Shown here piece by piece: positions 1-64,000 of a stretch of 64,000 nt of DNA. The notes under the pieces are model-generated. The model saw only the letters and a program-made list of their open reading frames with translations, ran no database searches and was not told where the DNA came from. The DNA is from an uncultured Glaciecola sp. (GTDB taxonomy: Bacteria > Pseudomonadota > Gammaproteobacteria > Enterobacterales > Alteromonadaceae). Positions within the stretch are counted from its first letter, which is position 1, and the number at the start of each line of letters is the position of its first letter. Position numbers and translations under genes: made by a program. The stretch covers positions 124,001 to 188,000 of the forward strand of contig CANMCE010000001.1 of the NCBI GenBank assembly GCA_947496235.1, written 5' to 3'.

Positions 1-1
1 G

Positions 2-1585
2 AGAAGCAATGCAAGTCTAGCTATTGACATCAATTTTACCGTTTCCAATCAAAGCAGCGCTTCTGCTAGCGTTATGCTAGACCATGCAGTGACAGAATTA
101 GGCAATGTCAGCTTGCACGTTCACAACGCGGAAAATCTTCAATTACAGAGTATTGAATGGACGCAATTGGCAGGACCGCTTATAAGTGAACTTACAGAAC
201 AAGACGATTTTTTGTTTTTTGAAGCGCCAGAAGTTACAGAGGACACTTTGCTCGTATTTGAAATGTCAGCTACCTATAATAATGGATCTCAGGCTTCTGA
301 TCTGGTTTTTGTTTTAATTCAAAATACCAATTTCGATAGAAATGGTCTGTTTTATAGTAATGGTTACTTTGTTACTCAAGATATGCATGCTTACAATTCC
401 GACAGCCCGCATAAACAAGCACTTGAATCCTGCGTTTATAATAATCAAATTCCGGCAACGCCAACATGCACCTTTGCTGATTTACCGCTCATTGGTACAC
501 AAACTACAACCCCCACAGTGGAGGATATACTTGATCGTACATTAGTTTCCCATGACTGGATGGGTGACAGATTTCGTCAATATTTAGAAGGATCTGTTGC
601 TGGTCAAGACATGTTAAACCTTCTCAGAGGCGTGACAGCAATTGTTATCTCTTATGATGTTAGACCATCATTTTATTGGAGTGCAACCGGCGCTATCTAC
701 TTAGATGCAAATAATTTTTGGATGTCAGCTTCAGAAAGAGACACCTTAAATGATCAACCTGACTATCGCAGTGACTTTGGAAGTGATCTGCAATTTTCAA
801 TATTTTGGCGCTATGTAAAAAATAACGCATATTACCCACTCAATGTATACCCTAAGAACAACCGAGGACCTCGGACTTTTTATGATTTAGAGGCCAGCAT
901 TTCTTGGCTGATGTATCACGAGCTAGCCCATGCCAATGACTTTTTTCCTCCCAACAGTTGGAGCAACATGGACCCTAGCACCACGCCATTAGCCTATTTT
1001 CGCGCAAATGGCACTAATTCCGATATCTTAAATGACCAGTACCCGTTAACTTCCAGTGAAATGCATGCTCTTGCAGACGTTAGGTTTGGAGGTGAGTCGG
1101 CGACCAATCAACAAAGGAATTATACCGCAGCAAATGTGCGTGACTTTTTTGAACCTGACATAGCACCATCATTTTATGCTTATTACACAGAAAGAGAGGA
1201 TTTCGCGACCCTTTTTGAACGTTTTATTATGTTACATCGATTAGGTGCCGCAGCAGATTTAGGTATTTTAGCGAATCAAAACAATAATAATTACCAAGTT
1301 ACTTGGGGGCAGCGAAACCGTATTAGTCATCCAAGTTTGGCTGCGCGCACTATATTTGCAGTTGAAAAAGTCTACCCAGAATTGGGAGATGTGACCTCAC
1401 TCTTGAACAACCTACCTTCCCCAAAAGCATTCTCATTCGGTAGTCCATGGTTTGAAACCTTACAACTTGATCAAACATCAAATGGGTTTGAGTTCAATGA
1501 AATGCCTCTGGATGAACGAAAGATGCGGTTGTTGCAACAGCAAAATTATCCCCATCATGGTATCCAGTTAAAGATTAAAGACTAA
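2..1585 (+). CDS. Putative secreted zinc metallopeptidase-like protein (5' end missing)
   Basis: The reading frame is open from base 2, so the gene begins before the window; the first Met at 74 is internal. The N-terminal ~90 visible residues look like an Ig/PKD-like beta domain (WTQLAGP, then FEAPEV, then a hydrophobic strand pattern), common in surface proteins of marine gammaproteobacteria. An HELAH motif (HExxH) lies about 282-286 residues after the Met at 74, inside a helix-like stretch that ends in aromatic residues, which suggests a zinc-dependent peptidase. A third zinc ligand cannot be assigned confidently. The C-terminus is plain and has no GlyGly-CTERM tail. It converges on hda with an 11-bp overlap. 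I do not recognise the family; peptidase activity is inferred from the motif alone. Confidence 0.6.
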   Translation, partial: RSNASLAIDINFTVSNQSSASASVMLDHAVTELGNVSLHVHNAENLQLQSIEWTQLAGPLISELTEQDDFLFFEAPEVTEDTLLVFEMSATYNNGSQASDLVFVLIQNTNFDRNGLFYSNGYFVTQDMHAYNSDSPHKQALESCVYNNQIPATPTCTFADLPLIGTQTTTPTVEDILDRTLVSHDWMGDRFRQYLEGSVAGQDMLNLLRGVTAIVISYDVRPSFYWSATGAIYLDANNFWMSASERDTLNDQPDYRSDFGSDLQFSIFWRYVKNNAYYPLNVYPKNNRGPRTFYDLEASISWLMYHELAHANDFFPPNSWSNMDPSTTPLAYFRANGTNSDILNDQYPLTSSEMHALADVRFGGESATNQQRNYTAANVRDFFEPDIAPSFYAYYTEREDFATLFERFIMLHRLGAAADLGILANQNNNNYQVTWGQRNRISHPSLAARTIFAVEKVYPELGDVTSLLNNLPSPKAFSFGSPWFETLQLDQTSNGFEFNEMPLDERKMRLLQQQNYPHHGIQLKIKD

Positions 1586-2273
1586 GGGTTTGCTTAACAA
1601 AAGGTATGGTGAGCTTTCGCTGATCTTGTAAAGACGCTTTGTCTAATTGCTCGATTGCATCAACAAGAGAGTTCATGTCTCTGGCGTGCCTTTTGAGCAG
1701 GTAATTGACAACATCATCGGATATTTCTAGGCCTTTATTTTTTACCAACAATTTTACTGTTTTTGCTTTTTCAGGTTCACTTAGTTCCTGCACCATGAAT
1801 GTAGTCCCCCAAGTAAGTCGAGATGCCAAGTCTGGAAGGGAAAACTGACTAGAAGCTACGCTTGTACTAGATGAAAAAATAAGGGTCTTATTACCTAATT
1901 CACGACATTTATTTATAAAATCAAAAACACCGACTTCCCAATTTCTATGACCTGCAATTGCATCAACGTTATCCATGCAGATTAAATTACAAGAAATAGC
2001 CATTTCGAGCACTTCGGGAGGAAAGTTTAAAAGTTCAGCAAAATCTATATATTGGTTACTTATTTTATGCTTTTCAGCTAACGCGCAGGTCGCCAGCAAC
2101 AAATGGGTTTTCCCAAGACCATGACTACCATGAATAAAAAGCATTTGGTTATTAATGCCCTTATGAATAGTTGCTAGTTCTTTCAAAGAAGACACTAGGT
2201 GAGCATTATCTCCCATAATAAAGGTTTCAAATCGACGTTCAGTTAAGGGGGATACAGGTAACACTAATTGCAA
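1575..2273 (-). CDS. hda: DnaA regulatory inactivator Hda
   Basis: This AAA+ protein binds the DNA-loaded beta clamp and stimulates ATP hydrolysis by DnaA after initiation (RIDA). Residues 2-6 (QLVLP) fit the clamp-binding motif QLxLP expected at the Hda N-terminus. A Walker A-like GSHGLGKTH follows near residues 49-57, then a Walker B-like LICMDNVD. At 232 residues it has Hda length, without the DNA-binding domain of DnaA. The start is TTG, one base after the TAA of the upstream DUF2066 gene. The alternative of a downstream start would lose the clamp motif. It is probably cotranscribed with the DUF2066 gene. Confidence 0.9.
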   Translation of the reverse strand: MQLVLPVSPLTERRFETFIMGDNAHLVSSLKELATIHKGINNQMLFIHGSHGLGKTHLLLATCALAEKHKISNQYIDFAELLNFPPEVLEMAISCNLICMDNVDAIAGHRNWEVGVFDFINKCRELGNKTLIFSSSTSVASSQFSLPDLASRLTWGTTFMVQELSEPEKAKTVKLLVKNKGLEISDDVVNYLLKRHARDMNSLVDAIEQLDKASLQDQRKLTIPFVKQTLSL

Positions 2274-2274
2274 T

Positions 2275-3519
2275 TTAACGATTCCAGAAAAAAGAGATTG
2301 TTTGTAGATCGTTTTCTTGAGAAAGATCTCTTGTTAGGCGTTGGTCAATTTCAATCAGCGTCAGAAATTTATCTAATTGATCTACCATGTCAATTTCAAA
2401 AATTGCTTTATCAACATTCTGTTGCTTTAAATGCGCCGAACGGACTATTGGCATGGACGAAAATATCTCTTGAACTTCATGTAAAGACTGAAGCGATTTG
2501 ATATTACTAATTTGAATAATAATGCGTTGGCTTTCTTGAGTGTCAGTGCCAACCACTGCGAATTGTCTGGCCAGTTTGTCTGCAAATTTATGTATTAATT
2601 CGGCAGTAACTTCATTTTCAGTGGTCCCGTAAATTCGTCCGACATCGGTTTTAGTATCTTCAATGATGGCATAATTTAAAAATAGACTGGCACCCTCTGG
2701 AATTTCAATTTCTTTTATTGCTGCCGTGTTTTCTTCTATCGCATTATCAGATTCTGTGTCTTCAATTGAGTCGAAGGTTTCATCAAGTTGTTCAATTTGA
2801 TTTTGTACTTCATCAATGACTTCTATTTCTTCAGGATCAATTGGTTGCTCTGCAGAAGCTGTTTGGTTAAGGGCATCCAAGTCAACTTCTGACAGGTCAT
2901 CTCGTATAGGATTTATTGAAGCACTAATAATAAAGTCTGCGTTATATCTAAAAGACTGAGATTTAATCTTATTAATATTTTGCGTCCAAATATCAAATGC
3001 ATCTAGAGCCAAGGTGTCTTCTAAATCACCTATCGGCAAATATATTTCAACTCCCCTACTTTGCGCCGTGTTTTTAATAGTATTAGCTAGGCCTTTGCCT
3101 GAATTTTGTGAAACCGATTCAATATTCTTATTAATATTACTGGCTAGCCATATAACAGCATTTGGTCTTAATTCGGACCAAACTGGCAGACCAGAGACTT
3201 TGAGCAGTTGAATTATTTTTTCCTGATTAAATCTAGCTTCAAAAAACGCGAAATCTTGCTCTTGTCCATACCGGCTAGTAATTAAATATTGTTCGTAATT
3301 TTTGATGGCACGCTTAATCACGTCAGCCTCGACAATATTTCTATCCCCTGATATTTTAACAAATACCTGCGATAAAGCAGCTTGACCTAGAGTGACTTGG
3401 CGTCCGCGATTTTGCTCAGTAATCTCCACTCTCGCTGTATTTACGCGGACTTGAGCAAATACATTAGAAATTACAAACAATAAAGAGGCAATGAGTACAA
3501 GCTTTTCAATCAATCGCAC
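2275..3519 (-). CDS. DUF2066 family exported protein
   Basis: This 414-residue protein of unknown function has an N-terminal signal peptide (hydrophobic LVLIASLLFVISNVFA, cleavage near residue 22). The body matches the DUF2066 proteins found beside hda/purM in many gammaproteobacteria (VNTARVEI near the N-terminus; VFVKISGDRNIV). A strongly acidic low-complexity stretch at about 210-265 is rich in Asp, Glu and Gln and looks like a lineage-specific linker. The start is GTG, with GGAG about 10 bases upstream. It is divergent from purM across about 145 bp and immediately upstream of hda. Periplasmic location is inferred. Confidence 0.75.
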   Translation of the reverse strand: MRLIEKLVLIASLLFVISNVFAQVRVNTARVEITEQNRGRQVTLGQAALSQVFVKISGDRNIVEADVIKRAIKNYEQYLITSRYGQEQDFAFFEARFNQEKIIQLLKVSGLPVWSELRPNAVIWLASNINKNIESVSQNSGKGLANTIKNTAQSRGVEIYLPIGDLEDTLALDAFDIWTQNINKIKSQSFRYNADFIISASINPIRDDLSEVDLDALNQTASAEQPIDPEEIEVIDEVQNQIEQLDETFDSIEDTESDNAIEENTAAIKEIEIPEGASLFLNYAIIEDTKTDVGRIYGTTENEVTAELIHKFADKLARQFAVVGTDTQESQRIIIQISNIKSLQSLHEVQEIFSSMPIVRSAHLKQQNVDKAIFEIDMVDQLDKFLTLIEIDQRLTRDLSQENDLQTISFFWNR

Positions 3520-3665
3520 GCTTTTTATTTCTCCTTTTCATACACCTATACATTTTCAGTTATTTTTAACTAATTTGCACCCCAAATTTTAACGCTAAGT
3601 TTAGGTGTCAATTTTCTTTGCTTACTGGTAAAATTTCGCCGCATTTTTGTTAGGGGAAAAAGTTA

Positions 3666-4703
3666 GTGACTGAAAATAAGACATCATTAAGTTATAAAGA
3701 TGCGGGCGTCGATATTGACGCTGGCAATCAGTTAGTTGACAAGATTAAATCTGTCACTAAACGAACTCATCGCCCCGAGGTTCGGGGGAATCTTGGTGGG
3801 TTTGGCGCTTTGTGCGCATTACCTGAAAAATACAAAAAACCTTTGCTTGTATCTGGCACTGACGGTGTGGGTACTAAATTGCGATTAGCTATGGACATGG
3901 AGCAACACGCAGGTATTGGCATTGACCTTGTAGCCATGTGTGTAAACGACCTCATAGTTCAAGGTGCAGAGCCTTTATTTTTCTTAGACTATTACGCCAC
4001 TGGAAAATTAGATGTAGACAAAGCAGTTGAAGTGGTAAGTGGAATTGGTAAAGGCTGTGAAATGTCTAATTGTGCATTAATTGGTGGGGAAACCGCTGAA
4101 ATGCCTGGCATGTATCATGGCAGCGATTATGACGTAGCAGGTTTCTGTGTTGGTGTGGTTGAATCCGATGAAGTTATCGACGGTTCGAACGTTTCCGTTG
4201 GCAATAAAATTATTGCTTTAGGATCGTCGGGACCACACTCTAACGGCTATTCGTTAATTCGAAAAATTATTGAAGTTGCCAAGGTTGATCTAGAAGCAGA
4301 TTTAGAAGGCAAACCGGTAAAAGAACACTTATTAGAACCTACACGCATTTACGTGAAGAGCGTTCTAGCACTATTAGAATCACACAAAGTCAATGCCATT
4401 TCACATATTACAGGTGGCGGATTCTGGGAAAATATTCCTCGTGTATTACCCGAGCATTTATGTGCGCAAATTGACAAAACATCTTGGCAATGGCCAGCTA
4501 TTTTCAGCTTACTACAGGATGCTGGTAATGTGACTACTCATGAAATGTATCGCACTTTTAACTGTGGTGTGGGCATGGTGTTGTTAGTCGATCAAGATAT
4601 AGCTGATAGCTGTGTAGATATACTTAGTTCCCTTGGCGAAAAGGCATGGATTATAGGTTCTGTAGTAGAAAACACTGACAACAAACAGGTTACTATAGAT
4701 TAA
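3666..4703 (+). CDS. purM: Phosphoribosylformylglycinamidine cyclo-ligase (AIR synthetase)
   Basis: PurM catalyses the ATP-dependent ring closure of FGAM to AIR, the fifth step of purine synthesis. The 345-residue length is typical. Family motifs are clear: [12 protein letters not shown] at the N-terminus, GTDGVGTKL near residue 60, [11 protein letters not shown] near 140 and HITGGGF near 245. The start is GTG with AGGGGA about 8 bases upstream. The stop overlaps the purN start by one base (TAATG), so translation is probably coupled. I saw no convincing PurR operator in the 145 bp upstream. Confidence 0.97.
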
Positions 4704-5374
4704 TGTCTAAAAAGAAAGTTGTCCTGTTAATTTCAGGTAATGGCAGCAATGCTCAAGCGATTATAGATGCTTGTGCTGAAGGTAAAATAAACGCGGACGT
4801 TGTTGCTGTCATTTCGAATAAACCAGATGCTTTTGGTCTTGAAAGAGCCGAGTCAGCGAATATACCCGCAATCTTAATTGATCATAAGACATTTAATGAT
4901 AGACAGGCTTTTGATCAAGCATTAAAAGATAAAATCCTTTCTTACTCACCTGATCTTGTAGTATTAGCGGGCTTTATGCGCATTTTAACCGCAGACTTTG
5001 TAAATGCATTTAACGGCAAAATGCTGAATATACATCCCTCTTTATTACCCAAATACCCTGGCCTTCATACCCATAAAAGAGCCCTAGAAAATGGCGATCA
5101 ATATCACGGCGTCAGCGTGCATTTTGTGACCGATGAACTTGATGGCGGTCCAATTGTCTTACAATCTCGTATTGAGGTACTATCAAACGACACTGAGACA
5201 TCCTTGGCGCAAAGAGTTGCGCAAAATGAATGGATTATTTACCCTCTCGTTGTCTCTTGGTTTTGTGCCGAAAGATTAAAGATGCAAGAAAATAGCGCAT
5301 TATTAGACAACAAGAAGCTGTCAAAGACTGGATTACAATATGAAGATTTCGATAATACTGAGTTTAGTACTTAG
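4703..5374 (+). CDS. purN: Phosphoribosylglycinamide formyltransferase 1
   Basis: PurN transfers a formyl group from 10-formyl-tetrahydrofolate to GAR, the third step of purine synthesis. SGNGSNAQA at residues ~11-19 is the phosphate-binding loop; NIHPSLLP carries the catalytic Asn and His, and DELDGGP the catalytic Asp. At 223 residues it is slightly longer than E. coli PurN because of a C-terminal extension, which overlaps the next gene by 35 bp. It is coupled to purM by a one-base overlap. Confidence 0.97.
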   Translation: MSKKKVVLLISGNGSNAQAIIDACAEGKINADVVAVISNKPDAFGLERAESANIPAILIDHKTFNDRQAFDQALKDKILSYSPDLVVLAGFMRILTADFVNAFNGKMLNIHPSLLPKYPGLHTHKRALENGDQYHGVSVHFVTDELDGGPIVLQSRIEVLSNDTETSLAQRVAQNEWIIYPLVVSWFCAERLKMQENSALLDNKKLSKTGLQYEDFDNTEFST

Positions 5375-6044
5375 TTTTCTAATAGTAGCAGTACAGGCTA
5401 ACGCAGACGAAAATAGAGAATTAAAAACATTCTCGGCTAAGTACACTGCTTATCACGATGAAGACGATGTAGGTCAAGCAAGCTTGAATTTATTCAAAAT
5501 TGCTGAGGATACTTACAAAGTCGTCTATGACTCTAAAGTATCAAAATTTTTCTTATCAGATAAACGTCACGAAGAAAGCGTTTTTCAGGTGGAAGGCGAT
5601 AAGTTAATTCCGCAAACTTATGAATATTTACGCACAGGCACTGGCAGAAACAAAAGTTTGTCAGTCAGTTTTGATGCAGAAAGACAAAAAATATTTATTG
5701 ATGACAAAGAAACCTATGACTGGCAAGGTGAATTAGATAATCAATTGTTTAGAATTGACCTATCTACTCAGTTAGCAAACAAAGTTACCGACCTTAGATA
5801 CGATTTTATCAACTATCGCGGCGAAAAACGATTTTATGACCTGCAAGTGCTCGACACTGAGACGTTACAATTACCTTATGGTCAAATCGAAGCCACCAAG
5901 GTACGCATCAATCGTGAAACCAATAAACGCCTCACCTACGCTTGGTTTGCCCCTTCTCTGGGCTACACCTTAGTTCGACTTCAACAGTTTAAAGAAGGCA
6001 AAGAACAGGGCGACATTCAACTTTCTGAATTTTATACAAACTAA
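5340..6044 (+). CDS. DUF3108 family exported protein
   Basis: A 234-residue protein with a clean signal peptide (residues 1-22, ending VQANA). The mature part is beta-rich and fits the DUF3108 family (KTFSAKYTAYHDEDDVG near the start; LPYGQIEATKV and YAWFAPSLGYTLVRLQQFKEG near the end). The function is unknown. Its ATG lies inside the end of purN, so it is probably the third gene of a purM-purN operon; pairing of purMN with a DUF3108 gene recurs in related bacteria. Periplasmic location is inferred from the signal peptide. Confidence 0.8.
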   Translation: MKISIILSLVLSFLIVAVQANADENRELKTFSAKYTAYHDEDDVGQASLNLFKIAEDTYKVVYDSKVSKFFLSDKRHEESVFQVEGDKLIPQTYEYLRTGTGRNKSLSVSFDAERQKIFIDDKETYDWQGELDNQLFRIDLSTQLANKVTDLRYDFINYRGEKRFYDLQVLDTETLQLPYGQIEATKVRINRETNKRLTYAWFAPSLGYTLVRLQQFKEGKEQGDIQLSEFYTN

Positions 6045-6069
6045 ATTTCATCCCTAACGTAAATATTTT

Positions 6070-6099
6070 AGGTGAAAATTAAAGCTTCATTTTTCACCT
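6070..6099 (+). terminator. Hairpin after the purMN-DUF3108 operon
   Basis: A perfect 9-bp stem (AGGTGAAAA at 6070-6078 with TTTTCACCT at 6091-6099) and a 12-base loop lie 26 bp after the DUF3108 stop. It is not followed by a good T-tract, so terminator function is uncertain. Confidence 0.4.
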
Positions 6100-6103
6100 A
6101 TAC

Positions 6104-6132
6104 TTGAATTTTTACTAGAATCGTTTTATGTT
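6104..6132 (+). promoter_or_regulatory. Putative fadE promoter
   Basis: A -35-like TTGAAT at 6104-6109 and a -10-like TATGTT at 6127-6132 are separated by 17 bp. The implied transcription start, about 6139, falls inside the FadR operator. Confidence 0.5.
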
Positions 6133-6137
6133 TACGC

Positions 6138-6154
6138 ATCTGGTCTGACCTTTG
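6138..6154 (+). promoter_or_regulatory. FadR operator in front of fadE
   Basis: ATCTGGTCTGACCTTTG contains the intact FadR core TGGTCnGACC. It lies 9-25 bases before the fadE start and over the predicted transcription start. This position fits repression of fadE by FadR when long-chain acyl-CoA is absent, as in E. coli. The core match is seen in the sequence; regulation is inferred. Confidence 0.75.
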
Positions 6155-6162
6155 GAGTCATT

Positions 6163-8628
6163 ATGTCCGAATTATTTTGGGTACTTTTTATTTTATTAAC
6201 TATTGGCGTTGTTACTTATCAACGTTATGCTTTGCAATCTTCAGTCGCAATAGTCGGCGTTGCATTATTTATCGCTACTCTATTTGGCGATCTTGGCATC
6301 TTCAGCTGGATCCTGTTTTTAGCGGTTTCAGTTCCCCTACTTTACGAACCCATTCGTAAAGACATCATTTCAAAACGATTGCTCGCTTTCTATAAAAAAG
6401 TTTCTCCTGAAATGTCATCTACAGAACAAGAAGCAATAGACGCTGGCACCGTTTGGTGGGATGGTGAACTATTCAGTGGGAAACCCGATTGGCAACAATT
6501 GCATGGGGTTGCAAAACCGAAATTAAGCGCAGAAGAAAAAGCCTTTTTAGAAGGTCCCTGTGAAGAAGTTTGTTCAATGGTCAATGAATGGCAGATTAAT
6601 CACGTCGACGCCGATTTGCCGGAAGAAATTTGGGAATATGTGAAAAAACACAAATTCTTCGCCATGATTATTGAAAAGAAATATGGCGGTTTAGCGTTTT
6701 CTGCCTATGCACAGCGCTGTGTACTACAGAAATTAGCCGGTGTAAGCGCCGTTTTATCAAGTACTGTTGGCGTGCCTAATTCATTAGGTCCTGGAGAATT
6801 GCTACAACATTACGGCACTAAAGAGCAACAAGACTATTATTTACCCCGCTTAGCTGAAGGTAAAGAGGTTCCCTGTTTTGCATTAACCAGCCCAGAAGCT
6901 GGTTCAGACGCTGGTGCCATTCCTGATAAAGGCGTTATTTGTAAAGGCACATTCGACGGTGAAGAAGTGATAGGCATGTCACTAACTTTCAATAAGCGCT
7001 ACATTACCCTAGCTCCTGTTGCGACTGTTGTTGGCTTAGCGTTTAAGCTGTTCGACCCAGAAGGCTTATTAGGCGATAAAAAAGATCTCGGCATTACTTG
7101 TGCTCTAATTCCAAGAGATACCAAAGGACTAGAAATTGGTCGCCGTCACTTTCCTTTGAACACACCATTTCAAAACGGTCCCTTAAAAGGTGAAAATATT
7201 TTTGTACCTTTGAGTTATATCATTGGTGGCGAGAAAATGGCAGGCAAAGGCTGGCGAATGCTAATGGAATGCTTGTCAGTTGGTCGCTGCATCACCCTTC
7301 CGTCTTCAGCCGCAGGCGGCGTTAAGCAGTTGGCTTTGGCAACTGGTGCATATTCGCGTATCAGAAGACAGTTCCGTTTACCCATAGGGCAAATGGAAGG
7401 CGTAGAAGAAATGCTTGCTAAAATTGGTGGCAATGCCTACATGATGGACGCAGTTACCTCTTTATCCACCGCTGGTGTGGATTTAGGACAAAAGCCGTCG
7501 GTGATTAGTGCAATTTGTAAATATCACTTAACCGAAAAAATGCGTGATTGCGTGAACGCTTCTATGGACGTGCACGGCGGCAAAGGCATATGTCTAGGTC
7601 CTAATAACTATCTTGGCCGAGCTTATCAAGGCACACCTATTTCCATTACTGTGGAAGGTGCAAACATACTAACTCGGAATATGATGATATTTGGCCAAGG
7701 TGCTATGCGCTGTCACCCTTATGTATTAAGTGAAATTAAGGCCGCAGCACTAGAAGACAAAAACGATCAATTATCATCTTTCGATAAAGCGGTTTGGGGT
7801 CATATTGGCTTTGCCGTTAGTAATACTGTGCGGTCGCTATGGTTTAGTTTAACTGGCAATCGTTTTAGTCGAGCGCCTTTCAATGACGAAACGGCTAAAT
7901 ATTACCGAGCATTGCAAGGCTATTCTGCAAACCTTGCGTTGATGACTGATATTTCAATGGGCGCTTTAGGTGGTAGTCTAAAACGCAGAGAGCGTTTATC
8001 CGCTCGATTAGGTGATGTGTTAAGTCACTTGTATCTTACCTCAGCAACGCTAAAACGCTTTGATGAAGAAGGTAGATTACACGAAGATTTACCTATGCTG
8101 CGCTGGGCAATGCAAGACAGTTTACATAAAATTGATATTGCAATAGATGACTTTATTCGCAACTTCCCAGTGGCCGGCATCCGATTTGTTTTACGCGCCA
8201 TCGTTATGCCGTTTGGCAAACGATACGATAAACCTAGCGACGACGTGGAACACGAAATAGCGCATATTTTGCAGACGCCATCTAGCGCTAGAGATCGCTT
8301 AGGTTACGGCCAATACTTTGGTAATTTATTCGGTGATTTAGAATCCACGCTACGCAATGTAATAGCAGTGGAACCAATATTCGACAAAGTATGTAAGTCG
8401 CTTGGTGAAAAATTGCCAATGACTGAATTGGATAAACTAGCAGACAAGGCTTTGGCCGCAAATCTTATTTCAGATGAAGATGCTCAGTTATTAAAAGACA
8501 CTGAAGCTGGACGTCTTAGAACGATAAATGTCGATGATTTTGATGACAAAGAGTTGATTGCGGCAACTAGCGCGAAAGCAAAACCTAAAAGAGCAAGTAC
8601 GCGCAAGAAATCCGAAAAAGCAGCTTAG
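6163..8628 (+). CDS. fadE: Acyl-CoA dehydrogenase FadE
   Basis: FadE catalyses the first dehydrogenation of fatty acid beta-oxidation, making trans-2-enoyl-CoA with FAD as cofactor. At 821 residues it matches the large proteobacterial FadE (about 814) rather than the ~380-residue dehydrogenases. Two N-terminal hydrophobic segments (residues ~3-20 and 25-65) suggest membrane association. The dehydrogenase core includes CFALTSPEAGSDAG near residue 240 and ITVEGANILTRN near 500. The last 25 residues form a lysine/arginine-rich tail (KAKPKRASTRKKS). GGAG sits 5 bases before the ATG. The gene is monocistronic, with a FadR site before it and a strong hairpin after it. Confidence 0.96.
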   Translation: MSELFWVLFILLTIGVVTYQRYALQSSVAIVGVALFIATLFGDLGIFSWILFLAVSVPLLYEPIRKDIISKRLLAFYKKVSPEMSSTEQEAIDAGTVWWDGELFSGKPDWQQLHGVAKPKLSAEEKAFLEGPCEEVCSMVNEWQINHVDADLPEEIWEYVKKHKFFAMIIEKKYGGLAFSAYAQRCVLQKLAGVSAVLSSTVGVPNSLGPGELLQHYGTKEQQDYYLPRLAEGKEVPCFALTSPEAGSDAGAIPDKGVICKGTFDGEEVIGMSLTFNKRYITLAPVATVVGLAFKLFDPEGLLGDKKDLGITCALIPRDTKGLEIGRRHFPLNTPFQNGPLKGENIFVPLSYIIGGEKMAGKGWRMLMECLSVGRCITLPSSAAGGVKQLALATGAYSRIRRQFRLPIGQMEGVEEMLAKIGGNAYMMDAVTSLSTAGVDLGQKPSVISAICKYHLTEKMRDCVNASMDVHGGKGICLGPNNYLGRAYQGTPISITVEGANILTRNMMIFGQGAMRCHPYVLSEIKAAALEDKNDQLSSFDKAVWGHIGFAVSNTVRSLWFSLTGNRFSRAPFNDETAKYYRALQGYSANLALMTDISMGALGGSLKRRERLSARLGDVLSHLYLTSATLKRFDEEGRLHEDLPMLRWAMQDSLHKIDIAIDDFIRNFPVAGIRFVLRAIVMPFGKRYDKPSDDVEHEIAHILQTPSSARDRLGYGQYFGNLFGDLESTLRNVIAVEPIFDKVCKSLGEKLPMTELDKLADKALAANLISDEDAQLLKDTEAGRLRTINVDDFDDKELIAATSAKAKPKRASTRKKSEKAA

Positions 8629-8647
8629 CTAAGATAAACAATTGGAT

Positions 8648-8682
8648 AAAAGCCGAATTATAAATTTCTTAATTCGGCTTTT
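8648..8682. terminator. Bidirectional terminator between fadE and add
   Basis: A perfect 13-bp stem (8648-8660 with 8670-8682, AAAAGCCGAATTA and its complement) with a 9-base loop. T-runs on one side and A-runs on the other let it serve both converging genes. The add stop codon lies in the stem. Confidence 0.9.
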
Positions 8683-9668
8683 TTTATAAGTTCGATTTTT
8701 TCTTGTGATGAAATATATGCTTGGGCTAAGGCATTTTTTTGTAATTGCGTTAGTTGATTTTCAGATAAACCCAAGGTAGTTTTCGCAAGTTCAAATTCAC
8801 TTGTCAATGTCACATTAGACACCCCAGGATCATCTGTGTGCAAACTGACTTCAATACCTGCTGATAAAAATTCTTTTACTGGGTGAGTAGCAATATCAAT
8901 CCAGGTTCCAGTTTGATAATTAGAGGTAATGCAAGACTCAATGCCAATCTGATTTTCTGCCAGATATCCCATCAGTTTTTTATCTTGAATGGCTTTTACC
9001 CCGTGCCCTATTCTACTTGCCCCTAATAACTTAATTGCATCCCAAACGCTTTCAGGACCAGCGGCTTCTCCGGCATGAATAGTTGCTTTCAAGCCTTTGT
9101 CATGGACTCTCTTGAAATGTGATTGGAATAAGTTTGCAGGAAATCCCGCTTCATCACCGGCCAGATCGACAGCAACAAAATGCTGTGCTGAATCTAAAAT
9201 CGCATCAAGCTCTTTATTACAATTTTCTACACCGAAGGTGCGGCTTAAAATTCCGATTAAATTTACTTTTACATCAAATTTATGCGTAGCATCTCGTACG
9301 CCAGCAATTACCTGTTCAATCACTTCGTGCATATTTAAATGATGGGGTTGAGCCATATAAAAGGGAGAAAATCTGAGTTCGACATAATCTAAGCCCTCAG
9401 AATATGCATCCTCTACGTTTTCCCAAGCTATGCGATAACAATTTTTAGGGGATTGTAAAATTGAAATGCCATAATCTAATTTTTTAAGAAATGCCAATAG
9501 ATCACTGGTTTTATCTTCAATATAAACGAGCTTTTCTATTTGTTCGGGGGAATATTTGGCAAAAGCAGTCCCTTGCTCTTTCGCGAGTTCTAATATTGTG
9601 GACGGCCTGACGTTGCCATCAAGGTGACGGTGTAACTCTATTCGGGGTAAATAGGCATTCAAGATCAA
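8658..9668 (-). CDS. add: Adenosine deaminase
   Basis: Add hydrolyses adenosine and deoxyadenosine to inosine and deoxyinosine in purine salvage. The metal-dependent deaminase motifs are present: HRHLDGN near residue 13 (zinc histidines), TIHAGEAAG near 196 (zinc His and proton-relay Glu) and SLHTDDPGV near 275 (catalytic and metal Asp). HAGEAAG favours adenosine rather than adenine deaminase. The 336-residue length is typical. The start is TTG, overlapping the TGA of the upstream response regulator gene by four bases; a second TTG two codons on is the only near alternative. Confidence 0.93.
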   Translation of the reverse strand: MILNAYLPRIELHRHLDGNVRPSTILELAKEQGTAFAKYSPEQIEKLVYIEDKTSDLLAFLKKLDYGISILQSPKNCYRIAWENVEDAYSEGLDYVELRFSPFYMAQPHHLNMHEVIEQVIAGVRDATHKFDVKVNLIGILSRTFGVENCNKELDAILDSAQHFVAVDLAGDEAGFPANLFQSHFKRVHDKGLKATIHAGEAAGPESVWDAIKLLGASRIGHGVKAIQDKKLMGYLAENQIGIESCITSNYQTGTWIDIATHPVKEFLSAGIEVSLHTDDPGVSNVTLTSEFELAKTTLGLSENQLTQLQKNALAQAYISSQEKIELIKKAELRNL

Positions 9669-10300
9669 TCCAATTGAAGCTTTTCAATAGCGACTAAAAT
9701 TTGTGTTCGCGATTTCACATTTAAGCGCTTAAATATCATGCTGATATGTGCTTTAATTGTTGCTTCAGTAACGTTCAGTTGATCCGCGATTTGCTTATTC
9801 ATCATCCCCTGCTTGATATATCTAAGCACTTGAAATTGCTTAGGTGTAAGTTCTCTCACCATTTGTGCAACTTTCATAGTGTTGTTATCAACATCAACTA
9901 ATTTCGATTGAATTTCATCGGGAATCCACTTTTCACCGTCTAAGACTGTTTTTACTGCAACGATTAAATCTGATGTTGGAGTTGTTTTAGGAATAAAGGC
10001 ATCTGCACCAAATTCCAACACCTGCGAAATAACATCGATTGAATCAGAAGCCGATACAACAGCCACTGGTAAATTAGGATAACTTTCTTTAATTCTTAAA
10101 AGACCGTAATAATTTTCACATCCCGGCATATTCAAATCCAATAAAACAAGATTGAGTCTTCTGTTATTACGGATTACACTTAGCGTAGACGAAAACGAGT
10201 CAGATTCGAGGTAAACAACACGATCGAATTCAGTCTGAAGTGCGGCTTTTAATGCTTCTCTATAAAGGGGATGATCATCTGCAATTAAAAATTTAAGCAT
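9665..10300 (-). CDS. LuxR/NarL-family response regulator
   Basis: A 211-residue two-domain transcription factor. The receiver domain (~1-120) has the acidic pair D8/D9, phosphoacceptor D55 in LVLLDLNMPG and the conserved Lys in FIPKTTP. The C-terminal domain (~145-210) is a LuxR-type helix-turn-helix (LTPKQFQVLRYI, then NKQIADQLNVTEATIKAHI). No sensor kinase gene lies beside it, so it is an orphan in this window. It overlaps add by four bases and they are probably cotranscribed, although a link to nucleoside metabolism is not established. Its targets cannot be read from the sequence. Confidence 0.9.
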   Translation of the reverse strand: MLKFLIADDHPLYREALKAALQTEFDRVVYLESDSFSSTLSVIRNNRRLNLVLLDLNMPGCENYYGLLRIKESYPNLPVAVVSASDSIDVISQVLEFGADAFIPKTTPTSDLIVAVKTVLDGEKWIPDEIQSKLVDVDNNTMKVAQMVRELTPKQFQVLRYIKQGMMNKQIADQLNVTEATIKAHISMIFKRLNVKSRTQILVAIEKLQLD

Positions 10301-10496
10301 AATGACTACTTCTTCCTATTGTCCATGCTGAAATTCCAACTCGTCAGGAACTTATCAGCCCAAAATTCAGCGTTTTTTATTGTTATAATAGTATTAAATT
10401 TTATTCCCGACGATTTGATTGTAATCAGTTTAGCTTTACTATGAAAGTAGCTTTTAGTTTGGAATTACTAAAAATCTAAATTTTAAGAAAATTTTT

Positions 10497-11243
10497 ATGA
10501 AAAACATAGGTAAAAACCCCGAAAAAGATCAGCTTTTTGCTGCTCAACGCGAAAATATCGCACCATTTAGCTTTGATCAAAACGTTGCTGACGTTTTTCC
10601 CGATATGATCAATAGGTCTGTTCCAGGATACCAAAAGATAATTTCAACCATTCCTGAAATTATAGCTTCCCATTTGAAAAACACATCGATAATTTACGAT
10701 ATTGGATGCTCATTGGGAGCAACCTCTTTGGCCATTGCAAAAAGATTTAATCAATCATCAATACAAATTAAAGCATTAGATTATTCAGAAGCTATGGTTG
10801 AACGCTGTAAAAAGAATATTTCTGCTTGGAATTTTAATCATCATATTGAAGTCATTTATGCTGATGTAACAAAAGTTACAATAGCGCCCTGTGATGCAAT
10901 AATCATGAATTTTACTTTGCAATTTATCTCTCCAAATTTACGTCAAGATGTGATCGACAAATTATATAGCGCTTTAAATCCGGGAGGTATACTAGTCGTA
11001 AGTGAAAAACTTTCGTTCAAGGATACTTTAGTAAACAACAAGCTAATAGAAATTCATCATGAATTTAAACGTCAAAATGGTTATTCTGATCTAGAAATAA
11101 GCCAAAAGCGCACAGCTCTTGAAAATGTAATGATTACAGATAATCAAGATGGTCATTACGCACGCTTCAAGCAGGCAGGATTTTCTCATTATGCAAGCTG
11201 GTACCAAAATTTAAATTTTGCATCCATGTTTGCAATAAAATAA
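10497..11243 (+). CDS. cmoA: Carboxy-S-adenosyl-L-methionine synthase
   Basis: CmoA makes carboxy-SAM from SAM and prephenate for modification of uridine 34 in tRNA (cmo5U). The 248-residue length matches the family. A class I methyltransferase fold is evident: IIYDIGCSLGATSLAIAKRF at about 62-81 binds SAM, ALDYSEAMVERC follows, and then NFTLQFI. The gene lies 26 bp upstream of cmoB on the same strand, the usual pair. The Shine-Dalgarno sequence is weak (AAGAAA). Confidence 0.97.
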   Translation: MKNIGKNPEKDQLFAAQRENIAPFSFDQNVADVFPDMINRSVPGYQKIISTIPEIIASHLKNTSIIYDIGCSLGATSLAIAKRFNQSSIQIKALDYSEAMVERCKKNISAWNFNHHIEVIYADVTKVTIAPCDAIIMNFTLQFISPNLRQDVIDKLYSALNPGGILVVSEKLSFKDTLVNNKLIEIHHEFKRQNGYSDLEISQKRTALENVMITDNQDGHYARFKQAGFSHYASWYQNLNFASMFAIK

Positions 11244-11268
11244 ACATAAAAAAGGCTGACGAATTACT

Positions 11269-12243
11269 GTGAATTTTGATCAATGGACAACTGATTTTTA
11301 TAAAGCAATTTTAAATACGCCTTTGCAAAAACATTTAGCAGCTTTTGTTGAATTAGCTCAAGAATGGCAGTCGGCGACGCATCACGACAAACAAAAAGTT
11401 TGGCAAAAACAAATTTTAAAACTCCCTTCTTCTATACCTTTTAAAACTGAAATTGGAAATACCATTCAGATTGGCGATGAAGAAACTTTGACCGTCAATG
11501 AAAAGAAAAAGATCAGCGCTATATTGCAGCAATTTATGCCATGGCGAAAAGGACCATTTAACTTTTTTGGTGTTCAAATAGACACGGAATGGCGCTCAGA
11601 TTGGAAATGGCAAAGAGTCTTGCCACATATTCAATCATTGGCAAACAAGCGTGTCCTTGATGTTGGTTGTGGGAGTGGTTACCACCTTTGGCGTATGCAT
11701 CAAGAGCAAGCAGAACAAGTCATAGGAATAGACCCAACCACTTTATTTTTCTACCAATTTCATTGTGTAAAGCGTTACCTACCAAATGCCAACGTACATT
11801 TTTTGCCATTAGGAATAGAACAGTTACCCGCTACCAAAGCATTTGATACCCTTTTTTCTATGGGCGTGCTGTATCACCGATTAGATCCTCTGCTATTTTT
11901 AAAACAACTTAAGCAGCAGTTAGTCAAAGGGGGCGAGCTAGTATTAGAGACCTTAGTTATTGCAGGTGATGACCAGACGGTTCTACTGCCAAGTGACAGA
12001 TATGCGCAAATGGGCAATGTGTATTTCATTCCAAGTAGTTTAGCTATGATAAAGTGGTTACAGAAAGTTGGTTTTTCCAATGTCAGGCTAGTAGATGAAA
12101 ATGATACTACTATCGAAGAACAACGAACGACTGAATGGATGCCAAACCATTCGCTAATAGACTTTTTAGATCCTCAAGATCATAAGAAAACCATTGAGGG
12201 TTATCCAGCGCCAAGAAGAGCCACTTTTATTGCGACAGCCTAA
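11269..12243 (+). CDS. cmoB: tRNA U34 carboxymethyltransferase
   Basis: CmoB transfers the carboxymethyl group of carboxy-SAM to 5-hydroxyuridine 34 of tRNA, giving cmo5U, which widens wobble decoding. At 324 residues it is almost identical in length to E. coli CmoB. DVGCGSGYHLWRM near residue 130 is the cofactor-binding loop; SDWKWQRVLPHI and SMGVLYHRLDPL are characteristic of the family. The start is GTG. It is probably cotranscribed with cmoA. Confidence 0.97.
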   Translation: MNFDQWTTDFYKAILNTPLQKHLAAFVELAQEWQSATHHDKQKVWQKQILKLPSSIPFKTEIGNTIQIGDEETLTVNEKKKISAILQQFMPWRKGPFNFFGVQIDTEWRSDWKWQRVLPHIQSLANKRVLDVGCGSGYHLWRMHQEQAEQVIGIDPTTLFFYQFHCVKRYLPNANVHFLPLGIEQLPATKAFDTLFSMGVLYHRLDPLLFLKQLKQQLVKGGELVLETLVIAGDDQTVLLPSDRYAQMGNVYFIPSSLAMIKWLQKVGFSNVRLVDENDTTIEEQRTTEWMPNHSLIDFLDPQDHKKTIEGYPAPRRATFIATA

Positions 12244-12364
12244 TTATGTTGTCCGTTTGAATTGTGAATTGGATTTCTGGCACGATATCTGTAGTTGTTA
12301 ACCTAAAAAGACAAAACAATAGCTTGAAATAGTTGTATATGAAGCCGCAAGAGGTAAAAGCTGA

Positions 12365-13276
12365 ATGCAGCAAGATGAGCAAGATTCAATATTGGCGCAG
12401 TTTAAAGAGCAGTTTACGTCAGAACACAAACTTACTAACAGTTACTGGCAAAGCGCACTAAAATGGTTCAAACCACTCGCTGATGACATTATTTCGCACC
12501 ATAAAAAGGCGAAAAGACCACTATTTGTGGGCGTAAATGGTGCTCAAGGTTCGGGAAAATCAACATTAACTGATTTTCTCGTTGGCTATTTCAATCAAGT
12601 CCAAAAAGTATCAAGCGTTGGCTTTTCCATCGACGATTTTTATTTCAGTAAAGAGATACGCGCTGCCTTAAGTGAACAAGTTCACCCTCTGCTTCACACT
12701 CGCGGAGTACCAGGAACTCATAATGCAGTAATGTTAAATAAAGTATTAAATAAACTAGCCTTAGGGCAAAGTTGCATCATACCCAAATTTGATAAAGCGA
12801 ATGACGATTTATATCCAGAAGAAGATTGGACGCCAATAGAAGAACCTAAAGATATTATTGTATTTGAAGGATGGTGTGTGGGTAGTAAATCCGCCGAAAA
12901 TGATACCTTATCTGTTGCCGTCAATCCGCTCGAAACTGAACATGATCCTGACGGTAGTTGGCGTGGCTATGTGAATCAACAACTGTTACAAAAGTACGAG
13001 CCTATTTTTGCACGGCTCGATTTACTCGTAATGTTAAAAGCACCTAGTTTTAATACCGTGTACTCGTGGCGTTTAGAACAAGAGCACAAGCTCAAACAAA
13101 AATTAGCGGCTTCTGGTATTACAGGCAACATTGGTATGACGGATGAAGAAATAAAAACCTTTATCCAGTATTACCAACGTATCACTGAGCATAATTTACA
13201 TTATTTACCGGCTGATTGTGATTATGTGTTTTCGCTGGATGAGAAAAGAAGTATTACTCAATGTATAAAAAAATAA
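12365..13276 (+). CDS. D-glycerate kinase, GLYK/Tda10-type P-loop kinase
   Basis: A 303-residue P-loop kinase of the family that includes plant D-glycerate 3-kinase and the uridine kinase/phosphoribulokinase fold. The Walker A motif is GAQGSGKS at residues 59-66; SIDDFYFS near 90 and HTRGVPGTHN near 115 are typical of this family, and FEGWCVG near 168 follows. It is the first gene of a four-gene operon whose last gene should release D-glycerate from glucosylglycerate. The inferred role is therefore to return glycerate to 3-phosphoglycerate, the acceptor used by the third gene. It overlaps the next gene by 16 bp. Assay would be needed to tell 3- from 2-phosphorylation. Confidence 0.8.
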   Translation: MQQDEQDSILAQFKEQFTSEHKLTNSYWQSALKWFKPLADDIISHHKKAKRPLFVGVNGAQGSGKSTLTDFLVGYFNQVQKVSSVGFSIDDFYFSKEIRAALSEQVHPLLHTRGVPGTHNAVMLNKVLNKLALGQSCIIPKFDKANDDLYPEEDWTPIEEPKDIIVFEGWCVGSKSAENDTLSVAVNPLETEHDPDGSWRGYVNQQLLQKYEPIFARLDLLVMLKAPSFNTVYSWRLEQEHKLKQKLAASGITGNIGMTDEEIKTFIQYYQRITEHNLHYLPADCDYVFSLDEKRSITQCIKK

Positions 13277-14118
13277 CAAAAAATAAAATCCCACTAATAT
13301 TTACAGATATGGATGGGACACTACTCGATCATTTTAGTTATTCGTTTGACGCCGCTAAACCTTGTATTAGTGCTTTACAGTCTTTGAATATCCCTATTAT
13401 TCCAAACACCAGTAAAACGTCTAGTGAAGTGAAACAGTTGATGACGGAGATAGGTTTAAAAGGGCCTTTAATAGTAGAAAATGGCGCAGCCGTACTCATG
13501 CCAATTGACTTTTTACCCAAAAAACCCAAAGGCGCTGTCTGGGAAGGTGGACACTGGGTTAAGAGCTTTGCCAACAAACGGCAACATTTTAAAGCTATGA
13601 TAGACAAATTAAGTAAAGAGTTTGATGGCGAATTTGAAACCTTTTCATCTATGTCTATCAATCGTATCATGGAAGTTACCGGATTAAGCCAAGAAAATGC
13701 GACCTTGGCATCAACGCGTGAATTTGGTGAGCCTGTTAATTGGTTAGGCAGTGAGGAGCGAAGAGAAGAATTTATCAATCGGCTCAATGCAATGGGCGCA
13801 AAACCTGTATTAGGAGGAAGGTTTCTCCATATCTGCGGAAATTGTAGCAAAGGAAGAGCGTTGAAATGGTTAACCAGCGAATATCAACGCCAGTTTCCAG
13901 AAACAAAAGTAACAAGCGTAGCATTAGGAGATGGCCCCAACGATATTGCAATGCTAGAAGTTGCTGATTACGCCGTAATTGTCGCGTCGCCAGTGAATCC
14001 GCCGCCTATATTACAAAGAACAAATAGAACAATAAACACACAACATCATGGTCCAGAAGGCTGGACTGAAGCACTTGAATATTTAATTCCAAGGCTTGTT
14101 GAAAAAGAGGAAAGCTAA
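13261..14118 (+). CDS. Glucosyl/mannosyl-3-phosphoglycerate phosphatase (HAD-IIB)
   Basis: This HAD-superfamily phosphatase of the mannosyl-3-phosphoglycerate phosphatase/YedP family has 285 residues. Motif I is TDMDGT with D16 as nucleophile and D18 as acid; motif II lies in IIPNTSKTSSEV and motif IV is GDGPND with D224 and D228. IVENGAAV is a hallmark of the family. It sits between a glycerate kinase and a glucosyl-3-phosphoglycerate synthase, so the likely substrate is glucosyl-3-phosphoglycerate, giving glucosylglycerate. Mannosyl substrate remains possible from sequence alone. TAA directly abuts the next ATG. Confidence 0.85.
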   Translation: MYKKITKNKIPLIFTDMDGTLLDHFSYSFDAAKPCISALQSLNIPIIPNTSKTSSEVKQLMTEIGLKGPLIVENGAAVLMPIDFLPKKPKGAVWEGGHWVKSFANKRQHFKAMIDKLSKEFDGEFETFSSMSINRIMEVTGLSQENATLASTREFGEPVNWLGSEERREEFINRLNAMGAKPVLGGRFLHICGNCSKGRALKWLTSEYQRQFPETKVTSVALGDGPNDIAMLEVADYAVIVASPVNPPPILQRTNRTINTQHHGPEGWTEALEYLIPRLVEKEES

Positions 14119-15345
14119 ATGGCTGATTTTTACCAAAATGGTATTGTAACTACACTGCATAATTTGGAATCTCGCGGTATTGATGATTTAGAACATGAAT
14201 TAGTGAAATTTTCGAAACACCGCCCTCTCGGTCTAATTCTCCCTTCTCTTTTTTCTGAATTAGAAGGTGATGCATTACCTTCAATTATTAAACAAATAAA
14301 AGACGTCCCCTATTTAAATCAGATTGTAATAGGCTTAGACAGAGCCGATGAAAGCCAATATAAACACGCACTTAAATTTTTCGGCGAATTGCAACAACCG
14401 CACAGAGTACTTTGGAACGATGGTCCTCGATTAAAAGCTCTTGACGAAGAACTTCAACATTTGGGCGTTGCACCGACGGAAATGGGTAAAGGACGAAACG
14501 TTTGGTATTGTATGGGCTACGTATTAGCAGCAGGTAAAGTAGAAAGTGTTGCTTTGCATGACTGTGACATAGTTACTTATGATAGATCACTACTGGCTAG
14601 GCTTATCTATCCAGTAGCAAATCCGCAGTTTAACTACGAGTTTTGCAAAGGGTTTTACGCGCGAATTGCCGACGGCAAGATTAACGGTAGAGTCTCCCGT
14701 TTATTAGTTACACCTCTGCTTAGAGCGCTTAAAAATACCGTTGGAAACAGTGATTATTTAGAGTTTATGGACAGTTTCCGTTACCCTCTGGCAGGTGAAT
14801 TTTCGTTCCGAAAAGATGTATTAAACGATATTCGAATTCCAAGTGATTGGGGATTAGAAATTGGCGTATTGTCTGAAATGCACAGAAATTATTCTCATAA
14901 TCGCCTGTGTCAGGCAGACATAGCGCATATCTATGATCATAAACATCAAGATTTGTCGTTGAATAATGATCAAGGTGGTTTATCAAAGATGTCAATTGAC
15001 ATTACCAAAGCTTTGTTTAGAAAATTAGCGACTCAGGGCACTATATTTACCACAGAAACCTTTAGAAGTATTAAGGCCGCCTATTTTAGAATTGCTTTAG
15101 ATTTTATCGAAACCTATCACAACGACGCTGTAATGAATGGACTATCTGTAGATATTCATTCAGAAGAAAAAGCAGTAGAAATGTTTGCACAGAATATAAT
15201 GAAAGCGGGCACAAGCTTTCTAGAAAATCCTATGGAAACGCCTTTTATACCAAGTTGGAACCGCGTAATCAGTGCTAAACCTGATGTACTGTCCTGCTTG
15301 AAGGAGGCCGTTGAATTAGACGTGGAAGAATTTTCGGGAAGCTAA
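14119..15345 (+). CDS. gpgS: Glucosyl-3-phosphoglycerate synthase (GT81)
   Basis: GpgS joins glucose from an NDP-glucose donor to 3-phosphoglycerate, the committed step of glucosylglycerate synthesis. The 408-residue protein has a GT-A fold: LGLILPSLFSEL near the N-terminus, QIVIGLDRAD, and a DCD metal motif at 148-150 (HDCDIVTYDR). FRYPLAGEFSF and WGLEIGVLSEMHR near 215-255 are typical of GT81 enzymes. A GAGGAAA Shine-Dalgarno lies 5 bases before the ATG. It is the third gene of the operon, after the matching phosphatase. Confidence 0.88.
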   Translation: MADFYQNGIVTTLHNLESRGIDDLEHELVKFSKHRPLGLILPSLFSELEGDALPSIIKQIKDVPYLNQIVIGLDRADESQYKHALKFFGELQQPHRVLWNDGPRLKALDEELQHLGVAPTEMGKGRNVWYCMGYVLAAGKVESVALHDCDIVTYDRSLLARLIYPVANPQFNYEFCKGFYARIADGKINGRVSRLLVTPLLRALKNTVGNSDYLEFMDSFRYPLAGEFSFRKDVLNDIRIPSDWGLEIGVLSEMHRNYSHNRLCQADIAHIYDHKHQDLSLNNDQGGLSKMSIDITKALFRKLATQGTIFTTETFRSIKAAYFRIALDFIETYHNDAVMNGLSVDIHSEEKAVEMFAQNIMKAGTSFLENPMETPFIPSWNRVISAKPDVLSCLKEAVELDVEEFSGS

Positions 15346-15348
15346 TAC

Positions 15349-17139
15349 ATGCAAGAAGAATTTGACAACCTTGTTGATAAAATCGTTCGACATTTAGAGT
15401 TTATCTACGCTGAAGTAGAGCTCGAAAAAGACTACCTGACAGTGGCTAAAGAACTGTTAGATGCCATGCGTTTGACCCCGGTTAACATGCAAACCCCTAC
15501 CCCACATAGTAACTTGTGGGATGAAAAAGATGTGGTGTTAATCACATACGGTGACAGCGTATATGAACCCGCTCCAGAATTGGTAGAGGCTCCTTTACGG
15601 CCACCTCTGAAAACGCTTTCATCGTTTTTACATAAATATTGTATTAACGCTATCAGTCATGTTCATGTGTTGCCCTTTTTTCCCTACAGTTCAGATGATG
15701 GATTTTCGGTAATTGATTATTCAACGGTGAATCAAGGTTTAGGAGATTGGTCACATATTGAGAGTATATCTTCTGACTTTGGTTTAATGGCTGACCTTGT
15801 TATCAATCATTGTTCGTCAAGAAGCGCTTGGTTTCAGCAGTTTATTAATGATCAACCGCCAGGTAACAAGTACTTTTATACCGCGTCTCCTGATGAAGAT
15901 TTATCCATGGTGACTCGACCTAGAACCTCTCCTTTATTAAGAGAAACTAAAACTCCTGACGATGTAAAACACGTGTGGTGTACCTTCAGTCATGACCAGG
16001 TCGATTTCGACTTTTCAAATCCAGACGTGTTAGTGGCTTTCGCGAAAATTATTCGCCTCTATATGGACAAGGGTACCAAGATATTTAGATTCGATGCTAT
16101 CGCCTTTCTTTGGAAAAAACTGAATACCAGTTGTATTAACTTACCAGAGACACATGAAGCAGTACGTTTATTACGCACACTCATCGAATATGCTGATAAT
16201 AAAGTATTGATCATTACTGAAACGAACATCCCCAACAGAGAAAATCTGACCTATTTCGGTAATGCCAACGAAGCCCATGGTATATACAACTTCTCTTTAC
16301 CGCCTTTATTGGTAAACACACTTTTAACCGGCAACTGTACCTATCTTAAAAATTGGATGATGAGTATGCCGCCGGCTCAAAACGGTACCTTCTATTTCAA
16401 CTTTATTGCGTCTCATGATGGAATAGGACTGCGCCCCGCAGAAGGCTTATTAGATGAAAGTGAAATTCGACAACTCACTGACTGCGTTTTAGATTTTGGC
16501 GGAAAAATTTCGTGGCGTACCTTGCCTGATGGCACGCAAAAACCTTATGAAATGAACATAGCACTCATTGATGCCCTGAAAGGTACGATTCATGGTGAAG
16601 ATGAATGGCAATTGGAGCGATTTATTTGTGCTCACGCTATAATGTTCGGTTTAGAAGGTATTCCGGGTCTATACATCCATAGTTTACTTGGCACCACCAA
16701 TGATTACGAGCGTGTTTCTAATACAGGCCAGAATCGAGGTATTAATCGCCATAGATGGGAATATCCACTACTAAAAAGTGCCCTTGATAATGTGAATACC
16801 ATTCATCACAGAGTGTTAACTAAACTCACTCAATTATTGCATTTACGTCGTGCTCAACGAGCTTTCCATCCGAATGCAATTCAATTTACTTTGCAACTAG
16901 GTGAAAAGGTCTTTGGATATTGGCGTCAGTCGTTGGATAGAAAACAAAGTATTTTCTGTATTTCGAATATCACTACTGAAGAAATTGCGATTAACCTTTC
17001 AGACATTAACCTTATTGGCACAGATGATTGGATAGACCTTATTACCCAAGAAACGGTTTCAGTTGATCAAGTTTGTTTAAACCTACAACCGTACCAGACT
17101 ATGTGGATATCCAACGTATTTGAGAAAAAGAGCGCATAA
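15349..17139 (+). CDS. GH13_18 sugar phosphorylase, probable glucosylglycerate phosphorylase
   Basis: This 596-residue sucrose-phosphorylase-type enzyme has the GH13 triad in place: nucleophile D249 in FRFDAIAFLWK, acid/base E291 in ITETNIPN and transition-state D357 in ASHDGIGLRP. HVLPFFPYSSDDGFSVIDY near residues 105-123 is typical of subfamily 18. Characterised members cleave sucrose, glucosylglycerol, sucrose 6-phosphate or glucosylglycerate. Its place beside gpgS and a glycerate kinase points to glucosylglycerate plus phosphate giving glucose 1-phosphate and D-glycerate, as in E. coli YcjM. It is longer than sucrose phosphorylase (~490-505), with an N-terminal extension. The substrate is inferred from context. 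Confidence 0.8.
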   Translation: MQEEFDNLVDKIVRHLEFIYAEVELEKDYLTVAKELLDAMRLTPVNMQTPTPHSNLWDEKDVVLITYGDSVYEPAPELVEAPLRPPLKTLSSFLHKYCINAISHVHVLPFFPYSSDDGFSVIDYSTVNQGLGDWSHIESISSDFGLMADLVINHCSSRSAWFQQFINDQPPGNKYFYTASPDEDLSMVTRPRTSPLLRETKTPDDVKHVWCTFSHDQVDFDFSNPDVLVAFAKIIRLYMDKGTKIFRFDAIAFLWKKLNTSCINLPETHEAVRLLRTLIEYADNKVLIITETNIPNRENLTYFGNANEAHGIYNFSLPPLLVNTLLTGNCTYLKNWMMSMPPAQNGTFYFNFIASHDGIGLRPAEGLLDESEIRQLTDCVLDFGGKISWRTLPDGTQKPYEMNIALIDALKGTIHGEDEWQLERFICAHAIMFGLEGIPGLYIHSLLGTTNDYERVSNTGQNRGINRHRWEYPLLKSALDNVNTIHHRVLTKLTQLLHLRRAQRAFHPNAIQFTLQLGEKVFGYWRQSLDRKQSIFCISNITTEEIAINLSDINLIGTDDWIDLITQETVSVDQVCLNLQPYQTMWISNVFEKKSA

Positions 17140-17150
17140 GCGCTCTTTTT
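17125..17150 (+). terminator. Terminator of the glucosylglycerate operon
   Basis: A perfect 10-bp stem (AAAAAGAGCG at 17125-17134 with CGCTCTTTTT at 17141-17150), a 6-base loop and a run of Ts. The stop codon of the phosphorylase lies in the loop. It may also stop the converging membrane-protein gene. Confidence 0.88.
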
Positions 17151-17945
17151 TCATTCAAATTTTCTTTCTCTCTTGGTTTCTATGGTATCTATATAACCAT
17201 GCCAAGAAGCGTAACCAATAATTGGCATTATGACTAAAAACGCCACAAAGTAAGTCACAAAGCCCAACAGAACCGAAAAGGATATGACTAAAGCCCAAAC
17301 AAACATGGGTAACTTATTTTGCCAAACCGCGTTCATACTGGTTAATATCGCAGTAGCGATATCCACTTTTCTCTCAAGAAGAATCGGCTGTGTAAATGCG
17401 CTGATAAAAAATACCACTGTAGTGAAGGCTATACCTACTAATGTTCCAACAATGAGAAATGGCCATAGGTTAGCGAGGTTCGGATCTAGATAGCTTGGAT
17501 AGAGCGCATGAATAATAGACGCAACTCTCAACCAAAATATCATCAGAATCATTAATATTAAGCCAAAGCCCCACTCGTTAACCGCATTACGTGACATTGC
17601 TTTTAACGAATGGCGAAAACTTGGCTTTTTACCTTTTTCAAATTGCCAAGATACATCGTACAAACCGGCAGCCAAATATGGGCCAATTAACATAAAGCAC
17701 ACCATGGCAGGAAAGATAACTAGATACCAAGCTGTACTTTTTACAAGAAAATAGATAGACAGTGGTAACAGGGTGAAAATTAAACCGTAGGCTAAACTAA
17801 TCATCTTAGCATTTATAAAATCGTTGATCGCTAAGGATATCCACTTAAAACAACTTAAGGTGTCCAGTTCTTTACTCGGGATAACGCGAGCTATATTACT
17901 TTGAGTAATCGCATTTTCGCTGGCGTGTTCAATTTTTTCTGACAT
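17151..17945 (-). CDS. DUF2189 family integral membrane protein
   Basis: A 264-residue protein of unknown function with about six membrane segments after a ~35-residue polar N-terminus. LSCFKWISLAINDF followed by SLAYGLIFTLLP is typical of the DUF2189 family, as is LAAGLYDVSWQFEKGKKP in the middle. It is a single gene convergent on the glucosylglycerate operon, with the shared hairpin between them. No motif points to a transport substrate or enzyme activity. Confidence 0.75.
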   Translation of the reverse strand: MSEKIEHASENAITQSNIARVIPSKELDTLSCFKWISLAINDFINAKMISLAYGLIFTLLPLSIYFLVKSTAWYLVIFPAMVCFMLIGPYLAAGLYDVSWQFEKGKKPSFRHSLKAMSRNAVNEWGFGLILMILMIFWLRVASIIHALYPSYLDPNLANLWPFLIVGTLVGIAFTTVVFFISAFTQPILLERKVDIATAILTSMNAVWQNKLPMFVWALVISFSVLLGFVTYFVAFLVIMPIIGYASWHGYIDTIETKRERKFE

Positions 17946-18083
17946 TGCATTCCCCTTTTAAAATTGCTCATAGAAACCACATAAAAAGAAAAAACACGTA
18001 TTCTTCTATCTAATACTAGGAAACAGATTAAAAGAGGTCAAAATTTGCACATAGTTTAACAACAAATTTTTTGACAGAAATTA

Positions 18084-18614
18084 TTACCTAAGCGGATAGT
18101 CAGCAGGTAACCAAGAGATTCTTTCGTCATAATGTTTGTTTAAAAATGTATTCAATTCGCTAAAACTTGTTATATCAATGCAGATACCGGCTATCATTTC
18201 CGCTACAAATCGGTGGCAGTTTTGACGAATAAGGTGGTAATCAAATAAACTGTATAAATGGGATTGCGCACGATTTGAAGCCGTCGTATTTGCTAATGCT
18301 ACCCCATAATCGTTGCAAGCAACATAAATAGTCGAGCCTGTTCTGTTATCCAAAAAGCGACTAGGACTAATGCACCTGACTAAGCCATTACCATTGAGTT
18401 CGTAAATATTACCGTCGACCCATATACCGGTGTGATCTAATACCCCGTAAACCCCGCAGCAAACCACTGAACCATCGGCGGGTTCAACTTTATCCGACTG
18501 GTCTCCTGGCATTCCTTTTACAATATTCTTTTGTTTTAAATAGGCAATATTTGCCTTGTCTGAGGCATAAAGACCTAAAACAGCGGCTCCAAGCCAAATC
18601 AAGGGGGCTGGCAT
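18084..18614 (-). CDS. LRAT/NlpC-like (permuted papain-fold) protein
   Basis: A 176-residue protein starting MPAPLIWLGAAV. I chose the ATG at 18614 because a GGAG Shine-Dalgarno lies 7-10 bases before it; a TTG four codons upstream would sit on that site. An N-terminal hydrophobic stretch may anchor it in the membrane. The core carries DGSVVCC, then DHTGIWVDG (catalytic-type His) and, about 80 residues on, RQNCHRFVAEM (catalytic-type Cys followed by His). This His-then-Cys order is that of lecithin retinol acyltransferase-like permuted NlpC/P60 proteins, which act as acyltransferases, phospholipases or peptidases. The substrate is unknown. It stands alone between unrelated genes. Confidence 0.65.
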   Translation of the reverse strand: MPAPLIWLGAAVLGLYASDKANIAYLKQKNIVKGMPGDQSDKVEPADGSVVCCGVYGVLDHTGIWVDGNIYELNGNGLVRCISPSRFLDNRTGSTIYVACNDYGVALANTTASNRAQSHLYSLFDYHLIRQNCHRFVAEMIAGICIDITSFSELNTFLNKHYDERISWLPADYPLR

Positions 18615-18772
18615 AAAACTCTCCAAGCAAATAACTTAGTACAATGACTATATCAAATAAAAATATATCAAATCTTAAAAAAGTGTTTCAAAACCTGTCA
18701 TCTATCCCTTAACAGGATGCCACTTATAGATTACTCTTAGCCCACAATTTTCATTTTTAGTTCAGAATCTCA

Positions 18773-19996
18773 ATGCGCGAAATAAAACAGTCGAAAAAAT
18801 TACACAATGTTGACTACGATATCCGAGGGCCAATTTTAGAGCAGGCCAACAAAATGGAAGAAGCCGGAGAGCGCATTTTAAAACTCAATATAGGAAACCC
18901 TGCCCCCTTTGGTTTTGAAGCGCCAGATGACATATTAAAAGATGTGATTCATCAGTTACCTACTGCCCAAGGCTATTGTGAGTCCCAAGGCATTTACAGT
19001 GCTCGAGTAGCGGTAATGCAGTATTACCAACAACGAGGTATTACCAACATCAATATAGACGATGTATTTTTAGGCAATGGTGTCAGTGAGCTTATAACAA
19101 TGTCTATGCAGGCCTTGTTAAATCAGGGTGATCAGGTGCTAATTCCAAGCCCAGACTATCCGCTTTGGACAGCTTCAGTTAATTTGTCATCCGGACAAGC
19201 GGTTCATTATCGTTGTGACGAATCGTCTGACTGGTTTCCAGACCTTGATGACATTAAAAAGAAAATCACCCCCCAAACTAAAGCCATTGTTTTAATTAAC
19301 CCTAACAATCCAACAGGTGCAGTTTACAGCAAAGAACTCTTACTTGATGTTGCGGAAATAGCCAGACAAAACGATCTCATCATATTTAGTGACGAGATTT
19401 ACGACAAGATACTCTACGATGGCGTTCAACATCATAGCATTGCCGCCCTCGCTCAAGACCTATTCTGCGTTACCATGGGCGGTCTATCAAAGAATTATCG
19501 CGTTGCTGGATTTAGATCCGGATGGATGCTGGTGAGTGGTAATAAAAAAATCGCCAAAGACTACATTGAAGGTCTCACCTTTTTATCCAGCATGCGCCTT
19601 TGTGCTAACGTACCGAGTCAACATGCCATTCAAACCGCACTTGGCGGCTATCAAAGTATCAATGACTTGGTTAAACCTGAAGGACGCTTATGCAGACAGC
19701 GTGATGTCGCTTGGGAAGGCTTAAATGCCATTGATGGTATCAGTTGTGTTAAACCCAAAGGTGCCCTCTATTGTTTTGCCAAAGTTGATACTGATAAGTT
19801 TTCAGTAGAAAACGATGAAGCATTAATCCTTGAGATTTTGCGTGACCAGAAAATTCTTCTGATGCATGGTAGCGCCTTCAATTTACGAGAAGGCTGCTAT
19901 TTTAGACTGGTATTTTTACCCCACGAATATGTACTTATACCGGCTTTAGAGCAAATTAAATCATTTTTTGACCACTATAGAGGAACTTCAAAATAA
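18773..19996 (+). CDS. alaA: Alanine transaminase AlaA
   Basis: A PLP-dependent class I/II aminotransferase making alanine from pyruvate and glutamate. The 407-residue sequence follows E. coli AlaA closely (YDIRGPILEQA, LNIGNPAPFGFEAPD, LPTAQGYCES). The PLP lysine is K240 in GGLSKNYRVAGFRSGW. The gene overlaps yfbR by one base (TAATG); the same gene order is found in E. coli. Confidence 0.95.
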   Translation: MREIKQSKKLHNVDYDIRGPILEQANKMEEAGERILKLNIGNPAPFGFEAPDDILKDVIHQLPTAQGYCESQGIYSARVAVMQYYQQRGITNINIDDVFLGNGVSELITMSMQALLNQGDQVLIPSPDYPLWTASVNLSSGQAVHYRCDESSDWFPDLDDIKKKITPQTKAIVLINPNNPTGAVYSKELLLDVAEIARQNDLIIFSDEIYDKILYDGVQHHSIAALAQDLFCVTMGGLSKNYRVAGFRSGWMLVSGNKKIAKDYIEGLTFLSSMRLCANVPSQHAIQTALGGYQSINDLVKPEGRLCRQRDVAWEGLNAIDGISCVKPKGALYCFAKVDTDKFSVENDEALILEILRDQKILLMHGSAFNLREGCYFRLVFLPHEYVLIPALEQIKSFFDHYRGTSK

Positions 19997-20595
19997 TGAA
20001 ATCCAGTCCGTTTTTAGCTTGGATTTTACGTATGCCCTTGATCAAACGTTGGGCATTAATGCACGCAGTAAAACGCGAGAATGTAGCTGAACACAGTCAC
20101 CAAGTTGCTGTTATAGCGCATTTACTCGCGGTGATAAGAAATACCTATTGCAATGGTGATTTAAATCCGGAAAGAGCGGCAACTATTGCACTTTATCACG
20201 AGGTTTCAGAGACCAAGTTGCAGGATATAAATCACGTCACTAAATATCACAACCCAGATCTGACCAGAGAATTTAAAAAAATTGAAGAAATGGCAGAAAA
20301 GGAATGTCTGGAAACCCTTCCCTCAGAGTTGCAAGACGTTTTTAGCGGTTTGTTAGTGCAAAAAAATGTAGACGCTGAATATAAGCAGATAGTAAAAGCC
20401 GCCGATTTAATTTCTGCGTATTTAAAAGCCTGTGACGAATTAAACTTTCAGAACAATGAATTTAGTCAAGTAAAACCCAGACTTCAAAAGATGATTGAAG
20501 ATTTTAAAAATGACATGCCGGAAATAGAAATTTTTATGCGGCTATTCGCTGAAAAGTGTTTTGCTAACGTCGATCAATTGTCGGAAACTCACTAG
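19996..20595 (+). CDS. yfbR: 5'-deoxynucleotidase YfbR with an altered metal site
   Basis: YfbR dephosphorylates deoxynucleoside 5'-monophosphates. The protein has 199 residues, as in E. coli, and aligns without gaps at the key positions: R18, W19, H33, H68, E72 and D77. The HD-domain dyad is changed, however: H68 is followed by E69 (YHEVSE) instead of Asp. The following GDxPTPVKY loop of E. coli YfbR is also rewritten (QDINHVTKY). A later metal Asp seems kept in AADLISAYLK. Activity may be altered or the metal different. It lies 9 bp before dgt. Confidence 0.88.
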   Translation: MKSSPFLAWILRMPLIKRWALMHAVKRENVAEHSHQVAVIAHLLAVIRNTYCNGDLNPERAATIALYHEVSETKLQDINHVTKYHNPDLTREFKKIEEMAEKECLETLPSELQDVFSGLLVQKNVDAEYKQIVKAADLISAYLKACDELNFQNNEFSQVKPRLQKMIEDFKNDMPEIEIFMRLFAEKCFANVDQLSETH

Positions 20596-20604
20596 GTTTA
20601 ATAC

Positions 20605-21921
20605 ATGGATGCATGGCAAGCAAGGAAATTAGTAAGAAGTAAACAACAAGATGGCGATATTCGTACCCCATTCCAACGAGATAAAGCCAGAATTATGCAT
20701 GCAGCTTCGTTTCGAAGACTGCAAGCAAAAACACAGGTTGTGGGTGTTGGCATAAGCGACTTCTATAGAACTCGCTTGACCCATTCCCTAGAAACTGCGC
20801 AAATTGGAACAGGCATAGTTGCCCATTTGCGAACCGTACAATCTGAATTATCAAATCAGCTAAATTTAGATGAATACCTGATCGAAACCATTTGTTTAGC
20901 TCACGACATTGGACATCCGCCTTTTGGTCATGGCGGAGAGGTCGCATTGCATTATATGATGTCAGAAAATGGCGGTTTTGAAGGCAATGGGCAAACGTTT
21001 AGAATTTTAACTACGCTGGAGTCATACTCAGAAGATGATGGCATGAATCTCGCCAGCCGCTCACTGCTAGGCGTATTAAAATATCCTCAATACCTCGATA
21101 ACTTAATGCAGGATATACAATATCCGGATAAACCCGCACGATTTGCCAAGGTAAATACTGAACAATGGATTCCCCCCAAAGGCATCTTTAGATGCGATCA
21201 ATTAGCTTTTGATTGGGTATTATCGCCCCTAAGCAGTGACGATAAAAATACATTTATGTCAACTGCAAAAAACGCGAACAATATCCCTAAAACACAATTT
21301 AAGTCGGTAGATTGTTCAATCATGGAGCTTGCTGATGATATTGCTTATGCAATTCATGACCTAGAAGATGCTGTAGTCATGTCGTTAATTGACCAAATGA
21401 AATACCACAACGAAGTGACCAATCAATTAAAAACCCTGGATATTCCCCTTTTCAATCAACATGCAGCAGAGATTGAAAACAAAATATTCAGCGGCAAAAC
21501 TTATCCATTAAAAAGTGCCATAGGTGCCCTTGTTAACTTGTTCATCACCGCTATTAGACTCAAAACATTAAATAGGTTTAATGAGCCTCTTTTGAACCAT
21601 AACGCGTATTTACCTGACAACTATGCATTGGCTTTGAATATATTCAAACACTTCGTATTTAAGCATGTGATTCGAAAACCTGAAATTCAGATTCTAGAAT
21701 TCAAAGGCCAGCAAATGATTATGGAAATGTTTGAAGTGTTTGCCAATGAACCTACCCGTCTATTACCAGAAAATACTGCAAGACGGTGGCAACTAGCCGA
21801 TGGAAGCCATATGCAAATGCGAGTGATTGCAGATTATATTTCAGGCATGACAGATGAATACGCTAATCGCGTTTACGCCAATTTATTTTTGCCAAAATCA
21901 CATAGAATAACAGATAGATGA
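20605..21921 (+). CDS. dgt: dGTP triphosphohydrolase-like protein
   Basis: A 438-residue HD-domain dNTP triphosphohydrolase that hydrolyses dNTPs to deoxynucleosides and tripolyphosphate. Its motifs are RRLQAKTQV near residue 33, TRLTHSLETAQIG (first His), LAHDIGHPPFGHGGE near 98 (HD dyad and following His) and ELADDIAYAIHDLEDA near 240 (last metal Asp). The length is that of the shorter dGTPase-like clade rather than E. coli Dgt (505). Adjacency to yfbR joins two deoxynucleotide-degrading enzymes. Exact nucleotide preference cannot be read. Confidence 0.92.
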   Translation: MDAWQARKLVRSKQQDGDIRTPFQRDKARIMHAASFRRLQAKTQVVGVGISDFYRTRLTHSLETAQIGTGIVAHLRTVQSELSNQLNLDEYLIETICLAHDIGHPPFGHGGEVALHYMMSENGGFEGNGQTFRILTTLESYSEDDGMNLASRSLLGVLKYPQYLDNLMQDIQYPDKPARFAKVNTEQWIPPKGIFRCDQLAFDWVLSPLSSDDKNTFMSTAKNANNIPKTQFKSVDCSIMELADDIAYAIHDLEDAVVMSLIDQMKYHNEVTNQLKTLDIPLFNQHAAEIENKIFSGKTYPLKSAIGALVNLFITAIRLKTLNRFNEPLLNHNAYLPDNYALALNIFKHFVFKHVIRKPEIQILEFKGQQMIMEMFEVFANEPTRLLPENTARRWQLADGSHMQMRVIADYISGMTDEYANRVYANLFLPKSHRITDR

Positions 21922-21975
21922 TTTGAAATTTTAATCTCAATTGGCGGTTCTATTATTAAAAAGGGGTAAACATCC

Positions 21976-22995
21976 ATGCTAATAAAAACCAAAAAACCAC
22001 ATGAGATTTCCGAGCATTACGTCACTGATGAATCTTTGGTGACCCAAGAGAACGTTTGGCAAGAACGACGAAGTTTGCTAAAAAAATTAGGTTATATGGG
22101 TGCTATGACTGCTCTAGCGACTAGCGCGCATGCTGGCCCGTTTGATTGGTTTAAAAAAGAAGCTAAAGAAGTATTTAAGCGTCGCCCATTAGCCTCAAAA
22201 AACACCTTAACCAGCAAAGACAAATTAACTGAAGAATTAGTTGCTACTGCCTACAATAACTTTTATGAATTTGGTACTGATAAATCAGATCCTGTCACTC
22301 ATTCCCAATCATTTCAAGTTGATCCTTGGCAGATTAAAATTGATGGGTTAGTTGAAAAGCCTATTACTTTAAACTACGAAGATATTTTTAATTTATTCCC
22401 ACTCGAAGAGCGCATATACAGACTGAGATGCGTTGAAACCTGGTCCATGGTAATTCCTTGGATAGGTTTTCCATTAGCAGCCTTACTGAAAAAAGTTAAA
22501 CCACTTAGCAGTGCTAAATATGTGGCATTTGAAACCTTACATTCGCCAAGCCAAATGCGCGGACAGCGGAATCGATTTCTTGGCGGCGGCATTGATTACC
22601 CTTATGTTGAAGGTTTAAGAATTGATGAAGCAATGCATGATTTAACCTTGCTAAGTGTAGGATTATACGGTCAAACTTTACCGCCACAAAATGGCGCACC
22701 TATTCGTTTAGTTGTCCCATGGAAATATGGATTTAAAAGCATTAAGTCCATAGTAAAAATAAAATTAACGGATAAGCAACCCCCAACCACATGGAATATA
22801 TTGGCATCCAATGAATATGGATTCTATGCCAATGTAAATCCAAACGTTGCTCATCCAAGATGGAGTCAAGCTCGAGAAAGACGAATTTTAGGCACAGGTC
22901 TAAATGATCAAAAACGCATAGATACTCAACTTTTCAATGGATACACAGAGGTAGCTGAGTTGTATAAAGATATGGATCTTCGAAAATATTACTAA
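21976..22995 (+). CDS. msrP: Periplasmic methionine sulfoxide reductase catalytic subunit MsrP
   Basis: MsrP is a molybdopterin enzyme that repairs oxidised methionine in periplasmic proteins. An N-terminal Tat signal is visible ([10 protein letters not shown], then a hydrophobic stretch ending SAHA near residue 54). The molybdenum-binding Cys is C152 in [18 protein letters not shown] and [26 protein letters not shown], read in parts, are typical of the family. The length is 339 residues. The stop overlaps the msrQ start by one base. Confidence 0.96.
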
Positions 22996-23624
22996 TGATC
23001 AAAGCGAAGCGTTTAAAACCAATTAGAATTGCCAATTTTTGGATTAGCCTTACTCGGTATTGCATTCATGGAATAAGCCTCATTTGGTTAATCTACGCCT
23101 ATTACAGTGCATTAACTGGAAGGGTAAATGGCGATCCAGTGGAGTTCTTAACTAACTTCAGTGGTATTGGCACCCTTAATCTGTTGTTGCTAACCTTAAT
23201 TGTGTCCCCCCTTGCCCGCACATTAAAATTTGGACAACTGGTAATTTTACGTAAAACCTTAGGCGTTTATGCCGCTATTTACGCACTTTTTCATTTTTAT
23301 ATCTACATAGCTTATGAATTGGAATTTGAATGGTTATTGATCGCAAACGAAATTATTGAACGACCTTATATTACAGTGGGTTTCGTCTCTCTTTTGCTTT
23401 TATCTGCACTTTTGATCACATCGTTTACTTTTTTAAAAAGAAAAATGGGAACCCGCTGGCAAAAATTGCATAACTGGATTTATGTGGCCTGCATCCTTGG
23501 CTGCGTGCATTTTTTATGGTCTGTAAAGTCAGATATCAGTGAACCTATCATCTACAGTTTTCTATTTTTAATTCTCTTACTAACAGAACACCGTCGACAA
23601 AAATTTAAAAAATTATTGAAATAA
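22995..23624 (+). CDS. msrQ: Heme-binding membrane subunit MsrQ
   Basis: MsrQ is an inner-membrane b-type cytochrome that passes electrons to MsrP. The protein has 209 residues and about six membrane segments. Histidines expected for heme binding occur in HFYIYIAYELEF, KLHNWIY and GCVHFLWSVKSD. The ferric-reductase-like fold begins near TNFSGIGTLNLLLLTLIVSP. It is coupled to msrP by a one-base overlap. Confidence 0.95.
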   Translation: MIKAKRLKPIRIANFWISLTRYCIHGISLIWLIYAYYSALTGRVNGDPVEFLTNFSGIGTLNLLLLTLIVSPLARTLKFGQLVILRKTLGVYAAIYALFHFYIYIAYELEFEWLLIANEIIERPYITVGFVSLLLLSALLITSFTFLKRKMGTRWQKLHNWIYVACILGCVHFLWSVKSDISEPIIYSFLFLILLLTEHRRQKFKKLLK

Positions 23625-23650
23625 TACTTGCATGTTTATTTATACAGTAT

Positions 23651-23670
23651 TACTGTATATTAAAACAGCA
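23651..23670 (+). promoter_or_regulatory. LexA (SOS) box upstream of sulA
   Basis: TACTGTATATTAAAACAGCA contains CTG-N10-CAG with an AT-rich centre, close to the gammaproteobacterial LexA consensus. It lies 22 bases before the sulA start, where it should overlap the promoter or the first transcribed bases. DNA-damage induction is inferred. Confidence 0.85.
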
Positions 23671-23692
23671 TGTATAACTAACCAGGTGCTCT

Positions 23693-24046
23693 ATGACTTT
23701 TTTAAATAACTTACATACTACCAATAGTTTCCAAGCAGAGAATGCAGTTCCTTTGTATAACGCTGTTAAAAGTGTAAGTTCAAGCAAAAAGGGTTGGTGG
23801 TGTAACCTATCTGAATCTATAAAGCTTACTACGCAATATCCTTATTTATTAAAAGTTAAACGTCGAAACCTCTCCCAGTATGCGACGATTTGTGCGCTTT
23901 TGAAGCAAGGTACTTGTGATAAGATTTTTTTTGACTGTGATTTAGACAACCAGCAAGCAGAGTTTTTAGGTAAATTACAAAAGCAAAGCGGCACCCAACT
24001 CATTCATGCTAAATTGGCAATGCAATTTAACAGAGCAATCGCTTAA
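23693..24046 (+). CDS. sulA: SOS cell division inhibitor SulA-like
   Basis: A 117-residue protein similar to the SulA/RecA-like fold that blocks FtsZ assembly during the SOS response. It is shorter than E. coli SulA (169), but similar short forms occur in marine relatives. A GWWCNLSES segment followed by PYLLKVKRRNLSQYATICALL resembles the SulA core. The adjacent LexA box gives independent support. It converges on the PNPOx-like gene with a 4-bp overlap. Confidence 0.75.
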   Translation: MTFLNNLHTTNSFQAENAVPLYNAVKSVSSSKKGWWCNLSESIKLTTQYPYLLKVKRRNLSQYATICALLKQGTCDKIFFDCDLDNQQAEFLGKLQKQSGTQLIHAKLAMQFNRAIA

Positions 24047-24639
24047 GCTATTACTCTGGAACTTGTCCAATTAGCGTCATCAAATCGATAAAAAATTCGA
24101 GTATGAGGCTGGGTTTTTAAATCTAGATAGTCTACAAAAACTGGACAAAGTCTCAGTACTGCAAAGTTAGCAGGAATAACATTGTAGTCGACATCAGGAT
24201 TTGTCAGCTTTTCATTAGAAGCTTTGTCATCAAATGGAATGCCTGGTGTATGCGAATAAAAAGGCGTTTTAGCAGTATCCGATAGTTTTTCCCACATTTG
24301 CCTGACTAGGTCCAGTTGATCCAAGTTTTCAACGGACAAAATTTCAGCGCTAACAGATATACGAAATTGTTCTCTAGTTTTTGTAAAATACCATGCAACT
24401 TGAGCATTTGCTGAATGTGTAAGTTCGGATACTTTTGAACTGCGAAGGTCGGTTACCACAAACAAGTTATTGCTATGCTCTTCAAAGCCTCTAAACACCA
24501 CTGTTCGTAATTGCGGAAGTCCAATTGCACTTACCGTAGCCAGTTGAAAATAGTTGGCTTCTTTTATGTTTTCACTTACACGCAGGCTGCGCTCAAGTGC
24601 TTGTCTCCATCTTGGAATACTTACTGTTTCTGCGGTCAT
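24043..24639 (-). CDS. Pyridoxamine 5'-phosphate oxidase-like flavoprotein (Alr4036 type)
   Basis: A 198-residue FMN-binding split-barrel protein. FQLATVSAIGLPQLRTVVFRGF near residues 31-52 and DLRSSKVSEL near 79 match the Alr4036-type PNPOx domain, not PdxH itself. The C-terminal half has VIPANFAVLRLCPVFVDYLDL, the region that follows the barrel in this family. The substrate is unknown. It starts within the stop of ycfH (ATGA overlap), so it is probably the last gene of the minus-strand fab/holB operon. Confidence 0.8.
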   Translation of the reverse strand: MTAETVSIPRWRQALERSLRVSENIKEANYFQLATVSAIGLPQLRTVVFRGFEEHSNNLFVVTDLRSSKVSELTHSANAQVAWYFTKTREQFRISVSAEILSVENLDQLDLVRQMWEKLSDTAKTPFYSHTPGIPFDDKASNEKLTNPDVDYNVIPANFAVLRLCPVFVDYLDLKTQPHTRIFYRFDDANWTSSRVIA

Positions 24640-25409
24640 ATTCTGGGCACTCTTGAAAATAATCGATAGAAATTTTCTTTTGTGGCATTAGCTACTTCAT
24701 CCACACTAATTCCACGAAGGTCCGCTATAAATTCAGCTACCCGAACAACGTATTGAGGCTCATTCTTCTTACCGCGATGAGGCGCAGGTGCTAACCAAGG
24801 GCTATCAGTTTCAATTAATAGCCTATCAAGGGGAATTTGTTTTACAGTTTGTTGCAAATCCTTCGCTGAATTAAAGGTTACAATGCCGGAAATGCTAATG
24901 TATAGCCCCATCTTTAGCGCTTTTTGAGCCATATCAAGAGATTCGGTAAAACAATGCAACACTGCACCTGTTTTTGTATCGTAATGATCAGACAAAATTT
25001 GTAGCGTATCGTCTTGGGCTGCTCTAGTGTGAATGATCAATGGTTTGTTAACTTGATTCGCTACTTTGATGTGATCAATAAAAGATTGCTGCTGTACTAA
25101 CTTTGTTTCTTCGCTGTAGTGGTAATCCAATCCAGTTTCCCCAACCGCAATTACATCATCACGGCTTGCATGGGATAACAAGGTGTCATAGTCACAAGCG
25201 TCCTCTTGATGCAAAGGATGCACACCACAAGACATAGACACATTATTAAAGTTTGATACTGCCTCTCGCATTTTTTCGAATTCACGAACAGAAACCGCGA
25301 CGCATAACATATGCTCGACTTTGTTTAACCTTGCGCGCTCGATAATGGCTTCAATGTCTTTTACTTCATCGCTTATTCGATCTAAATGACAGTGTGAATC
25401 AACAAACAC
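24636..25409 (-). CDS. ycfH: TatD-family metal-dependent hydrolase YcfH
   Basis: A 257-residue TIM-barrel DNase-like hydrolase. Metal ligands are seen in DSHCHLDR (residues 4-11), GETGLDYHY near 91, HTRAAQ near 127, HCFTES near 152 and ETDSPWLAP near 201. The start is GTG, with AAGGAG 7 bases upstream; an out-of-frame ATG just before it stops quickly. It lies downstream of holB, as in many gammaproteobacteria, but no pilZ gene stands between. The cellular role is not settled for the family. Confidence 0.92.
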   Translation of the reverse strand: MFVDSHCHLDRISDEVKDIEAIIERARLNKVEHMLCVAVSVREFEKMREAVSNFNNVSMSCGVHPLHQEDACDYDTLLSHASRDDVIAVGETGLDYHYSEETKLVQQQSFIDHIKVANQVNKPLIIHTRAAQDDTLQILSDHYDTKTGAVLHCFTESLDMAQKALKMGLYISISGIVTFNSAKDLQQTVKQIPLDRLLIETDSPWLAPAPHRGKKNEPQYVVRVAEFIADLRGISVDEVANATKENFYRLFSRVPRI

Positions 25410-25452
25410 TCATAAACTCCTTGGGGGATTGATTGACTTGAGGATGTATTTA

Positions 25453-26373
25453 TTACAATACAAAGGATAAGTTAGATTTAAAAGACCCCATCAAATAACT
25501 TATTAACAATTGTTTATTGGTGCCTGTTTGTTTAAGTTTTTGTTTAGCTACATTCAATTCTGTTTCTATCCATTGGGCTATTGAACGAGCGTTTTGCGAA
25601 GTCTGAGGTTGTTTAATAGATTCTATTTGTTTTTCTAACAGTAATGCGAACAACCAATCTACTACCTGACTAGGGTATTCCTTATATTTTTTTGCCAATT
25701 CATCAGTCGAAAGCGCGTTATCCTTTATGGCATTTAAATCTTCCATAAAACCTTGAAAACTGGGCTCTTTATTCACCTTAGCATTAAGATATTTTAACGG
25801 CGAATTGCCATAGGCTTTCAATTCGAGTTCGCTTGGCGCCGCTTCTGATTGGGAACTAATATAATTTACACTTTGCGCATAATCAGGCATTGCAATAACA
25901 TGCTTTTCGCAGCGACTTTTGATGGTCGGTAAAAGAAGATGAGCAGCCTGAGAAGTCATAATTAAAAACGTATTGTTAGTTGGCTCTTCTAGGGTTTTTA
26001 AAAAGGCATTGGCCGCGGCCTCGGTCATCAGATCTATATTGGGAACCAGGACCACTTTATTACCGCTTAACTGCGCAGTATTGTTGATTTTTTCTATGGC
26101 AGATCGCACCAAATCGACGCCGATTTGTGTTTTGTCACTGACAATTAAATGAAAATCCGGATGAGATTCTGCAGCGATTAAATTGCAACCTTTACAGCTT
26201 CCACAAGGTCTTGGACCATCATTAATACATAATAAAGCATGGGCCAGCTCAAACGCCAATTCATCTATGCCCACACCACTTTCTCCATGCAGTAAAATAG
26301 CATGATGTAATTTGTGTGAATGAATTCTTTTTTCTAACTCATTAAATTTACTGATTAACCATGGATATAGCAT
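25453..26373 (-). CDS. holB: DNA polymerase III subunit delta'
   Basis: Delta' is a clamp-loader subunit. The first residues MLYPWLISKFNELE align with the E. coli HolB start, so I use the ATG at 26373, giving 306 residues; a TTG three codons upstream is the alternative. The P-loop region is degenerate (GESGVGIDEL) as expected for delta'. Four cysteines (LLC, RPCGSCKGC) form the zinc module. ANAFLKTLEEP and LLPTIKSRCE, which holds the SRC motif, are conserved. The ATG is separated from the tmk stop by one base. Confidence 0.93.
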   Translation of the reverse strand: MLYPWLISKFNELEKRIHSHKLHHAILLHGESGVGIDELAFELAHALLCINDGPRPCGSCKGCNLIAAESHPDFHLIVSDKTQIGVDLVRSAIEKINNTAQLSGNKVVLVPNIDLMTEAAANAFLKTLEEPTNNTFLIMTSQAAHLLLPTIKSRCEKHVIAMPDYAQSVNYISSQSEAAPSELELKAYGNSPLKYLNAKVNKEPSFQGFMEDLNAIKDNALSTDELAKKYKEYPSQVVDWLFALLLEKQIESIKQPQTSQNARSIAQWIETELNVAKQKLKQTGTNKQLLISYLMGSFKSNLSFVL

Positions 26374-26374
26374 T

Positions 26375-26992
26375 TTAATCAATCCATCTTGCCAGTGTGG
26401 CTACAACATCAGAATGTACTTTTTGCATTTCTTGTTCAGCATTTATCAGCTGTGAATTTTCTATAGTATTGAGCTGATTTTGGTATTCTTGGCGTGCTCT
26501 TTGAAAAAACGCCATTCCAGATTGTTCAATTCTATCTAATTCGCCTCTACCTCTTGCTCTAGTTAACCCTACTTCAGGAGAAACATCCAAATATAAGGTA
26601 AAGTCTGGATTAAAATTGCCTAGCGTTAAATTTTTCAATTGATGTAAATAATCTAATGGGATTTGTCGACCTCCACCTTGATACGCCAATGTGGAAAGAT
26701 TATGACGGTCACCAATTACCCAAGTCCCTTGTTCTAAGGCAGGTTTAATCACATTTTCAACTAGCTGGCAACGCGCAGCGTACATGAGTAACAGTTCGGT
26801 TTTTTCATTCACTTTTTCTGACCAGTTATGTTTAACGCAATCCCGTATGGCTTCAGCCATAGGGGTTCCCCCAGGCTCTCTGGTCTGAATACAATTTAAA
26901 CCCCTTTGTTGTAGAAAATTGGATATAGTGGCAATAACGCTGGATTTACCTGCACCTTCTAAGCCTTCAACAACAATAAACTTCCCTTGCAT
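26375..26992 (-). CDS. tmk: Thymidylate kinase
   Basis: Tmk phosphorylates dTMP to dTDP. The 205-residue protein has the P-loop GLEGAGKSS near residue 10, TREPGGTP near 37, the DRHNLSTLAYQGGGR substrate motif near 95, and an arginine-rich lid (RARGRGELDRIE near 146) as in the E. coli type. It overlaps the mltG stop by one base and is followed directly by holB. Confidence 0.96.
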   Translation of the reverse strand: MQGKFIVVEGLEGAGKSSVIATISNFLQQRGLNCIQTREPGGTPMAEAIRDCVKHNWSEKVNEKTELLLMYAARCQLVENVIKPALEQGTWVIGDRHNLSTLAYQGGGRQIPLDYLHQLKNLTLGNFNPDFTLYLDVSPEVGLTRARGRGELDRIEQSGMAFFQRARQEYQNQLNTIENSQLINAEQEMQKVHSDVVATLARWID

Positions 26993-28017
26993 TAATTCCC
27001 CTTGTTTAATTGATATTGTCTAACAGCTTGCTCGTGTTCTGCTAAGGTTTCTGAAAATTGATGTGTTCCATCACCTTTGGAGACAAAATAGATATAATCT
27101 GTTATTTCAGGGTTCAATGCGGCCACAATTGACGCTCTTGATGGCATTGCTATTGGCGTAATAGGTAACCCTTTAATTCTGTATGTGTTATAAGGTGTAG
27201 TGGTACGCAAATGCTTTCTTGTGATATTACCGTCAAAAGCATCTCCTATGCCGTAAATAACGGTAGGATCCGTCTGTAAACGCATGTTAGATTCAAGTCT
27301 ATTAGTGAACACACCTGCTATTACCCCTCTTTCACTAGCTACGGCTGTTTCTTTTTCAATTATCGAAGCTAAAATCAAACCCTCATAAACCGTAGTGATA
27401 GGAATATCAGGAAATCTCTGTTGCCAAGCATCTTCTAAAAACACAGCCATACTTTGATGTGCTCTTTGCACTATACTAGTGGCTGAATCTTGATAAGAAT
27501 ATTGATAAGTATCGGGTAACAAACAACCCTCTAACGATAAATGAGGGTTCTCGCAAAAAGCTTGTAATTCTAATGATTGATATAAATTTTCAAGCGCAGG
27601 TAAATCATTCTTTAATGAAGATACATTACTGATTTGTTGATACCACTGTTTAAGTGTCAGCCCTTCTACCAAAGTGATATAGAATTTTTCCGTATCACCT
27701 TTGTTTAATTTATCGAGTAATTGGTAAATGCTTAAACCTTGATCAAATTGGTAATATCCTTTTTTCACACTCGCTTTTTCTGGATTCAGTTTTAACCAAA
27801 TCTTAAACAAAAGCAGATTGAAATCATCTTCACTAGCGACAGGTAGACTTGCCACTATAGTTGTCACAGTGTCGCCAGAATCTACCTTTAATTGCATATT
27901 TTCAGCTAAGGCAAATTCAAGTTGCTGGTGAGCTTTTTGGTAAACAAAAATGCCGCCTAATAATGCTATTAGGCAAATAACCAACAAAGAAATGACTACT
28001 AGCTTTAGTTTGGTCAC
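26992..28017 (-). CDS. mltG: Endolytic murein transglycosylase MltG
   Basis: MltG cuts nascent glycan strands at the inner membrane and acts as a terminase of peptidoglycan synthesis. The 341-residue protein has an N-terminal membrane anchor (residues ~5-25), a LysM-like region, and the YceG catalytic domain with the Glu in ASIIEKETAV near 220, then GVFTNRL, LQTDPTVIYG and the conserved NTYRIKGLPITPI. The start is GTG directly after the pabC stop. Order pabC-mltG-tmk-holB is conserved in gammaproteobacteria. Confidence 0.95.
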   Translation of the reverse strand: MTKLKLVVISLLVICLIALLGGIFVYQKAHQQLEFALAENMQLKVDSGDTVTTIVASLPVASEDDFNLLLFKIWLKLNPEKASVKKGYYQFDQGLSIYQLLDKLNKGDTEKFYITLVEGLTLKQWYQQISNVSSLKNDLPALENLYQSLELQAFCENPHLSLEGCLLPDTYQYSYQDSATSIVQRAHQSMAVFLEDAWQQRFPDIPITTVYEGLILASIIEKETAVASERGVIAGVFTNRLESNMRLQTDPTVIYGIGDAFDGNITRKHLRTTTPYNTYRIKGLPITPIAMPSRASIVAALNPEITDYIYFVSKGDGTHQFSETLAEHEQAVRQYQLNKGN

Positions 28018-28839
28018 TTATTCCACCAAGGTTTTTAGAATGAGACTTCTAATTTTATGACAAGGTTCTACATTCAACGAGTATACGCTATTTGAAGCAA
28101 CTATTTGAGACACAACCTGTACTATATTTACCGCGTTAGTTAAAAACATGGATTGGACTGCGATTAATTCTGATTCATAGTGAATAGATTCTGCCACACT
28201 AATCCCCGCTGCTTGCAAACAACCCAGCACATAGTTACGCATAACCCCTTCAACACCTTGTTTATCTAACTTTGGCGTATACCATTGATTATCAATTTGA
28301 TAGAAAACATTTGAGGCTGTAGCTTCGATTAAATGGGATGAATAATTAAACATCAATAAATCATCTAGCCCTTTACTTGTTCCCACAAGCTCATTTTTAG
28401 CCAGAATCTGTTCTAGTCTATTGTTGTGTTTTATTCCTGCCAATAAGGGTTGTTCGGCTAAACGTGTTTGCGCAAAGCCTAGTATAACTTCAACCTCTCT
28501 AACTGAAGTGGCATAACTATAAATGTAAACTTGTGGCTGTGTAATGTCTGGTACTTGATAGCCCCTACCACCTTGCCCCCTGGAGATAACTACTTTAATT
28601 ATCGCCGAAGCCCCCCCCTGGGAAGCGGCTGACTCAATGTTAGACTTAATTTCATCCCAGTTATTCACTGGAATAAATAAACGTAGACAAGCATCTTGAA
28701 GCCTTTTTAGGTGTGCTTGTAACAATAAAGGTTTGTGATTGTTAGAAAGTATGGTGGTGAAGCAGCCATCGCCGTAAAAAAATGAGCGATCCTGGCTGCT
28801 TATATTGTCAGGTAGAATGAAGACCTGAGCTTTAGACAT
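28018..28839 (-). CDS. pabC: Aminodeoxychorismate lyase
   Basis: PabC releases pyruvate from aminodeoxychorismate to give p-aminobenzoate for folate. It is a PLP fold-type IV enzyme of 273 residues. DRSFFYGDGCFTT near residue 17 is typical; the PLP lysine is in AGIKHNNRLEQ near 140; FNYSSHLIEATASNVFY and GVMRNYVL are conserved. It sits between fabF and mltG, its usual place. Confidence 0.93.
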   Translation of the reverse strand: MSKAQVFILPDNISSQDRSFFYGDGCFTTILSNNHKPLLLQAHLKRLQDACLRLFIPVNNWDEIKSNIESAASQGGASAIIKVVISRGQGGRGYQVPDITQPQVYIYSYATSVREVEVILGFAQTRLAEQPLLAGIKHNNRLEQILAKNELVGTSKGLDDLLMFNYSSHLIEATASNVFYQIDNQWYTPKLDKQGVEGVMRNYVLGCLQAAGISVAESIHYESELIAVQSMFLTNAVNIVQVVSQIVASNSVYSLNVEPCHKIRSLILKTLVE

Positions 28840-28855
28840 TTTGTTTTAACCAAAT

Positions 28856-30100
28856 TTAATCAGGTTGACGTTTAAACAATAATGAACCATTTGTGCCGCC
28901 AAAGCCAAAAGAATTACATAACGCATATTCTCCTGACATGTTCGCCGCTTTATGTGGTACAAAATCTAGGTCACAACCTTCACCTGGATTATCTAAATTA
29001 ATGGTGGGTGGAGCAATTTGGTCACGCAATGCTAAGATAGTAAATATTGCTTCTACTGAGCCAGCTGCACCCAATAAATGACCTGTCATAGATTTGGTTG
29101 AGCTTACTTTTAATTTACTAGCATGTTGTTCAAATATGCTTTTAACTGCCGCAACTTCGGCAATATCACCAGCAGGAGTAGAAGTACCGTGTGCATTTAT
29201 GTATACGATGTCTTGTTTATCTACTTTAGCATCATTAATAGCGTTTAACATGGCAGCTGCTGCACCTTCACCGTCTTCAGGAGGTGAAGTCATGTGATAT
29301 GCGTCACCGCTCATTCCAAAGCCAACTAATTCAGCGTATATAGTAGCGCCCCTTGCTTTTGCGGCCTCGTATTCTTCAAGCATTACAACGCCTGCGCCTT
29401 CTCCCATTACAAAGCCATCGCGATCTTTATCCCATGGCCGGCTGGCTTGTTGTGGTGAATCATTGCGAGTAGATAATGCACGAGCAGAACCAAATCCAGC
29501 TACGGCTAATGGTGTAATGCTTGATTCAGCTCCGCCAGCTAACATAGCGTCAGCATCACCATAAGCGATTGTACGTGCGGCAATACCAATATTATGTACA
29601 CCTGTGGTACAGGCAGTAACAACGTTTAAATTTGGACCTTTAAGTCCCGTCATAATCGACAAGAAGCCCGAAATCATGTTTGTAATAGTGGAAGGTACAA
29701 AAAATGGAGATACGCGCTTAGGACCGCTATTTAGTAATTTGGTGTGATTTTCTTCGATTAAAGTCAAACCACCAATGCCAGATCCTATAGTTACGCCTAC
29801 TCGTCCCGCATTTTGTGCGGTTATTTCTAACCCTGAATCTTCTAGCGCCTGCATTCCCGCGGCAATTCCTAATTGGATAAATCTATCCATTTTTTTGGTT
29901 TCTTTTTTAGGAATGTATTGTTCAACATTAAAATCGTCTACTTGCCCTGCAAATTTGGTGTTGTAGCCTTCAGTGTCAAATCTTGTTATCAGATCTATGC
30001 CACTTTTTCCTTGCAATATCCCTTGCCAAGTCGAGTCAACAGTATTGCCCAATGGGGATATAAGTCCTAAGCCAGTAACCACTACGCGACGTTTCGTCAC
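28856..30100 (-). CDS. fabF: 3-oxoacyl-ACP synthase II (KASII)
   Basis: FabF elongates acyl-ACP with malonyl-ACP and controls the temperature-dependent step to cis-vaccenate. The 414-residue protein has catalytic C164 in VTACTTG and the two histidines in [11 protein letters not shown] and [11 protein letters not shown]. The glycine-rich end [11 protein letters not shown] is intact. The start is GTG with GGAGG 5 bases upstream. A strong hairpin separates it from acpP, so much of its expression may depend on readthrough or a local promoter. Confidence 0.97.
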
Positions 30101-30145
30101 TTTAGCCTCCAGAAATACGAAAATTTAATTGAAGTAGGATAAACT

Positions 30146-30174
30146 AAAAAACGGCTCGTATAGAGCCGTTTTTT
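30146..30174 (-). terminator. Hairpin terminator between acpP and fabF
   Basis: A 12-bp stem (AAAAAACGGCTC at 30146-30157 with GAGCCGTTTTTT at 30163-30174) with a 5-base loop. On the minus strand it follows acpP and ends in Ts. It probably lets acpP be made in excess of fabF. Confidence 0.85.
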
Positions 30175-30186
30175 TTAATAGATTGA

Positions 30187-30426
30187 TTACGCGTCTTGGT
30201 TAGCGTTGATGTAGTCAATAGCTGATTGAACAGTAGTGATTTTCTCTGCTTCTTCATCAGGAATTTCAGTATCGAACTCTTCTTCCAACGCCATTACTAA
30301 TTCGACGGTGTCTAAAGAATCAGCACCTAAATCATCAACGAACGAGGCTTCAGATTTAACTTCGTCTTCTTTTACGCCTAATTGTTCAACGATGATCTTT
30401 TTTACGCGTTCTTCGATATTACTCAT
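30187..30426 (-). CDS. acpP: Acyl carrier protein
   Basis: AcpP carries growing acyl chains on a phosphopantetheine arm. The 79-residue acidic protein begins [13 protein letters not shown] use this ATG (30426) rather than one seven codons upstream, because AGGAAA lies ahead of it and it matches all known AcpP. The attachment serine is S37 in [10 protein letters not shown]. It has its own probable promoter and a strong terminator after it. Confidence 0.98.
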
Positions 30427-30501
30427 AATTACAGGTTTCCTTAACATACCTTATTTTTAAAATTATCGTGTGTAGTTTATTTTGCTAATCCCAGCCTTGC
30501 A

Positions 30502-30536
30502 AGTCTAACGCTAAATTAAACCGGTGGTCAAACCAC
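30502..30536 (-). promoter_or_regulatory. acpP promoter with overlapping FadR-like palindrome
   Basis: On the minus strand TTGACC (30526-30531) and TAGACT (30502-30507) form a promoter with an 18-bp spacer, about 70 bases before acpP. The -35 lies inside GTGGTTTGACCAC (30524-30536), one base off the FadR core TGGTCnGACCA. FadR activates fabA and fabB in E. coli from a similar place. Regulation is inferred. Confidence 0.45.
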
Positions 30537-30568
30537 AATATAAGACAAAAAGCGCAAAATTACACCAA

Positions 30569-30592
30569 TTTGTTGCTATTTTTAGCAACAAA
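30569..30592 (-). terminator. Perfect hairpin just after fabG
   Basis: A perfect 10-bp stem (TTTGTTGCTA at 30569-30578 with TAGCAACAAA at 30583-30592) and a 4-base loop lie 3 bases after the fabG stop. It lacks a T-tract on the minus strand, so it may be a weak terminator or an mRNA 3'-end protector. Confidence 0.5.
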
Positions 30593-30595
30593 CCA

Positions 30596-31333
30596 TTAAC
30601 TCATGTGCATACCGCCGTTCACATGGAGAGTTTCTCCGGTGATATAGGCAGCAGAATCTGAACATAAAAACGCCACTGCAGCCGCTATTTCTTTAGGATC
30701 ACCTAAACGATTAGCTGGAATATCTTTAAATATAGCTTCTTTTTGTTCATCAGTAAGCGCTTTTGTCATATCGGTGTCGATAAACCCAGGCGCAACCACA
30801 TTCACTGTTATGCCTCTGGATGCAATTTCACGGGCCATCGACTTACTAAACCCTATAACGCCAGCTTTTGCTGCAGCATAGTTTGCTTGTCCAGGGTTGC
30901 CTGTTGAGCCTACCACTGACCCCACATTTACAATACGCCCATGTTTCTTTTTCATCATGCCACGTAAAACCGCTTTCGAAAGTTTAAATATAGACGTGAG
31001 ATTGGTTGATAAAATGTCATCCCACTCTTCATCTTTCATGCGCATTAGCAAGTTGTCACGGGTAATACCAGCATTGTTAATCAGAATGTCAGGAGTACCA
31101 AATTTTTCGGTAACTTCAGCTAACACCGACTTAATTGATTCATCGTCAGTGACATTTAACGCTAAACCTGTGCCATGTTCACCAATATATTCAGCGATGG
31201 CATTTGCTCCATTTTCTGTTGTAGCAGTGCCAATAACTGTAGCGCCTAAGGCGATTAATTGTTCGCTAATTGCTTTTCCAATACCACGGCTAGCACCTGT
31301 GACTAAAGCAACTTTTCCAGTAAGATCCAACAT
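30596..31333 (-). CDS. fabG: 3-oxoacyl-ACP reductase
   Basis: FabG reduces 3-oxoacyl-ACP with NADPH. The 245-residue short-chain dehydrogenase has GASRGIG at 13-19 (cofactor), NNAGITRDN near 86, the catalytic S139, Y152 and K156 (YAAAK), and ends GGMHMS. It lies in the block fabH-fabD-fabG-acpP, 20 bp after fabD. Confidence 0.97.
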   Translation of the reverse strand: MLDLTGKVALVTGASRGIGKAISEQLIALGATVIGTATTENGANAIAEYIGEHGTGLALNVTDDESIKSVLAEVTEKFGTPDILINNAGITRDNLLMRMKDEEWDDILSTNLTSIFKLSKAVLRGMMKKKHGRIVNVGSVVGSTGNPGQANYAAAKAGVIGFSKSMAREIASRGITVNVVAPGFIDTDMTKALTDEQKEAIFKDIPANRLGDPKEIAAAVAFLCSDSAAYITGETLHVNGGMHMS

Positions 31334-31353
31334 TGTTTTTCCAAATTTCTTTT

Positions 31354-32253
31354 TTAATTAAATGAAGATAATTCAAGTGATTTATTGATGCGTTTATTTA
31401 AACCAGTCAGTACCTTACCAGGTCCAACTTCAACAATCTTGGTTACCCCTTGTGCTGACAATGACTCTACTGTCTCCGTCCATCTAACAGGCATATAGAG
31501 TTGTCTTACTAGCGCATCTTGTATGCTTTCTGGGCTTTCGCAAATCGCCACATCCACATTGTTTATCACGGGAATACTCGGCGAGTGCCATTCAATGGAC
31601 GCCAGTTTCTCGGCTAATTGTTCGGCTGCTGGCTTCATCAACATACAATGCGATGGAACACTTACCGCTAAAGGTAGAGCACGTTTGGCGCCTTTTTCTT
31701 TTAGCTGAGCGCCTGCAGTTTCTACCGCAGCCTTATTCCCTGCTATTACCACCTGACCAGGAGAATTAAAGTTTACAGCTGCAACTACTTCGCCAGTAGA
31801 TGATTGTACTTCTGCACAAGTCTGTTTGATAACGTCATCATCAAGTCCGATAATGGCATACATTGCCCCAACACCTGCAGGAACAGCTTGTTGCATAAAC
31901 TGCCCTCTCAGTTCAACCAGTTTAACGGCATCAGACAGTGTTAATACCTTTGCAGCGACTAGCGCGGTATACTCACCTAAACTATGACCAGCAAGAAAGT
32001 CAGGCGTGGCATTTTCTAATGTAAACACTTCATAAGCGGCAATACTTGCTGTTAGCAATGCCGGCTGGGTAATTTGTGTTTGATTCAATTTGTCTTCTGG
32101 GCCAGATTGACAAAGATCCCATAAATCATAGCCTAAAGCTTCACTTGCTAATGCAAATGTCTCTTGCACAATAGGATGTGTTTCTGCCAAACCGGATAAC
32201 ATACCTAATGATTGTGACCCTTGACCAGGGAAAACACACGCAAACTTACTCAT
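31354..32253 (-). CDS. fabD: Malonyl-CoA:ACP transacylase
   Basis: FabD loads malonyl groups on ACP. The 299-residue protein has FPGQGSQ at 8-14 and the active serine S91 in GHSLGEY. VPSHCMLMKP near 200 contains the catalytic His, and VEVGPGKVLTGL closes the domain. It lies between fabH and fabG with short gaps. Confidence 0.97.
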   Translation of the reverse strand: MSKFACVFPGQGSQSLGMLSGLAETHPIVQETFALASEALGYDLWDLCQSGPEDKLNQTQITQPALLTASIAAYEVFTLENATPDFLAGHSLGEYTALVAAKVLTLSDAVKLVELRGQFMQQAVPAGVGAMYAIIGLDDDVIKQTCAEVQSSTGEVVAAVNFNSPGQVVIAGNKAAVETAGAQLKEKGAKRALPLAVSVPSHCMLMKPAAEQLAEKLASIEWHSPSIPVINNVDVAICESPESIQDALVRQLYMPVRWTETVESLSAQGVTKIVEVGPGKVLTGLNKRINKSLELSSFN

Positions 32254-32270
32254 ATCTAAACCTTTTTATT

Positions 32271-33230
32271 TTAATATTTTACCAGTGCAGATGCCCAAGC
32301 GAACCCACCGCCAAAAGCTTCAAGTAACAAGTGTTGACCTCGTTTAATTCTACCATCTCTTATGGCAGCATCGAGTGCAGTAGGTACTGTTGCGGCTGAG
32401 GTATTGCCATATTTTTCTAGTGTAATGACCACTTGATCCAATGACATGTTCAACTTTTTCGCAACCGCTTTAATTATTCTAAAATTGGCTTGATGAGGAA
32501 CCAGCCAATCTATATCAGATTTTTCAAGATTATTAGCTGTTAACGTTTGCTCAACAATTTCACTTAGTTTCGTGACAGCGACTTTAAATACTTCATTGCC
32601 TTTCATGACGCCCCAGTTTTCATGCACAGAAGCTTCATCTCCACGAGTTGGGTTACCCACATAAAGTAAATCTTTATAGGATCCTGCTGCATTAATATGG
32701 GTCGACAAGATGCCAGGTTCTTCACTCGCTTCGATAATTGTAGCGCCAGCACCATCACCAAACAAAATCACCATACTGCGATCTGCTGGGTCGATTAGTC
32801 GTGATAAGCAGTCAGTTCCAATAACTAAAACACGTTTTGCAATGCCACTTTTTACGTATTGATCAGCCACACTTAATGCATAACAATAACCAGCACAAGC
32901 CGCAGCCACATCAAATGCGGGAATATTGTCAACGCCCAATATATTCTGGATTTCACAGGCTGTCGAAGGTAACGCGTAACGCCCACTAGTAGTGGCACAA
33001 ACTATCATGTCTATATCTGACGCTTTTAAACCCGCAGCTTCCAAAGCTTTTTTACTGGCTTGGGCACCCATGGTTGCAGCAGTTTCGTCTGCGCCTATGA
33101 TTCGTCTTTCTTTTATACCTGTGCGGTCTGTAATCCATTCATCGGAGGTGTCCACCATCAGCTCTAAATCAGCATTTGTACGAACTTCTGAAGGGTAATA
33201 ACTTCCCGTACCAATAAAGCGTGAAAACAT
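32271..33230 (-). CDS. fabH: 3-oxoacyl-ACP synthase III (KASIII)
   Basis: FabH starts fatty-acid synthesis by condensing acetyl-CoA with malonyl-ACP. The 319-residue protein has the triad C112 (AAACAGY), His in [10 protein letters not shown] near 245, and Asn in [11 protein letters not shown] near 275. The gene follows plsX by three bases. The bkd operon elsewhere in this window could supply branched-chain acyl-CoA primers, but FabH specificity cannot be judged here. Confidence 0.97.
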
Positions 33231-33233
33231 TAA

Positions 33234-34256
33234 TTAATGCTCCAATAGTTCTTGTTCTATTTTTGTTTTTATCCTGCTGGGAACCGACAATTCGATTTCA
33301 GAAAAGGCTTGTTTAATAGCAAAATAACAAGCATCTGAGGTCGCGTTCCCGTGACTTTTTATCACTATTCCGCGCAATCCTATCAGACTAGCACCATTAT
33401 ACTGGTCGGGGTTCATTCGTTGATATAAATTCTTTAACAGTGGCAACATTAATTTGCCTAATATTCGCGCAATAAAGGTTTGTTTAGTCAGCTGTTTTAT
33501 TTCATGCACTACTAATTTGGCAATACCTTCACTGGCTTTTAACGCAATATTTCCGGTAAAACCGTCAGTCACCACAACGTCGACATCGCCAGCGAAAATA
33601 TCATCACCTTCGACATACCCCACGTAGTTAAGATTCTGGCAACCTTTCAACAAAACGTCGGCATGCTTTATTACCGAGTTTCCTTTGATATCTTCCTCAC
33701 CAACATTAAGCAAAGCGACCTTAGGATTCTCTACATCTTCACAGGATTGCTTTAATACAGCACCCATTACTGCATATTGCAATAAGTTTTCTGCATCACA
33801 ATTAATCGAGGCCCCAAGGTCCAGCAACAGTACCTTTTTTTGTTGCATAGTAGGGAGTGAAGATACCAAAGCTGGACGAGAAATACCGGGTAAGGTTTTT
33901 AACACATAATACGCCATGGCCATTAACGCACCTGTGTTGCCGCAGCTTACACAACCGTCTGCTTGTTCTGAATTAACTAAATCCAGAGCTACTCGCATAG
34001 TTGAGTTTGTCATTTTGCGCAGAGCTGTTGCAGGTTTCATTTCCATATCAACGACTTGATCGCTAATTCTGGACATCAGTCTGTCGTGATATTCTTGAGG
34101 AATTTCATTGAATAAATTGTCTGCGGCTTCTTGAGTTGCGCAAACTATAAAAGATAACTGGGGATTTTCAGACAGCATTCGTCTGACAGCAGAAGAAAAA
34201 ACATGGGGGCCGCGATCGCCCCCCATGATATCTAACGCTATTGTGACTTTAGACAA
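33234..34256 (-). CDS. plsX: Phosphate acyltransferase PlsX
   Basis: PlsX makes acyl-phosphate from acyl-ACP for phospholipid synthesis. The 340-residue protein has the ALDIMGGDRGP signature near residue 7, RISDQVVDMEMKP, SCGNTGALMA near 103 and VVVTDGFTGNIALK near 225. The start is TTG, supported by alignment of SKVTIALDIMGGD with E. coli PlsX; AAGG lies upstream. It sits between rpmF and fabH, the conserved order. Confidence 0.96.
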   Translation of the reverse strand: MSKVTIALDIMGGDRGPHVFSSAVRRMLSENPQLSFIVCATQEAADNLFNEIPQEYHDRLMSRISDQVVDMEMKPATALRKMTNSTMRVALDLVNSEQADGCVSCGNTGALMAMAYYVLKTLPGISRPALVSSLPTMQQKKVLLLDLGASINCDAENLLQYAVMGAVLKQSCEDVENPKVALLNVGEEDIKGNSVIKHADVLLKGCQNLNYVGYVEGDDIFAGDVDVVVTDGFTGNIALKASEGIAKLVVHEIKQLTKQTFIARILGKLMLPLLKNLYQRMNPDQYNGASLIGLRGIVIKSHGNATSDACYFAIKQAFSEIELSVPSRIKTKIEQELLEH

Positions 34257-34266
34257 CGCTTATGCC

Positions 34267-34437
34267 TTATTTGGCAATAACTTTTTTACCTTTGTAAAAA
34301 CCATCAGCTGTCACGTGGTGACGGCGATGTGTTTCGCCAGAGGTTGAATCAACAGATAAAGTTTCTGCTGTTAACGCGTCGTGAGAGCGGCGCATGCCAC
34401 GCTTTGCTCTAGTCTTACGATTTTGTTGTACCGCCAT
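34267..34437 (-). CDS. rpmF: Ribosomal protein bL32
   Basis: A 56-residue basic protein of the large ribosomal subunit, starting [20 protein letters not shown] and ending YKGKKVIAK. The N-terminal part matches bL32 closely; like E. coli L32 it lacks the zinc cysteines found in some lineages. GGAGT lies 6 bases before the ATG. It stands between yceD and plsX, a conserved order coupling ribosome and lipid synthesis. Confidence 0.97.
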
Positions 34438-34446
34438 AGGTTACTC

Positions 34447-34968
34447 CTAATCTCGCTTAAGCTCTTTTAGAACCGCAAATGGGTTTTCACGCTCTTGTTC
34501 CGATGGAATTTCACCAAACTGCATATCTTGACTTTTCACTTTGCAATCTTCTTCTGCATGAAGCGCTACAATAGGTAAAGCCAGAATCAGTTCATCCTCC
34601 AACATTTGGAGTAGGTCAATTTCTCCGTGGTCATTAACCTCAATCGGTTCATAGGCGTCTGGAAGTAATTCAGCCTGCTCATCCCCCTGCACGGGGCTGA
34701 AGCAAAATTCAACCTCAATTTCTTGAGAGAATCCTTCATTACAACGCTGACAAATTAATTCAACTGTTACTTCAGCATTTCCTTGGAAGTAAGTAAGACC
34801 CTGCGCGTCTTTTGCAAACTCAACATTCACTAGGATATCTGACACAATTGACGCTACCGAGTCACTCAACCTTGGCATATCTGTAGCAACATACACGCCC
34901 TTATAACTGGAGCGTTTCTGTGCACTTTTATACGGATCTAGTACCTTTGGTAGTTTTACATTTGTCAT
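34447..34968 (-). CDS. yceD: YceD (DUF177), 23S rRNA accumulation protein
   Basis: A 173-residue protein similar to E. coli YceD, implicated in 23S rRNA maturation or accumulation. Residues 1-12 (MTNVKLPKVLDP) align with the E. coli start, ECQRC-like LICQRCNEGF lies near 72, and AYEPIEVNDHGEIDLLQMLEDE, read in parts, is diagnostic. It is the first gene of the rpmF-plsX-fab operon. The bases before the ATG are GCGCGCGCT and show no Shine-Dalgarno sequence. Confidence 0.92.
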   Translation of the reverse strand: MTNVKLPKVLDPYKSAQKRSSYKGVYVATDMPRLSDSVASIVSDILVNVEFAKDAQGLTYFQGNAEVTVELICQRCNEGFSQEIEVEFCFSPVQGDEQAELLPDAYEPIEVNDHGEIDLLQMLEDELILALPIVALHAEEDCKVKSQDMQFGEIPSEQERENPFAVLKELKRD

Positions 34969-34977
34969 AGCGCGCGC

Positions 34978-35006
34978 ATAATATAGTGTTAACAGGCAAG
35001 AGTCAA
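34978..35006 (-). promoter_or_regulatory. Near-consensus promoter of the yceD-rpmF-plsX-fab operon
   Basis: On the minus strand TTGACT (35001-35006) and TATTAT (34978-34983) are spaced by 17 bp. The expected transcription start is near 34971, three bases before the yceD ATG, which implies a leaderless or nearly leaderless message. Confidence 0.75.
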
Positions 35007-35031
35007 AGATTTTAACTAAGTATTGGGTAAT

Positions 35032-35625
35032 ATGTCGCGTAAAATAATTCTAGGATCATCATCATCTTACAGAGCAAGCTTACTAAAACAATTGGGGGTA
35101 GAATTTGAACAACATTCGCCCGATATTGATGAGAGTAAACTGGAGGGAGAGACGCCGCGAGAAATGGCAACTCGATTATCAACCCATAAAGCCTTAAAAC
35201 TACAACCTCTCTACCCTAATCATATAATTATCACTTCAGATCAAGTGGCCTATATTGCTGATAAAAAGAAATTTTTAAGCAAACCAGGTACTATAGATAA
35301 TGCCATTGAGCAACTAACCTTATGCAGCGGAGCATTTGTTGATTTTTATACCGGACTTTGCATCCTGCCGTCCAATTTGCCAGAAGAAATGCGAGTAGAA
35401 GTGGTTAAATATCGCGTTAAATTTAGGTCACTTTCACAGCAAGAAATAAAAGGTTATGTTAAAAAGGAAAAACCGCTAAATTGTGCAGGGAGTTTTATGG
35501 TGGAAAATTTAGGCATTCACTTATTCGAGTCAATGGAAGGTAACGACTACAATGCGCTAATAGGCCTGCCGCTGATTGCATTGTCCAAACATTTAAGAGA
35601 CTTCGGCATTAATCCTTTGCTTTAG
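35032..35625 (+). CDS. yceF: Maf-like 7-methyl-GTP pyrophosphatase YceF
   Basis: A 197-residue Maf-family nucleotide pyrophosphatase that removes modified nucleotides such as m7GTP. ILGSSSSYRASLL at the N-terminus, SPDIDES, ITSDQV near 70 and KPLNCAGSF near 148 match the YceF subgroup. I use the ATG at 35032 rather than TTG three codons earlier. It is divergent from yceD, as in E. coli. Confidence 0.93.
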   Translation: MSRKIILGSSSSYRASLLKQLGVEFEQHSPDIDESKLEGETPREMATRLSTHKALKLQPLYPNHIIITSDQVAYIADKKKFLSKPGTIDNAIEQLTLCSGAFVDFYTGLCILPSNLPEEMRVEVVKYRVKFRSLSQQEIKGYVKKEKPLNCAGSFMVENLGIHLFESMEGNDYNALIGLPLIALSKHLRDFGINPLL

Positions 35626-35839
35626 AATAATCAGCTACTTGAAGTTTGTTATGGAAAAATTCAATTTTGAAGTAACGCCTAATGTACCTTGTTTTATTTA
35701 AAATCTGATCCCCATCAAATGCTTTATTATGTATATCAATCGCACAATTAAGCGGGCTAAGTTTCGCAAGCAATAGACGAGAACCGGTTGCCCTGTCTGT
35801 ATTCACCCCATCGAACGATGAGAGTCCGATTGTAACTTG

Positions 35840-36243
35840 TTAGGATTCGTTGAAGCTTCGCATTGCCTTATAAAGTATTATAGTCATTAGGATCGCAAAC
35901 AAATTTATGATAATGCTCACATCATAAATGGACCAAGTAACATTAAAACTGAACCCTAACGTAAGAGAAAACCCATAATTGGGAGTTTCGAATCCAAACA
36001 TCTGAATAATATAAATCCAAAATGCGAATTTGATGAACCTAAAACTACCTTTGTGGATTTTATAAGCGACTAAGAGATTGATTAAATTTCTAAAGGTATT
36101 AGCAAAGCTAATAGCCAACCCACAAGTTCCATATCTGCTATTTGAGAAATATATAGATACAAACCACTTAGAGTTATTACTCCAAGAACACTTGAGGTTA
36201 TCAATGCGATTATTGCAAACCGAGTGTACTTATTTTGAACCAT
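35840..36243 (-). pseudogene. Small multi-span membrane protein, probably frameshifted
   Basis: Two overlapping minus-strand frames together look like one ~134-residue membrane protein. The first (36082-36243, ATG, 53 residues) has AAAGGGA before the start and one good membrane helix (FAIIALITSSVLGVITLSG). It runs into a stop while the second frame (to 35840, TTG at 36118 as the first possible start) continues with three hydrophobic segments (FIKFAFWIYIIQMFG; the middle; INLFAILMTIILY). A single-base indel near 36115-36120 would join them. Alternatively these are two tiny genes. No family was recognised. Confidence 0.45.
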
Positions 36244-36316
36244 TCCCTTTACTTCCAATGTGTGAGAAATCCAATGATTTTATAATCTACACGTCTACTT
36301 ATGCCCACAAATACCA

Positions 36317-37546
36317 TTAACCAAAGAACCAGTAAGAAACTAAGATAGCGGCAGTAATTCCGGCGAGATCGGCAACTAAACAGCATCCAACGGCATATCG
36401 ACTATGTTTAACCCCTACTGCACCTAAATATACTGCTAACACATAGAAAGTGGTTTCTGTAGAGCCTTGTAAAACTGACGCCAATCGGCCTGCGAATGAA
36501 TCAGCGCCATGGAATTGCATGGTTTCTATCATCAACGCTCTGGCACCACTACCACTCAGCGGCTTCATTAAAGCATTAGGTAAAGCGTCGACAAAACGGG
36601 TATCCATACCTAGATGGGCAACTACAAAACTAATACCATCAGTTGCCATTTCCATAACGCCACTTGCCCGTAACATGGCGATAGCTACTAACATAGCGAG
36701 TAAATAAGGAATAATTGAAATTGCAACGTCAAATCCTTGTTTTGCGCCTTCTACAAATAATTCATAGGTATTTTGTTTTTTTCTGTACCCCGCCACGAGC
36801 ACAATTACGACAAAACTAAAGAGCGCGCAATTGGCAATCAGACTGGACTGCACTGATAGCTCCTGTGCTGCAAGACTTGAAAAATATAAAATTACCGTCG
36901 CCAGCAAACTAAAAATAATAACTAAGTAAGCCAGTATTATTCGATTGAATATGTTTATACCTTGCACTACGCAAGTAAAGATGAGACCAACAAGAGTTGA
37001 TGCACTTGTTGCAAGTAAAATAGGAATAAATACATCTGTAGGGGATGCAGCCCCCTGCTCTGCTCGATATAAAAATACCGCGATAGGAAATAACGTGACT
37101 GAAGATGTATTCAGTACTAAGAACAGGATCTGCGCATTAGTTAAAGTGTCTTTAGTAGGGGTTAACGACTGCATATCTTGCATGGCTTTTATGCCAAAAG
37201 GCGTAGCCGCATTATCTAAGCCTAAAATATTGGCCGACATATTCATGGTTATGCTGCCAATTGCAGGATGATCTTTCGGGATCTCTGGCATTATGCGAGT
37301 GAGGAAAGGCGCTAACACTTTAGAAAATTTAGCAATTAAGCCAGAGTTTTCTGCGACCTTAAATATTCCGAGCCAAAACGCTAACAGACCAATAAGGCCA
37401 AGTGCAATTTCAACACTGGTTTTTGCCATGTCTGTAACAGCTTGCATAACGACCTCGAAATTTCCGAGATCGCCATTTACAAAGACGCTGTAACAAGTCG
37501 CTATAAAAGCGCTAAGAATAAATCCTAGCCAAATTTTATGTAACAT
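36317..37546 (-). CDS. Fused SpmA-SpmB-like nucleoside-recognition membrane protein
   Basis: A 409-residue membrane protein with about ten hydrophobic segments. The first half resembles spore maturation protein A (GLIGLLAFWLGIFKVAENSGL; NMSANILGLDNAATPFGIKAM) and the second half SpmB (PYLLAMLVAIAMLRASGVM; GSTETTFYVLAVYLGAVGV). Both carry the Gate/nucleoside recognition domain. Bacillus keeps these as two genes; proteobacteria often have this fusion. The substrate is unknown and the protein has no link to sporulation here. Confidence 0.85.
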   Translation of the reverse strand: MLHKIWLGFILSAFIATCYSVFVNGDLGNFEVVMQAVTDMAKTSVEIALGLIGLLAFWLGIFKVAENSGLIAKFSKVLAPFLTRIMPEIPKDHPAIGSITMNMSANILGLDNAATPFGIKAMQDMQSLTPTKDTLTNAQILFLVLNTSSVTLFPIAVFLYRAEQGAASPTDVFIPILLATSASTLVGLIFTCVVQGINIFNRIILAYLVIIFSLLATVILYFSSLAAQELSVQSSLIANCALFSFVVIVLVAGYRKKQNTYELFVEGAKQGFDVAISIIPYLLAMLVAIAMLRASGVMEMATDGISFVVAHLGMDTRFVDALPNALMKPLSGSGARALMIETMQFHGADSFAGRLASVLQGSTETTFYVLAVYLGAVGVKHSRYAVGCCLVADLAGITAAILVSYWFFG

Positions 37547-37621
37547 TTGCCCTCTTTTCTAATTGTTTTAGGCGGACAGATGATTCGAGTTTACGGCAAT
37601 ATTACATAAAATTACAGTGCT

Positions 37622-38737
37622 TTACCGATTAAGTACGGTTTTTAAACTGGATACGCAATAGTCTACATTTTTTTGGTGACAACCACTGCCCATTAAACCG
37701 ATTCGCCATACTTTTCCGGCGAGTTCACCTAAGCCTGCGCCTATTTCCAAGTTAAATTCATTAAGCAAACGTTGTCTGACGGCTGCATCATCCACGCCAT
37801 CTGGAATATTAATAGCGTTTAATTGTGGTAAACGCGCATCCTCAGCCACGGCAAAGCTAAGACCAATGTCTTCAAGTCCTGTTTTAAGTTGCTGATGAAA
37901 ATGCATATGTCGTTGCCAAGCGACTTCTAAGGTCTCTTGTTGCAACATGAGTAAACTTTCATGCAAAGCATAAATACTGTTGACTGGCGCAGTGTGATGA
38001 TATGCACGTTTAGCGCCGGCACCCCAATATCCTAAAATAAGGTTTAGATCCAAGAACCAACTAGTCACCTTGCTTTTTCGATTGGTAATTTTATCTAACG
38101 CCGCCTGACTAAAAGATACAGGGGCAAGTCCTGGCACGCAGGATAAACACTTTTGAGTACCAGAATAAATAGCATCTATTTGCCATTCATCGACTAGCAA
38201 AGGAACGCCGCCTAAACTTGTTACAGCATCAACTATAGTTAAACACTCATACTGTTTTGCAATTTCACAAAGGGTTTTAGCATCGTTTAACACACCAGTG
38301 GAGGTTTCTGCGTGTACAAAGGCAACAATTTTTGTATCAGGGTTTGCTTTTAACGCTTGTTCTAACTTTTCTGGTGTTGTTTGAGCACCCCAAGCATCTT
38401 GAATATGAATAACGTCGGCGCCGAATCGCTCAGCATTTTCTTTCATTCTGCCACCAAACACCCCGTTTTGGCAGATAATGACTTTATCACCCGGTTCAAC
38501 TAGATTCACAAAGGTCGATTCCATACCAGCAGAACCCGGTGCAGAAATCGGCATTGTCAGTCTATTATTGGTTTGCAGTGCGTATTGTAGTAATTCTTTG
38601 ACCTCGTCCATAAGCTGAACAAAGGCTGGATCTAAATGGCCAATAGTAGGTCGACCCAATGCACTCAACACTCTGGGAGAAACATCTGAAGGACCTGGTC
38701 CCATTAAAGTACGAGTAGGAGGAATAAAAGATGCCAT
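37622..38737 (-). CDS. Class V aminotransferase (serine/alanine-glyoxylate type)
   Basis: A 371-residue PLP enzyme of the alanine-glyoxylate/serine-pyruvate aminotransferase group. TLMGPGPSDVSPRVL at the start and GHLDPAF near 34 are typical; SAPGSAGMES binds PLP phosphate; DAVTSLGGVPL carries the ring-binding Asp; the Schiff-base Lys is in YSGTQKCLSC near 195. The usual role is removing glyoxylate or making glycine, but a PucG-like ureidoglycine function cannot be ruled out. It is monocistronic with a 490-bp region upstream. Confidence 0.88.
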   Translation of the reverse strand: MASFIPPTRTLMGPGPSDVSPRVLSALGRPTIGHLDPAFVQLMDEVKELLQYALQTNNRLTMPISAPGSAGMESTFVNLVEPGDKVIICQNGVFGGRMKENAERFGADVIHIQDAWGAQTTPEKLEQALKANPDTKIVAFVHAETSTGVLNDAKTLCEIAKQYECLTIVDAVTSLGGVPLLVDEWQIDAIYSGTQKCLSCVPGLAPVSFSQAALDKITNRKSKVTSWFLDLNLILGYWGAGAKRAYHHTAPVNSIYALHESLLMLQQETLEVAWQRHMHFHQQLKTGLEDIGLSFAVAEDARLPQLNAINIPDGVDDAAVRQRLLNEFNLEIGAGLGELAGKVWRIGLMGSGCHQKNVDYCVSSLKTVLNR

Positions 38738-39031
38738 AACAAGTGCCCTTTTAAAAAGCGATTAATTAAATTGTCATCTTGCTAATGTACTATATAAATG
38801 AAGTGATAAGGAAAATGTCAGGCATTTTTTTTGTGAATGCCAATTGTGGATAACTTGTGAGTATTCTGTGGTTGGACTTGTATAAACTGTGCACAACTTT
38901 TCACTCAAGTTTTTGATTAATAAGTAATTTGCAAAATCAATCCCAGGTGGGTAAAGTGGTAAATATATGAATAGGAAAATTATTTTTAAAAATCACTTTA
39001 AATTTCTGCGAATTATGAGCTATTATGTAAG

Positions 39032-39209
39032 ACCGGATTCTATTCGGTCTAATGCTTCTCCCAAGAGACATTAACGAACGATGTTATGATTATCTCGTGA
39101 AATTTTGGTCAACTGCTTTTTTAATTCATATGTTCGGAATTTTCAGTTAGCGCACGGCTCAGTAATGAGCCATTCCCCTAAGCCTGGAACATTTGTTCCG
39201 GGCCTTTTT
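39032..39209 (+). ncRNA. Candidate structured small RNA
   Basis: A plus-strand unit of ~178 bases with a -10-like TATTAT at 39021-39026 (weak -35, AT-rich DNA upstream) and a rho-independent terminator at its end. Predicted hairpins: GACCGGA with TTCGGTC (39031-39049), TAATG with CATTA enclosing TCTC/GAGA (39050-39073), GGCTCA with TGAGCC (39156-39171), and the terminator stem GCCTGGAACA with TGTTCCGGGC (39182-39203) plus a T-tract. Both flanking genes are on the minus strand, so it is not a leader of either. It does not resemble 6S, Spot 42, tmRNA, SRP RNA or RNase P RNA as I know them. Confidence 0.55.
39181..39209 (+). terminator. Rho-independent terminator of the small RNA
   Basis: A 10-bp GC-containing stem with one G-T pair, followed by CTTTTTCTTTTT. 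The T-tract is on the plus strand, so it cannot end the minus-strand yrdA transcript. Confidence 0.8.
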
Positions 39210-39226
39210 CTTTTTAGACGTTAGAA

Positions 39227-39745
39227 TTATTGTAATTCGAGATTCTCAAGAAAGTGTGCGGCATTTTCGCAGTAATGTTGCGCTGATTCTTCAAGCATTT
39301 TTGCTTTATCTTTATCTAATGTTTTTACGACTTTTCCAGGTGAACCCATTACCACAGAATAGTCTGGAATTTCAGCGCCTTCTGTTACCAGAGCATTAGC
39401 GCCAATAATGCAATAGCGCCCTATTTTAGCACCGTTAAGTACCACAGAATTTATCCCAATTAAGCTGTAGTCGCCAATAGTGCAGCCATGCAACATTACT
39501 TTATGTCCCACGGTAACACCTTTACCTATGCTCATTGGATAACCGTAGTCTGTGTGTAGCACACTTAAATCTTGAATATTAGTGTCTTCTTGAATATCGA
39601 TTAATTCATTATCCCCACGAATAACCGTATTAAACCAAACACTGACACCTTTATGCAGTTTCACATTACCAATCACATGAGCACCAGGCGCTATGTATAC
39701 AGAACTATGAGCTTCAACGCTCTTATCAGCTAATTTATACATCAT
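39227..39745 (-). CDS. yrdA: Gamma-carbonic anhydrase-like protein YrdA
   Basis: A 172-residue left-handed beta-helix (hexapeptide repeat) protein. The three zinc histidines of the gamma-CA family lie in VLHTDYG and in [10 protein letters not shown] near residues 65-92. IRGDNE near 43 is conserved. Many members lack measurable carbonic anhydrase activity, so the role is open. The gene starts one base after tesB, with which it is probably cotranscribed. Confidence 0.9.
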
Positions 39746-39746
39746 C

Positions 39747-40607
39747 TTATTCTACTATCCTCACGAGACCTTCTTGCACCGCAGTCGCTACTAGTTGTCC
39801 ATTTTGATCTAAAATTTTACCTTGCACTATGGCTCTGCCGTTGCCGCTAAAAGAACTTTCAATTTGATACATCATCCATTCGTCAAATTTAAAAGGTTTA
39901 TGGAACCACATTGCATGATCAATGGTTGCCATGCGCAAACGCTTATCATAGGTTGCTAAACCATGTGCTAGCAATGATGTGCTCAAAAAGTGATAGTCAG
40001 ACGCATAAGCTAGACTTGCTTGATTAATTGCCAACGAATCAGGCAAAGGATCTCTAGATTTTAGCCAGATTTTTCTAACTGGATCACTCTCTTGGGCGTC
40101 AAACCAATTATTTTCACCAATAGTGCGTATGTCTACCGGCTTATGGTATTCCAGTGCCTTACGCACTCGTTCTGAGATTTTAGTACTTTGCTTCTCGTAC
40201 TCAATTAAATCTTGAGACACTTCTTCGGGCGGTGGCACTTCAGGCATTAGAGCAAACTGGTGAGTTAACTTACTTTCTTCAGGCTTTTGAAACGAAGCCG
40301 TCATGTAAAATATTGTGCGACCATTTTGAATTGCACGAATCCGTCTGGCTGAGAAGCTACGTCCATCACGAACATTTTCCACATCATAAACCACTGATTT
40401 TCCAGCGTCTCCGGGAAGCAAAAAATACGAATGGAAGGAATGGATAACTCTATCATCAGGCACTGTTTGATAAGCGGCCATTACTGATTGTCCCAATACT
40501 TGACCACCATACAAAGCCCTAAAGCCTAAATCCCAGCTATTACCTCGATACAGATTGTGCTCTAAAGACTCAAGGTCAAAAAGAGAAGAAAGTTTAACGT
40601 TTGCCAA
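39747..40607 (-). CDS. tesB: Acyl-CoA thioesterase II
   Basis: TesB hydrolyses medium and long-chain acyl-CoA. The 286-residue double hot-dog protein has [13 protein letters not shown] near residue 33 and [23 protein letters not shown], read in parts, near 215-240 with the catalytic Asp. GRAIVQGKI near 257 is conserved. The start is TTG, supported by AGAGGA 4 bases upstream and by alignment with E. coli TesB. Confidence 0.94.
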
Positions 40608-40679
40608 TGTTTCCTCTGATAGATGATTTATTCTTCATATGCATAGAATATCGTAAATTGTTCCCTAAGCGAAAAAAGT

Positions 40680-42506
40680 TTATCCATTATAAGGATTCTT
40701 AGGGTAAAACTTCGTTGGTTGTGATACCTGATGGCTAAAAAAGCGCGTGTCTTTATAAGGAAGTTTCATAAAACCGGAGATACCTAATCCTTCGATAGTA
40801 GGCACTAGGGATATAATTTTAGCAAGTAGACTTTTGAATAGATTTTCTTTTGTGTGATCGAGCAAAGTATAGTAATTGTGAATTTTTAAATGATTAGGCA
40901 AGGCTTCAAAAATAATGCAGCCTGTATGATGAATACTGTTCAATTCTTTTATGCAGTTTAGCATTTGGGTCGGCAATTTCAGTAGTTCGTCAGGATCTTC
41001 ACCATCTTCAAAGTAGCTGTGCATGCGGCTTTCGTCTTCTGGAATTGATACTTTACTCATATCGTAGGGAATTGTGGTCTTGCCTGTAGGTTCAAAGGTT
41101 TGATTTTCATCATCTCTTTCAAAATGTAGGGTATTTTTGGCATTAAACATACAACATTTAAAAATACCCGTTCGATGAATAGCTCGCGCTAGCAAAATCA
41201 CATTATCAACTGAACGGTCGAAGGATACTTGCAGTTCGGGATCATACAGCTTTAAGCTTGAATCGACATAGATCCCTTCCGCCTGCCAACGAATAGCTAG
41301 ACCACCTACAACCGGGAATTTTCCAAGCCTACTCACCGATGAAATAAAGGCTTTTTCAGTGTCTCCCATGCCTTGTAGATAATTTTTATAATAACGTTCA
41401 AATTGTGCATCATCTATGTAATTTAATTCCTCTTCATTCACCCCTTCTTGCTGACGCAAAAATGATTTTCGAGAGCTATAAACTACGGTTTCTATGTCTT
41501 TAGTTTGCTGACTAATCCAAGTAGGTAATAAACAAACTTTCTTTTCATCGAAGATGGCTTTAAACACTATTCGCTTAAAATAGTGATAATTTTTAATTAA
41601 ATAATCGCCCGCTTGTTCTCTTGTTTCTCGCTCATCACTCATTAGGGCTTGTAAGCACTCGGCTAGAGCTTGAGGTAATCCCAAAGATAATGGCGATATA
41701 GCCTTGCTACCAAAACGGCATGATTGGCCAGAAGCTAAAGCATAAAGAGTACTGGCTAAACCTTGCTCATCAAATCTAGGGGACGACAGTGCACCATTCA
41801 ACTGATCTTCACCAATAAAATAAACATCACCAAGGCGAGCGTTGGTTTGATGAAGATCCCCTGACATCAAATCCATCACGTTGTCACCTACATACTGATT
41901 ATTTGCATCAACTTGGGCAAATACGCAACTTCCCCAATCGATCAATGACAACTTTTCTTGGCTTTCATCCCAAACCAAATTAGAGGGTTTTATATCTCCA
42001 TGCACAATGGGTTTAGCTTTATGATTGAATTGATTTTCACGCAGGGCCACTAGAATGTCACACAATTGAACGAGGATTTTAACTATTGTATGCGCTGGCA
42101 AAGGGCCTTTTTTAAGTGAATATTGTTCTAAGTCTATACCTTGCGCTCGTCCCATGACTAAAATTGACTGTCTGTTTACCCGCTGAAACTCTATCATTTT
42201 GGGCACGTTAGGGTGATTAACCTGAGACAGCATAAAAGCTTCTTCTTCCAGGCGATCCTGAATATGTTGTGGCAGGGTTATTTTAGAAAATTTAAACACA
42301 TGGGCTTGTCCAGTAGGCGAAACACCTGAAAATGCAAAGCCAAAGGCGCCTTTACCAATTAATTCAACATCTGAATAACCCAGTTTAATTAGTTGTCGTT
42401 CGCATAATTGAAACCAGTCTTTAAGTTTCTTAGCATCTTTATGGGATAACAGATAAACAGATTGATCATCTGGAATGTAAAAATGCTTTAACTGGACTTT
42501 CGTCAT
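40680..42506 (-). CDS. Serine/threonine protein kinase with uncharacterised C-terminal half
   Basis: A 608-residue protein. Residues ~45-320 form a Hanks-type kinase: glycine loop GKGAFGFAF at 51-59, Lys K72 (VFKFSK), catalytic HGDIKPSNLVWD with D171 and N176, and DWG (190-192) in place of DFG. HRD is replaced by HGD. Residues ~330-608 have no domain I recognise; they are soluble and of mixed composition. No membrane segment or PASTA repeat is seen, so it is probably cytoplasmic. It lies between rlmJ and tesB on the same strand. The target is unknown. Confidence 0.85.
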   Translation of the reverse strand: MTKVQLKHFYIPDDQSVYLLSHKDAKKLKDWFQLCERQLIKLGYSDVELIGKGAFGFAFSGVSPTGQAHVFKFSKITLPQHIQDRLEEEAFMLSQVNHPNVPKMIEFQRVNRQSILVMGRAQGIDLEQYSLKKGPLPAHTIVKILVQLCDILVALRENQFNHKAKPIVHGDIKPSNLVWDESQEKLSLIDWGSCVFAQVDANNQYVGDNVMDLMSGDLHQTNARLGDVYFIGEDQLNGALSSPRFDEQGLASTLYALASGQSCRFGSKAISPLSLGLPQALAECLQALMSDERETREQAGDYLIKNYHYFKRIVFKAIFDEKKVCLLPTWISQQTKDIETVVYSSRKSFLRQQEGVNEEELNYIDDAQFERYYKNYLQGMGDTEKAFISSVSRLGKFPVVGGLAIRWQAEGIYVDSSLKLYDPELQVSFDRSVDNVILLARAIHRTGIFKCCMFNAKNTLHFERDDENQTFEPTGKTTIPYDMSKVSIPEDESRMHSYFEDGEDPDELLKLPTQMLNCIKELNSIHHTGCIIFEALPNHLKIHNYYTLLDHTKENLFKSLLAKIISLVPTIEGLGISGFMKLPYKDTRFFSHQVSQPTKFYPKNPYNG

Positions 42507-42512
42507 GGATAG

Positions 42513-43385
42513 TTAAGCCGCAGTTCTATGCCAAACCAATTTGGATAAACCTTGGCCATTTTCGACTACGTTTTTATCTAGGATTGCCAGCATTTGTTCG
42601 AGATTATCAGCCAATTGATATGGCGGATTGATGATTAACACACCAGATCCATACATGCCGGCATTACATTCAGCCGGCGTGTTCAGAAGCTCTATACTAA
42701 AGGTTGGCTGATTATGAAAACTGGTCAATTCATCTACCATGGCTTGTGACAATCCAGCTTTAGCCACTGACACAACGTCTGAATTTTTATCAATGCGTTT
42801 ATCTGCCAAAAGAGGATACCAGATCAAAAAAATGCCATTGGGCCACTTCTTGATTGCTGAAAATATAGCTTTTTCAACAGCGCCGTATTCGGTGGCATTT
42901 TCATAAGGGGGATCAATTAACACCAATCCTCTACGCGGCGTTGGCGGCATAAGCGCTGCTAGAGCTTCAAATCCATCTCTTTGATGAATATGAGCGTCGC
43001 GTTGGGCAAAGTTACGCAACTCTTGCACCATCTTTTGTGCTAATTCATTTAAGTGGACAGTATCTTGAGGTCTTTTTTTAGCCAACAATACTGCAGGTGA
43101 ACCTGGATACAAACCCTGATTGACATAAGACTCAACTATATTTATATAATCATCTAACAAACTGGATTGCCCTTTCAAGGCCAATGTTTTCTTAAACGCT
43201 AACTCGTCTCGTTTAGCAATCACATCTTGATCCGTTAAAGAATAAGTGCCTTCTCCCGCGTGGGTATCAAGCATGAAAAAAGGTTTATCTTTTTCATGCA
43301 GTTTATTCAAAACAGCCAGCAAACATAAATGCTTGAGCACGTCCGCATGATTGCCTGCATGAAATTTGTGTTGATAACTTAGCAA
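42513..43385 (-). CDS. rlmJ: 23S rRNA (adenine2030-N6)-methyltransferase
   Basis: RlmJ methylates A2030 of 23S rRNA. The 290-residue protein begins MLSYQHKFHAGNHADVLKH, matching E. coli RlmJ, from a TTG codon. The catalytic motif IV is DPPYENATEYG near residue 166. FMLDTHAGEGTYSL near 38 binds SAM. It follows bkdB by 23 bp, though a functional link is not expected. Confidence 0.95.
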   Translation of the reverse strand: MLSYQHKFHAGNHADVLKHLCLLAVLNKLHEKDKPFFMLDTHAGEGTYSLTDQDVIAKRDELAFKKTLALKGQSSLLDDYINIVESYVNQGLYPGSPAVLLAKKRPQDTVHLNELAQKMVQELRNFAQRDAHIHQRDGFEALAALMPPTPRRGLVLIDPPYENATEYGAVEKAIFSAIKKWPNGIFLIWYPLLADKRIDKNSDVVSVAKAGLSQAMVDELTSFHNQPTFSIELLNTPAECNAGMYGSGVLIINPPYQLADNLEQMLAILDKNVVENGQGLSKLVWHRTAA

Positions 43386-43408
43386 CTTATACTCACTATT
43401 GAGAAGAC

Positions 43409-45016
43409 TTAGCGTAAGTTTATCAACATTTTTTCTGGCTGACTAAGGTAATCCATCCAAAGGTTATTGAACTTGACCATTGTCGCCCCATCAATAACCC
43501 TATGATCACCCGACCAACTTAGGTGCATGATATGTTTGGCTACCACTTTATCTTGCTCATCAAATCTCGGTAATTTTTGTGTTTTACCCAAAGCCACTAT
43601 TGCAACGTCGGGTTTATTGATTATAGGCGTAGCTGTCATACCGCCAATAGCACCAATATTACTGATGCTAATGCTCCCACCTGATAATGCTTGATTACTG
43701 AGCTTCCCATCTCTTGCATCATTGATAATTTGGTTTAACTCAATGGCAATTTGTTTGATGGATTTTTCTTGGACGTTTTTTATATTAGGGACAAGTAGAC
43801 CTATTTTAGAGTCAACTGCCAAACCAATATTATGGCTTGCTAAATAAGTGATTTCAGTTTCTTCTTCGTTTAATCTGGCGTTTATTTGCGGATATTGCGT
43901 CAATGCCAAAGATAATGCTTTGATAAAGAAAGGCATAAAACTCAGTTTAATATTTTCTCTTTCAAATTCTGGTTTTAATTTCTCTCTTAACTGTATCAAT
44001 GCATCCATTTCCAATTCATCAGTAACAGTAAAGTGAGGGATACTGTAAACACTGGCTTTCATTTTTTTGGCCATTGCCGCCAATACGCCTTTTACCGGAA
44101 TCACTTTATCTTCAGTTGAAGCTTCAGAAGAAGGGCTAGCAACCTTTTGAGTTGGTTGGTTAATTTGTTCTTTTTCAGTTGAGCTATTCGGTAAATTTTC
44201 GTTATGAATTACATCTTGTTTTAAAATACGGCCTTTTTTACCGCTGCCCGAAATGTCTGATAGGTTAATTCCTTGTTCTTTAGCTAAACGCCTAACCGCA
44301 GGACTTGCGATAGGTTTAGTAGAGTTTACTGGAGGCTCAAAGGCTTCTCCTTGCTTGTTGGATGAAACACTATCAATTCTTGATTGAGTGGTATTTCTAT
44401 CATTAGCAGAGGATTGAGCGGGTGCTTGGGTGTTGTCACTAGAATCAACGCCGCGCAAGTCAAATAAAGGTGCATCGACTTTCGCGATATCACCTTGCTT
44501 ATAATAAAGTTTATCGATTACCCCAGCGTGTTTTGCCGGAATTTCAACAACAGCTTTATCTGTCATTACTTCGACTACTACTTGATCTTCCAATACTTCG
44601 TCGTTTTCCGCTACATGCCACTTTACAATTTCACATTCAACGATGCCTTCGCCTATGTCAGGCAATATAAAGGTTTCAACGTTACTGCTTGCGGCTATAT
44701 TGGCTTCCACTGCTTTACTGTTATCCTGAGCTGGCTGATTTTCAGTTCGCTCTTCGGTATTGCTAACAGATGAAGTATCAGTTTCCATGGCAAACAATGG
44801 GGCATGCACCTTTGCAATGTCACCTTCTTGATAATAAAGTTTTTTCACTACACCATCGTGCATTGCTGGAATTTCCACTGTTGCTTTATCCGTCATAACT
44901 TCAGCTACTGGTTGATCTTCTACTATTTGATCTCCTTCGCTCACTAGCCATTTCAGGAGTTCACATTCCACAATGCCTTCGCCGATATCGGGTAGAATAA
45001 AGTCTTGGTTCATCAT
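43409..45016 (-). CDS. bkdB: Branched-chain 2-oxoacid dehydrogenase E2 (two lipoyl domains)
   Basis: The dihydrolipoamide acyltransferase core of the branched-chain 2-oxoacid dehydrogenase complex. It has 535 residues with two N-terminal lipoyl domains (lipoylated lysines K44 and K154, both in VMTDKA), flexible Ser/Gln-rich linkers, a peripheral-subunit binding domain (SPAVRRLAKEQGI near 240) and the acyltransferase domain ending with the catalytic SGDHRVIDGA. Most bacterial BkdB proteins have one lipoyl domain. AGGAG lies 3 bases before the first ATG and 6 before the next, so the second Met may be the real start. No E3 gene is present in the window. Confidence 0.93.
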   Translation of the reverse strand: MMNQDFILPDIGEGIVECELLKWLVSEGDQIVEDQPVAEVMTDKATVEIPAMHDGVVKKLYYQEGDIAKVHAPLFAMETDTSSVSNTEERTENQPAQDNSKAVEANIAASSNVETFILPDIGEGIVECEIVKWHVAENDEVLEDQVVVEVMTDKAVVEIPAKHAGVIDKLYYKQGDIAKVDAPLFDLRGVDSSDNTQAPAQSSANDRNTTQSRIDSVSSNKQGEAFEPPVNSTKPIASPAVRRLAKEQGINLSDISGSGKKGRILKQDVIHNENLPNSSTEKEQINQPTQKVASPSSEASTEDKVIPVKGVLAAMAKKMKASVYSIPHFTVTDELEMDALIQLREKLKPEFERENIKLSFMPFFIKALSLALTQYPQINARLNEEETEITYLASHNIGLAVDSKIGLLVPNIKNVQEKSIKQIAIELNQIINDARDGKLSNQALSGGSISISNIGAIGGMTATPIINKPDVAIVALGKTQKLPRFDEQDKVVAKHIMHLSWSGDHRVIDGATMVKFNNLWMDYLSQPEKMLINLR

Positions 45017-45022
45017 ATTCTC

Positions 45023-46000
45023 CTAATAATCCATTGTCCGACGAATTGCTTCATAGGTTTTTAAATGATCTGGCATGTATTCTTTTTCATGAGCAAGAGG
45101 ATAAGGAGTATCTAAGCCTGTCACCCTTGCTATGGGCGCTTCTAGATACAAAAAGCATTCTTGTTGAATAGTTGCCGCAATTTCACTGGCGAAACCACCT
45201 GTCATTGGCGCTTCATGATTAATCAATAATCGACCTGTTTTAAACACTGATTGACAAACCGTTTCCACATCCCAAGGAAGAATACTTTGCAAATCGATAA
45301 CTTCGCATGAAATCCCATCTTGTTCTGCCATTGACGCTGCTTTTTCGATGACTTCTACTTGAGCTCCCCAAGCCAAAAGCGTAATGTCAGAACCCGTTTT
45401 TACCACATCAGCTTTCCCTAAAGGTAAGGTATATTCTTCTTCAGGCACATCTCCTACTGCCGCTCTATAAAGTCTTTTAGGCTCCATAAATAATACCGGG
45501 TTAGGATCTTCGATAGAGGACAGTAAAAGCCCTTTCGCTTGATAGGGATTACGCGGAATAACCACTTTTAATCCAGGTACATGAGCAAAAAATGCTTCTG
45601 GTGATTGGCTGTGATAATGCCCGCCAGCGATTCCGCCGCCATAAGGCGTACGAATCGTGAGTGAACCACAACTAAACTGGCCACCGGATCTGTATCTAAA
45701 TTTGGCGGTTTCATTCACAATTTGATCGAATGCGGGAAAAATATAATCGGCAAATTGAATTTCAGCAATTGCATAAGATCCCTGTGAGGCTAAGCCATTC
45801 GCAAAACCAATAATTCCTTGCTCAGTTAAAGGCGTATTAAAACAGCGTGATTTGCCAAATTTTTCTTGTAGATTCGAGGTTGCTCTAAAAACGCCACCAA
45901 AATGTCCTACATCTTCGCCAAACACCATAGCCGAAGGATGTTTTTGCATACTTAAAATTAATGCGTTATTGATCGCCTGTAACAAATTCATTTTTGCCAT
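45023..46000 (-). CDS. bkdA2: Branched-chain 2-oxoacid dehydrogenase E1 beta
   Basis: The beta subunit of the thiamine-diphosphate-dependent decarboxylase. The 325-residue protein has [15 protein letters not shown] near 26, [17 protein letters not shown] near 57, [23 protein letters not shown], read in parts, near 115-140, and MEPKRLYRA near 170, all typical of branched-chain E1 beta. It overlaps bkdA1 by one codon edge (TAATG) and precedes bkdB by six bases. Confidence 0.95.
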
Positions 46001-47187
46001 TATTTGTTACTCCCTGCAGTTTTAGGATAAGCCTCTGGGTATTTCTTGATATGGCTTTTTAATTCTTTTAACTGTTTTTCTAAATGCCAAGGCGGAGTAT
46101 CGTAAACGTCGTTAATGATTTCATCTATCTCACAGATAGAAATTTTCTCTGCTACTTTTAAAGCGGCTAAGATTTCTTCTCTAGTTTTAGTTTTATAAGC
46201 TTCTAAAGCCTCTTTATCTAACCAATTCTTTTCTTGCATCCAAGTTTCAAAGCGAACAATGGGATCCCGTTCTGCCCATTTTTGTTCTTCTTCTTTGCTT
46301 CTGTAGCCGCTAGGATCATCAGAGGTCGAATGGGCGGATAATCTATAGGTCATTGCCTCAACCAACACGGGACAATTTTCTTCTAATGCAATCTTACGAG
46401 CTTGAGCTGTTGCCGAATACACAGCCAACACGTCATTGCCATCAACCCTTATAGTTTTAACACCATAACCAATCCCTCTCGAAGCTATGCCATCACCGGC
46501 AAACTGTTCGTCTGCTGGTGTTGAAATTGCGTAGCCGTTATTTCTGCAAAAGAAAACGCAGGGGCAATTCAGTACTGCAGCCATATTTAACCCAGCATGA
46601 AAGTCGCCTTCAGATGCTGCGCCTTCGCCAAAAAAGCAAATAGTTATTGCCGATTGTCCGGCCATTTTTTGCCCATAGGCATAACCTGCAGCTTGCGGAA
46701 TTTGAGTGCCTAGGGGTGAAGACACTGTCATAAAGTTGAGTGCTTTATCACCGTAATGAATAGGCATTTGACGACCTTTGTTGGGATCGTCTTTATTACT
46801 AAACATTTGATTCATAAACTGCTGTGTTGTGTAGCCTCTATAGACTAGAGCGCCCTGCTCTCGATATTGCGACATGATCATATCTTGAGGTTCTAATGCT
46901 GCTGCGGAAGCTACAGTAGCTGCTTCTTCTCCAAGCGAGGCTAGATAAAAACTGATTCTACCTTGACGTTGAGCGCCGATCATACGGTCATCCAATAATC
47001 GCGTGTAATGCATACTGTTCAGTATTTTTTGTGCTGTATCACGATCAAAAAACTTCACTTTTTTGGGATTAATTTCAACTCCCTGTTCGTTTAACAGTTG
47101 CAACATTGGAATTTCTAAAAGTCCATTTTCAATAACACTGACGTTATGAGAAATTTTGACGTTAGAAAGATGGTTTCTATTTTGCAT
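46000..47187 (-). CDS. bkdA1: Branched-chain 2-oxoacid dehydrogenase E1 alpha
   Basis: The alpha subunit of the E1 enzyme acting on the 2-oxoacids from valine, leucine and isoleucine. The 395-residue protein has the thiamine-diphosphate motif from [18 protein letters not shown] to [12 protein letters not shown] near 185-220. The phosphorylation-loop region reads [21 protein letters not shown], here cited by key residues H, S and [13 protein letters not shown] near 78 is typical of branched-chain E1. It is the first gene of the minus-strand bkd operon. No Lrp-type bkdR regulator lies adjacent. Confidence 0.95.
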
Positions 47188-47529
47188 TAGCGTCTCTTAG
47201 TAACATGCTTGGTAAATAAATTGTCATCTTATTTACGTTTCATTTACATGTAATAGTAGTAGAGAAGTCCATATTTGGTTTTGCTAAATTTAGAAAGAGG
47301 ATACACATTTTGGTGATGATTATTTCAATTACCTCAACCCAATTAGGATACTTGTCCTATTTATCGTTTTTTTGTATTGAAATTATTACATTTTCATAAA
47401 AAATTTAATTCACCAGATTCAAATTTCAAGGAAACTTTGCAACTTGTGTTAGTCTTAGTCGTAATTAATTAATCTTTTAAGAACCCGTTGCCGTTTGGCA
47501 ACAATTTAGAGGGTCGGAGACCAATTTAA
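47188..47529. other. 342-bp divergent intergenic region between bkdA1 and the S8 protease
   Basis: AT-rich, with no coding frame. A weak plus-strand promoter-like pair TTGTAT and CATAAA with 17-bp spacing lies near 47372-47400. A hairpin GTTGCC-GTTT-GGCAAC (47487-47502) sits 28 bases before the protease start, in its presumed leader, followed by GAGGGTCGGAG as a possible ribosome-binding region. Confidence 0.5.
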
Positions 47530-50500
47530 ATGAAATATTTAGCTCTAATGGTGAGTGTTGCTCTAGCATCGACCAATGTTGAGGGTAAAATTAATGAACA
47601 TGCATCCACAAACTTGGTGTTAAACGCCAACTCAGATCAAAAAACTCGGGTTATCAGGTCATTCCCAAATACGGAAAAAGCCACCAACCGAAATGTCACC
47701 TTTGAATATGAAGCCGAACTTAAAAATGGCGATTATATTTATATAATCGAATTGGAAGACGCTCCTGTTGCCGCAAACCAAAATATGGCCCAGTATTTGG
47801 GTAATAGACAAGCGGGCCAACAAAGAAATCAAGCTCAAATAAAATCTTATGTTGCTAAGCTGGAACAACAGCAACAGGTTTTAATCACTAATATTGCAAA
47901 ACAAACTAATAGCCACAAAGTTGTTGCACAATATCATTATGCCCTTAATGGTATCGCAGTTCGAATGTCCCAAGAGGACGCAGCAAAGGTTGCGAAATTG
48001 GCTGGTGTTAAAAGTATTTCAAGAGATAAGATATATAAAAAGGATACCGACAGAGGCCCTGAGTTAGTTGGTGCACCTGCACTTTGGCAAGGCCAGGTTC
48101 CGTCACTTTTAGCTAATCAAGGTGAAGGAGTTGTTATCGGAGTAATAGATTCTGGTATCAATACTGACCACCCGTCTTTTGCGGAAATTAGTGGTGATGG
48201 CTACACACATACAAACCCTCTAGGTAGCGGGAATTATTTAGGAGATTGCGTCAGTGATGCTGATTTATGTAATGCAAAACTCATTGGCGTATATAGTTAT
48301 CCCGATATAACTGATGCTTACGCCGACACAGATGTATTTCCACCTAATCTTCCTCAAAATGGAGAAGATTACGATGGTCATGGAAGCCATGTTGCGTCTA
48401 CGGCCGCTGGTAACGTGTTGTTAGATGTAGCTGAAACGTTTCCAGAATCTGGCGCAGAAGAAAGTGATGGTGTTACCACCGAATTTACCTTTTCGCGTAT
48501 CAGTGGCGTAGCACCAAGAGCCAATATTGTCTCATACCAGATCTGTTATCCAGGCTCAGAATCAGATGGCGATACCTATAACAGTTGTCCGGGGTCTGCC
48601 ATTATTAAGGGTATTGATTCGGCAATTGCAGACCAAGTCGATGTTATCAACTACTCTATTAGCGGTGGTGGTAATCCATGGAATAGTTCAACTGAACGCG
48701 CATTCTTAAATGCAAATAACATAGGAATATATGTCGCCACATCTGCCGGAAATAGCGGTCCTAATCCATCGTCCAGTGAAAAAAATGCCCCATGGTATAC
48801 CTCAGTAGCAGCAAGTGAACATGGTCGCCAAAATGCTTTTGTCAAAGAGTTAAACAACTTTACAGGTGGAAATTCAACGCCCCCGGTTACAAGTGGTCAA
48901 AGTAATTCTGGCAGTATTCGCGCCCCAATTGTTTATGCGGGTGACTTTGCAAATCCAAATGATCCTAACAATGATTCAGCGCAGTGTTTAGAGCCATTTC
49001 CAGCCAACACCTTTAGCGGTCAAATTGTGGTTTGCGACCGCGGCGAAATTGCTCGAGTAGACAAAGCGATTAATGTTGACGCAGGTGGTGCTGGTGGTTT
49101 TGTGCTGGCAAATGTTGATGGCGGAGATACATTTTTAGCCAACGACCAGTACGTCATACCTGGGATACACATTAAAGCGGCTGATGGAAACATCTTAAAG
49201 CAATGGTTAGCTTCTGGAGCTAACCATATGGCGACAATTACCTCTTCAACACGTAACCAAGCTATCGATCAGGATAGAGTTGATATTATTGCTTCCTTCT
49301 CATCCAGAGGTCCAAATGCAACCAATAGTACGTTAACTCCTACCCTGGCCGCTCCTGGTGTAGATATCTACGCTGCTTATGCTGATCAACAGTTTGGTCA
49401 TGATGGGCACGAACCTGCCGCTGGCGATTTCAGTTATTTGCAAGGCACGTCGATGGCAAGTCCTCACGTTGCTGGTGCCGCCGCACTATTGAGCTCAATT
49501 CATCCAACTTGGACACCAGATCAAATTCGCTCAGCTTTATCAATGACAGCAAATTCGTCTATGCGTGCAAATGATGAAACAACGGATGCTGACTATTTTG
49601 ATATGGGAGCAGGTCGAATTAGAGTAGATTTGGCTGCTCAGGTGGGTCTAGTATTAAATGAAACCTATACAAATTATTTAAACGCTAATCCTTCTTCAGG
49701 CGGAGAACCTAAAGCACTTAATATTCCTAGCATAACCGATGATGAATGTTTAGGTATTTGTACTTGGAGTCGAACTTTCACTGCCACTCAAGATGGTAGC
49801 TGGACGGTAAATTCCCAAGCATTTGATCCTGATCTCAACATCACGGTTTCGCCAACGTCTTTTGATATATTGGCAGGTCAAACACAAACCGTAACAGTTA
49901 CAATTGATAGTTTAGCGACGACTAAAACAGAATATGTATTTGGCCAATTAACACTCAGTGCCAGTAATAGTCCTGACCTTAATCTACCTATTTCAATTTT
50001 ATCAAGTCTTGGGGATGTGCCTACTGAAGTAAATTTCAGCGCATCTCGCTTAAATGACATGTATGTAATTGAAGATTTGGAAACTTTCTCATTAGCTGAA
50101 TTTTATGCAACACCTTTTAGCTTAACCAAAGCGACAGTAGTTACAGGTGACATTGCGGAAGATACTGATAACAGTGATTATTTAGATGATTTGGACGATG
50201 GTGTTACAGTGACAGCCGTTGAAGTACCAGCAAATGCGAAACGCATCATTGCTAAAACAGTGGCTTCTACAGCGCCAGATCTAGATCTATTTTTGTTGTA
50301 TGATGCAAACAATGACGGTTTCTTATCCAGTTCTGAAGAATTAGCCAGCAGCTTGAGTTCTAATCAATTTGAAGAAGTGATGGTTAATTTCCCTGAAGCT
50401 GGCACCTACTATGTTGTGGTGCAAAGTTTCTCCGGTTCAAATGCTGCTACTGATAGCTACGAAATGCACTATGCCGTAGTGACCGATCAAAATGACGGGA

Positions 50501-51696
50501 ACTTACAAGTGGATGCGCCTAGCAGCGTGACTGAAAACACCCCATTTTCTATTGATTTACTCTATGATTTAGCTGAGGCAGAAGAAGGCGACGTGTTCTA
50601 CGGCGCAGTTGGATTGTCGAACAATGAAACGAATCCAGATAAATTGGGCATGATAGATGTCAATTTAACGCTTTCCACCTTTGATACAAAAATTGATGGT
50701 ACTCCGACTCGACTTGAGCCTAATGAAACGGCCTCTTTAAAAGTCTTAGTAAATGGAAACACAACGGCTGATACTCGTTCATATAGAATAGAAGTACCGC
50801 TACCCGCTAATACCAGCTTCTCCCAATTTACCACAGAAAATGATGGTCAAATGATAGGAAATAGTTTGTTTTGGGTTGTAGAGAAACTTCCGGGTGACAC
50901 TACTACAACTGAATTAGATTTTGATATTCAACTGTTACCTGAACGAGAGCCAGGGCCAATTGAAGTCTCATTGCTCAGTGAATTGTTAAATCGTAGCTAT
51001 ACTAGTGTGTTAGAGCCTGCCCCTTTTACCAAATTACAGTTAGAAGGTGCTCCGAGCATAGCGGTACAAGGAAATGCGAATAACACCTTTGTTATGCAAG
51101 AGACAGAAACGTTAACTATTCCTGTAACTTTCACAGATCCTAATGATGATGAAATTACCGTTACTTGGACGCAAACCTCTGGTCCCACGGCAACAGTCAC
51201 TCAAACCGCAAGTGGTGCAGATATTGAGGCACCATTTGTGGACACTGATAGTGTCATGAACTTTACAATACAAGCAGTAGATGCTTTTGATAACGCCACT
51301 ACTGCTGATATCAGTATTAGCGTTACCAATAATGAGGCCCCAAGCATAACCACTATTACTGCACCAACATCAGGAACCGGCGGAACACAGATTAACATTA
51401 GTTTTAGTGCCACTGATCCTGAAAATGATGCGTTAACTTATAGCATAGGTGGTGTAAGCGGTAGCTCGAGGAACCTCACGTTGCCAACTACAGGTACCAG
51501 TGTTTCTTATGAACTGAGAGTGTCCGATGGTATTAATGTCACTATAGATAGAGTAACGATTTCTTTAACTCAGACAGCCCGTCCAAACAATAATAGTGGC
51601 GGCGGTGGTGGTGGTAGTATGGGTATTCTACTACTGACCATTGCTGGTCTAATGAGTGTTATGCGTCGCTATAGATACGCAAACGCCGTTGAATAA
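47530..51696 (+). CDS. Secreted subtilisin-like (S8) protease with GlyGly-CTERM tail
   Basis: A 1388-residue exported serine protease. In order: signal peptide (1-18), inhibitor I9-type propeptide (~70-175), S8 domain with D207 (GVIDSG), H284 (GHGSHVAS) and S641 (GTSMASPHVAG), and a PA insert within it (~470-570). Then come Ig/Fn3-like domains, a PPC-like domain near 890-975, and REJ/PKD-like repeats (WTQTSGP near 1215). The last 33 residues are SGGGGGG (1356-1362), a membrane helix and MRRYR: a GlyGly-CTERM signal cleaved by rhombosortase. A probable rhombosortase gene lies 8 kb downstream. The likely role is extracellular or surface protein degradation after type II secretion. It overlaps the converging MATE gene by 38 bp. 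Confidence 0.95.
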   Translation: MKYLALMVSVALASTNVEGKINEHASTNLVLNANSDQKTRVIRSFPNTEKATNRNVTFEYEAELKNGDYIYIIELEDAPVAANQNMAQYLGNRQAGQQRNQAQIKSYVAKLEQQQQVLITNIAKQTNSHKVVAQYHYALNGIAVRMSQEDAAKVAKLAGVKSISRDKIYKKDTDRGPELVGAPALWQGQVPSLLANQGEGVVIGVIDSGINTDHPSFAEISGDGYTHTNPLGSGNYLGDCVSDADLCNAKLIGVYSYPDITDAYADTDVFPPNLPQNGEDYDGHGSHVASTAAGNVLLDVAETFPESGAEESDGVTTEFTFSRISGVAPRANIVSYQICYPGSESDGDTYNSCPGSAIIKGIDSAIADQVDVINYSISGGGNPWNSSTERAFLNANNIGIYVATSAGNSGPNPSSSEKNAPWYTSVAASEHGRQNAFVKELNNFTGGNSTPPVTSGQSNSGSIRAPIVYAGDFANPNDPNNDSAQCLEPFPANTFSGQIVVCDRGEIARVDKAINVDAGGAGGFVLANVDGGDTFLANDQYVIPGIHIKAADGNILKQWLASGANHMATITSSTRNQAIDQDRVDIIASFSSRGPNATNSTLTPTLAAPGVDIYAAYADQQFGHDGHEPAAGDFSYLQGTSMASPHVAGAAALLSSIHPTWTPDQIRSALSMTANSSMRANDETTDADYFDMGAGRIRVDLAAQVGLVLNETYTNYLNANPSSGGEPKALNIPSITDDECLGICTWSRTFTATQDGSWTVNSQAFDPDLNITVSPTSFDILAGQTQTVTVTIDSLATTKTEYVFGQLTLSASNSPDLNLPISILSSLGDVPTEVNFSASRLNDMYVIEDLETFSLAEFYATPFSLTKATVVTGDIAEDTDNSDYLDDLDDGVTVTAVEVPANAKRIIAKTVASTAPDLDLFLLYDANNDGFLSSSEELASSLSSNQFEEVMVNFPEAGTYYVVVQSFSGSNAATDSYEMHYAVVTDQNDGNLQVDAPSSVTENTPFSIDLLYDLAEAEEGDVFYGAVGLSNNETNPDKLGMIDVNLTLSTFDTKIDGTPTRLEPNETASLKVLVNGNTTADTRSYRIEVPLPANTSFSQFTTENDGQMIGNSLFWVVEKLPGDTTTTELDFDIQLLPEREPGPIEVSLLSELLNRSYTSVLEPAPFTKLQLEGAPSIAVQGNANNTFVMQETETLTIPVTFTDPNDDEITVTWTQTSGPTATVTQTASGADIEAPFVDTDSVMNFTIQAVDAFDNATTADISISVTNNEAPSITTITAPTSGTGGTQINISFSATDPENDALTYSIGGVSGSSRNLTLPTTGTSVSYELRVSDGINVTIDRVTISLTQTARPNNNSGGGGGGSMGILLLTIAGLMSVMRRYRYANAVE

Positions 51697-53044
51697 TTAA
51701 CACTCTGGCGGTCATTAATATGGCCGCCGTACTTAACCCGACGATAAAACCAAACCAAAATCCTTTTGCCGCCATTGGTTCTCCAAACCAATCAGTCAAC
51801 CCAAGCACTACAGCTGTCGGAAAACCCACACACCAATAAGAAAATAAAGAAATTATTACCATAGCTTTATTGTCTCTATAGCCTCTTAGGGAATTAGCTC
51901 CTACCACTTGAATACAATCTGAAAATTGAAACACTGCGGCCAATAATAATAATTCTGCGGCCATTTGGATTACGGATGAATTACTGGTATATAAACTGGC
52001 AATAAAGTGTGCGCCCAAGACAGTAAAAGTAGCGGTAAAGCCCACCGTCGTAAACGTAAGTAACAATGCCGATTTATATGCATAGGAAGTCAGGTGCTTT
52101 TTATTTTCTCCCATTAAAAATCCAATACGAATCGCAACCGCCATACCGATTGAAAGAGGTAACATGAAAATAAGCGCACTGAAATTTAACGCGATTTGAT
52201 GAGCCGCTACTGTATTGGCACCAAAAGGTGCTAATAATAAGGCCGCCAGTGCAAACAATGTTACTTCAGCCAAAAGGGTAAAGGCTATTGGGATTCCTAA
52301 CCCAATTAACTGCTTTATTTTTTGCCATTTGAAGCGGCGAAAACCATGAAAAACACGGTATTGTTTTAACTCTGGTTTCATCATGGTGTAAGCGACTGTT
52401 GCTATGGCCATTATGTAGAATACCAACATGGTGGCGAGTCCACAGCCTGGACCTCCCATTTCAGGTAAGCCTCCAACGCCATTAATTAACATATAATTTG
52501 CCGGAATGTTAACGATTAAACCGGCAAACATAATCATCATAGTAGGTCGAGTTCTAGATAAGCCTTCACAGTAATTTCTAAACACTTGATAAACTGCAAA
52601 CGCCGGCATGGAAAAGAACACATAGCCTATATAATCTAGCGTTTTGCTTTTTAATTCAGCAGACATATCTAAATAGTTGAGGACATTTGGTATAAGTGGC
52701 ATTAAAAGTAACACAAGAATACTGACTATTAGGGTTAAATAAAGCGCTTGAAAAACCCAATCAGCTGCCATACTGGTCTTGTTTGCCCCATGAATTCTGG
52801 CAATTTGAGGGGTTAAGGCTAAACACAATCCTTGGATAAATACTAGAAATGGCAAGGTAACACCAAATCCAACTGCCACTGCAGCCATATCCATAGCGCT
52901 ATACCGCCCAGCCATCACTGTATCAGAGACACCCATGAGAGTTTGGGTTACTTGTGCAATTAGCAATGGCCAAGTCAATACGGCTAATTTTTTGATTTCA
53001 ACAAGGAACGCCCCTTTAGCTGGAGCCGCCTGATTCATTGACAT
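51659..53044 (-). CDS. MATE-family multidrug efflux protein, NorM-like
   Basis: A 461-residue inner-membrane antiporter with twelve hydrophobic segments. LTWPLLIAQVTQTLMGVSDTVMAG, read in parts, and DMAAVAVGFG near residues 22-62 match NorM. It exports cationic drugs and dyes using sodium or proton gradients; the substrate range is not predictable. ATG codons at positions 1 and 3 are both possible starts. Its 3' end overlaps the S8 protease gene on the other strand. Confidence 0.92.
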   Translation of the reverse strand: MSMNQAAPAKGAFLVEIKKLAVLTWPLLIAQVTQTLMGVSDTVMAGRYSAMDMAAVAVGFGVTLPFLVFIQGLCLALTPQIARIHGANKTSMAADWVFQALYLTLIVSILVLLLMPLIPNVLNYLDMSAELKSKTLDYIGYVFFSMPAFAVYQVFRNYCEGLSRTRPTMMIMFAGLIVNIPANYMLINGVGGLPEMGGPGCGLATMLVFYIMAIATVAYTMMKPELKQYRVFHGFRRFKWQKIKQLIGLGIPIAFTLLAEVTLFALAALLLAPFGANTVAAHQIALNFSALIFMLPLSIGMAVAIRIGFLMGENKKHLTSYAYKSALLLTFTTVGFTATFTVLGAHFIASLYTSNSSVIQMAAELLLLAAVFQFSDCIQVVGANSLRGYRDNKAMVIISLFSYWCVGFPTAVVLGLTDWFGEPMAAKGFWFGFIVGLSTAAILMTARVLIIQRRLRIYSDA

Positions 53045-53160
53045 TTAGCGTTGCTTCCCTTGGCCGGTTATTTATTAGAATTGTGTTTCCACTATATTCT
53101 TCGAACTTACGAATTGAGGTCTTGCGGGGGTGATAATATCGCCAAGTCAGGCTAAATCAA

Positions 53161-54339
53161 TCATTTTTTTAATAAAGCTCGCATGCTATCGGTTAAGCCT
53201 TCGAGGGTTAATGGGAACATTCGATCTTGCATTAATTCTCGCATGATATGAATGGAAGCATGATAATGCCAATAGTTCTTTGGCTGTGGATTCAGCCATA
53301 CAGCGTATTCAAAATGGTTAAGAATTCGTTGCATCCAGGTGGCGCCAGGCTCTTCATTCCAGTGCTCTACACTCCCACCTGGGTAGGTAATTTCATAGGG
53401 CCCCATAGTAGCATCGCCGACAAAAATCACCTTATAATCTCGACCGTATTTATGGATGATATCCATTACACTGATATCATTTTTGCCTCTACGTCTATTG
53501 TCTTTCCAAACACCTTCGTAAATACAATTATGAAAATAAAAGTACTCTATATGTTTGAACTCTGTATGTGCAGCACTGAATAACTCTTCACACAAATTGA
53601 TATAAGGATCCATAGATCCACCAATATCAAAAAACAAAAGTACTTTAATAGCATTTCGCCGTTCAGGCGCCATTTTAACGTCTAAATATCCGCCATTTTT
53701 AGCCGTAGACGAAATTGTATCTGGAACATCGAGTTGATCACTAGCACCTGTTCGAGCAAACTTACGTAGTCGGCGCAAAGCTACTTTAATGTTTCGAGTA
53801 CCAAGCTCAACATCATTCGAAAGGTTTTTAAATTCTCGTTTATCCCAAACCTTTACCGCTGAAAAATTGCGATTACCATCTTGACCAACTCTAACACCTT
53901 CAGGATTATAACCGTATGCACCAAAAGGCGAAGTACCACCTGTACCAATCCATTTATTGCCACCTTGGTGCCTTTCTTTTTGCTCTTCCAGTCGTTGCTT
54001 TAAGGTTTCCATGAGCTTATCTAAGCCACCTAAAGCTTCTATTTGCTTTTTCTCTTCGTCAGTTAGTACTTTTTCTAATTGCTTGGTTAGCCAATCTTGA
54101 GGAATTTCAGTATCAAAAATATTAATTGCTTGAACGCCTTTGAAATATTCGGCGAATGCACGGTCATATTTATCAAATTGACTTTCATCTTTTATTAGCA
54201 AGGCGCGTGACAAGACATAAAAATCATTAACGTCTCCGCTAATCACTTGTTTTTCTAACGCAGACATCAAATCCAGATATTCAGTGATACTGGTTTTTAC
54301 CTGATGTTTTCGTAAGCAGAAAAAGAAATTAATGAGCAT
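53161..54339 (-). CDS. CoxE-like VWA-domain protein
   Basis: A 392-residue protein. The C-terminal half is a von Willebrand A-like domain with a metal-binding DIGGS motif (LLFFDIGGSMD near 238-248) and a later GDATMGP. The N-terminal half is charged, with LEKVLTDEEKKQIEALGGLDKLMETL, read in parts, forming likely helices. GTGGTSPFGAYGYNPEGVR near 150 is glycine-rich. It starts directly after the MoxR-type ATPase gene, the standard pairing in which the ATPase and VWA protein act together as a chaperone for metal-cofactor insertion or complex assembly. No client gene stands beside it. Confidence 0.88.
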   Translation of the reverse strand: MLINFFFCLRKHQVKTSITEYLDLMSALEKQVISGDVNDFYVLSRALLIKDESQFDKYDRAFAEYFKGVQAINIFDTEIPQDWLTKQLEKVLTDEEKKQIEALGGLDKLMETLKQRLEEQKERHQGGNKWIGTGGTSPFGAYGYNPEGVRVGQDGNRNFSAVKVWDKREFKNLSNDVELGTRNIKVALRRLRKFARTGASDQLDVPDTISSTAKNGGYLDVKMAPERRNAIKVLLFFDIGGSMDPYINLCEELFSAAHTEFKHIEYFYFHNCIYEGVWKDNRRRGKNDISVMDIIHKYGRDYKVIFVGDATMGPYEITYPGGSVEHWNEEPGATWMQRILNHFEYAVWLNPQPKNYWHYHASIHIMRELMQDRMFPLTLEGLTDSMRALLKK

Positions 54340-55176
54340 TTATCGTCTTGCCATAAACATGAGTTTTTCAAACAAATGAATGTCTTGCTCGTTTTTCAAA
54401 AGCGCACCATACAGTGGTGGTAAGGCATTTTTTTGCTCTTGATCTGCCAATACTTCCGGCGAAATATCGTCTGCGACTAATAATTTTAGCCAATCGATTA
54501 GCTCTGAGGTAGACGGTTTTTTCTTTAAACCACCAATTTCTCTCAATTGAAAGAAGGATTTTAGCGCTTGGTCCAAGAGTTGTTTTTTCAAATTAGGAAA
54601 GTGCACATCGACTATTTGCTTCATTTCATCTTCGTTAGGAAAATTAATGTAGTGGAAAAAACAACGGCGCAAGAATGCGTCTGGTAGTTCTTTTTCATTA
54701 TTTGAGGTAATAATGACTATGGGCCTTTGTTTGGCAGCAATACGTTCTTGTGTTTCATACACAAAAAATTCCATGCGATCTAACTCTAGTAATAGGTCGT
54801 TTGGAAATTCGATATCTGCTTTATCGATCTCGTCAATCAACAAAACGGGGCGTTTTTCTGCGGTAAACGCCTGCCACAATTTACCTTTGACGATATAGTT
54901 TTTAATGTCTTTAACTCGCTCATCACCTAGCTGACTATCACGCAATCGAGACACTGCGTCATATTCATACAAGCCCTGCTGGGCGCGTGTTGTAGACTTT
55001 ATGTGCCATTGAATCAAATCAGTATTTAAACTGGAAGCCAACTCTTCAGCCAACATGGTTTTGCCCGTGCCAGGCTCACCTTTTATTAATAATGGTTTCT
55101 CCAACGTAATGGCGGCATTGACCGCCAATTGAAGTTCTTTTGTCGCAATATATTGTTGAGTTCCGGTAAACGCCAT
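54340..55176 (-). CDS. MoxR-type AAA+ ATPase
   Basis: A 278-residue AAA+ protein. Walker A is GEPGTGKTM near residues 36-44; Walker B is LLIDEIDKAD near 113; sensor 1 lies in IIITSNNEKELPDAFLRRC, read in parts, with the arginine finger RRC. It pairs with the VWA gene that follows with no spacing. The upstream DNA leads into the nested inverted repeat. The client is not identified. Confidence 0.92.
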   Translation of the reverse strand: MAFTGTQQYIATKELQLAVNAAITLEKPLLIKGEPGTGKTMLAEELASSLNTDLIQWHIKSTTRAQQGLYEYDAVSRLRDSQLGDERVKDIKNYIVKGKLWQAFTAEKRPVLLIDEIDKADIEFPNDLLLELDRMEFFVYETQERIAAKQRPIVIITSNNEKELPDAFLRRCFFHYINFPNEDEMKQIVDVHFPNLKKQLLDQALKSFFQLREIGGLKKKPSTSELIDWLKLLVADDISPEVLADQEQKNALPPLYGALLKNEQDIHLFEKLMFMARR

Positions 55177-55318
55177 TTTCTTTCCAATTATTCATTAATA
55201 ACATATAGCAAAAAAACACTTTCGTTTTTTGGCATAAGGAATAAGCTTAACACTGTAACATTTTACGATCTTTACAAAACTAAAGATTATGAATATTTGC
55301 GTTTAAATAAAACTAATG

Positions 55319-55520
55319 GCTCTGTTCTCGTTAACTTATGAAATAATCTGATGTATAAGGCTTAAAGAAGGTAGCAGTGCCATTTGAAAGACGCTGTAAA
55401 CCCATCCATGGGCGCTCTACGAAATCATCCATGATTTCGAAGCTTTCAAATGGCACTGCTACCTTCTTTAAGCCCAAGATTAATAGTATGTGTTATTTCA
55501 TAAGTTAACGAGAACAGAGC
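55319..55520. repeat. 202-bp nested inverted repeat (MITE-like or cruciform element)
   Basis: Outer arms of 28 bp (55319-55346 and 55493-55520) and inner arms of 32 bp (55359-55390 and 55443-55474) are each perfect inverted copies. They are separated by unmatched 12- and 18-base stretches. The 52-base centre holds CCCATCCATGGG (55401-55412) and a 9-bp hairpin CGAAATCAT/ATGATTTCG with a 2-base loop (55420-55439). The outer end lies 37 bp before the cysK start. No transposase and no clear target duplication are seen. Confidence 0.9.
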
Positions 55521-55557
55521 TAAGCTAATAGCAAATGATTTAAAGGATAACATCATT

Positions 55558-56526
55558 ATGAGCACATTTGACGACTCTTCACTTTCAATCGGTAATACTC
55601 CACTGGTTAAACTTAATCGCGTCTTAGATGGCGCTAATGTTTATGCCAAAATAGAAAGCCGTAACCCCAGCTTCAGCGTAAAGTGCCGTATTGGCGCAAA
55701 CATGATTTGGGATGCTGAAAAGAAAGGCATTCTGACTAAAGACAAAGAAATTATTGAGGCTACCAGTGGTAATACGGGTATCGCACTAGCTTTCGTTGCC
55801 GCTTCACGAGGCTATAAAATTACCCTTACTATGCCTAGCAGCATGAGTTTGGAAAGACGTAAATTATTAAAAGCCCTTGGTGCCAACCTAGTGTTGACTG
55901 AGCCACCAAAAGGAATGAAAGGCGCAGTAGCTAAAGTACAAGAATTAATGGATGCAAACCCAGGTAAATATGTACCTATGAATCAGTTTGAAAATCCTGC
56001 CAATCCAGAAATTCATGAAAAAACCACTGGTCCTGAAATTTGGGAAGCCACCGATGGCAAAGTTGATGCCTTTATTGCCGGTGTTGGAACTGGCGGTACC
56101 TTGACCGGTGTTTCTCGTTATTTGAAAAATACTAAAGGCAAAGCGATAACTACTGTGGCAGTTGAACCCGAAGATTCACCAGTGATTACCCAAGCATTGG
56201 CAGGTGAGGATTTGACGCCTGCTCCACACAAAATCCAAGGCATAGGCGCAGGTTTTATTCCTGGCAACCTTGATTTATCATTGATTGATGAAGTAGAAAG
56301 AGTCTCTAATGATGACTGTATGGAAATGGCTCGCCGTCTTATGAAAGAAGAAGGCATTTTGGCGGGGATCTCCTCAGGTGCAGCAGTTGTTGCAGCGAAA
56401 CGCTTTGCAGAACGCCCTGAAAACAAAGATAAAACCGTGGTAGTTATCTTGGCCAGTGGTACTGAACGTTACTTAAGTAGTCCGTTGTTTGCGGGTGAGT
56501 TTTCAGAATTAGAAGAAGTACAATAA
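55558..56526 (+). CDS. cysK: Cysteine synthase A
   Basis: CysK makes L-cysteine from O-acetylserine and sulfide. The 322-residue protein matches E. coli CysK throughout: PLP lysine K42 in [28 protein letters not shown] near 68, [17 protein letters not shown] near 142 and [14 protein letters not shown] near 175. The alternative CysM is ruled out by these CysK-type segments. AAAGGAT lies 9 bases before the ATG. Its promoter should fall in or beside the inverted repeat. A terminator follows. Confidence 0.96.
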
Positions 56527-56551
56527 AGGACTTCCATTTTTGATAAGTTTG

Positions 56552-56574
56552 AAGGGGCTTTAACGCCCCTTTTT
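56552..56574 (+). terminator. Terminator of cysK
   Basis: A 7-bp GC-rich stem (AAGGGGC at 56552-56558 with GCCCCTT at 56565-56571), a 6-base loop and a T-run, 26 bases after the cysK stop. Confidence 0.88.
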
Positions 56575-56631
56575 CATTGAAGTAATTTACACCTTGGCCG
56601 ATAGCATAATAAGTTAACCAGAGAGCCTATT

Positions 56632-57084
56632 ATGCGAAGCAAAATTTTTTTAATCATCTTAATGAGCATTATATTAATCGCTTGCACAGATGAAAATGAT
56701 GCCACTAATGCTGGACGCTACGGCATGATGAGTAAGGACACACCACAATACACAGCGGTACTTTTTATGCGTGCCGTATATGAAGAAAAAGACATGCAAA
56801 AAATCGTTGCACTCAGTGAAAAGCGTCTTGCAAACCGTCTAAAATCTCTCCATACAGCAAAAAACATCCAGCGCCATATCCTTGGATTACGTTTAGATAG
56901 TATGACAGCTGAGCCAGTGTCTGGAGGCACTTTGCTGTATTCTGAACTCAAAGATGATGCCACTATTGAAATAAAAATTATTGGGCAGTACAACGGTGAC
57001 AAAGTTACCGAACTACGTATTCTGGAAATGGTAAAAGAAAGCGGCGACTGGAAAGTCGCCGAAGTAAAAACTGGCGTTTATTGA
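56632..57084 (+). CDS. Small lipoprotein of unknown function
   Basis: A 150-residue protein with a lipoprotein signal peptide: basic start MRSK, hydrophobic core and lipobox LIAC (residues 15-18), predicting lipidation at C18. The residue after Cys is Thr, followed by Asp, so outer-membrane sorting is likely but not certain. The mature part is alpha/beta with YTAVLFMRAVYEEKDMQKIVALSE, read in parts, resembling the small NTF2-like/DUF4878 fold. It converges on ggt with a 7-bp overlap. Confidence 0.7.
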   Translation: MRSKIFLIILMSIILIACTDENDATNAGRYGMMSKDTPQYTAVLFMRAVYEEKDMQKIVALSEKRLANRLKSLHTAKNIQRHILGLRLDSMTAEPVSGGTLLYSELKDDATIEIKIIGQYNGDKVTELRILEMVKESGDWKVAEVKTGVY

Positions 57085-58811
57085 CCGACAGCTATCCCCT
57101 CTCTTCGAGGGTCGGCGCCACCAATAAGGGTGCCATTTTCTAGCTGAATGCCATGTAAGCCACTGTTTAAGTCTATGATGCGCACATCGTGGCCTTTAGC
57201 TTCTAGAGACGCTTTTAGGTTTTCTATGCTTCTTCCTTTTTCCAGCGCAGTATAATCATTTCGATTAGTGATTCTGGGTGCGCTAATGGCTTCTTGCACG
57301 TTCATATCATAATCCAAAACATATAGAAGGGTTTGTGCTACATAATTGATAATTCGACTACCGCCGGGAGAACCCACCACCAATTTTAGGTTATTGTTCT
57401 CATCAAACACCATGGTTGGCGACATGCTGCTCCTAGGACGCTTTTTAGGCTCTACCTTATTTAACACCATTTCACCATCGCTCCCCGGATCCAAAGCAAA
57501 ATCAGTAAGTTGGTTATTCAATAAAAAGCCATCTACCATCAACCCAGAACCGAACATAAATTCAATACTAGTGGTCATGGAAATCGCATTACCTTCTTTG
57601 TCGACGATACTCAGATGACTTGTGCTAGGAAGATTGTAATCCGGGCCATTTCTCACCAAAAGGTTATTATAGGGTTTACCCGCTGATGCTTTTGTCCAAT
57701 TACCCTCAAGTGAAATTAAACTGGCTCTTTCTTTCATATAACCCGGATTAACCAGAGGGACTGCAGACAACCCAAGAAAATCTAAGTCTGCAATGTAAGC
57801 TTCTCTATCGGCAAAAGCCAGTGCGCTTGATTGACTAAATAAGTGTACAAACTCAGCAGATGAAGGTGATACAGTGCTTAGGTCAAACTGTTCCAAGCCT
57901 TTTAAGATTTGTTGCACACTAACGCCGCCTGAGCTTGGTGGAGCCATACCACAAACACGAAATTTGCGGTATACACCACACATAGGAGAACGCTTAATTG
58001 CTTCATAATCACGTAAATCTGCAGTACTCATTTTACCAGGATTAATCGGTGATAACCGCACGGTTTCAGCGATTTTTTCAGCGAGTTCTCCAGTGTAAAA
58101 ATAGTCTGCCCCCTCATCCGCTATATGTTGCAAGGTTTCCGATAATGCATTGTTTTTTAGCAGAGTACCGGCTTTAATCGGCTGCCCTTGAGGCTTAAAG
58201 TAATTATAGCTTTCAGCAAAACTATTTAGGCCCGGATGCAAATCTAAGCTGAGTAATTTTGCTAACCTGGGGCTAACTTCAAACCCATTAGCAGCCTGGT
58301 CTATACTGTCGCTGAATAGCTTTTCCCACTCTAATTTTCCGTGATCGGTGTGCGCCATTTCTAACGCCCTAAGCACGCCAGGCACTCCCACTGAATTGCC
58401 ACCAACCACAGCATCACGCCAGCTCATAGGCTTGCCATCGACAATAAATTTAAACGGATCGCTATTAATAGGCGCTATTTCACGACCATCATAAGTGTAC
58501 AAACGCTTTTCTTTATTATCCCAATATAAAATAAAAGCCCCGCCACCTATGCCAGAAGATTGAGGTTCAACAAGGGTTAGCATTGCTTGCACAGCAATTG
58601 CAGCATCAATTGCACTGCCACCTTGCTCAATGATACGTTTGCCTGCCCAAGATGCATATGGATTTGCGGCGACCACCATATATTCTTTAGAGGTGAAGGC
58701 TTTATTTTGGCTTAAACCAGTTGCGGCTTCTGGTTCTCTATCTTCTCGTGGTTGTTGCTGAGCCATTACGTTTAGTGATAACGCACACAAGGCCACATAC
58801 AATAATTTCAT
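57078..58811 (-). CDS. ggt: Gamma-glutamyltranspeptidase
   Basis: Ggt removes or transfers the gamma-glutamyl group of glutathione in the periplasm. The 577-residue precursor has a signal peptide (1-17, ending VMA). ANPYASWAGKRIIEQGGSAIDAAIA, read in parts, begins the large subunit; the self-cleavage Thr nucleophile lies in the LPSTSHLSIVD segment near 388. NNQLTDFA near 430 and GSPGGSRII near 475 complete the active site. The length matches E. coli Ggt (580). Confidence 0.95.
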   Translation of the reverse strand: MKLLYVALCALSLNVMAQQQPREDREPEAATGLSQNKAFTSKEYMVVAANPYASWAGKRIIEQGGSAIDAAIAVQAMLTLVEPQSSGIGGGAFILYWDNKEKRLYTYDGREIAPINSDPFKFIVDGKPMSWRDAVVGGNSVGVPGVLRALEMAHTDHGKLEWEKLFSDSIDQAANGFEVSPRLAKLLSLDLHPGLNSFAESYNYFKPQGQPIKAGTLLKNNALSETLQHIADEGADYFYTGELAEKIAETVRLSPINPGKMSTADLRDYEAIKRSPMCGVYRKFRVCGMAPPSSGGVSVQQILKGLEQFDLSTVSPSSAEFVHLFSQSSALAFADREAYIADLDFLGLSAVPLVNPGYMKERASLISLEGNWTKASAGKPYNNLLVRNGPDYNLPSTSHLSIVDKEGNAISMTTSIEFMFGSGLMVDGFLLNNQLTDFALDPGSDGEMVLNKVEPKKRPRSSMSPTMVFDENNNLKLVVGSPGGSRIINYVAQTLLYVLDYDMNVQEAISAPRITNRNDYTALEKGRSIENLKASLEAKGHDVRIIDLNSGLHGIQLENGTLIGGADPRREGIAVGQ

Positions 58812-58824
58812 TTTATGCTTCTAC

Positions 58825-59586
58825 CTATCTAAATATGTCAAAGTTAATTGCACGTTTTTCAACAAAAGCCGAAAACGCTTCTTTTGCAGGCGGACTTTGC
58901 ATTGCCGCCACAAAATGTTTGAGCTCTTCATCTATATGCACTCTTACCTTATCAGTTTCGCTATGTAGCAAACGTTTTGTCTGCTTTAACGCTTCAGCTG
59001 GCTTTGCCGCCAATTTTTTTGCAAGCTGATCAACACGATTCTGCAAGTCATTTTCGCACACTTGAGAAATTAAACGACATTCTAACGCTTTTGACGCTGT
59101 AAAAACTTCACCTAACATTAATAATTCTGCTGCGGCAAGTTGGCCTGCTAATCGAGGAACCAAAAAACTGGAAGCATATTCAGGCACTAATCCTAAATTG
59201 ATAAAGGGCATAGAAAACTTAGTGTTTTTATCCGCTAACACGAAATCACAATGTAACAATAAAGTGGTTCCAATACCTATAGCTAATCCCTCTACCTTGG
59301 CGATTACCGGTAGCGGGCAGTTTAAAAGCGCTTGCATGAATTGGTAAGTTTCACTTATTTCATTTGCACCTTCTTCAGTCGGCGTTTGCATGAATTCAGT
59401 AACATCGTTACCTGAGGTGAATATCCCTTGGCATCCTTTAATAACAACAACTCTAGCCCCCTGCTCTTCAGCACTATTTAAAGCATCCGCCATGCTTTGA
59501 TACATTGCAGGAGTTAATGCATTTTTTTTCTCAGGCCGATTAATGGTGATATTTAAGATTGATTCTGTTATTTGGCTCGCAATCAT
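58825..59586 (-). CDS. Enoyl-CoA hydratase/isomerase family protein
   Basis: A 253-residue crotonase-fold protein. NRPEKKNALTPAMY near residue 16 and FTSGNDVTEFM near 57 mark CoA binding; oxyanion-hole glycines lie in KVEGLAIGIGTTLLLHCD, read in parts, near 98-115; a Glu in LGLVPEYASS near 137 is the probable catalytic residue. Only one of the two hydratase glutamates is apparent, so isomerase activity on enoyl-CoA is possible. It is 13 bp upstream of ggt. No FadR site was seen before it. Confidence 0.82.
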   Translation of the reverse strand: MIASQITESILNITINRPEKKNALTPAMYQSMADALNSAEEQGARVVVIKGCQGIFTSGNDVTEFMQTPTEEGANEISETYQFMQALLNCPLPVIAKVEGLAIGIGTTLLLHCDFVLADKNTKFSMPFINLGLVPEYASSFLVPRLAGQLAAAELLMLGEVFTASKALECRLISQVCENDLQNRVDQLAKKLAAKPAEALKQTKRLLHSETDKVRVHIDEELKHFVAAMQSPPAKEAFSAFVEKRAINFDIFR

Positions 59587-59672
59587 TTACTTCTCGAATC
59601 TGCTTTCAGTGTTAAGATAGAGTGTACCATTAGACTAACATCTTTCCACGACACTAATAATAATTCCATTGT

Positions 59673-60251
59673 ATGAATTTGCTGAATAAAAACTTGAACA
59701 CTTTACTGGTAATTGCCTCGATTTGCATAATTACTCAGCTATTTGATCTAAAAAGTTTGTTAGAATTTAACCGAACAGCCATTGAAAACGGGCAAATTTA
59801 TCGTTTAATTACAGCGCATTTAGTACACCAAAACACTAATCATTTACTGCTAAATTTGGCTGGATTGACTGTATTAATATTATTATTTTCAGATTATTGT
59901 ACAAATTCCCAGCAACTAATTTTGTTTTTAGTCTGTGGATTTGTTATCAGTTTGTCGATACTAATATTCTCAGATCTGGAAGTATATTTAGGTTTATCTG
60001 GGTGTTTGCACGGAATTTTTGCATGGGGTGTATGCCAGGACGTCAAAAAGAAAAGAAAATCTGGTTGGGTTTTGGCTATTGGTCTAATAATAAAAATAAT
60101 TTATGAACAGTTTTTTTATCAACCCGGTACAACAGAAAAACTAATAGAAATTAGCGTTGCTGTGGACGCACATCTATGGGGTGCAATTGCAGGGGTAATA
60201 TTCGTTTATATTTCATTGCTTTTAAAAAGAGATATTTTTTCCCGTAATTAA
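59673..60251 (+). CDS. rrtA: Rhombosortase (GlyGly-CTERM processing rhomboid protease)
   Basis: A 192-residue intramembrane serine protease of the rhomboid fold. The catalytic serine is S109 in YLGLSGCLHG and the histidine H167 in VDAHLWGAIAG. RLITAHLVHQNTNHLLLNLAGL, read in parts, near 44-65 is the first loop typical of the family. About six membrane segments are seen. Rhombosortases cleave the C-terminal GlyGly-CTERM helix of secreted proteins; the S8 protease in this window is a predicted substrate. It is followed after 37 bases by the repeat protein gene. Confidence 0.9.
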   Translation: MNLLNKNLNTLLVIASICIITQLFDLKSLLEFNRTAIENGQIYRLITAHLVHQNTNHLLLNLAGLTVLILLFSDYCTNSQQLILFLVCGFVISLSILIFSDLEVYLGLSGCLHGIFAWGVCQDVKKKRKSGWVLAIGLIIKIIYEQFFYQPGTTEKLIEISVAVDAHLWGAIAGVIFVYISLLLKRDIFSRN

Positions 60252-60288
60252 TTTGTTTATTTTATCCAAAATGCGCACTGGAGGCGTC

Positions 60289-61596
60289 ATGAAAAATTTC
60301 ACACAGGGATTAGTCGTTTTTATTTTTCTCTTTTCCCTTTCCTCAGTGTCACTTTTTAGTGTGGCACAAAGTAGCGATGTCGTTCGCGCTAAACATTTGA
60401 TTAGTCAAGTCGAGCGTGGTTTAAAAACCATCAAACAAAATGACATGAATACTATTAATGGTTTTACAGACAAACTAAAACAAGCCAAAGATATACTAGA
60501 AGCTGAAACAAACAAACAAGCACCTTCCTTTAAGGAAGCTGCTGGACAATGGATGGAGGCCCGAAATCAGCTTTATACCACCTTAGATATGTGGAAAAAC
60601 AATGCGAACGCTTCCAACGCTCAAACCCAACAAAAAAATACCCCTCAAGGGACGTCAAGCTCAGATTTGTATAACCAACTAATCAGTAAATATCAAAGTC
60701 AAAACCGTCCCAAATTAGATTCAGATGCTGATGTTCAAACAGCATTAGATTGGCTCAATAAAATGATGAATCTATATAGTGAACAATGGCAAATAGACAA
60801 TCAAAAAGCGACCCAATTACTAAGTAGCGGACAATTAACTTCTCAAGATTACAATAGATTTAAGCAATGGGTAAATGGTACCTGGCATACTCAAATAGGC
60901 GAGCAAATTAATCAACGATACCAAAATTGGAATCAAGCATTAAATGCCAATTTAGCTGAACTTCAAAAGCTATATGGATTTTCCAATGATGATAGAAATA
61001 AAGTGATGAACATCGCCGGGGGTGTTCATTTAGAACGAAATCAAATGTTGATTCAACAAAGCCAAGACTTGCTACAAATTTTGAAAGAAGCCGAAAAAAC
61101 ATTAAAAATTCCGCAATCTGATGTTCGAAAACGTCAGCCCTTAGCTATTAATCAAGCAAAAAAGCGACTTAATGAATTAAAACCTTTAGCGCAAGACTAT
61201 CTTGCTGAGTGGAAAAAAGCGCCGAAAAAATCCCGCATTAATCCAACGAGTCAATATCTATGGTTGAACGGTAGTCGGTTTGCAGAGATAACCCAGGAAG
61301 GTGAAGTTTGGATTAACAGCAACTTCGCCGGAAGTATCGGCAAAAACGGTGAAATATATCAACGCGGAAACTATATGGGTAAAATAGACGACAGCGGCGA
61401 AGTCTGGCTTTCTAAACAGAATAGATCTGCTACTTTCACTGACAGTGGCGAAGTTTGGATAAGCGGTTCTCATGTAGGTACTATAGAAGAAGATGGCACT
61501 GTATGGGGAACTAGCTCTGCGGCTTCTGTTGAAGGGCCTGGCGATTGGCGAAGAGCCGCAGTAGTGTATTTTTTACAAGTATTTCCAGTTCAATAG
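60289..61596 (+). CDS. Exported protein with helical domain and C-terminal beta repeats
   Basis: A 435-residue protein. I use the ATG at 60289 because GGAGG lies 5 bases before it and a signal peptide follows directly (MKNFTQG, hydrophobic core, cleavage near VAQS). Residues ~30-330 are helical and rich in Gln, Asn and Lys, with likely coiled coils. Residues ~335-415 contain four or more copies of a short beta repeat around GEVW, spaced by about 20 residues (EGEVWINS, NGEIYQRG, SGEVWLSK, SGEVWISG, DGTVWGTS). The family was not recognised. It may be cotranscribed with rrtA. Confidence 0.7.
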   Translation: MKNFTQGLVVFIFLFSLSSVSLFSVAQSSDVVRAKHLISQVERGLKTIKQNDMNTINGFTDKLKQAKDILEAETNKQAPSFKEAAGQWMEARNQLYTTLDMWKNNANASNAQTQQKNTPQGTSSSDLYNQLISKYQSQNRPKLDSDADVQTALDWLNKMMNLYSEQWQIDNQKATQLLSSGQLTSQDYNRFKQWVNGTWHTQIGEQINQRYQNWNQALNANLAELQKLYGFSNDDRNKVMNIAGGVHLERNQMLIQQSQDLLQILKEAEKTLKIPQSDVRKRQPLAINQAKKRLNELKPLAQDYLAEWKKAPKKSRINPTSQYLWLNGSRFAEITQEGEVWINSNFAGSIGKNGEIYQRGNYMGKIDDSGEVWLSKQNRSATFTDSGEVWISGSHVGTIEEDGTVWGTSSAASVEGPGDWRRAAVVYFLQVFPVQ

Positions 61597-61627
61597 CAGG
61601 CGAATAATCGCCTGCTAACCTCTTTAA

Positions 61628-64000
61628 CTAAAGGTTTTCTTCAAACAGTTTATAAATTCTACGGTATTCATCTAGCCACGAACTAGGTTGTACAAATCCG
61701 TGGGGTTCAACCGGATAAATGGCTGTTTCAAAGTCCTGTTTTTCCAATTCAATCAAACGTTGCACAAGGCGCACAACATCAACGAAAAAGACATTATCGT
61801 CTACCATAGGTGCATTTATTAACAGAGGTTTTTGCAGACCTTCAGCAAAATAAATCGGTGAACTGCGTTCATAGGCTATGGGATCATTGGTCGGTAGATT
61901 TAAGATATTTGAGGTGTATGGCGTATTATAATGGGCCCAATCTGATACAGGTCGCAATGCTGCTCCTGCTTGATATAACGAAGGTTCAGTAAATAACGCC
62001 ATAAAGGTTAGGAAACCACCGTATGACCCACCATAGGTACCTACTCTATTCGGATCTACATTTGCATTTTCAACCAGCCAATTAACACCTTGTATATTGT
62101 CTTCAATTTCCACTTTACCCATGTGTCGATAAATAGCCGTACGCCAATCTCTTCCGTAACCAGCTGAAGCTCTGTAATCCATGTCTAACACCACATAACC
62201 TTGGGACACCAAAAAGCTGTGGAACATGAACTCTCTAAAATAACCAGACCATCCTAGATGAGCATTTTGTAAATAGCCTGCACCATGGTTGAATACCACT
62301 GCCCTGCGCTTCTCAGACGCTACATCTTGAGGTAAATAAACCCTTGCATATATTGGCTGTTCGCTATGTTCAGACGGAATCGCGACTATGCTAGGTTGCA
62401 CCCAATCAATGGATAAAAATTCGTCACTAACTGTATGGGTTACCTGTTCCACTTGACGCGTCGACATAGACATTAAATAAAGCTCGGGAGGCATAGTAAT
62501 TTTTGAATGAGTGAGGACTAAAGTTGATTCGTCAGGACTGATAACGTATTCAGTCATACCATTTAGATCTGTGAGCGCATTGTGCTCTTGGTTTTCAATA
62601 TCATATTGGTAAACTTCATAAATTCCCGGGTGCTTTTTATTTGCTTTGTAAACAAAAAAGTCATCATCTTGAGAAAGGTAAATATCTTCAACAATATAAT
62701 TGCCAGACGTTAACTGTTGCACATCACCGTTTAAGGGCTTGGTATACAAATGTGAATAACCGGAAGTTTCACTTAGCCAATAAAGGGTGTTTTGATTGTG
62801 AAACCATCCAAATTCATTAAATCGATAATTCACCCAAGCATCGTCATGCATACGTTCCTGGGTTACCATTTTGGGAGACCTTGGGTCTACAGTTACTATC
62901 CAACGATCTTTGTTATCCCAAGCTTCGAGCATTAAAGCAACCTGAGATGAGTCATGTGACCATTTAATTGGCGTTTTAGTGGCATACCAATTTAACAATA
63001 AACCTATATCTCTTGGTAAACGGTTAACCGTATACGTTTGACCTTTTGCTTTTGCATTTTCAGCTTTAACATCTGCCAAAACGTCTTCGTTATATCCCGG
63101 TAATTGTTTATACGACAGACTAGTAGTTCTACCGGTTGCCACATTAACTAAATATAATTCATGGCTCACTGGTTTTGCGTCAGCAACACGTTGTCGCACA
63201 GATTTAAACCCAATACGCCCATTTTCTTCAATATAATCAGGCATTAAATCAGTGTCGTTTCGCGTTGGTTGATTGAGCGTTGTTGCAATAATCGCCCATT
63301 GACCATCGGGAGATAGACTCGCTGTAAGGGTCTTATGTTCTTTGTCCAAATAAATTGGACTAGTTGACGTGGTTTTATTCGATGCTTTTAAAGCTTGTTC
63401 GGCATTGAATTTATCTTGTTTGTATTTTTTAACGACATTTTCATATTGAATAAGCTTTAATTGTTCTTGGGCAATGTAGTCAGAGGGCGCTTGTAACGCA
63501 GTCGGCTGTTCAGCAAATTGCCAAGACAAAACAGGATATTGTAGTCCCGAAGCTAATTCAACTACATAAAAACTGTCACCTTTTCTGTATGCAACCCCTG
63601 TATCCTTAAAATATTGCAGACTTGTTGCAGGCGAAAGGTCTTTGGTTACCTGTTTGATAATTTTAGTATTGCGGTCTTGAACAAAAATATTACCTTCAAA
63701 TATCCAAGCCACAAAGGTTTGAGATTTGTCATCAATATAATGCTCAATATCAACTTCATGCATGTTCGCAAGGGTTGCTTTTTCGTTTGGTTGTTGGTCG
63801 TTTGACACTAGATAGGTGTCTCTTAGCTGACTACCCAATTGCTTGCGCTTGTAGACCACTTGATTGCTTAGCGGAGCAAACTTTGGATTTTCAGGTTGTC
63901 GACCTAACCAATCAGGATCTGACATTATCTGTTCAATACTAAGCTCAACTTTAGCTCCACTGGTATTAGTCGGCTTTTGAACTTGTTGTTGAATGGTTGT
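61628..64000 (-). CDS. S9 family prolyl oligopeptidase/dipeptidyl peptidase IV-like (5' end missing)
   Basis: The frame stays open to the window end upstream of the Met at 63925 (SIEQIMSDPDWLGR), so the start lies outside. The N-terminal ~480 visible residues form a DPP-IV-type beta propeller. The C-terminal alpha/beta hydrolase domain has the serine in GTYGGSYGGFLT, the Asp in MVDDNVFF and the His in EPHGFVQP. AVVFNHGAGY provides the oxyanion region. It removes dipeptides or short peptides, probably in the periplasm. The signal peptide, if any, is not in view. Confidence 0.92.
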   Translation of the reverse strand, partial: TTIQQQVQKPTNTSGAKVELSIEQIMSDPDWLGRQPENPKFAPLSNQVVYKRKQLGSQLRDTYLVSNDQQPNEKATLANMHEVDIEHYIDDKSQTFVAWIFEGNIFVQDRNTKIIKQVTKDLSPATSLQYFKDTGVAYRKGDSFYVVELASGLQYPVLSWQFAEQPTALQAPSDYIAQEQLKLIQYENVVKKYKQDKFNAEQALKASNKTTSTSPIYLDKEHKTLTASLSPDGQWAIIATTLNQPTRNDTDLMPDYIEENGRIGFKSVRQRVADAKPVSHELYLVNVATGRTTSLSYKQLPGYNEDVLADVKAENAKAKGQTYTVNRLPRDIGLLLNWYATKTPIKWSHDSSQVALMLEAWDNKDRWIVTVDPRSPKMVTQERMHDDAWVNYRFNEFGWFHNQNTLYWLSETSGYSHLYTKPLNGDVQQLTSGNYIVEDIYLSQDDDFFVYKANKKHPGIYEVYQYDIENQEHNALTDLNGMTEYVISPDESTLVLTHSKITMPPELYLMSMSTRQVEQVTHTVSDEFLSIDWVQPSIVAIPSEHSEQPIYARVYLPQDVASEKRRAVVFNHGAGYLQNAHLGWSGYFREFMFHSFLVSQGYVVLDMDYRASAGYGRDWRTAIYRHMGKVEIEDNIQGVNWLVENANVDPNRVGTYGGSYGGFLTFMALFTEPSLYQAGAALRPVSDWAHYNTPYTSNILNLPTNDPIAYERSSPIYFAEGLQKPLLINAPMVDDNVFFVDVVRLVQRLIELEKQDFETAIYPVEPHGFVQPSSWLDEYRRIYKLFEENL

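Follow-up and report, generated by a model that had tools for sequence, protein, structure and literature searches.

What signal switches on the genes for glucosylglycerate in heterotrophic marine bacteria? The enzymes and the gene set are known, so this is the question that we address with a locus in a 64-kb stretch of Glaciecola DNA (the whole stretch that was analysed, called the window below). Four adjacent genes at this locus are predicted to make glucosylglycerate, a nitrogen-free and negatively charged compatible solute, and to take it back. Judging from the enzyme families, the synthase would join the glucose of an NDP-glucose to 3-phosphoglycerate, and the phosphatase would then release glucosylglycerate. 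The phosphorylase would split this, with phosphate, into glucose 1-phosphate and D-glycerate, and the kinase would convert glycerate to phosphoglycerate.

We consider it likely that the four genes make and recycle glucosylglycerate under sigma-54 transcription, with NtrC as a nitrogen switch in many Gammaproteobacteria and with the direction set after transcription. In those bacteria, NtrC would turn the operon on at nitrogen shortage. Glucosylglycerate would then replace glutamate as the counter-ion of potassium, and it would serve as a carbon store to be drawn on once nitrogen is available again.

Layout of the gene block

The four open reading frames are all on the forward strand and span 12365-17139. 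The first (12365-13276, 303 amino acids) encodes a glycerate kinase of the GLYK type: it has the P-loop GAQGSGKS at residue 59, scores 26.4 bits against PF00485 (cut-off 22), and resembles the solved structures 6ckg (a D-glycerate 3-kinase, E = 5e-24) and 7xpc (E = 5e-18). It overlaps the second gene by 16 nucleotides (13261-13276, frame -1). This second gene (13261-14118, 285 amino acids) encodes a glucosyl- or mannosyl-3-phosphoglycerate phosphatase of the MPGP family (HAD-IIB), whose DMDGT at 16 and GDGPND at 223 correspond to the HAD motifs DxDGT and GDxxND. The third gene (14119-15345, 408 amino acids) follows with no gap and encodes a glycosyltransferase similar to glucosyl-3-phosphoglycerate synthase (the long GpgS type, 46 kDa), with the motif HDCD at 147. 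After a gap of 3 nucleotides comes the gene for a 2-O-glucosylglycerate phosphorylase of family GH13_18 (15349-17139, 596 amino acids; 69.7 bits against PF00128, cut-off 22). A preliminary description had put all overlaps and gaps at 3 bp or less, which is right for the gaps but not for the kinase/phosphatase overlap; its statement that all four enzymes have their catalytic residues agrees with the motifs that we found in each.

That description also placed a terminator directly after the last gene, and there is indeed a strong predicted hairpin with an A-/T-tract stem at 17125-17150 on the forward strand. The stop codon of the phosphorylase gene sits inside its loop. The region 17115-17165 folds with -19.8 kcal/mol (z = -5.86), and none of 200 shuffles folded equally well. 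The list from a consensus terminator scan does not include the hairpin at 17125-17150.

The gene order had been suggested as something to survey across relatives. Phosphatase, synthase and phosphorylase are together in all 80 named loci, and all four genes are colinear in 29 of the 34 synthase-bearing genomes among 60 (this genome and 59 relatives), so the grouping is not due to chance. The gene set itself is not new: passages of a review report glycerate kinase, GpgS and GpgP as neighbours of the phosphorylase (PMC7178133). Calling the operon self-contained was too strong, as the kinase is at the locus in 66 of the 80 named loci and elsewhere in the other 14, where it often belongs to another family. 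All 14 genomes with a kinase-less locus hold a glycerate kinase elsewhere. More broadly, glycerate kinases were found in 34/34 synthase-bearing genomes and 14/26 genomes without the synthase (among the same 60), and in all 48 synthase-bearing genomes that were checked, where they come from three families. This consistent presence of a glycerate kinase, from three families, in the synthase-bearing genomes checked looks new. A single-protein query for viral copies of the synthase gave no pattern match.

The sigma-54 site and a possible nitrogen switch

Sigma-54 promoters have the GG of the -24 element and the G of the -12 element at a fixed spacing. A promoter-like site of this kind, TGGCACGATATCTGT, lies at 12278-12292 on the forward strand, with its first base 87 nucleotides upstream of the kinase start codon, and has 9 of the 11 consensus letters. 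The pattern TGGCACRNNNNYTGY matches once in the window, where 0.23 matches were expected and 20 of 100 shuffles had at least one.

To gauge conservation, a fixed consensus of 11 letters was applied to 300 bp of upstream sequence from the window and from all but one of the 80 named loci (the exception has fewer than 100 bases upstream); at least 9 letters matched in 67 of 80 regions, as compared to 3.8% of shuffles and 3/80 regions on the opposite strand. As a positive control, E. coli pspA has 10/11 letters. Among loci outside the discovery alignments the site is present in 46/58, a set that still includes kin of loci in those alignments, and outside the Alteromonadaceae it is present in 33/45 regions (shuffles: 4.8%). 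If we scan 350 bp instead (leaving out two named loci with less upstream sequence than that), then the site is found in 56/66 non-redundant operon regions but in just 42/596 other upstream regions. Scores below 9 were found in 13 of the 80 regions, including all five from Pseudoalteromonas and both from Methylophaga, and in the copies from Alphaproteobacteria and Psychrobacter the best sigma-54 site ahead of the synthesis genes is poor (7, 5 and 5 of 11 letters).

The conserved sigma-54 site ahead of this operon looks new, and it suggests that the operon is probably controlled by RpoN, with sigma-54 RNA polymerase most likely transcribing it. Sigma-70 promoters were also considered for the operon and rejected.

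NtrC binds enhancers with the consensus TGCAC-N7-GTGCA, and sigma-54 also serves activators other than NtrC. Palindromes of the NtrC type (at least 9/10 letters) are present in 25 of 79 operon regions; in the non-redundant set, 19/66 operon regions have one versus 13/596 other upstream regions. Perfect palindromes are present in 6/79 operon regions and in 2/596 others. Of the 25 regions, 13 have the palindrome upstream of a sigma-54 site with at least 9 letters (at 158-159 bp in four Shewanella), 7 have it downstream, and 5 have a weak sigma-54 site. The window has no NtrC-type site (the best match is 6/10), and just 2 of 34 Alteromonadaceae regions have one with at least 9/10, both downstream of the sigma-54 site, so the argument for nitrogen control in Glaciecola comes from the sigma-54 site alone.

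These patterns suggest that the operon is probably regulated by nitrogen, at least in other Gammaproteobacteria, and that its inducing signal may be a lack of nitrogen and not just salt. The preliminary description had asked how futile cycling is prevented and suggested phosphate level or salt; for regulation, the conserved sigma-54 site is a better lead, with the NtrC-type sites mostly in other families. A link between the conserved sigma-54 site, the NtrC-type sites in several families and this osmolyte would connect a nitrogen-free solute with the regulon for nitrogen stress where seawater is poor in nitrogen. In the searchable open-licence PMC literature, we found no report of a glucosylglycerate operon in the NtrC/RpoN regulon; in the passages available, PMC3870243, which is about NtrC, merely cites a glucosylglycerate paper.

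The same enzymes and product might instead belong to an osmotic-stress operon with a sigma-70 or sigma-S promoter, with the sigma-54-like site unused here. Excerpts of published work state that glucosylglycerate is also a salt osmolyte, which fits an osmotic-stress operon, as does the lack of an NtrC-type site in the window. Also, about 4% of upstream regions reach 9/11 letters after shuffling, and L035, the nearest relative among the named loci, has just 8. However, the sigma-54 site is kept amid intergenic DNA that otherwise aligns poorly, and sigma-70-like sites are at the level of shuffles (15 found, mean 14.7). We view the osmotic-stress explanation as unlikely and prefer control by sigma-54.

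Product, direction of flux, and the kinase-phosphatase pair

According to passages of PMC7178133, glucosylglycerate phosphorylases are marked by (T/S)ETN at strand beta5 and by Glu replacing Gln in loop A. The phosphorylase in the window has both: TETN at 290, and the Glu of KPYEMN (398), at the alignment position where sucrose and glucosylglycerol phosphorylases have Gln. It also contains FRFDAIAF at 246 and SHDGIG at 355. TETN is present in all 80 named relatives and all four catalytic or specificity patterns in 79, where looser patterns were used and the exception (L098) is cut by a contig end; with strict versions, two of the patterns are absent in 4/80 and 10/80. The signature of a sucrose phosphorylase is not present: loop A is KPYEMN rather than N(L/V)D(I/L/V)YQ, and the score against TIGR03852 is 188 bits versus a cut-off of 334. 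It had been noted at the outset that an enzyme acting only on sucrose would undercut the recycling idea. This is unlikely because of the signature residues and because the same genome encodes a second, separate GH13_18 protein with the sucrose motif NVDLYQ. Signature residues, published characterised relatives, and conserved gene order support the roles originally proposed for the enzymes and the idea of a loop that makes and recycles the solute.

Since both arms share one promoter, the direction of flux, and hence the control of futile cycling, is probably set by metabolites. The net direction would be set after transcription, perhaps by phosphate, glucose 1-phosphate, 3-phosphoglycerate or salt. 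The phosphorylase might instead act mainly in synthesis and offer another way to glucosylglycerate, from glucose 1-phosphate and glycerate, as the reaction is reversible and these enzymes bind D-glycerate well (KM 1-5 mM). We find this improbable: high cellular phosphate favours phosphorolysis, a complete synthase-phosphatase route adjoins, and the kinase would drain glycerate.

It is still less probable that the sugar is mannose, with the synthase and phosphatase making mannosylglycerate and the phosphorylase taking this or another glucoside. The phosphatase scores 233 bits against TIGR01486 (cut-off 164.75) and 363 bits against NF001218, mannosyl-3-phosphoglycerate phosphatase (cut-off 362), but these models do not tell the glucosyl from the mannosyl ester. 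The synthase falls below both NCBIfam cut-offs for GpgS (NF040724, GpgS_Meth, 365 versus 700 bits; NF010496, 66 versus 262 bits), so it is not a member of either model, yet it appears to work like GpgS: residues 114-279 match the solved GpgS structures 7p5l/7pdo (E = 2e-5). Against mannose, the phosphorylase has the signature of strict glucosylglycerate phosphorylases and adjoins the pair at every named locus, and some relatives have galU (for UDP-glucose) next to the block (by annotation in L117, by a score above the model cut-off in L101). The glucosyl product proposed earlier is supported by the marks of the recycling phosphorylase, while we infer glucose over mannose.

Least probable of all is a scavenging operon for external glucosylglycerate (for instance from picocyanobacteria) whose synthase pair serves something else; E. 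coli ycjM does lie in a transporter operon and the Prochlorococcus operon described in part of PMC11631117 includes a putative transporter, but neither the four genes nor those directly beside them encode a transporter, and the synthase, phosphatase and phosphorylase genes always occur together.

Returning to the make-and-recycle loop, its kinase and phosphatase may be coupled. Of the 57 named loci that keep the two genes separate, 42 have them overlapping, and in others they are fused repeatedly: the tree has five changes, four of them forced, with the window's row and the synthase and phosphorylase query letters taken from gapped alignment rows. One fusion is in the reverse order and has an unrelated glycerate kinase; among 95 genomes around its host (G348), only G348 has it, and the glycosyltransferase of G348 has no solved relatives at E = 0.001. 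The repeated fusions look new and are candidate bifunctional enzymes; the annotation of one of them, in the record that we opened, reads just "HAD-IIB family hydrolase". In the window, the heptamer A AAA AAA (13267-13273) lies in the kinase frame just ahead of the stop codon; because the phosphatase is read in the -1 frame, slippage there would yield the fusion seen in relatives. We rejected programmed frameshifting as a conserved mechanism, as this heptamer occurs in 0/57 unfused named relatives, and only one of the 57 (L074) has a slippery heptamer of any kind within the open overlap.

More tentatively, and with somewhat less than even confidence, we suggest that in marine Gammaproteobacteria the loop is an RpoN/NtrC nitrogen-stress response run from one sigma-54 promoter, and that the two arms are kept in balance by kinase-phosphatase coupling, through gene overlaps and through repeated fusions in which two unrelated kinases take part.

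Comparison with known systems

The operon shares the -24/-12 element with the NtrC/RpoN-controlled genes of Proteobacteria (glnA type). Many relatives also have TGCAC-N7-GTGCA, but the window has no such site.

Like the characterised glucosylglycerate phosphorylases (EC 2.4.1.352; from Meiothermus silvanus, Spirochaeta thermophila, and E. coli YcjM), the window's enzyme belongs to GH13_18 and has TETN and the loop-A Glu, and glycerate kinase, GpgS and GpgP are neighbours in both cases (per passages of PMC7178133). It is 38% identical to YcjM. Unlike the window's operon, E. coli ycjM has no synthase beside it and lies among genes for an ABC transporter and a kojibiose phosphorylase. The 2020 review describes the metabolic role of these phosphorylases in vivo as lacking experimental confirmation (PMC7178133).

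In mycobacteria, glucosylglycerate rises under nitrogen starvation and is mobilised on recovery, and according to published excerpts it can substitute for glutamate. This resembles the role that we propose for the operon; breakdown there is by the hydrolase GgH instead of a phosphorylase (as described in parts of PMC6608630). A parallel in layout is from Prochlorococcus NATL2A, where, according to passages of PMC11631117, one operon covers both synthesis and recycling to glucose 1-phosphate and 3-phosphoglycerate, as in the window. That operon has a putative transporter, which the window's operon lacks, and between two phenotypes of this strain, the synthesis transcripts went down while the recycling transcripts went up.

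Gene layout and enzyme assignments

ORF calling in the window placed the four genes of the operon (12365-17139, forward strand) where a preliminary description of this DNA had them. That description gave junctions of at most 3 bp, which holds for the last two (0 nt, then 3 nt) and not for the kinase and phosphatase genes, which overlap by 16 nt. It also placed a terminator right after the last gene, and there is indeed a hairpin with A- and T-tracts there, with the last stop codon in its loop (-19.8 kcal/mol, z -5.86). Directly 5' of the operon, on the same strand, are two methyltransferase genes that we take to be cmoA and cmoB (10497-12243; the second matches PF08003/DUF1698), and 3' of it is a convergent DUF2189 gene. 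We saw no shift in base composition across the block in the window. A slippery heptamer (A AAA AAA) lies in the kinase frame at 13267-13273, just before the kinase stop, and the -1 frame at this position is the phosphatase frame; the heptamer is not conserved among the 57 unfused named relatives.

The kinase matches PF00485, is related to two D-glycerate 3-kinases of solved structure (6ckg and 7xpc), and has the P-loop GAQGSGKS. In a profile search, the phosphatase was above the MPGP family cut-offs. The synthase is of the long GpgS type (46 kDa); it matches GpgS of known structure at E 2e-5, and its 365 bits against NF040724 are below the cut-off of 700. The phosphorylase belongs to GH13; among solved structures it is closest to phosphorylases for glucosylglycerol and sucrose. 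A 2020 review (PMC7178133) names two marks of strict glucosylglycerate phosphorylases, (T/S)ETN and a Glu in loop A. The window's phosphorylase carries both, and its loop-A Glu aligns with the YQ-motif Gln of enzymes with other specificities. The sucrose role is probably filled by another protein, because the same genome encodes a second GH13_18 with the sucrose phosphorylase motif NVDLYQ (G000:C2:384473-385606, L005).

Conservation, fusions and the glycerate kinase

The preliminary description had proposed a survey of the four-gene order. We searched 60 genomes, of which 59 are relatives and one is the window's own. Synthase and phosphatase have identical distributions, being present in 34 genomes; 33 of those, all but G052, also give a phosphorylase match above 500 bits. 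By coordinates, all four genes are adjacent and co-directional in 29 of the 34, one of which (G003) has a disrupted synthase. Five genomes depart from this layout: in G043 and G054 the phosphorylase is encoded on the opposite strand, and G043 also has no kinase close by; G045 lacks an adjacent kinase; G051 has its phosphorylase on a different contig; and the fifth is G052. The G003 synthase, from a genome of the same genus, is in two pieces (L034, G003:C1:1931551-1932767), through either gene disruption or faulty assembly.

Scanning named genomes gave at least 574 relatives; we kept the best 80, whose record titles point to gammaproteobacterial genera or bins. In all 80 of these best loci, phosphatase, synthase and phosphorylase are on one strand; the kinase is in front in 57, fused to the phosphatase in 9, and absent there in 14. 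All 80 synthases have the HDCD motif and all 66 kinases the P-loop; the four phosphorylase patterns are in 79 of 80 loci (the remaining phosphorylase is incomplete). Phosphorylase and synthase genes converge in two copies carried on alphaproteobacterial plasmids. A cmoB relative lies within the fetched stretch in 30 of the 80 named loci, 46-590 bp 5' of the kinase in 28 of those. Phosphatase-synthase pairs with no phosphorylase in the fetched stretch occur on a Psychrobacter plasmid and in two other genomes (L118:3899-6212, L121:3899-6124, L122:4199-6230). A galU gene lies near the block by annotation (L117:4233-5123), above the TIGR01099 cut-off (L101:11053-11907), or by sequence pattern (L107:11053-11907, L089:9370-10200); L120:7630-8517, of the nucleotidyl transferase family, is a candidate.

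The nine fusions are single, kinase-first ORFs (five Pseudoalteromonas, two Methylophaga, two Glaciecola HTCC2999). Others are in G013, G036, G232 and one Pseudoalteromonas donghaensis replicon. Each half keeps its active-site motifs. A quick synthase tree (92 rows, 11 fused) requires 5 changes of the fusion label, 4 of them forced by well-supported branches, with gain and loss not distinguished. We also drew 369 genomes evenly from the class: the phosphatase is encoded in 44 (E 1e-25), two of which (G013, G232) have the kinase-first fusion. In a third, G348, the order is reversed: an MPGP-type phosphatase precedes an unrelated MOFRL glycerate kinase in one 720-aa protein (L119:3552-5714). Its gene adjoins those for an MGS_GT-like glycosyltransferase and a mechanosensitive channel, so this cluster is possibly another glycosylglycerate system. 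No other reverse-order fusion was found in 95 genomes around G348. Because overlapping genes make such fusions easy, they are no proof of selection. In the one RefSeq record examined, from Pseudoalteromonas (L115:3266-6221), the GLYK fusion is labelled only "HAD-IIB family hydrolase." In six Pseudoalteromonas records, the synthase gene lies on a second, large replicon that is classed as a plasmid.

All 14 named loci without an adjacent kinase come from genomes with a glycerate kinase elsewhere: GLYK in 6 (omitting a seventh match, G065, at 24 bits), PF02595 in 7 others and in one of the 6, and PF13660/MOFRL in 1. The 34 synthase-bearing genomes have GLYK (31) or PF02595 (the other three); thus 34/34 have a glycerate kinase, versus 14/26 synthase-less genomes (Fisher p 7e-6, kinship not corrected for). 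In the window's genome, the operon's kinase is the only member of the three families searched. Since we take PF02595 and PF13660/MOFRL to be 2-kinases (the MOFRL type is called glycerate 2-kinase in NCBIfam), the conserved feature is glycerate's return to glycolysis, not a strict loop via 3-phosphoglycerate.

Predicted upstream sites for sigma-54 and NtrC

Aligned cmoB-kinase gaps contain a single conserved block, TTGGCAY-N5-TTG, interpretable as a sigma-54 -24/-12 element. We took upstream regions no longer than 300 bp from the window and 79 named loci (80 in all) and scored them against a fixed consensus, TGGCACRNNNNTTGC, with the GG and the -12 G obligatory. Scores of at least 9/11 were found in 67/80 regions, versus 3.8% of shuffles and 3/80 opposite strands; in 46/58 loci outside the discovery alignments (40/50 once similar ones were removed); and, using 350-bp regions, in 56/66 non-redundant operon regions versus 42/596 upstream regions of other genes in the same loci. 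For comparison, E. coli pspA scores 10 and ycjM scores 3. Splitting by record titles, 34/35 Alteromonadaceae and 33/45 others have such a site. The 13 regions below 9 are L035 (the nearest named relative), 5/5 Pseudoalteromonas, 2/2 Methylophaga, and five others. The window's sigma-54-like site (12278-12292) is the sole TGGCACRNNNNYTGY match in 64 kb, and 20 of 100 shuffles also have one. For phosphorylase genes on the opposite strand, the upstream score is 10/11 in both L022 and L024. The two alphaproteobacterial copies reach 9 and 6 ahead of this gene, and just 7 and 5 ahead of the synthesis arm.

NtrC-type palindromes (TGCAC-N7-GTGCA, at least 9/10) are in 25/79 operon regions (19/66 non-redundant) versus 13/596 controls, and perfect ones in 6/79 versus 2/596. 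In this and the other comparisons the loci are related, and small p-values therefore overstate independence. Of the 25 sites, 13 are upstream and 7 downstream of a sigma-54 site scoring at least 9, and the sigma-54 site is weak in 5. Upstream distances are 158-159 bp in four Shewanella, 103-135 bp in five Colwelliaceae, and 21-230 bp in the rest. Predicted nitrogen control via NtrC is well supported outside the Alteromonadaceae only, because the sites are in 23/45 regions there versus 2/34 within, and there is none in the window (best 6/10). We found no report in the open-licence literature of a glucosylglycerate operon in the NtrC/RpoN regulon.

Physiology and comparison with known systems

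In a study of mycobacteria, glucosylglycerate builds up under nitrogen limitation and is mobilised on recovery (PMC6608630). Other published physiology states that it can stand in for glutamate as counter-ion and that a related compound, mannosylglucosylglycerate, rose 25-fold in nitrogen-depleted Rhodopirellula. A nitrogen-linked glucosylglycerate operon would fit these observations. The preliminary description also raised the puzzle of futile cycling, which persists with both arms expressed from one promoter. Because the make and recycle arms would share that promoter, we infer that metabolite levels probably set the direction.

E. coli YcjM, which is listed as characterised, is 38% identical to the window's phosphorylase. 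The review notes that glucosylglycerate phosphorylases often have a gene for a glycerate kinase, a synthase or a phosphatase alongside (PMC7178133), and a Prochlorococcus paper names a glucosylglycerate metabolism operon (PMC11631117). The window's operon therefore belongs to an already known type.
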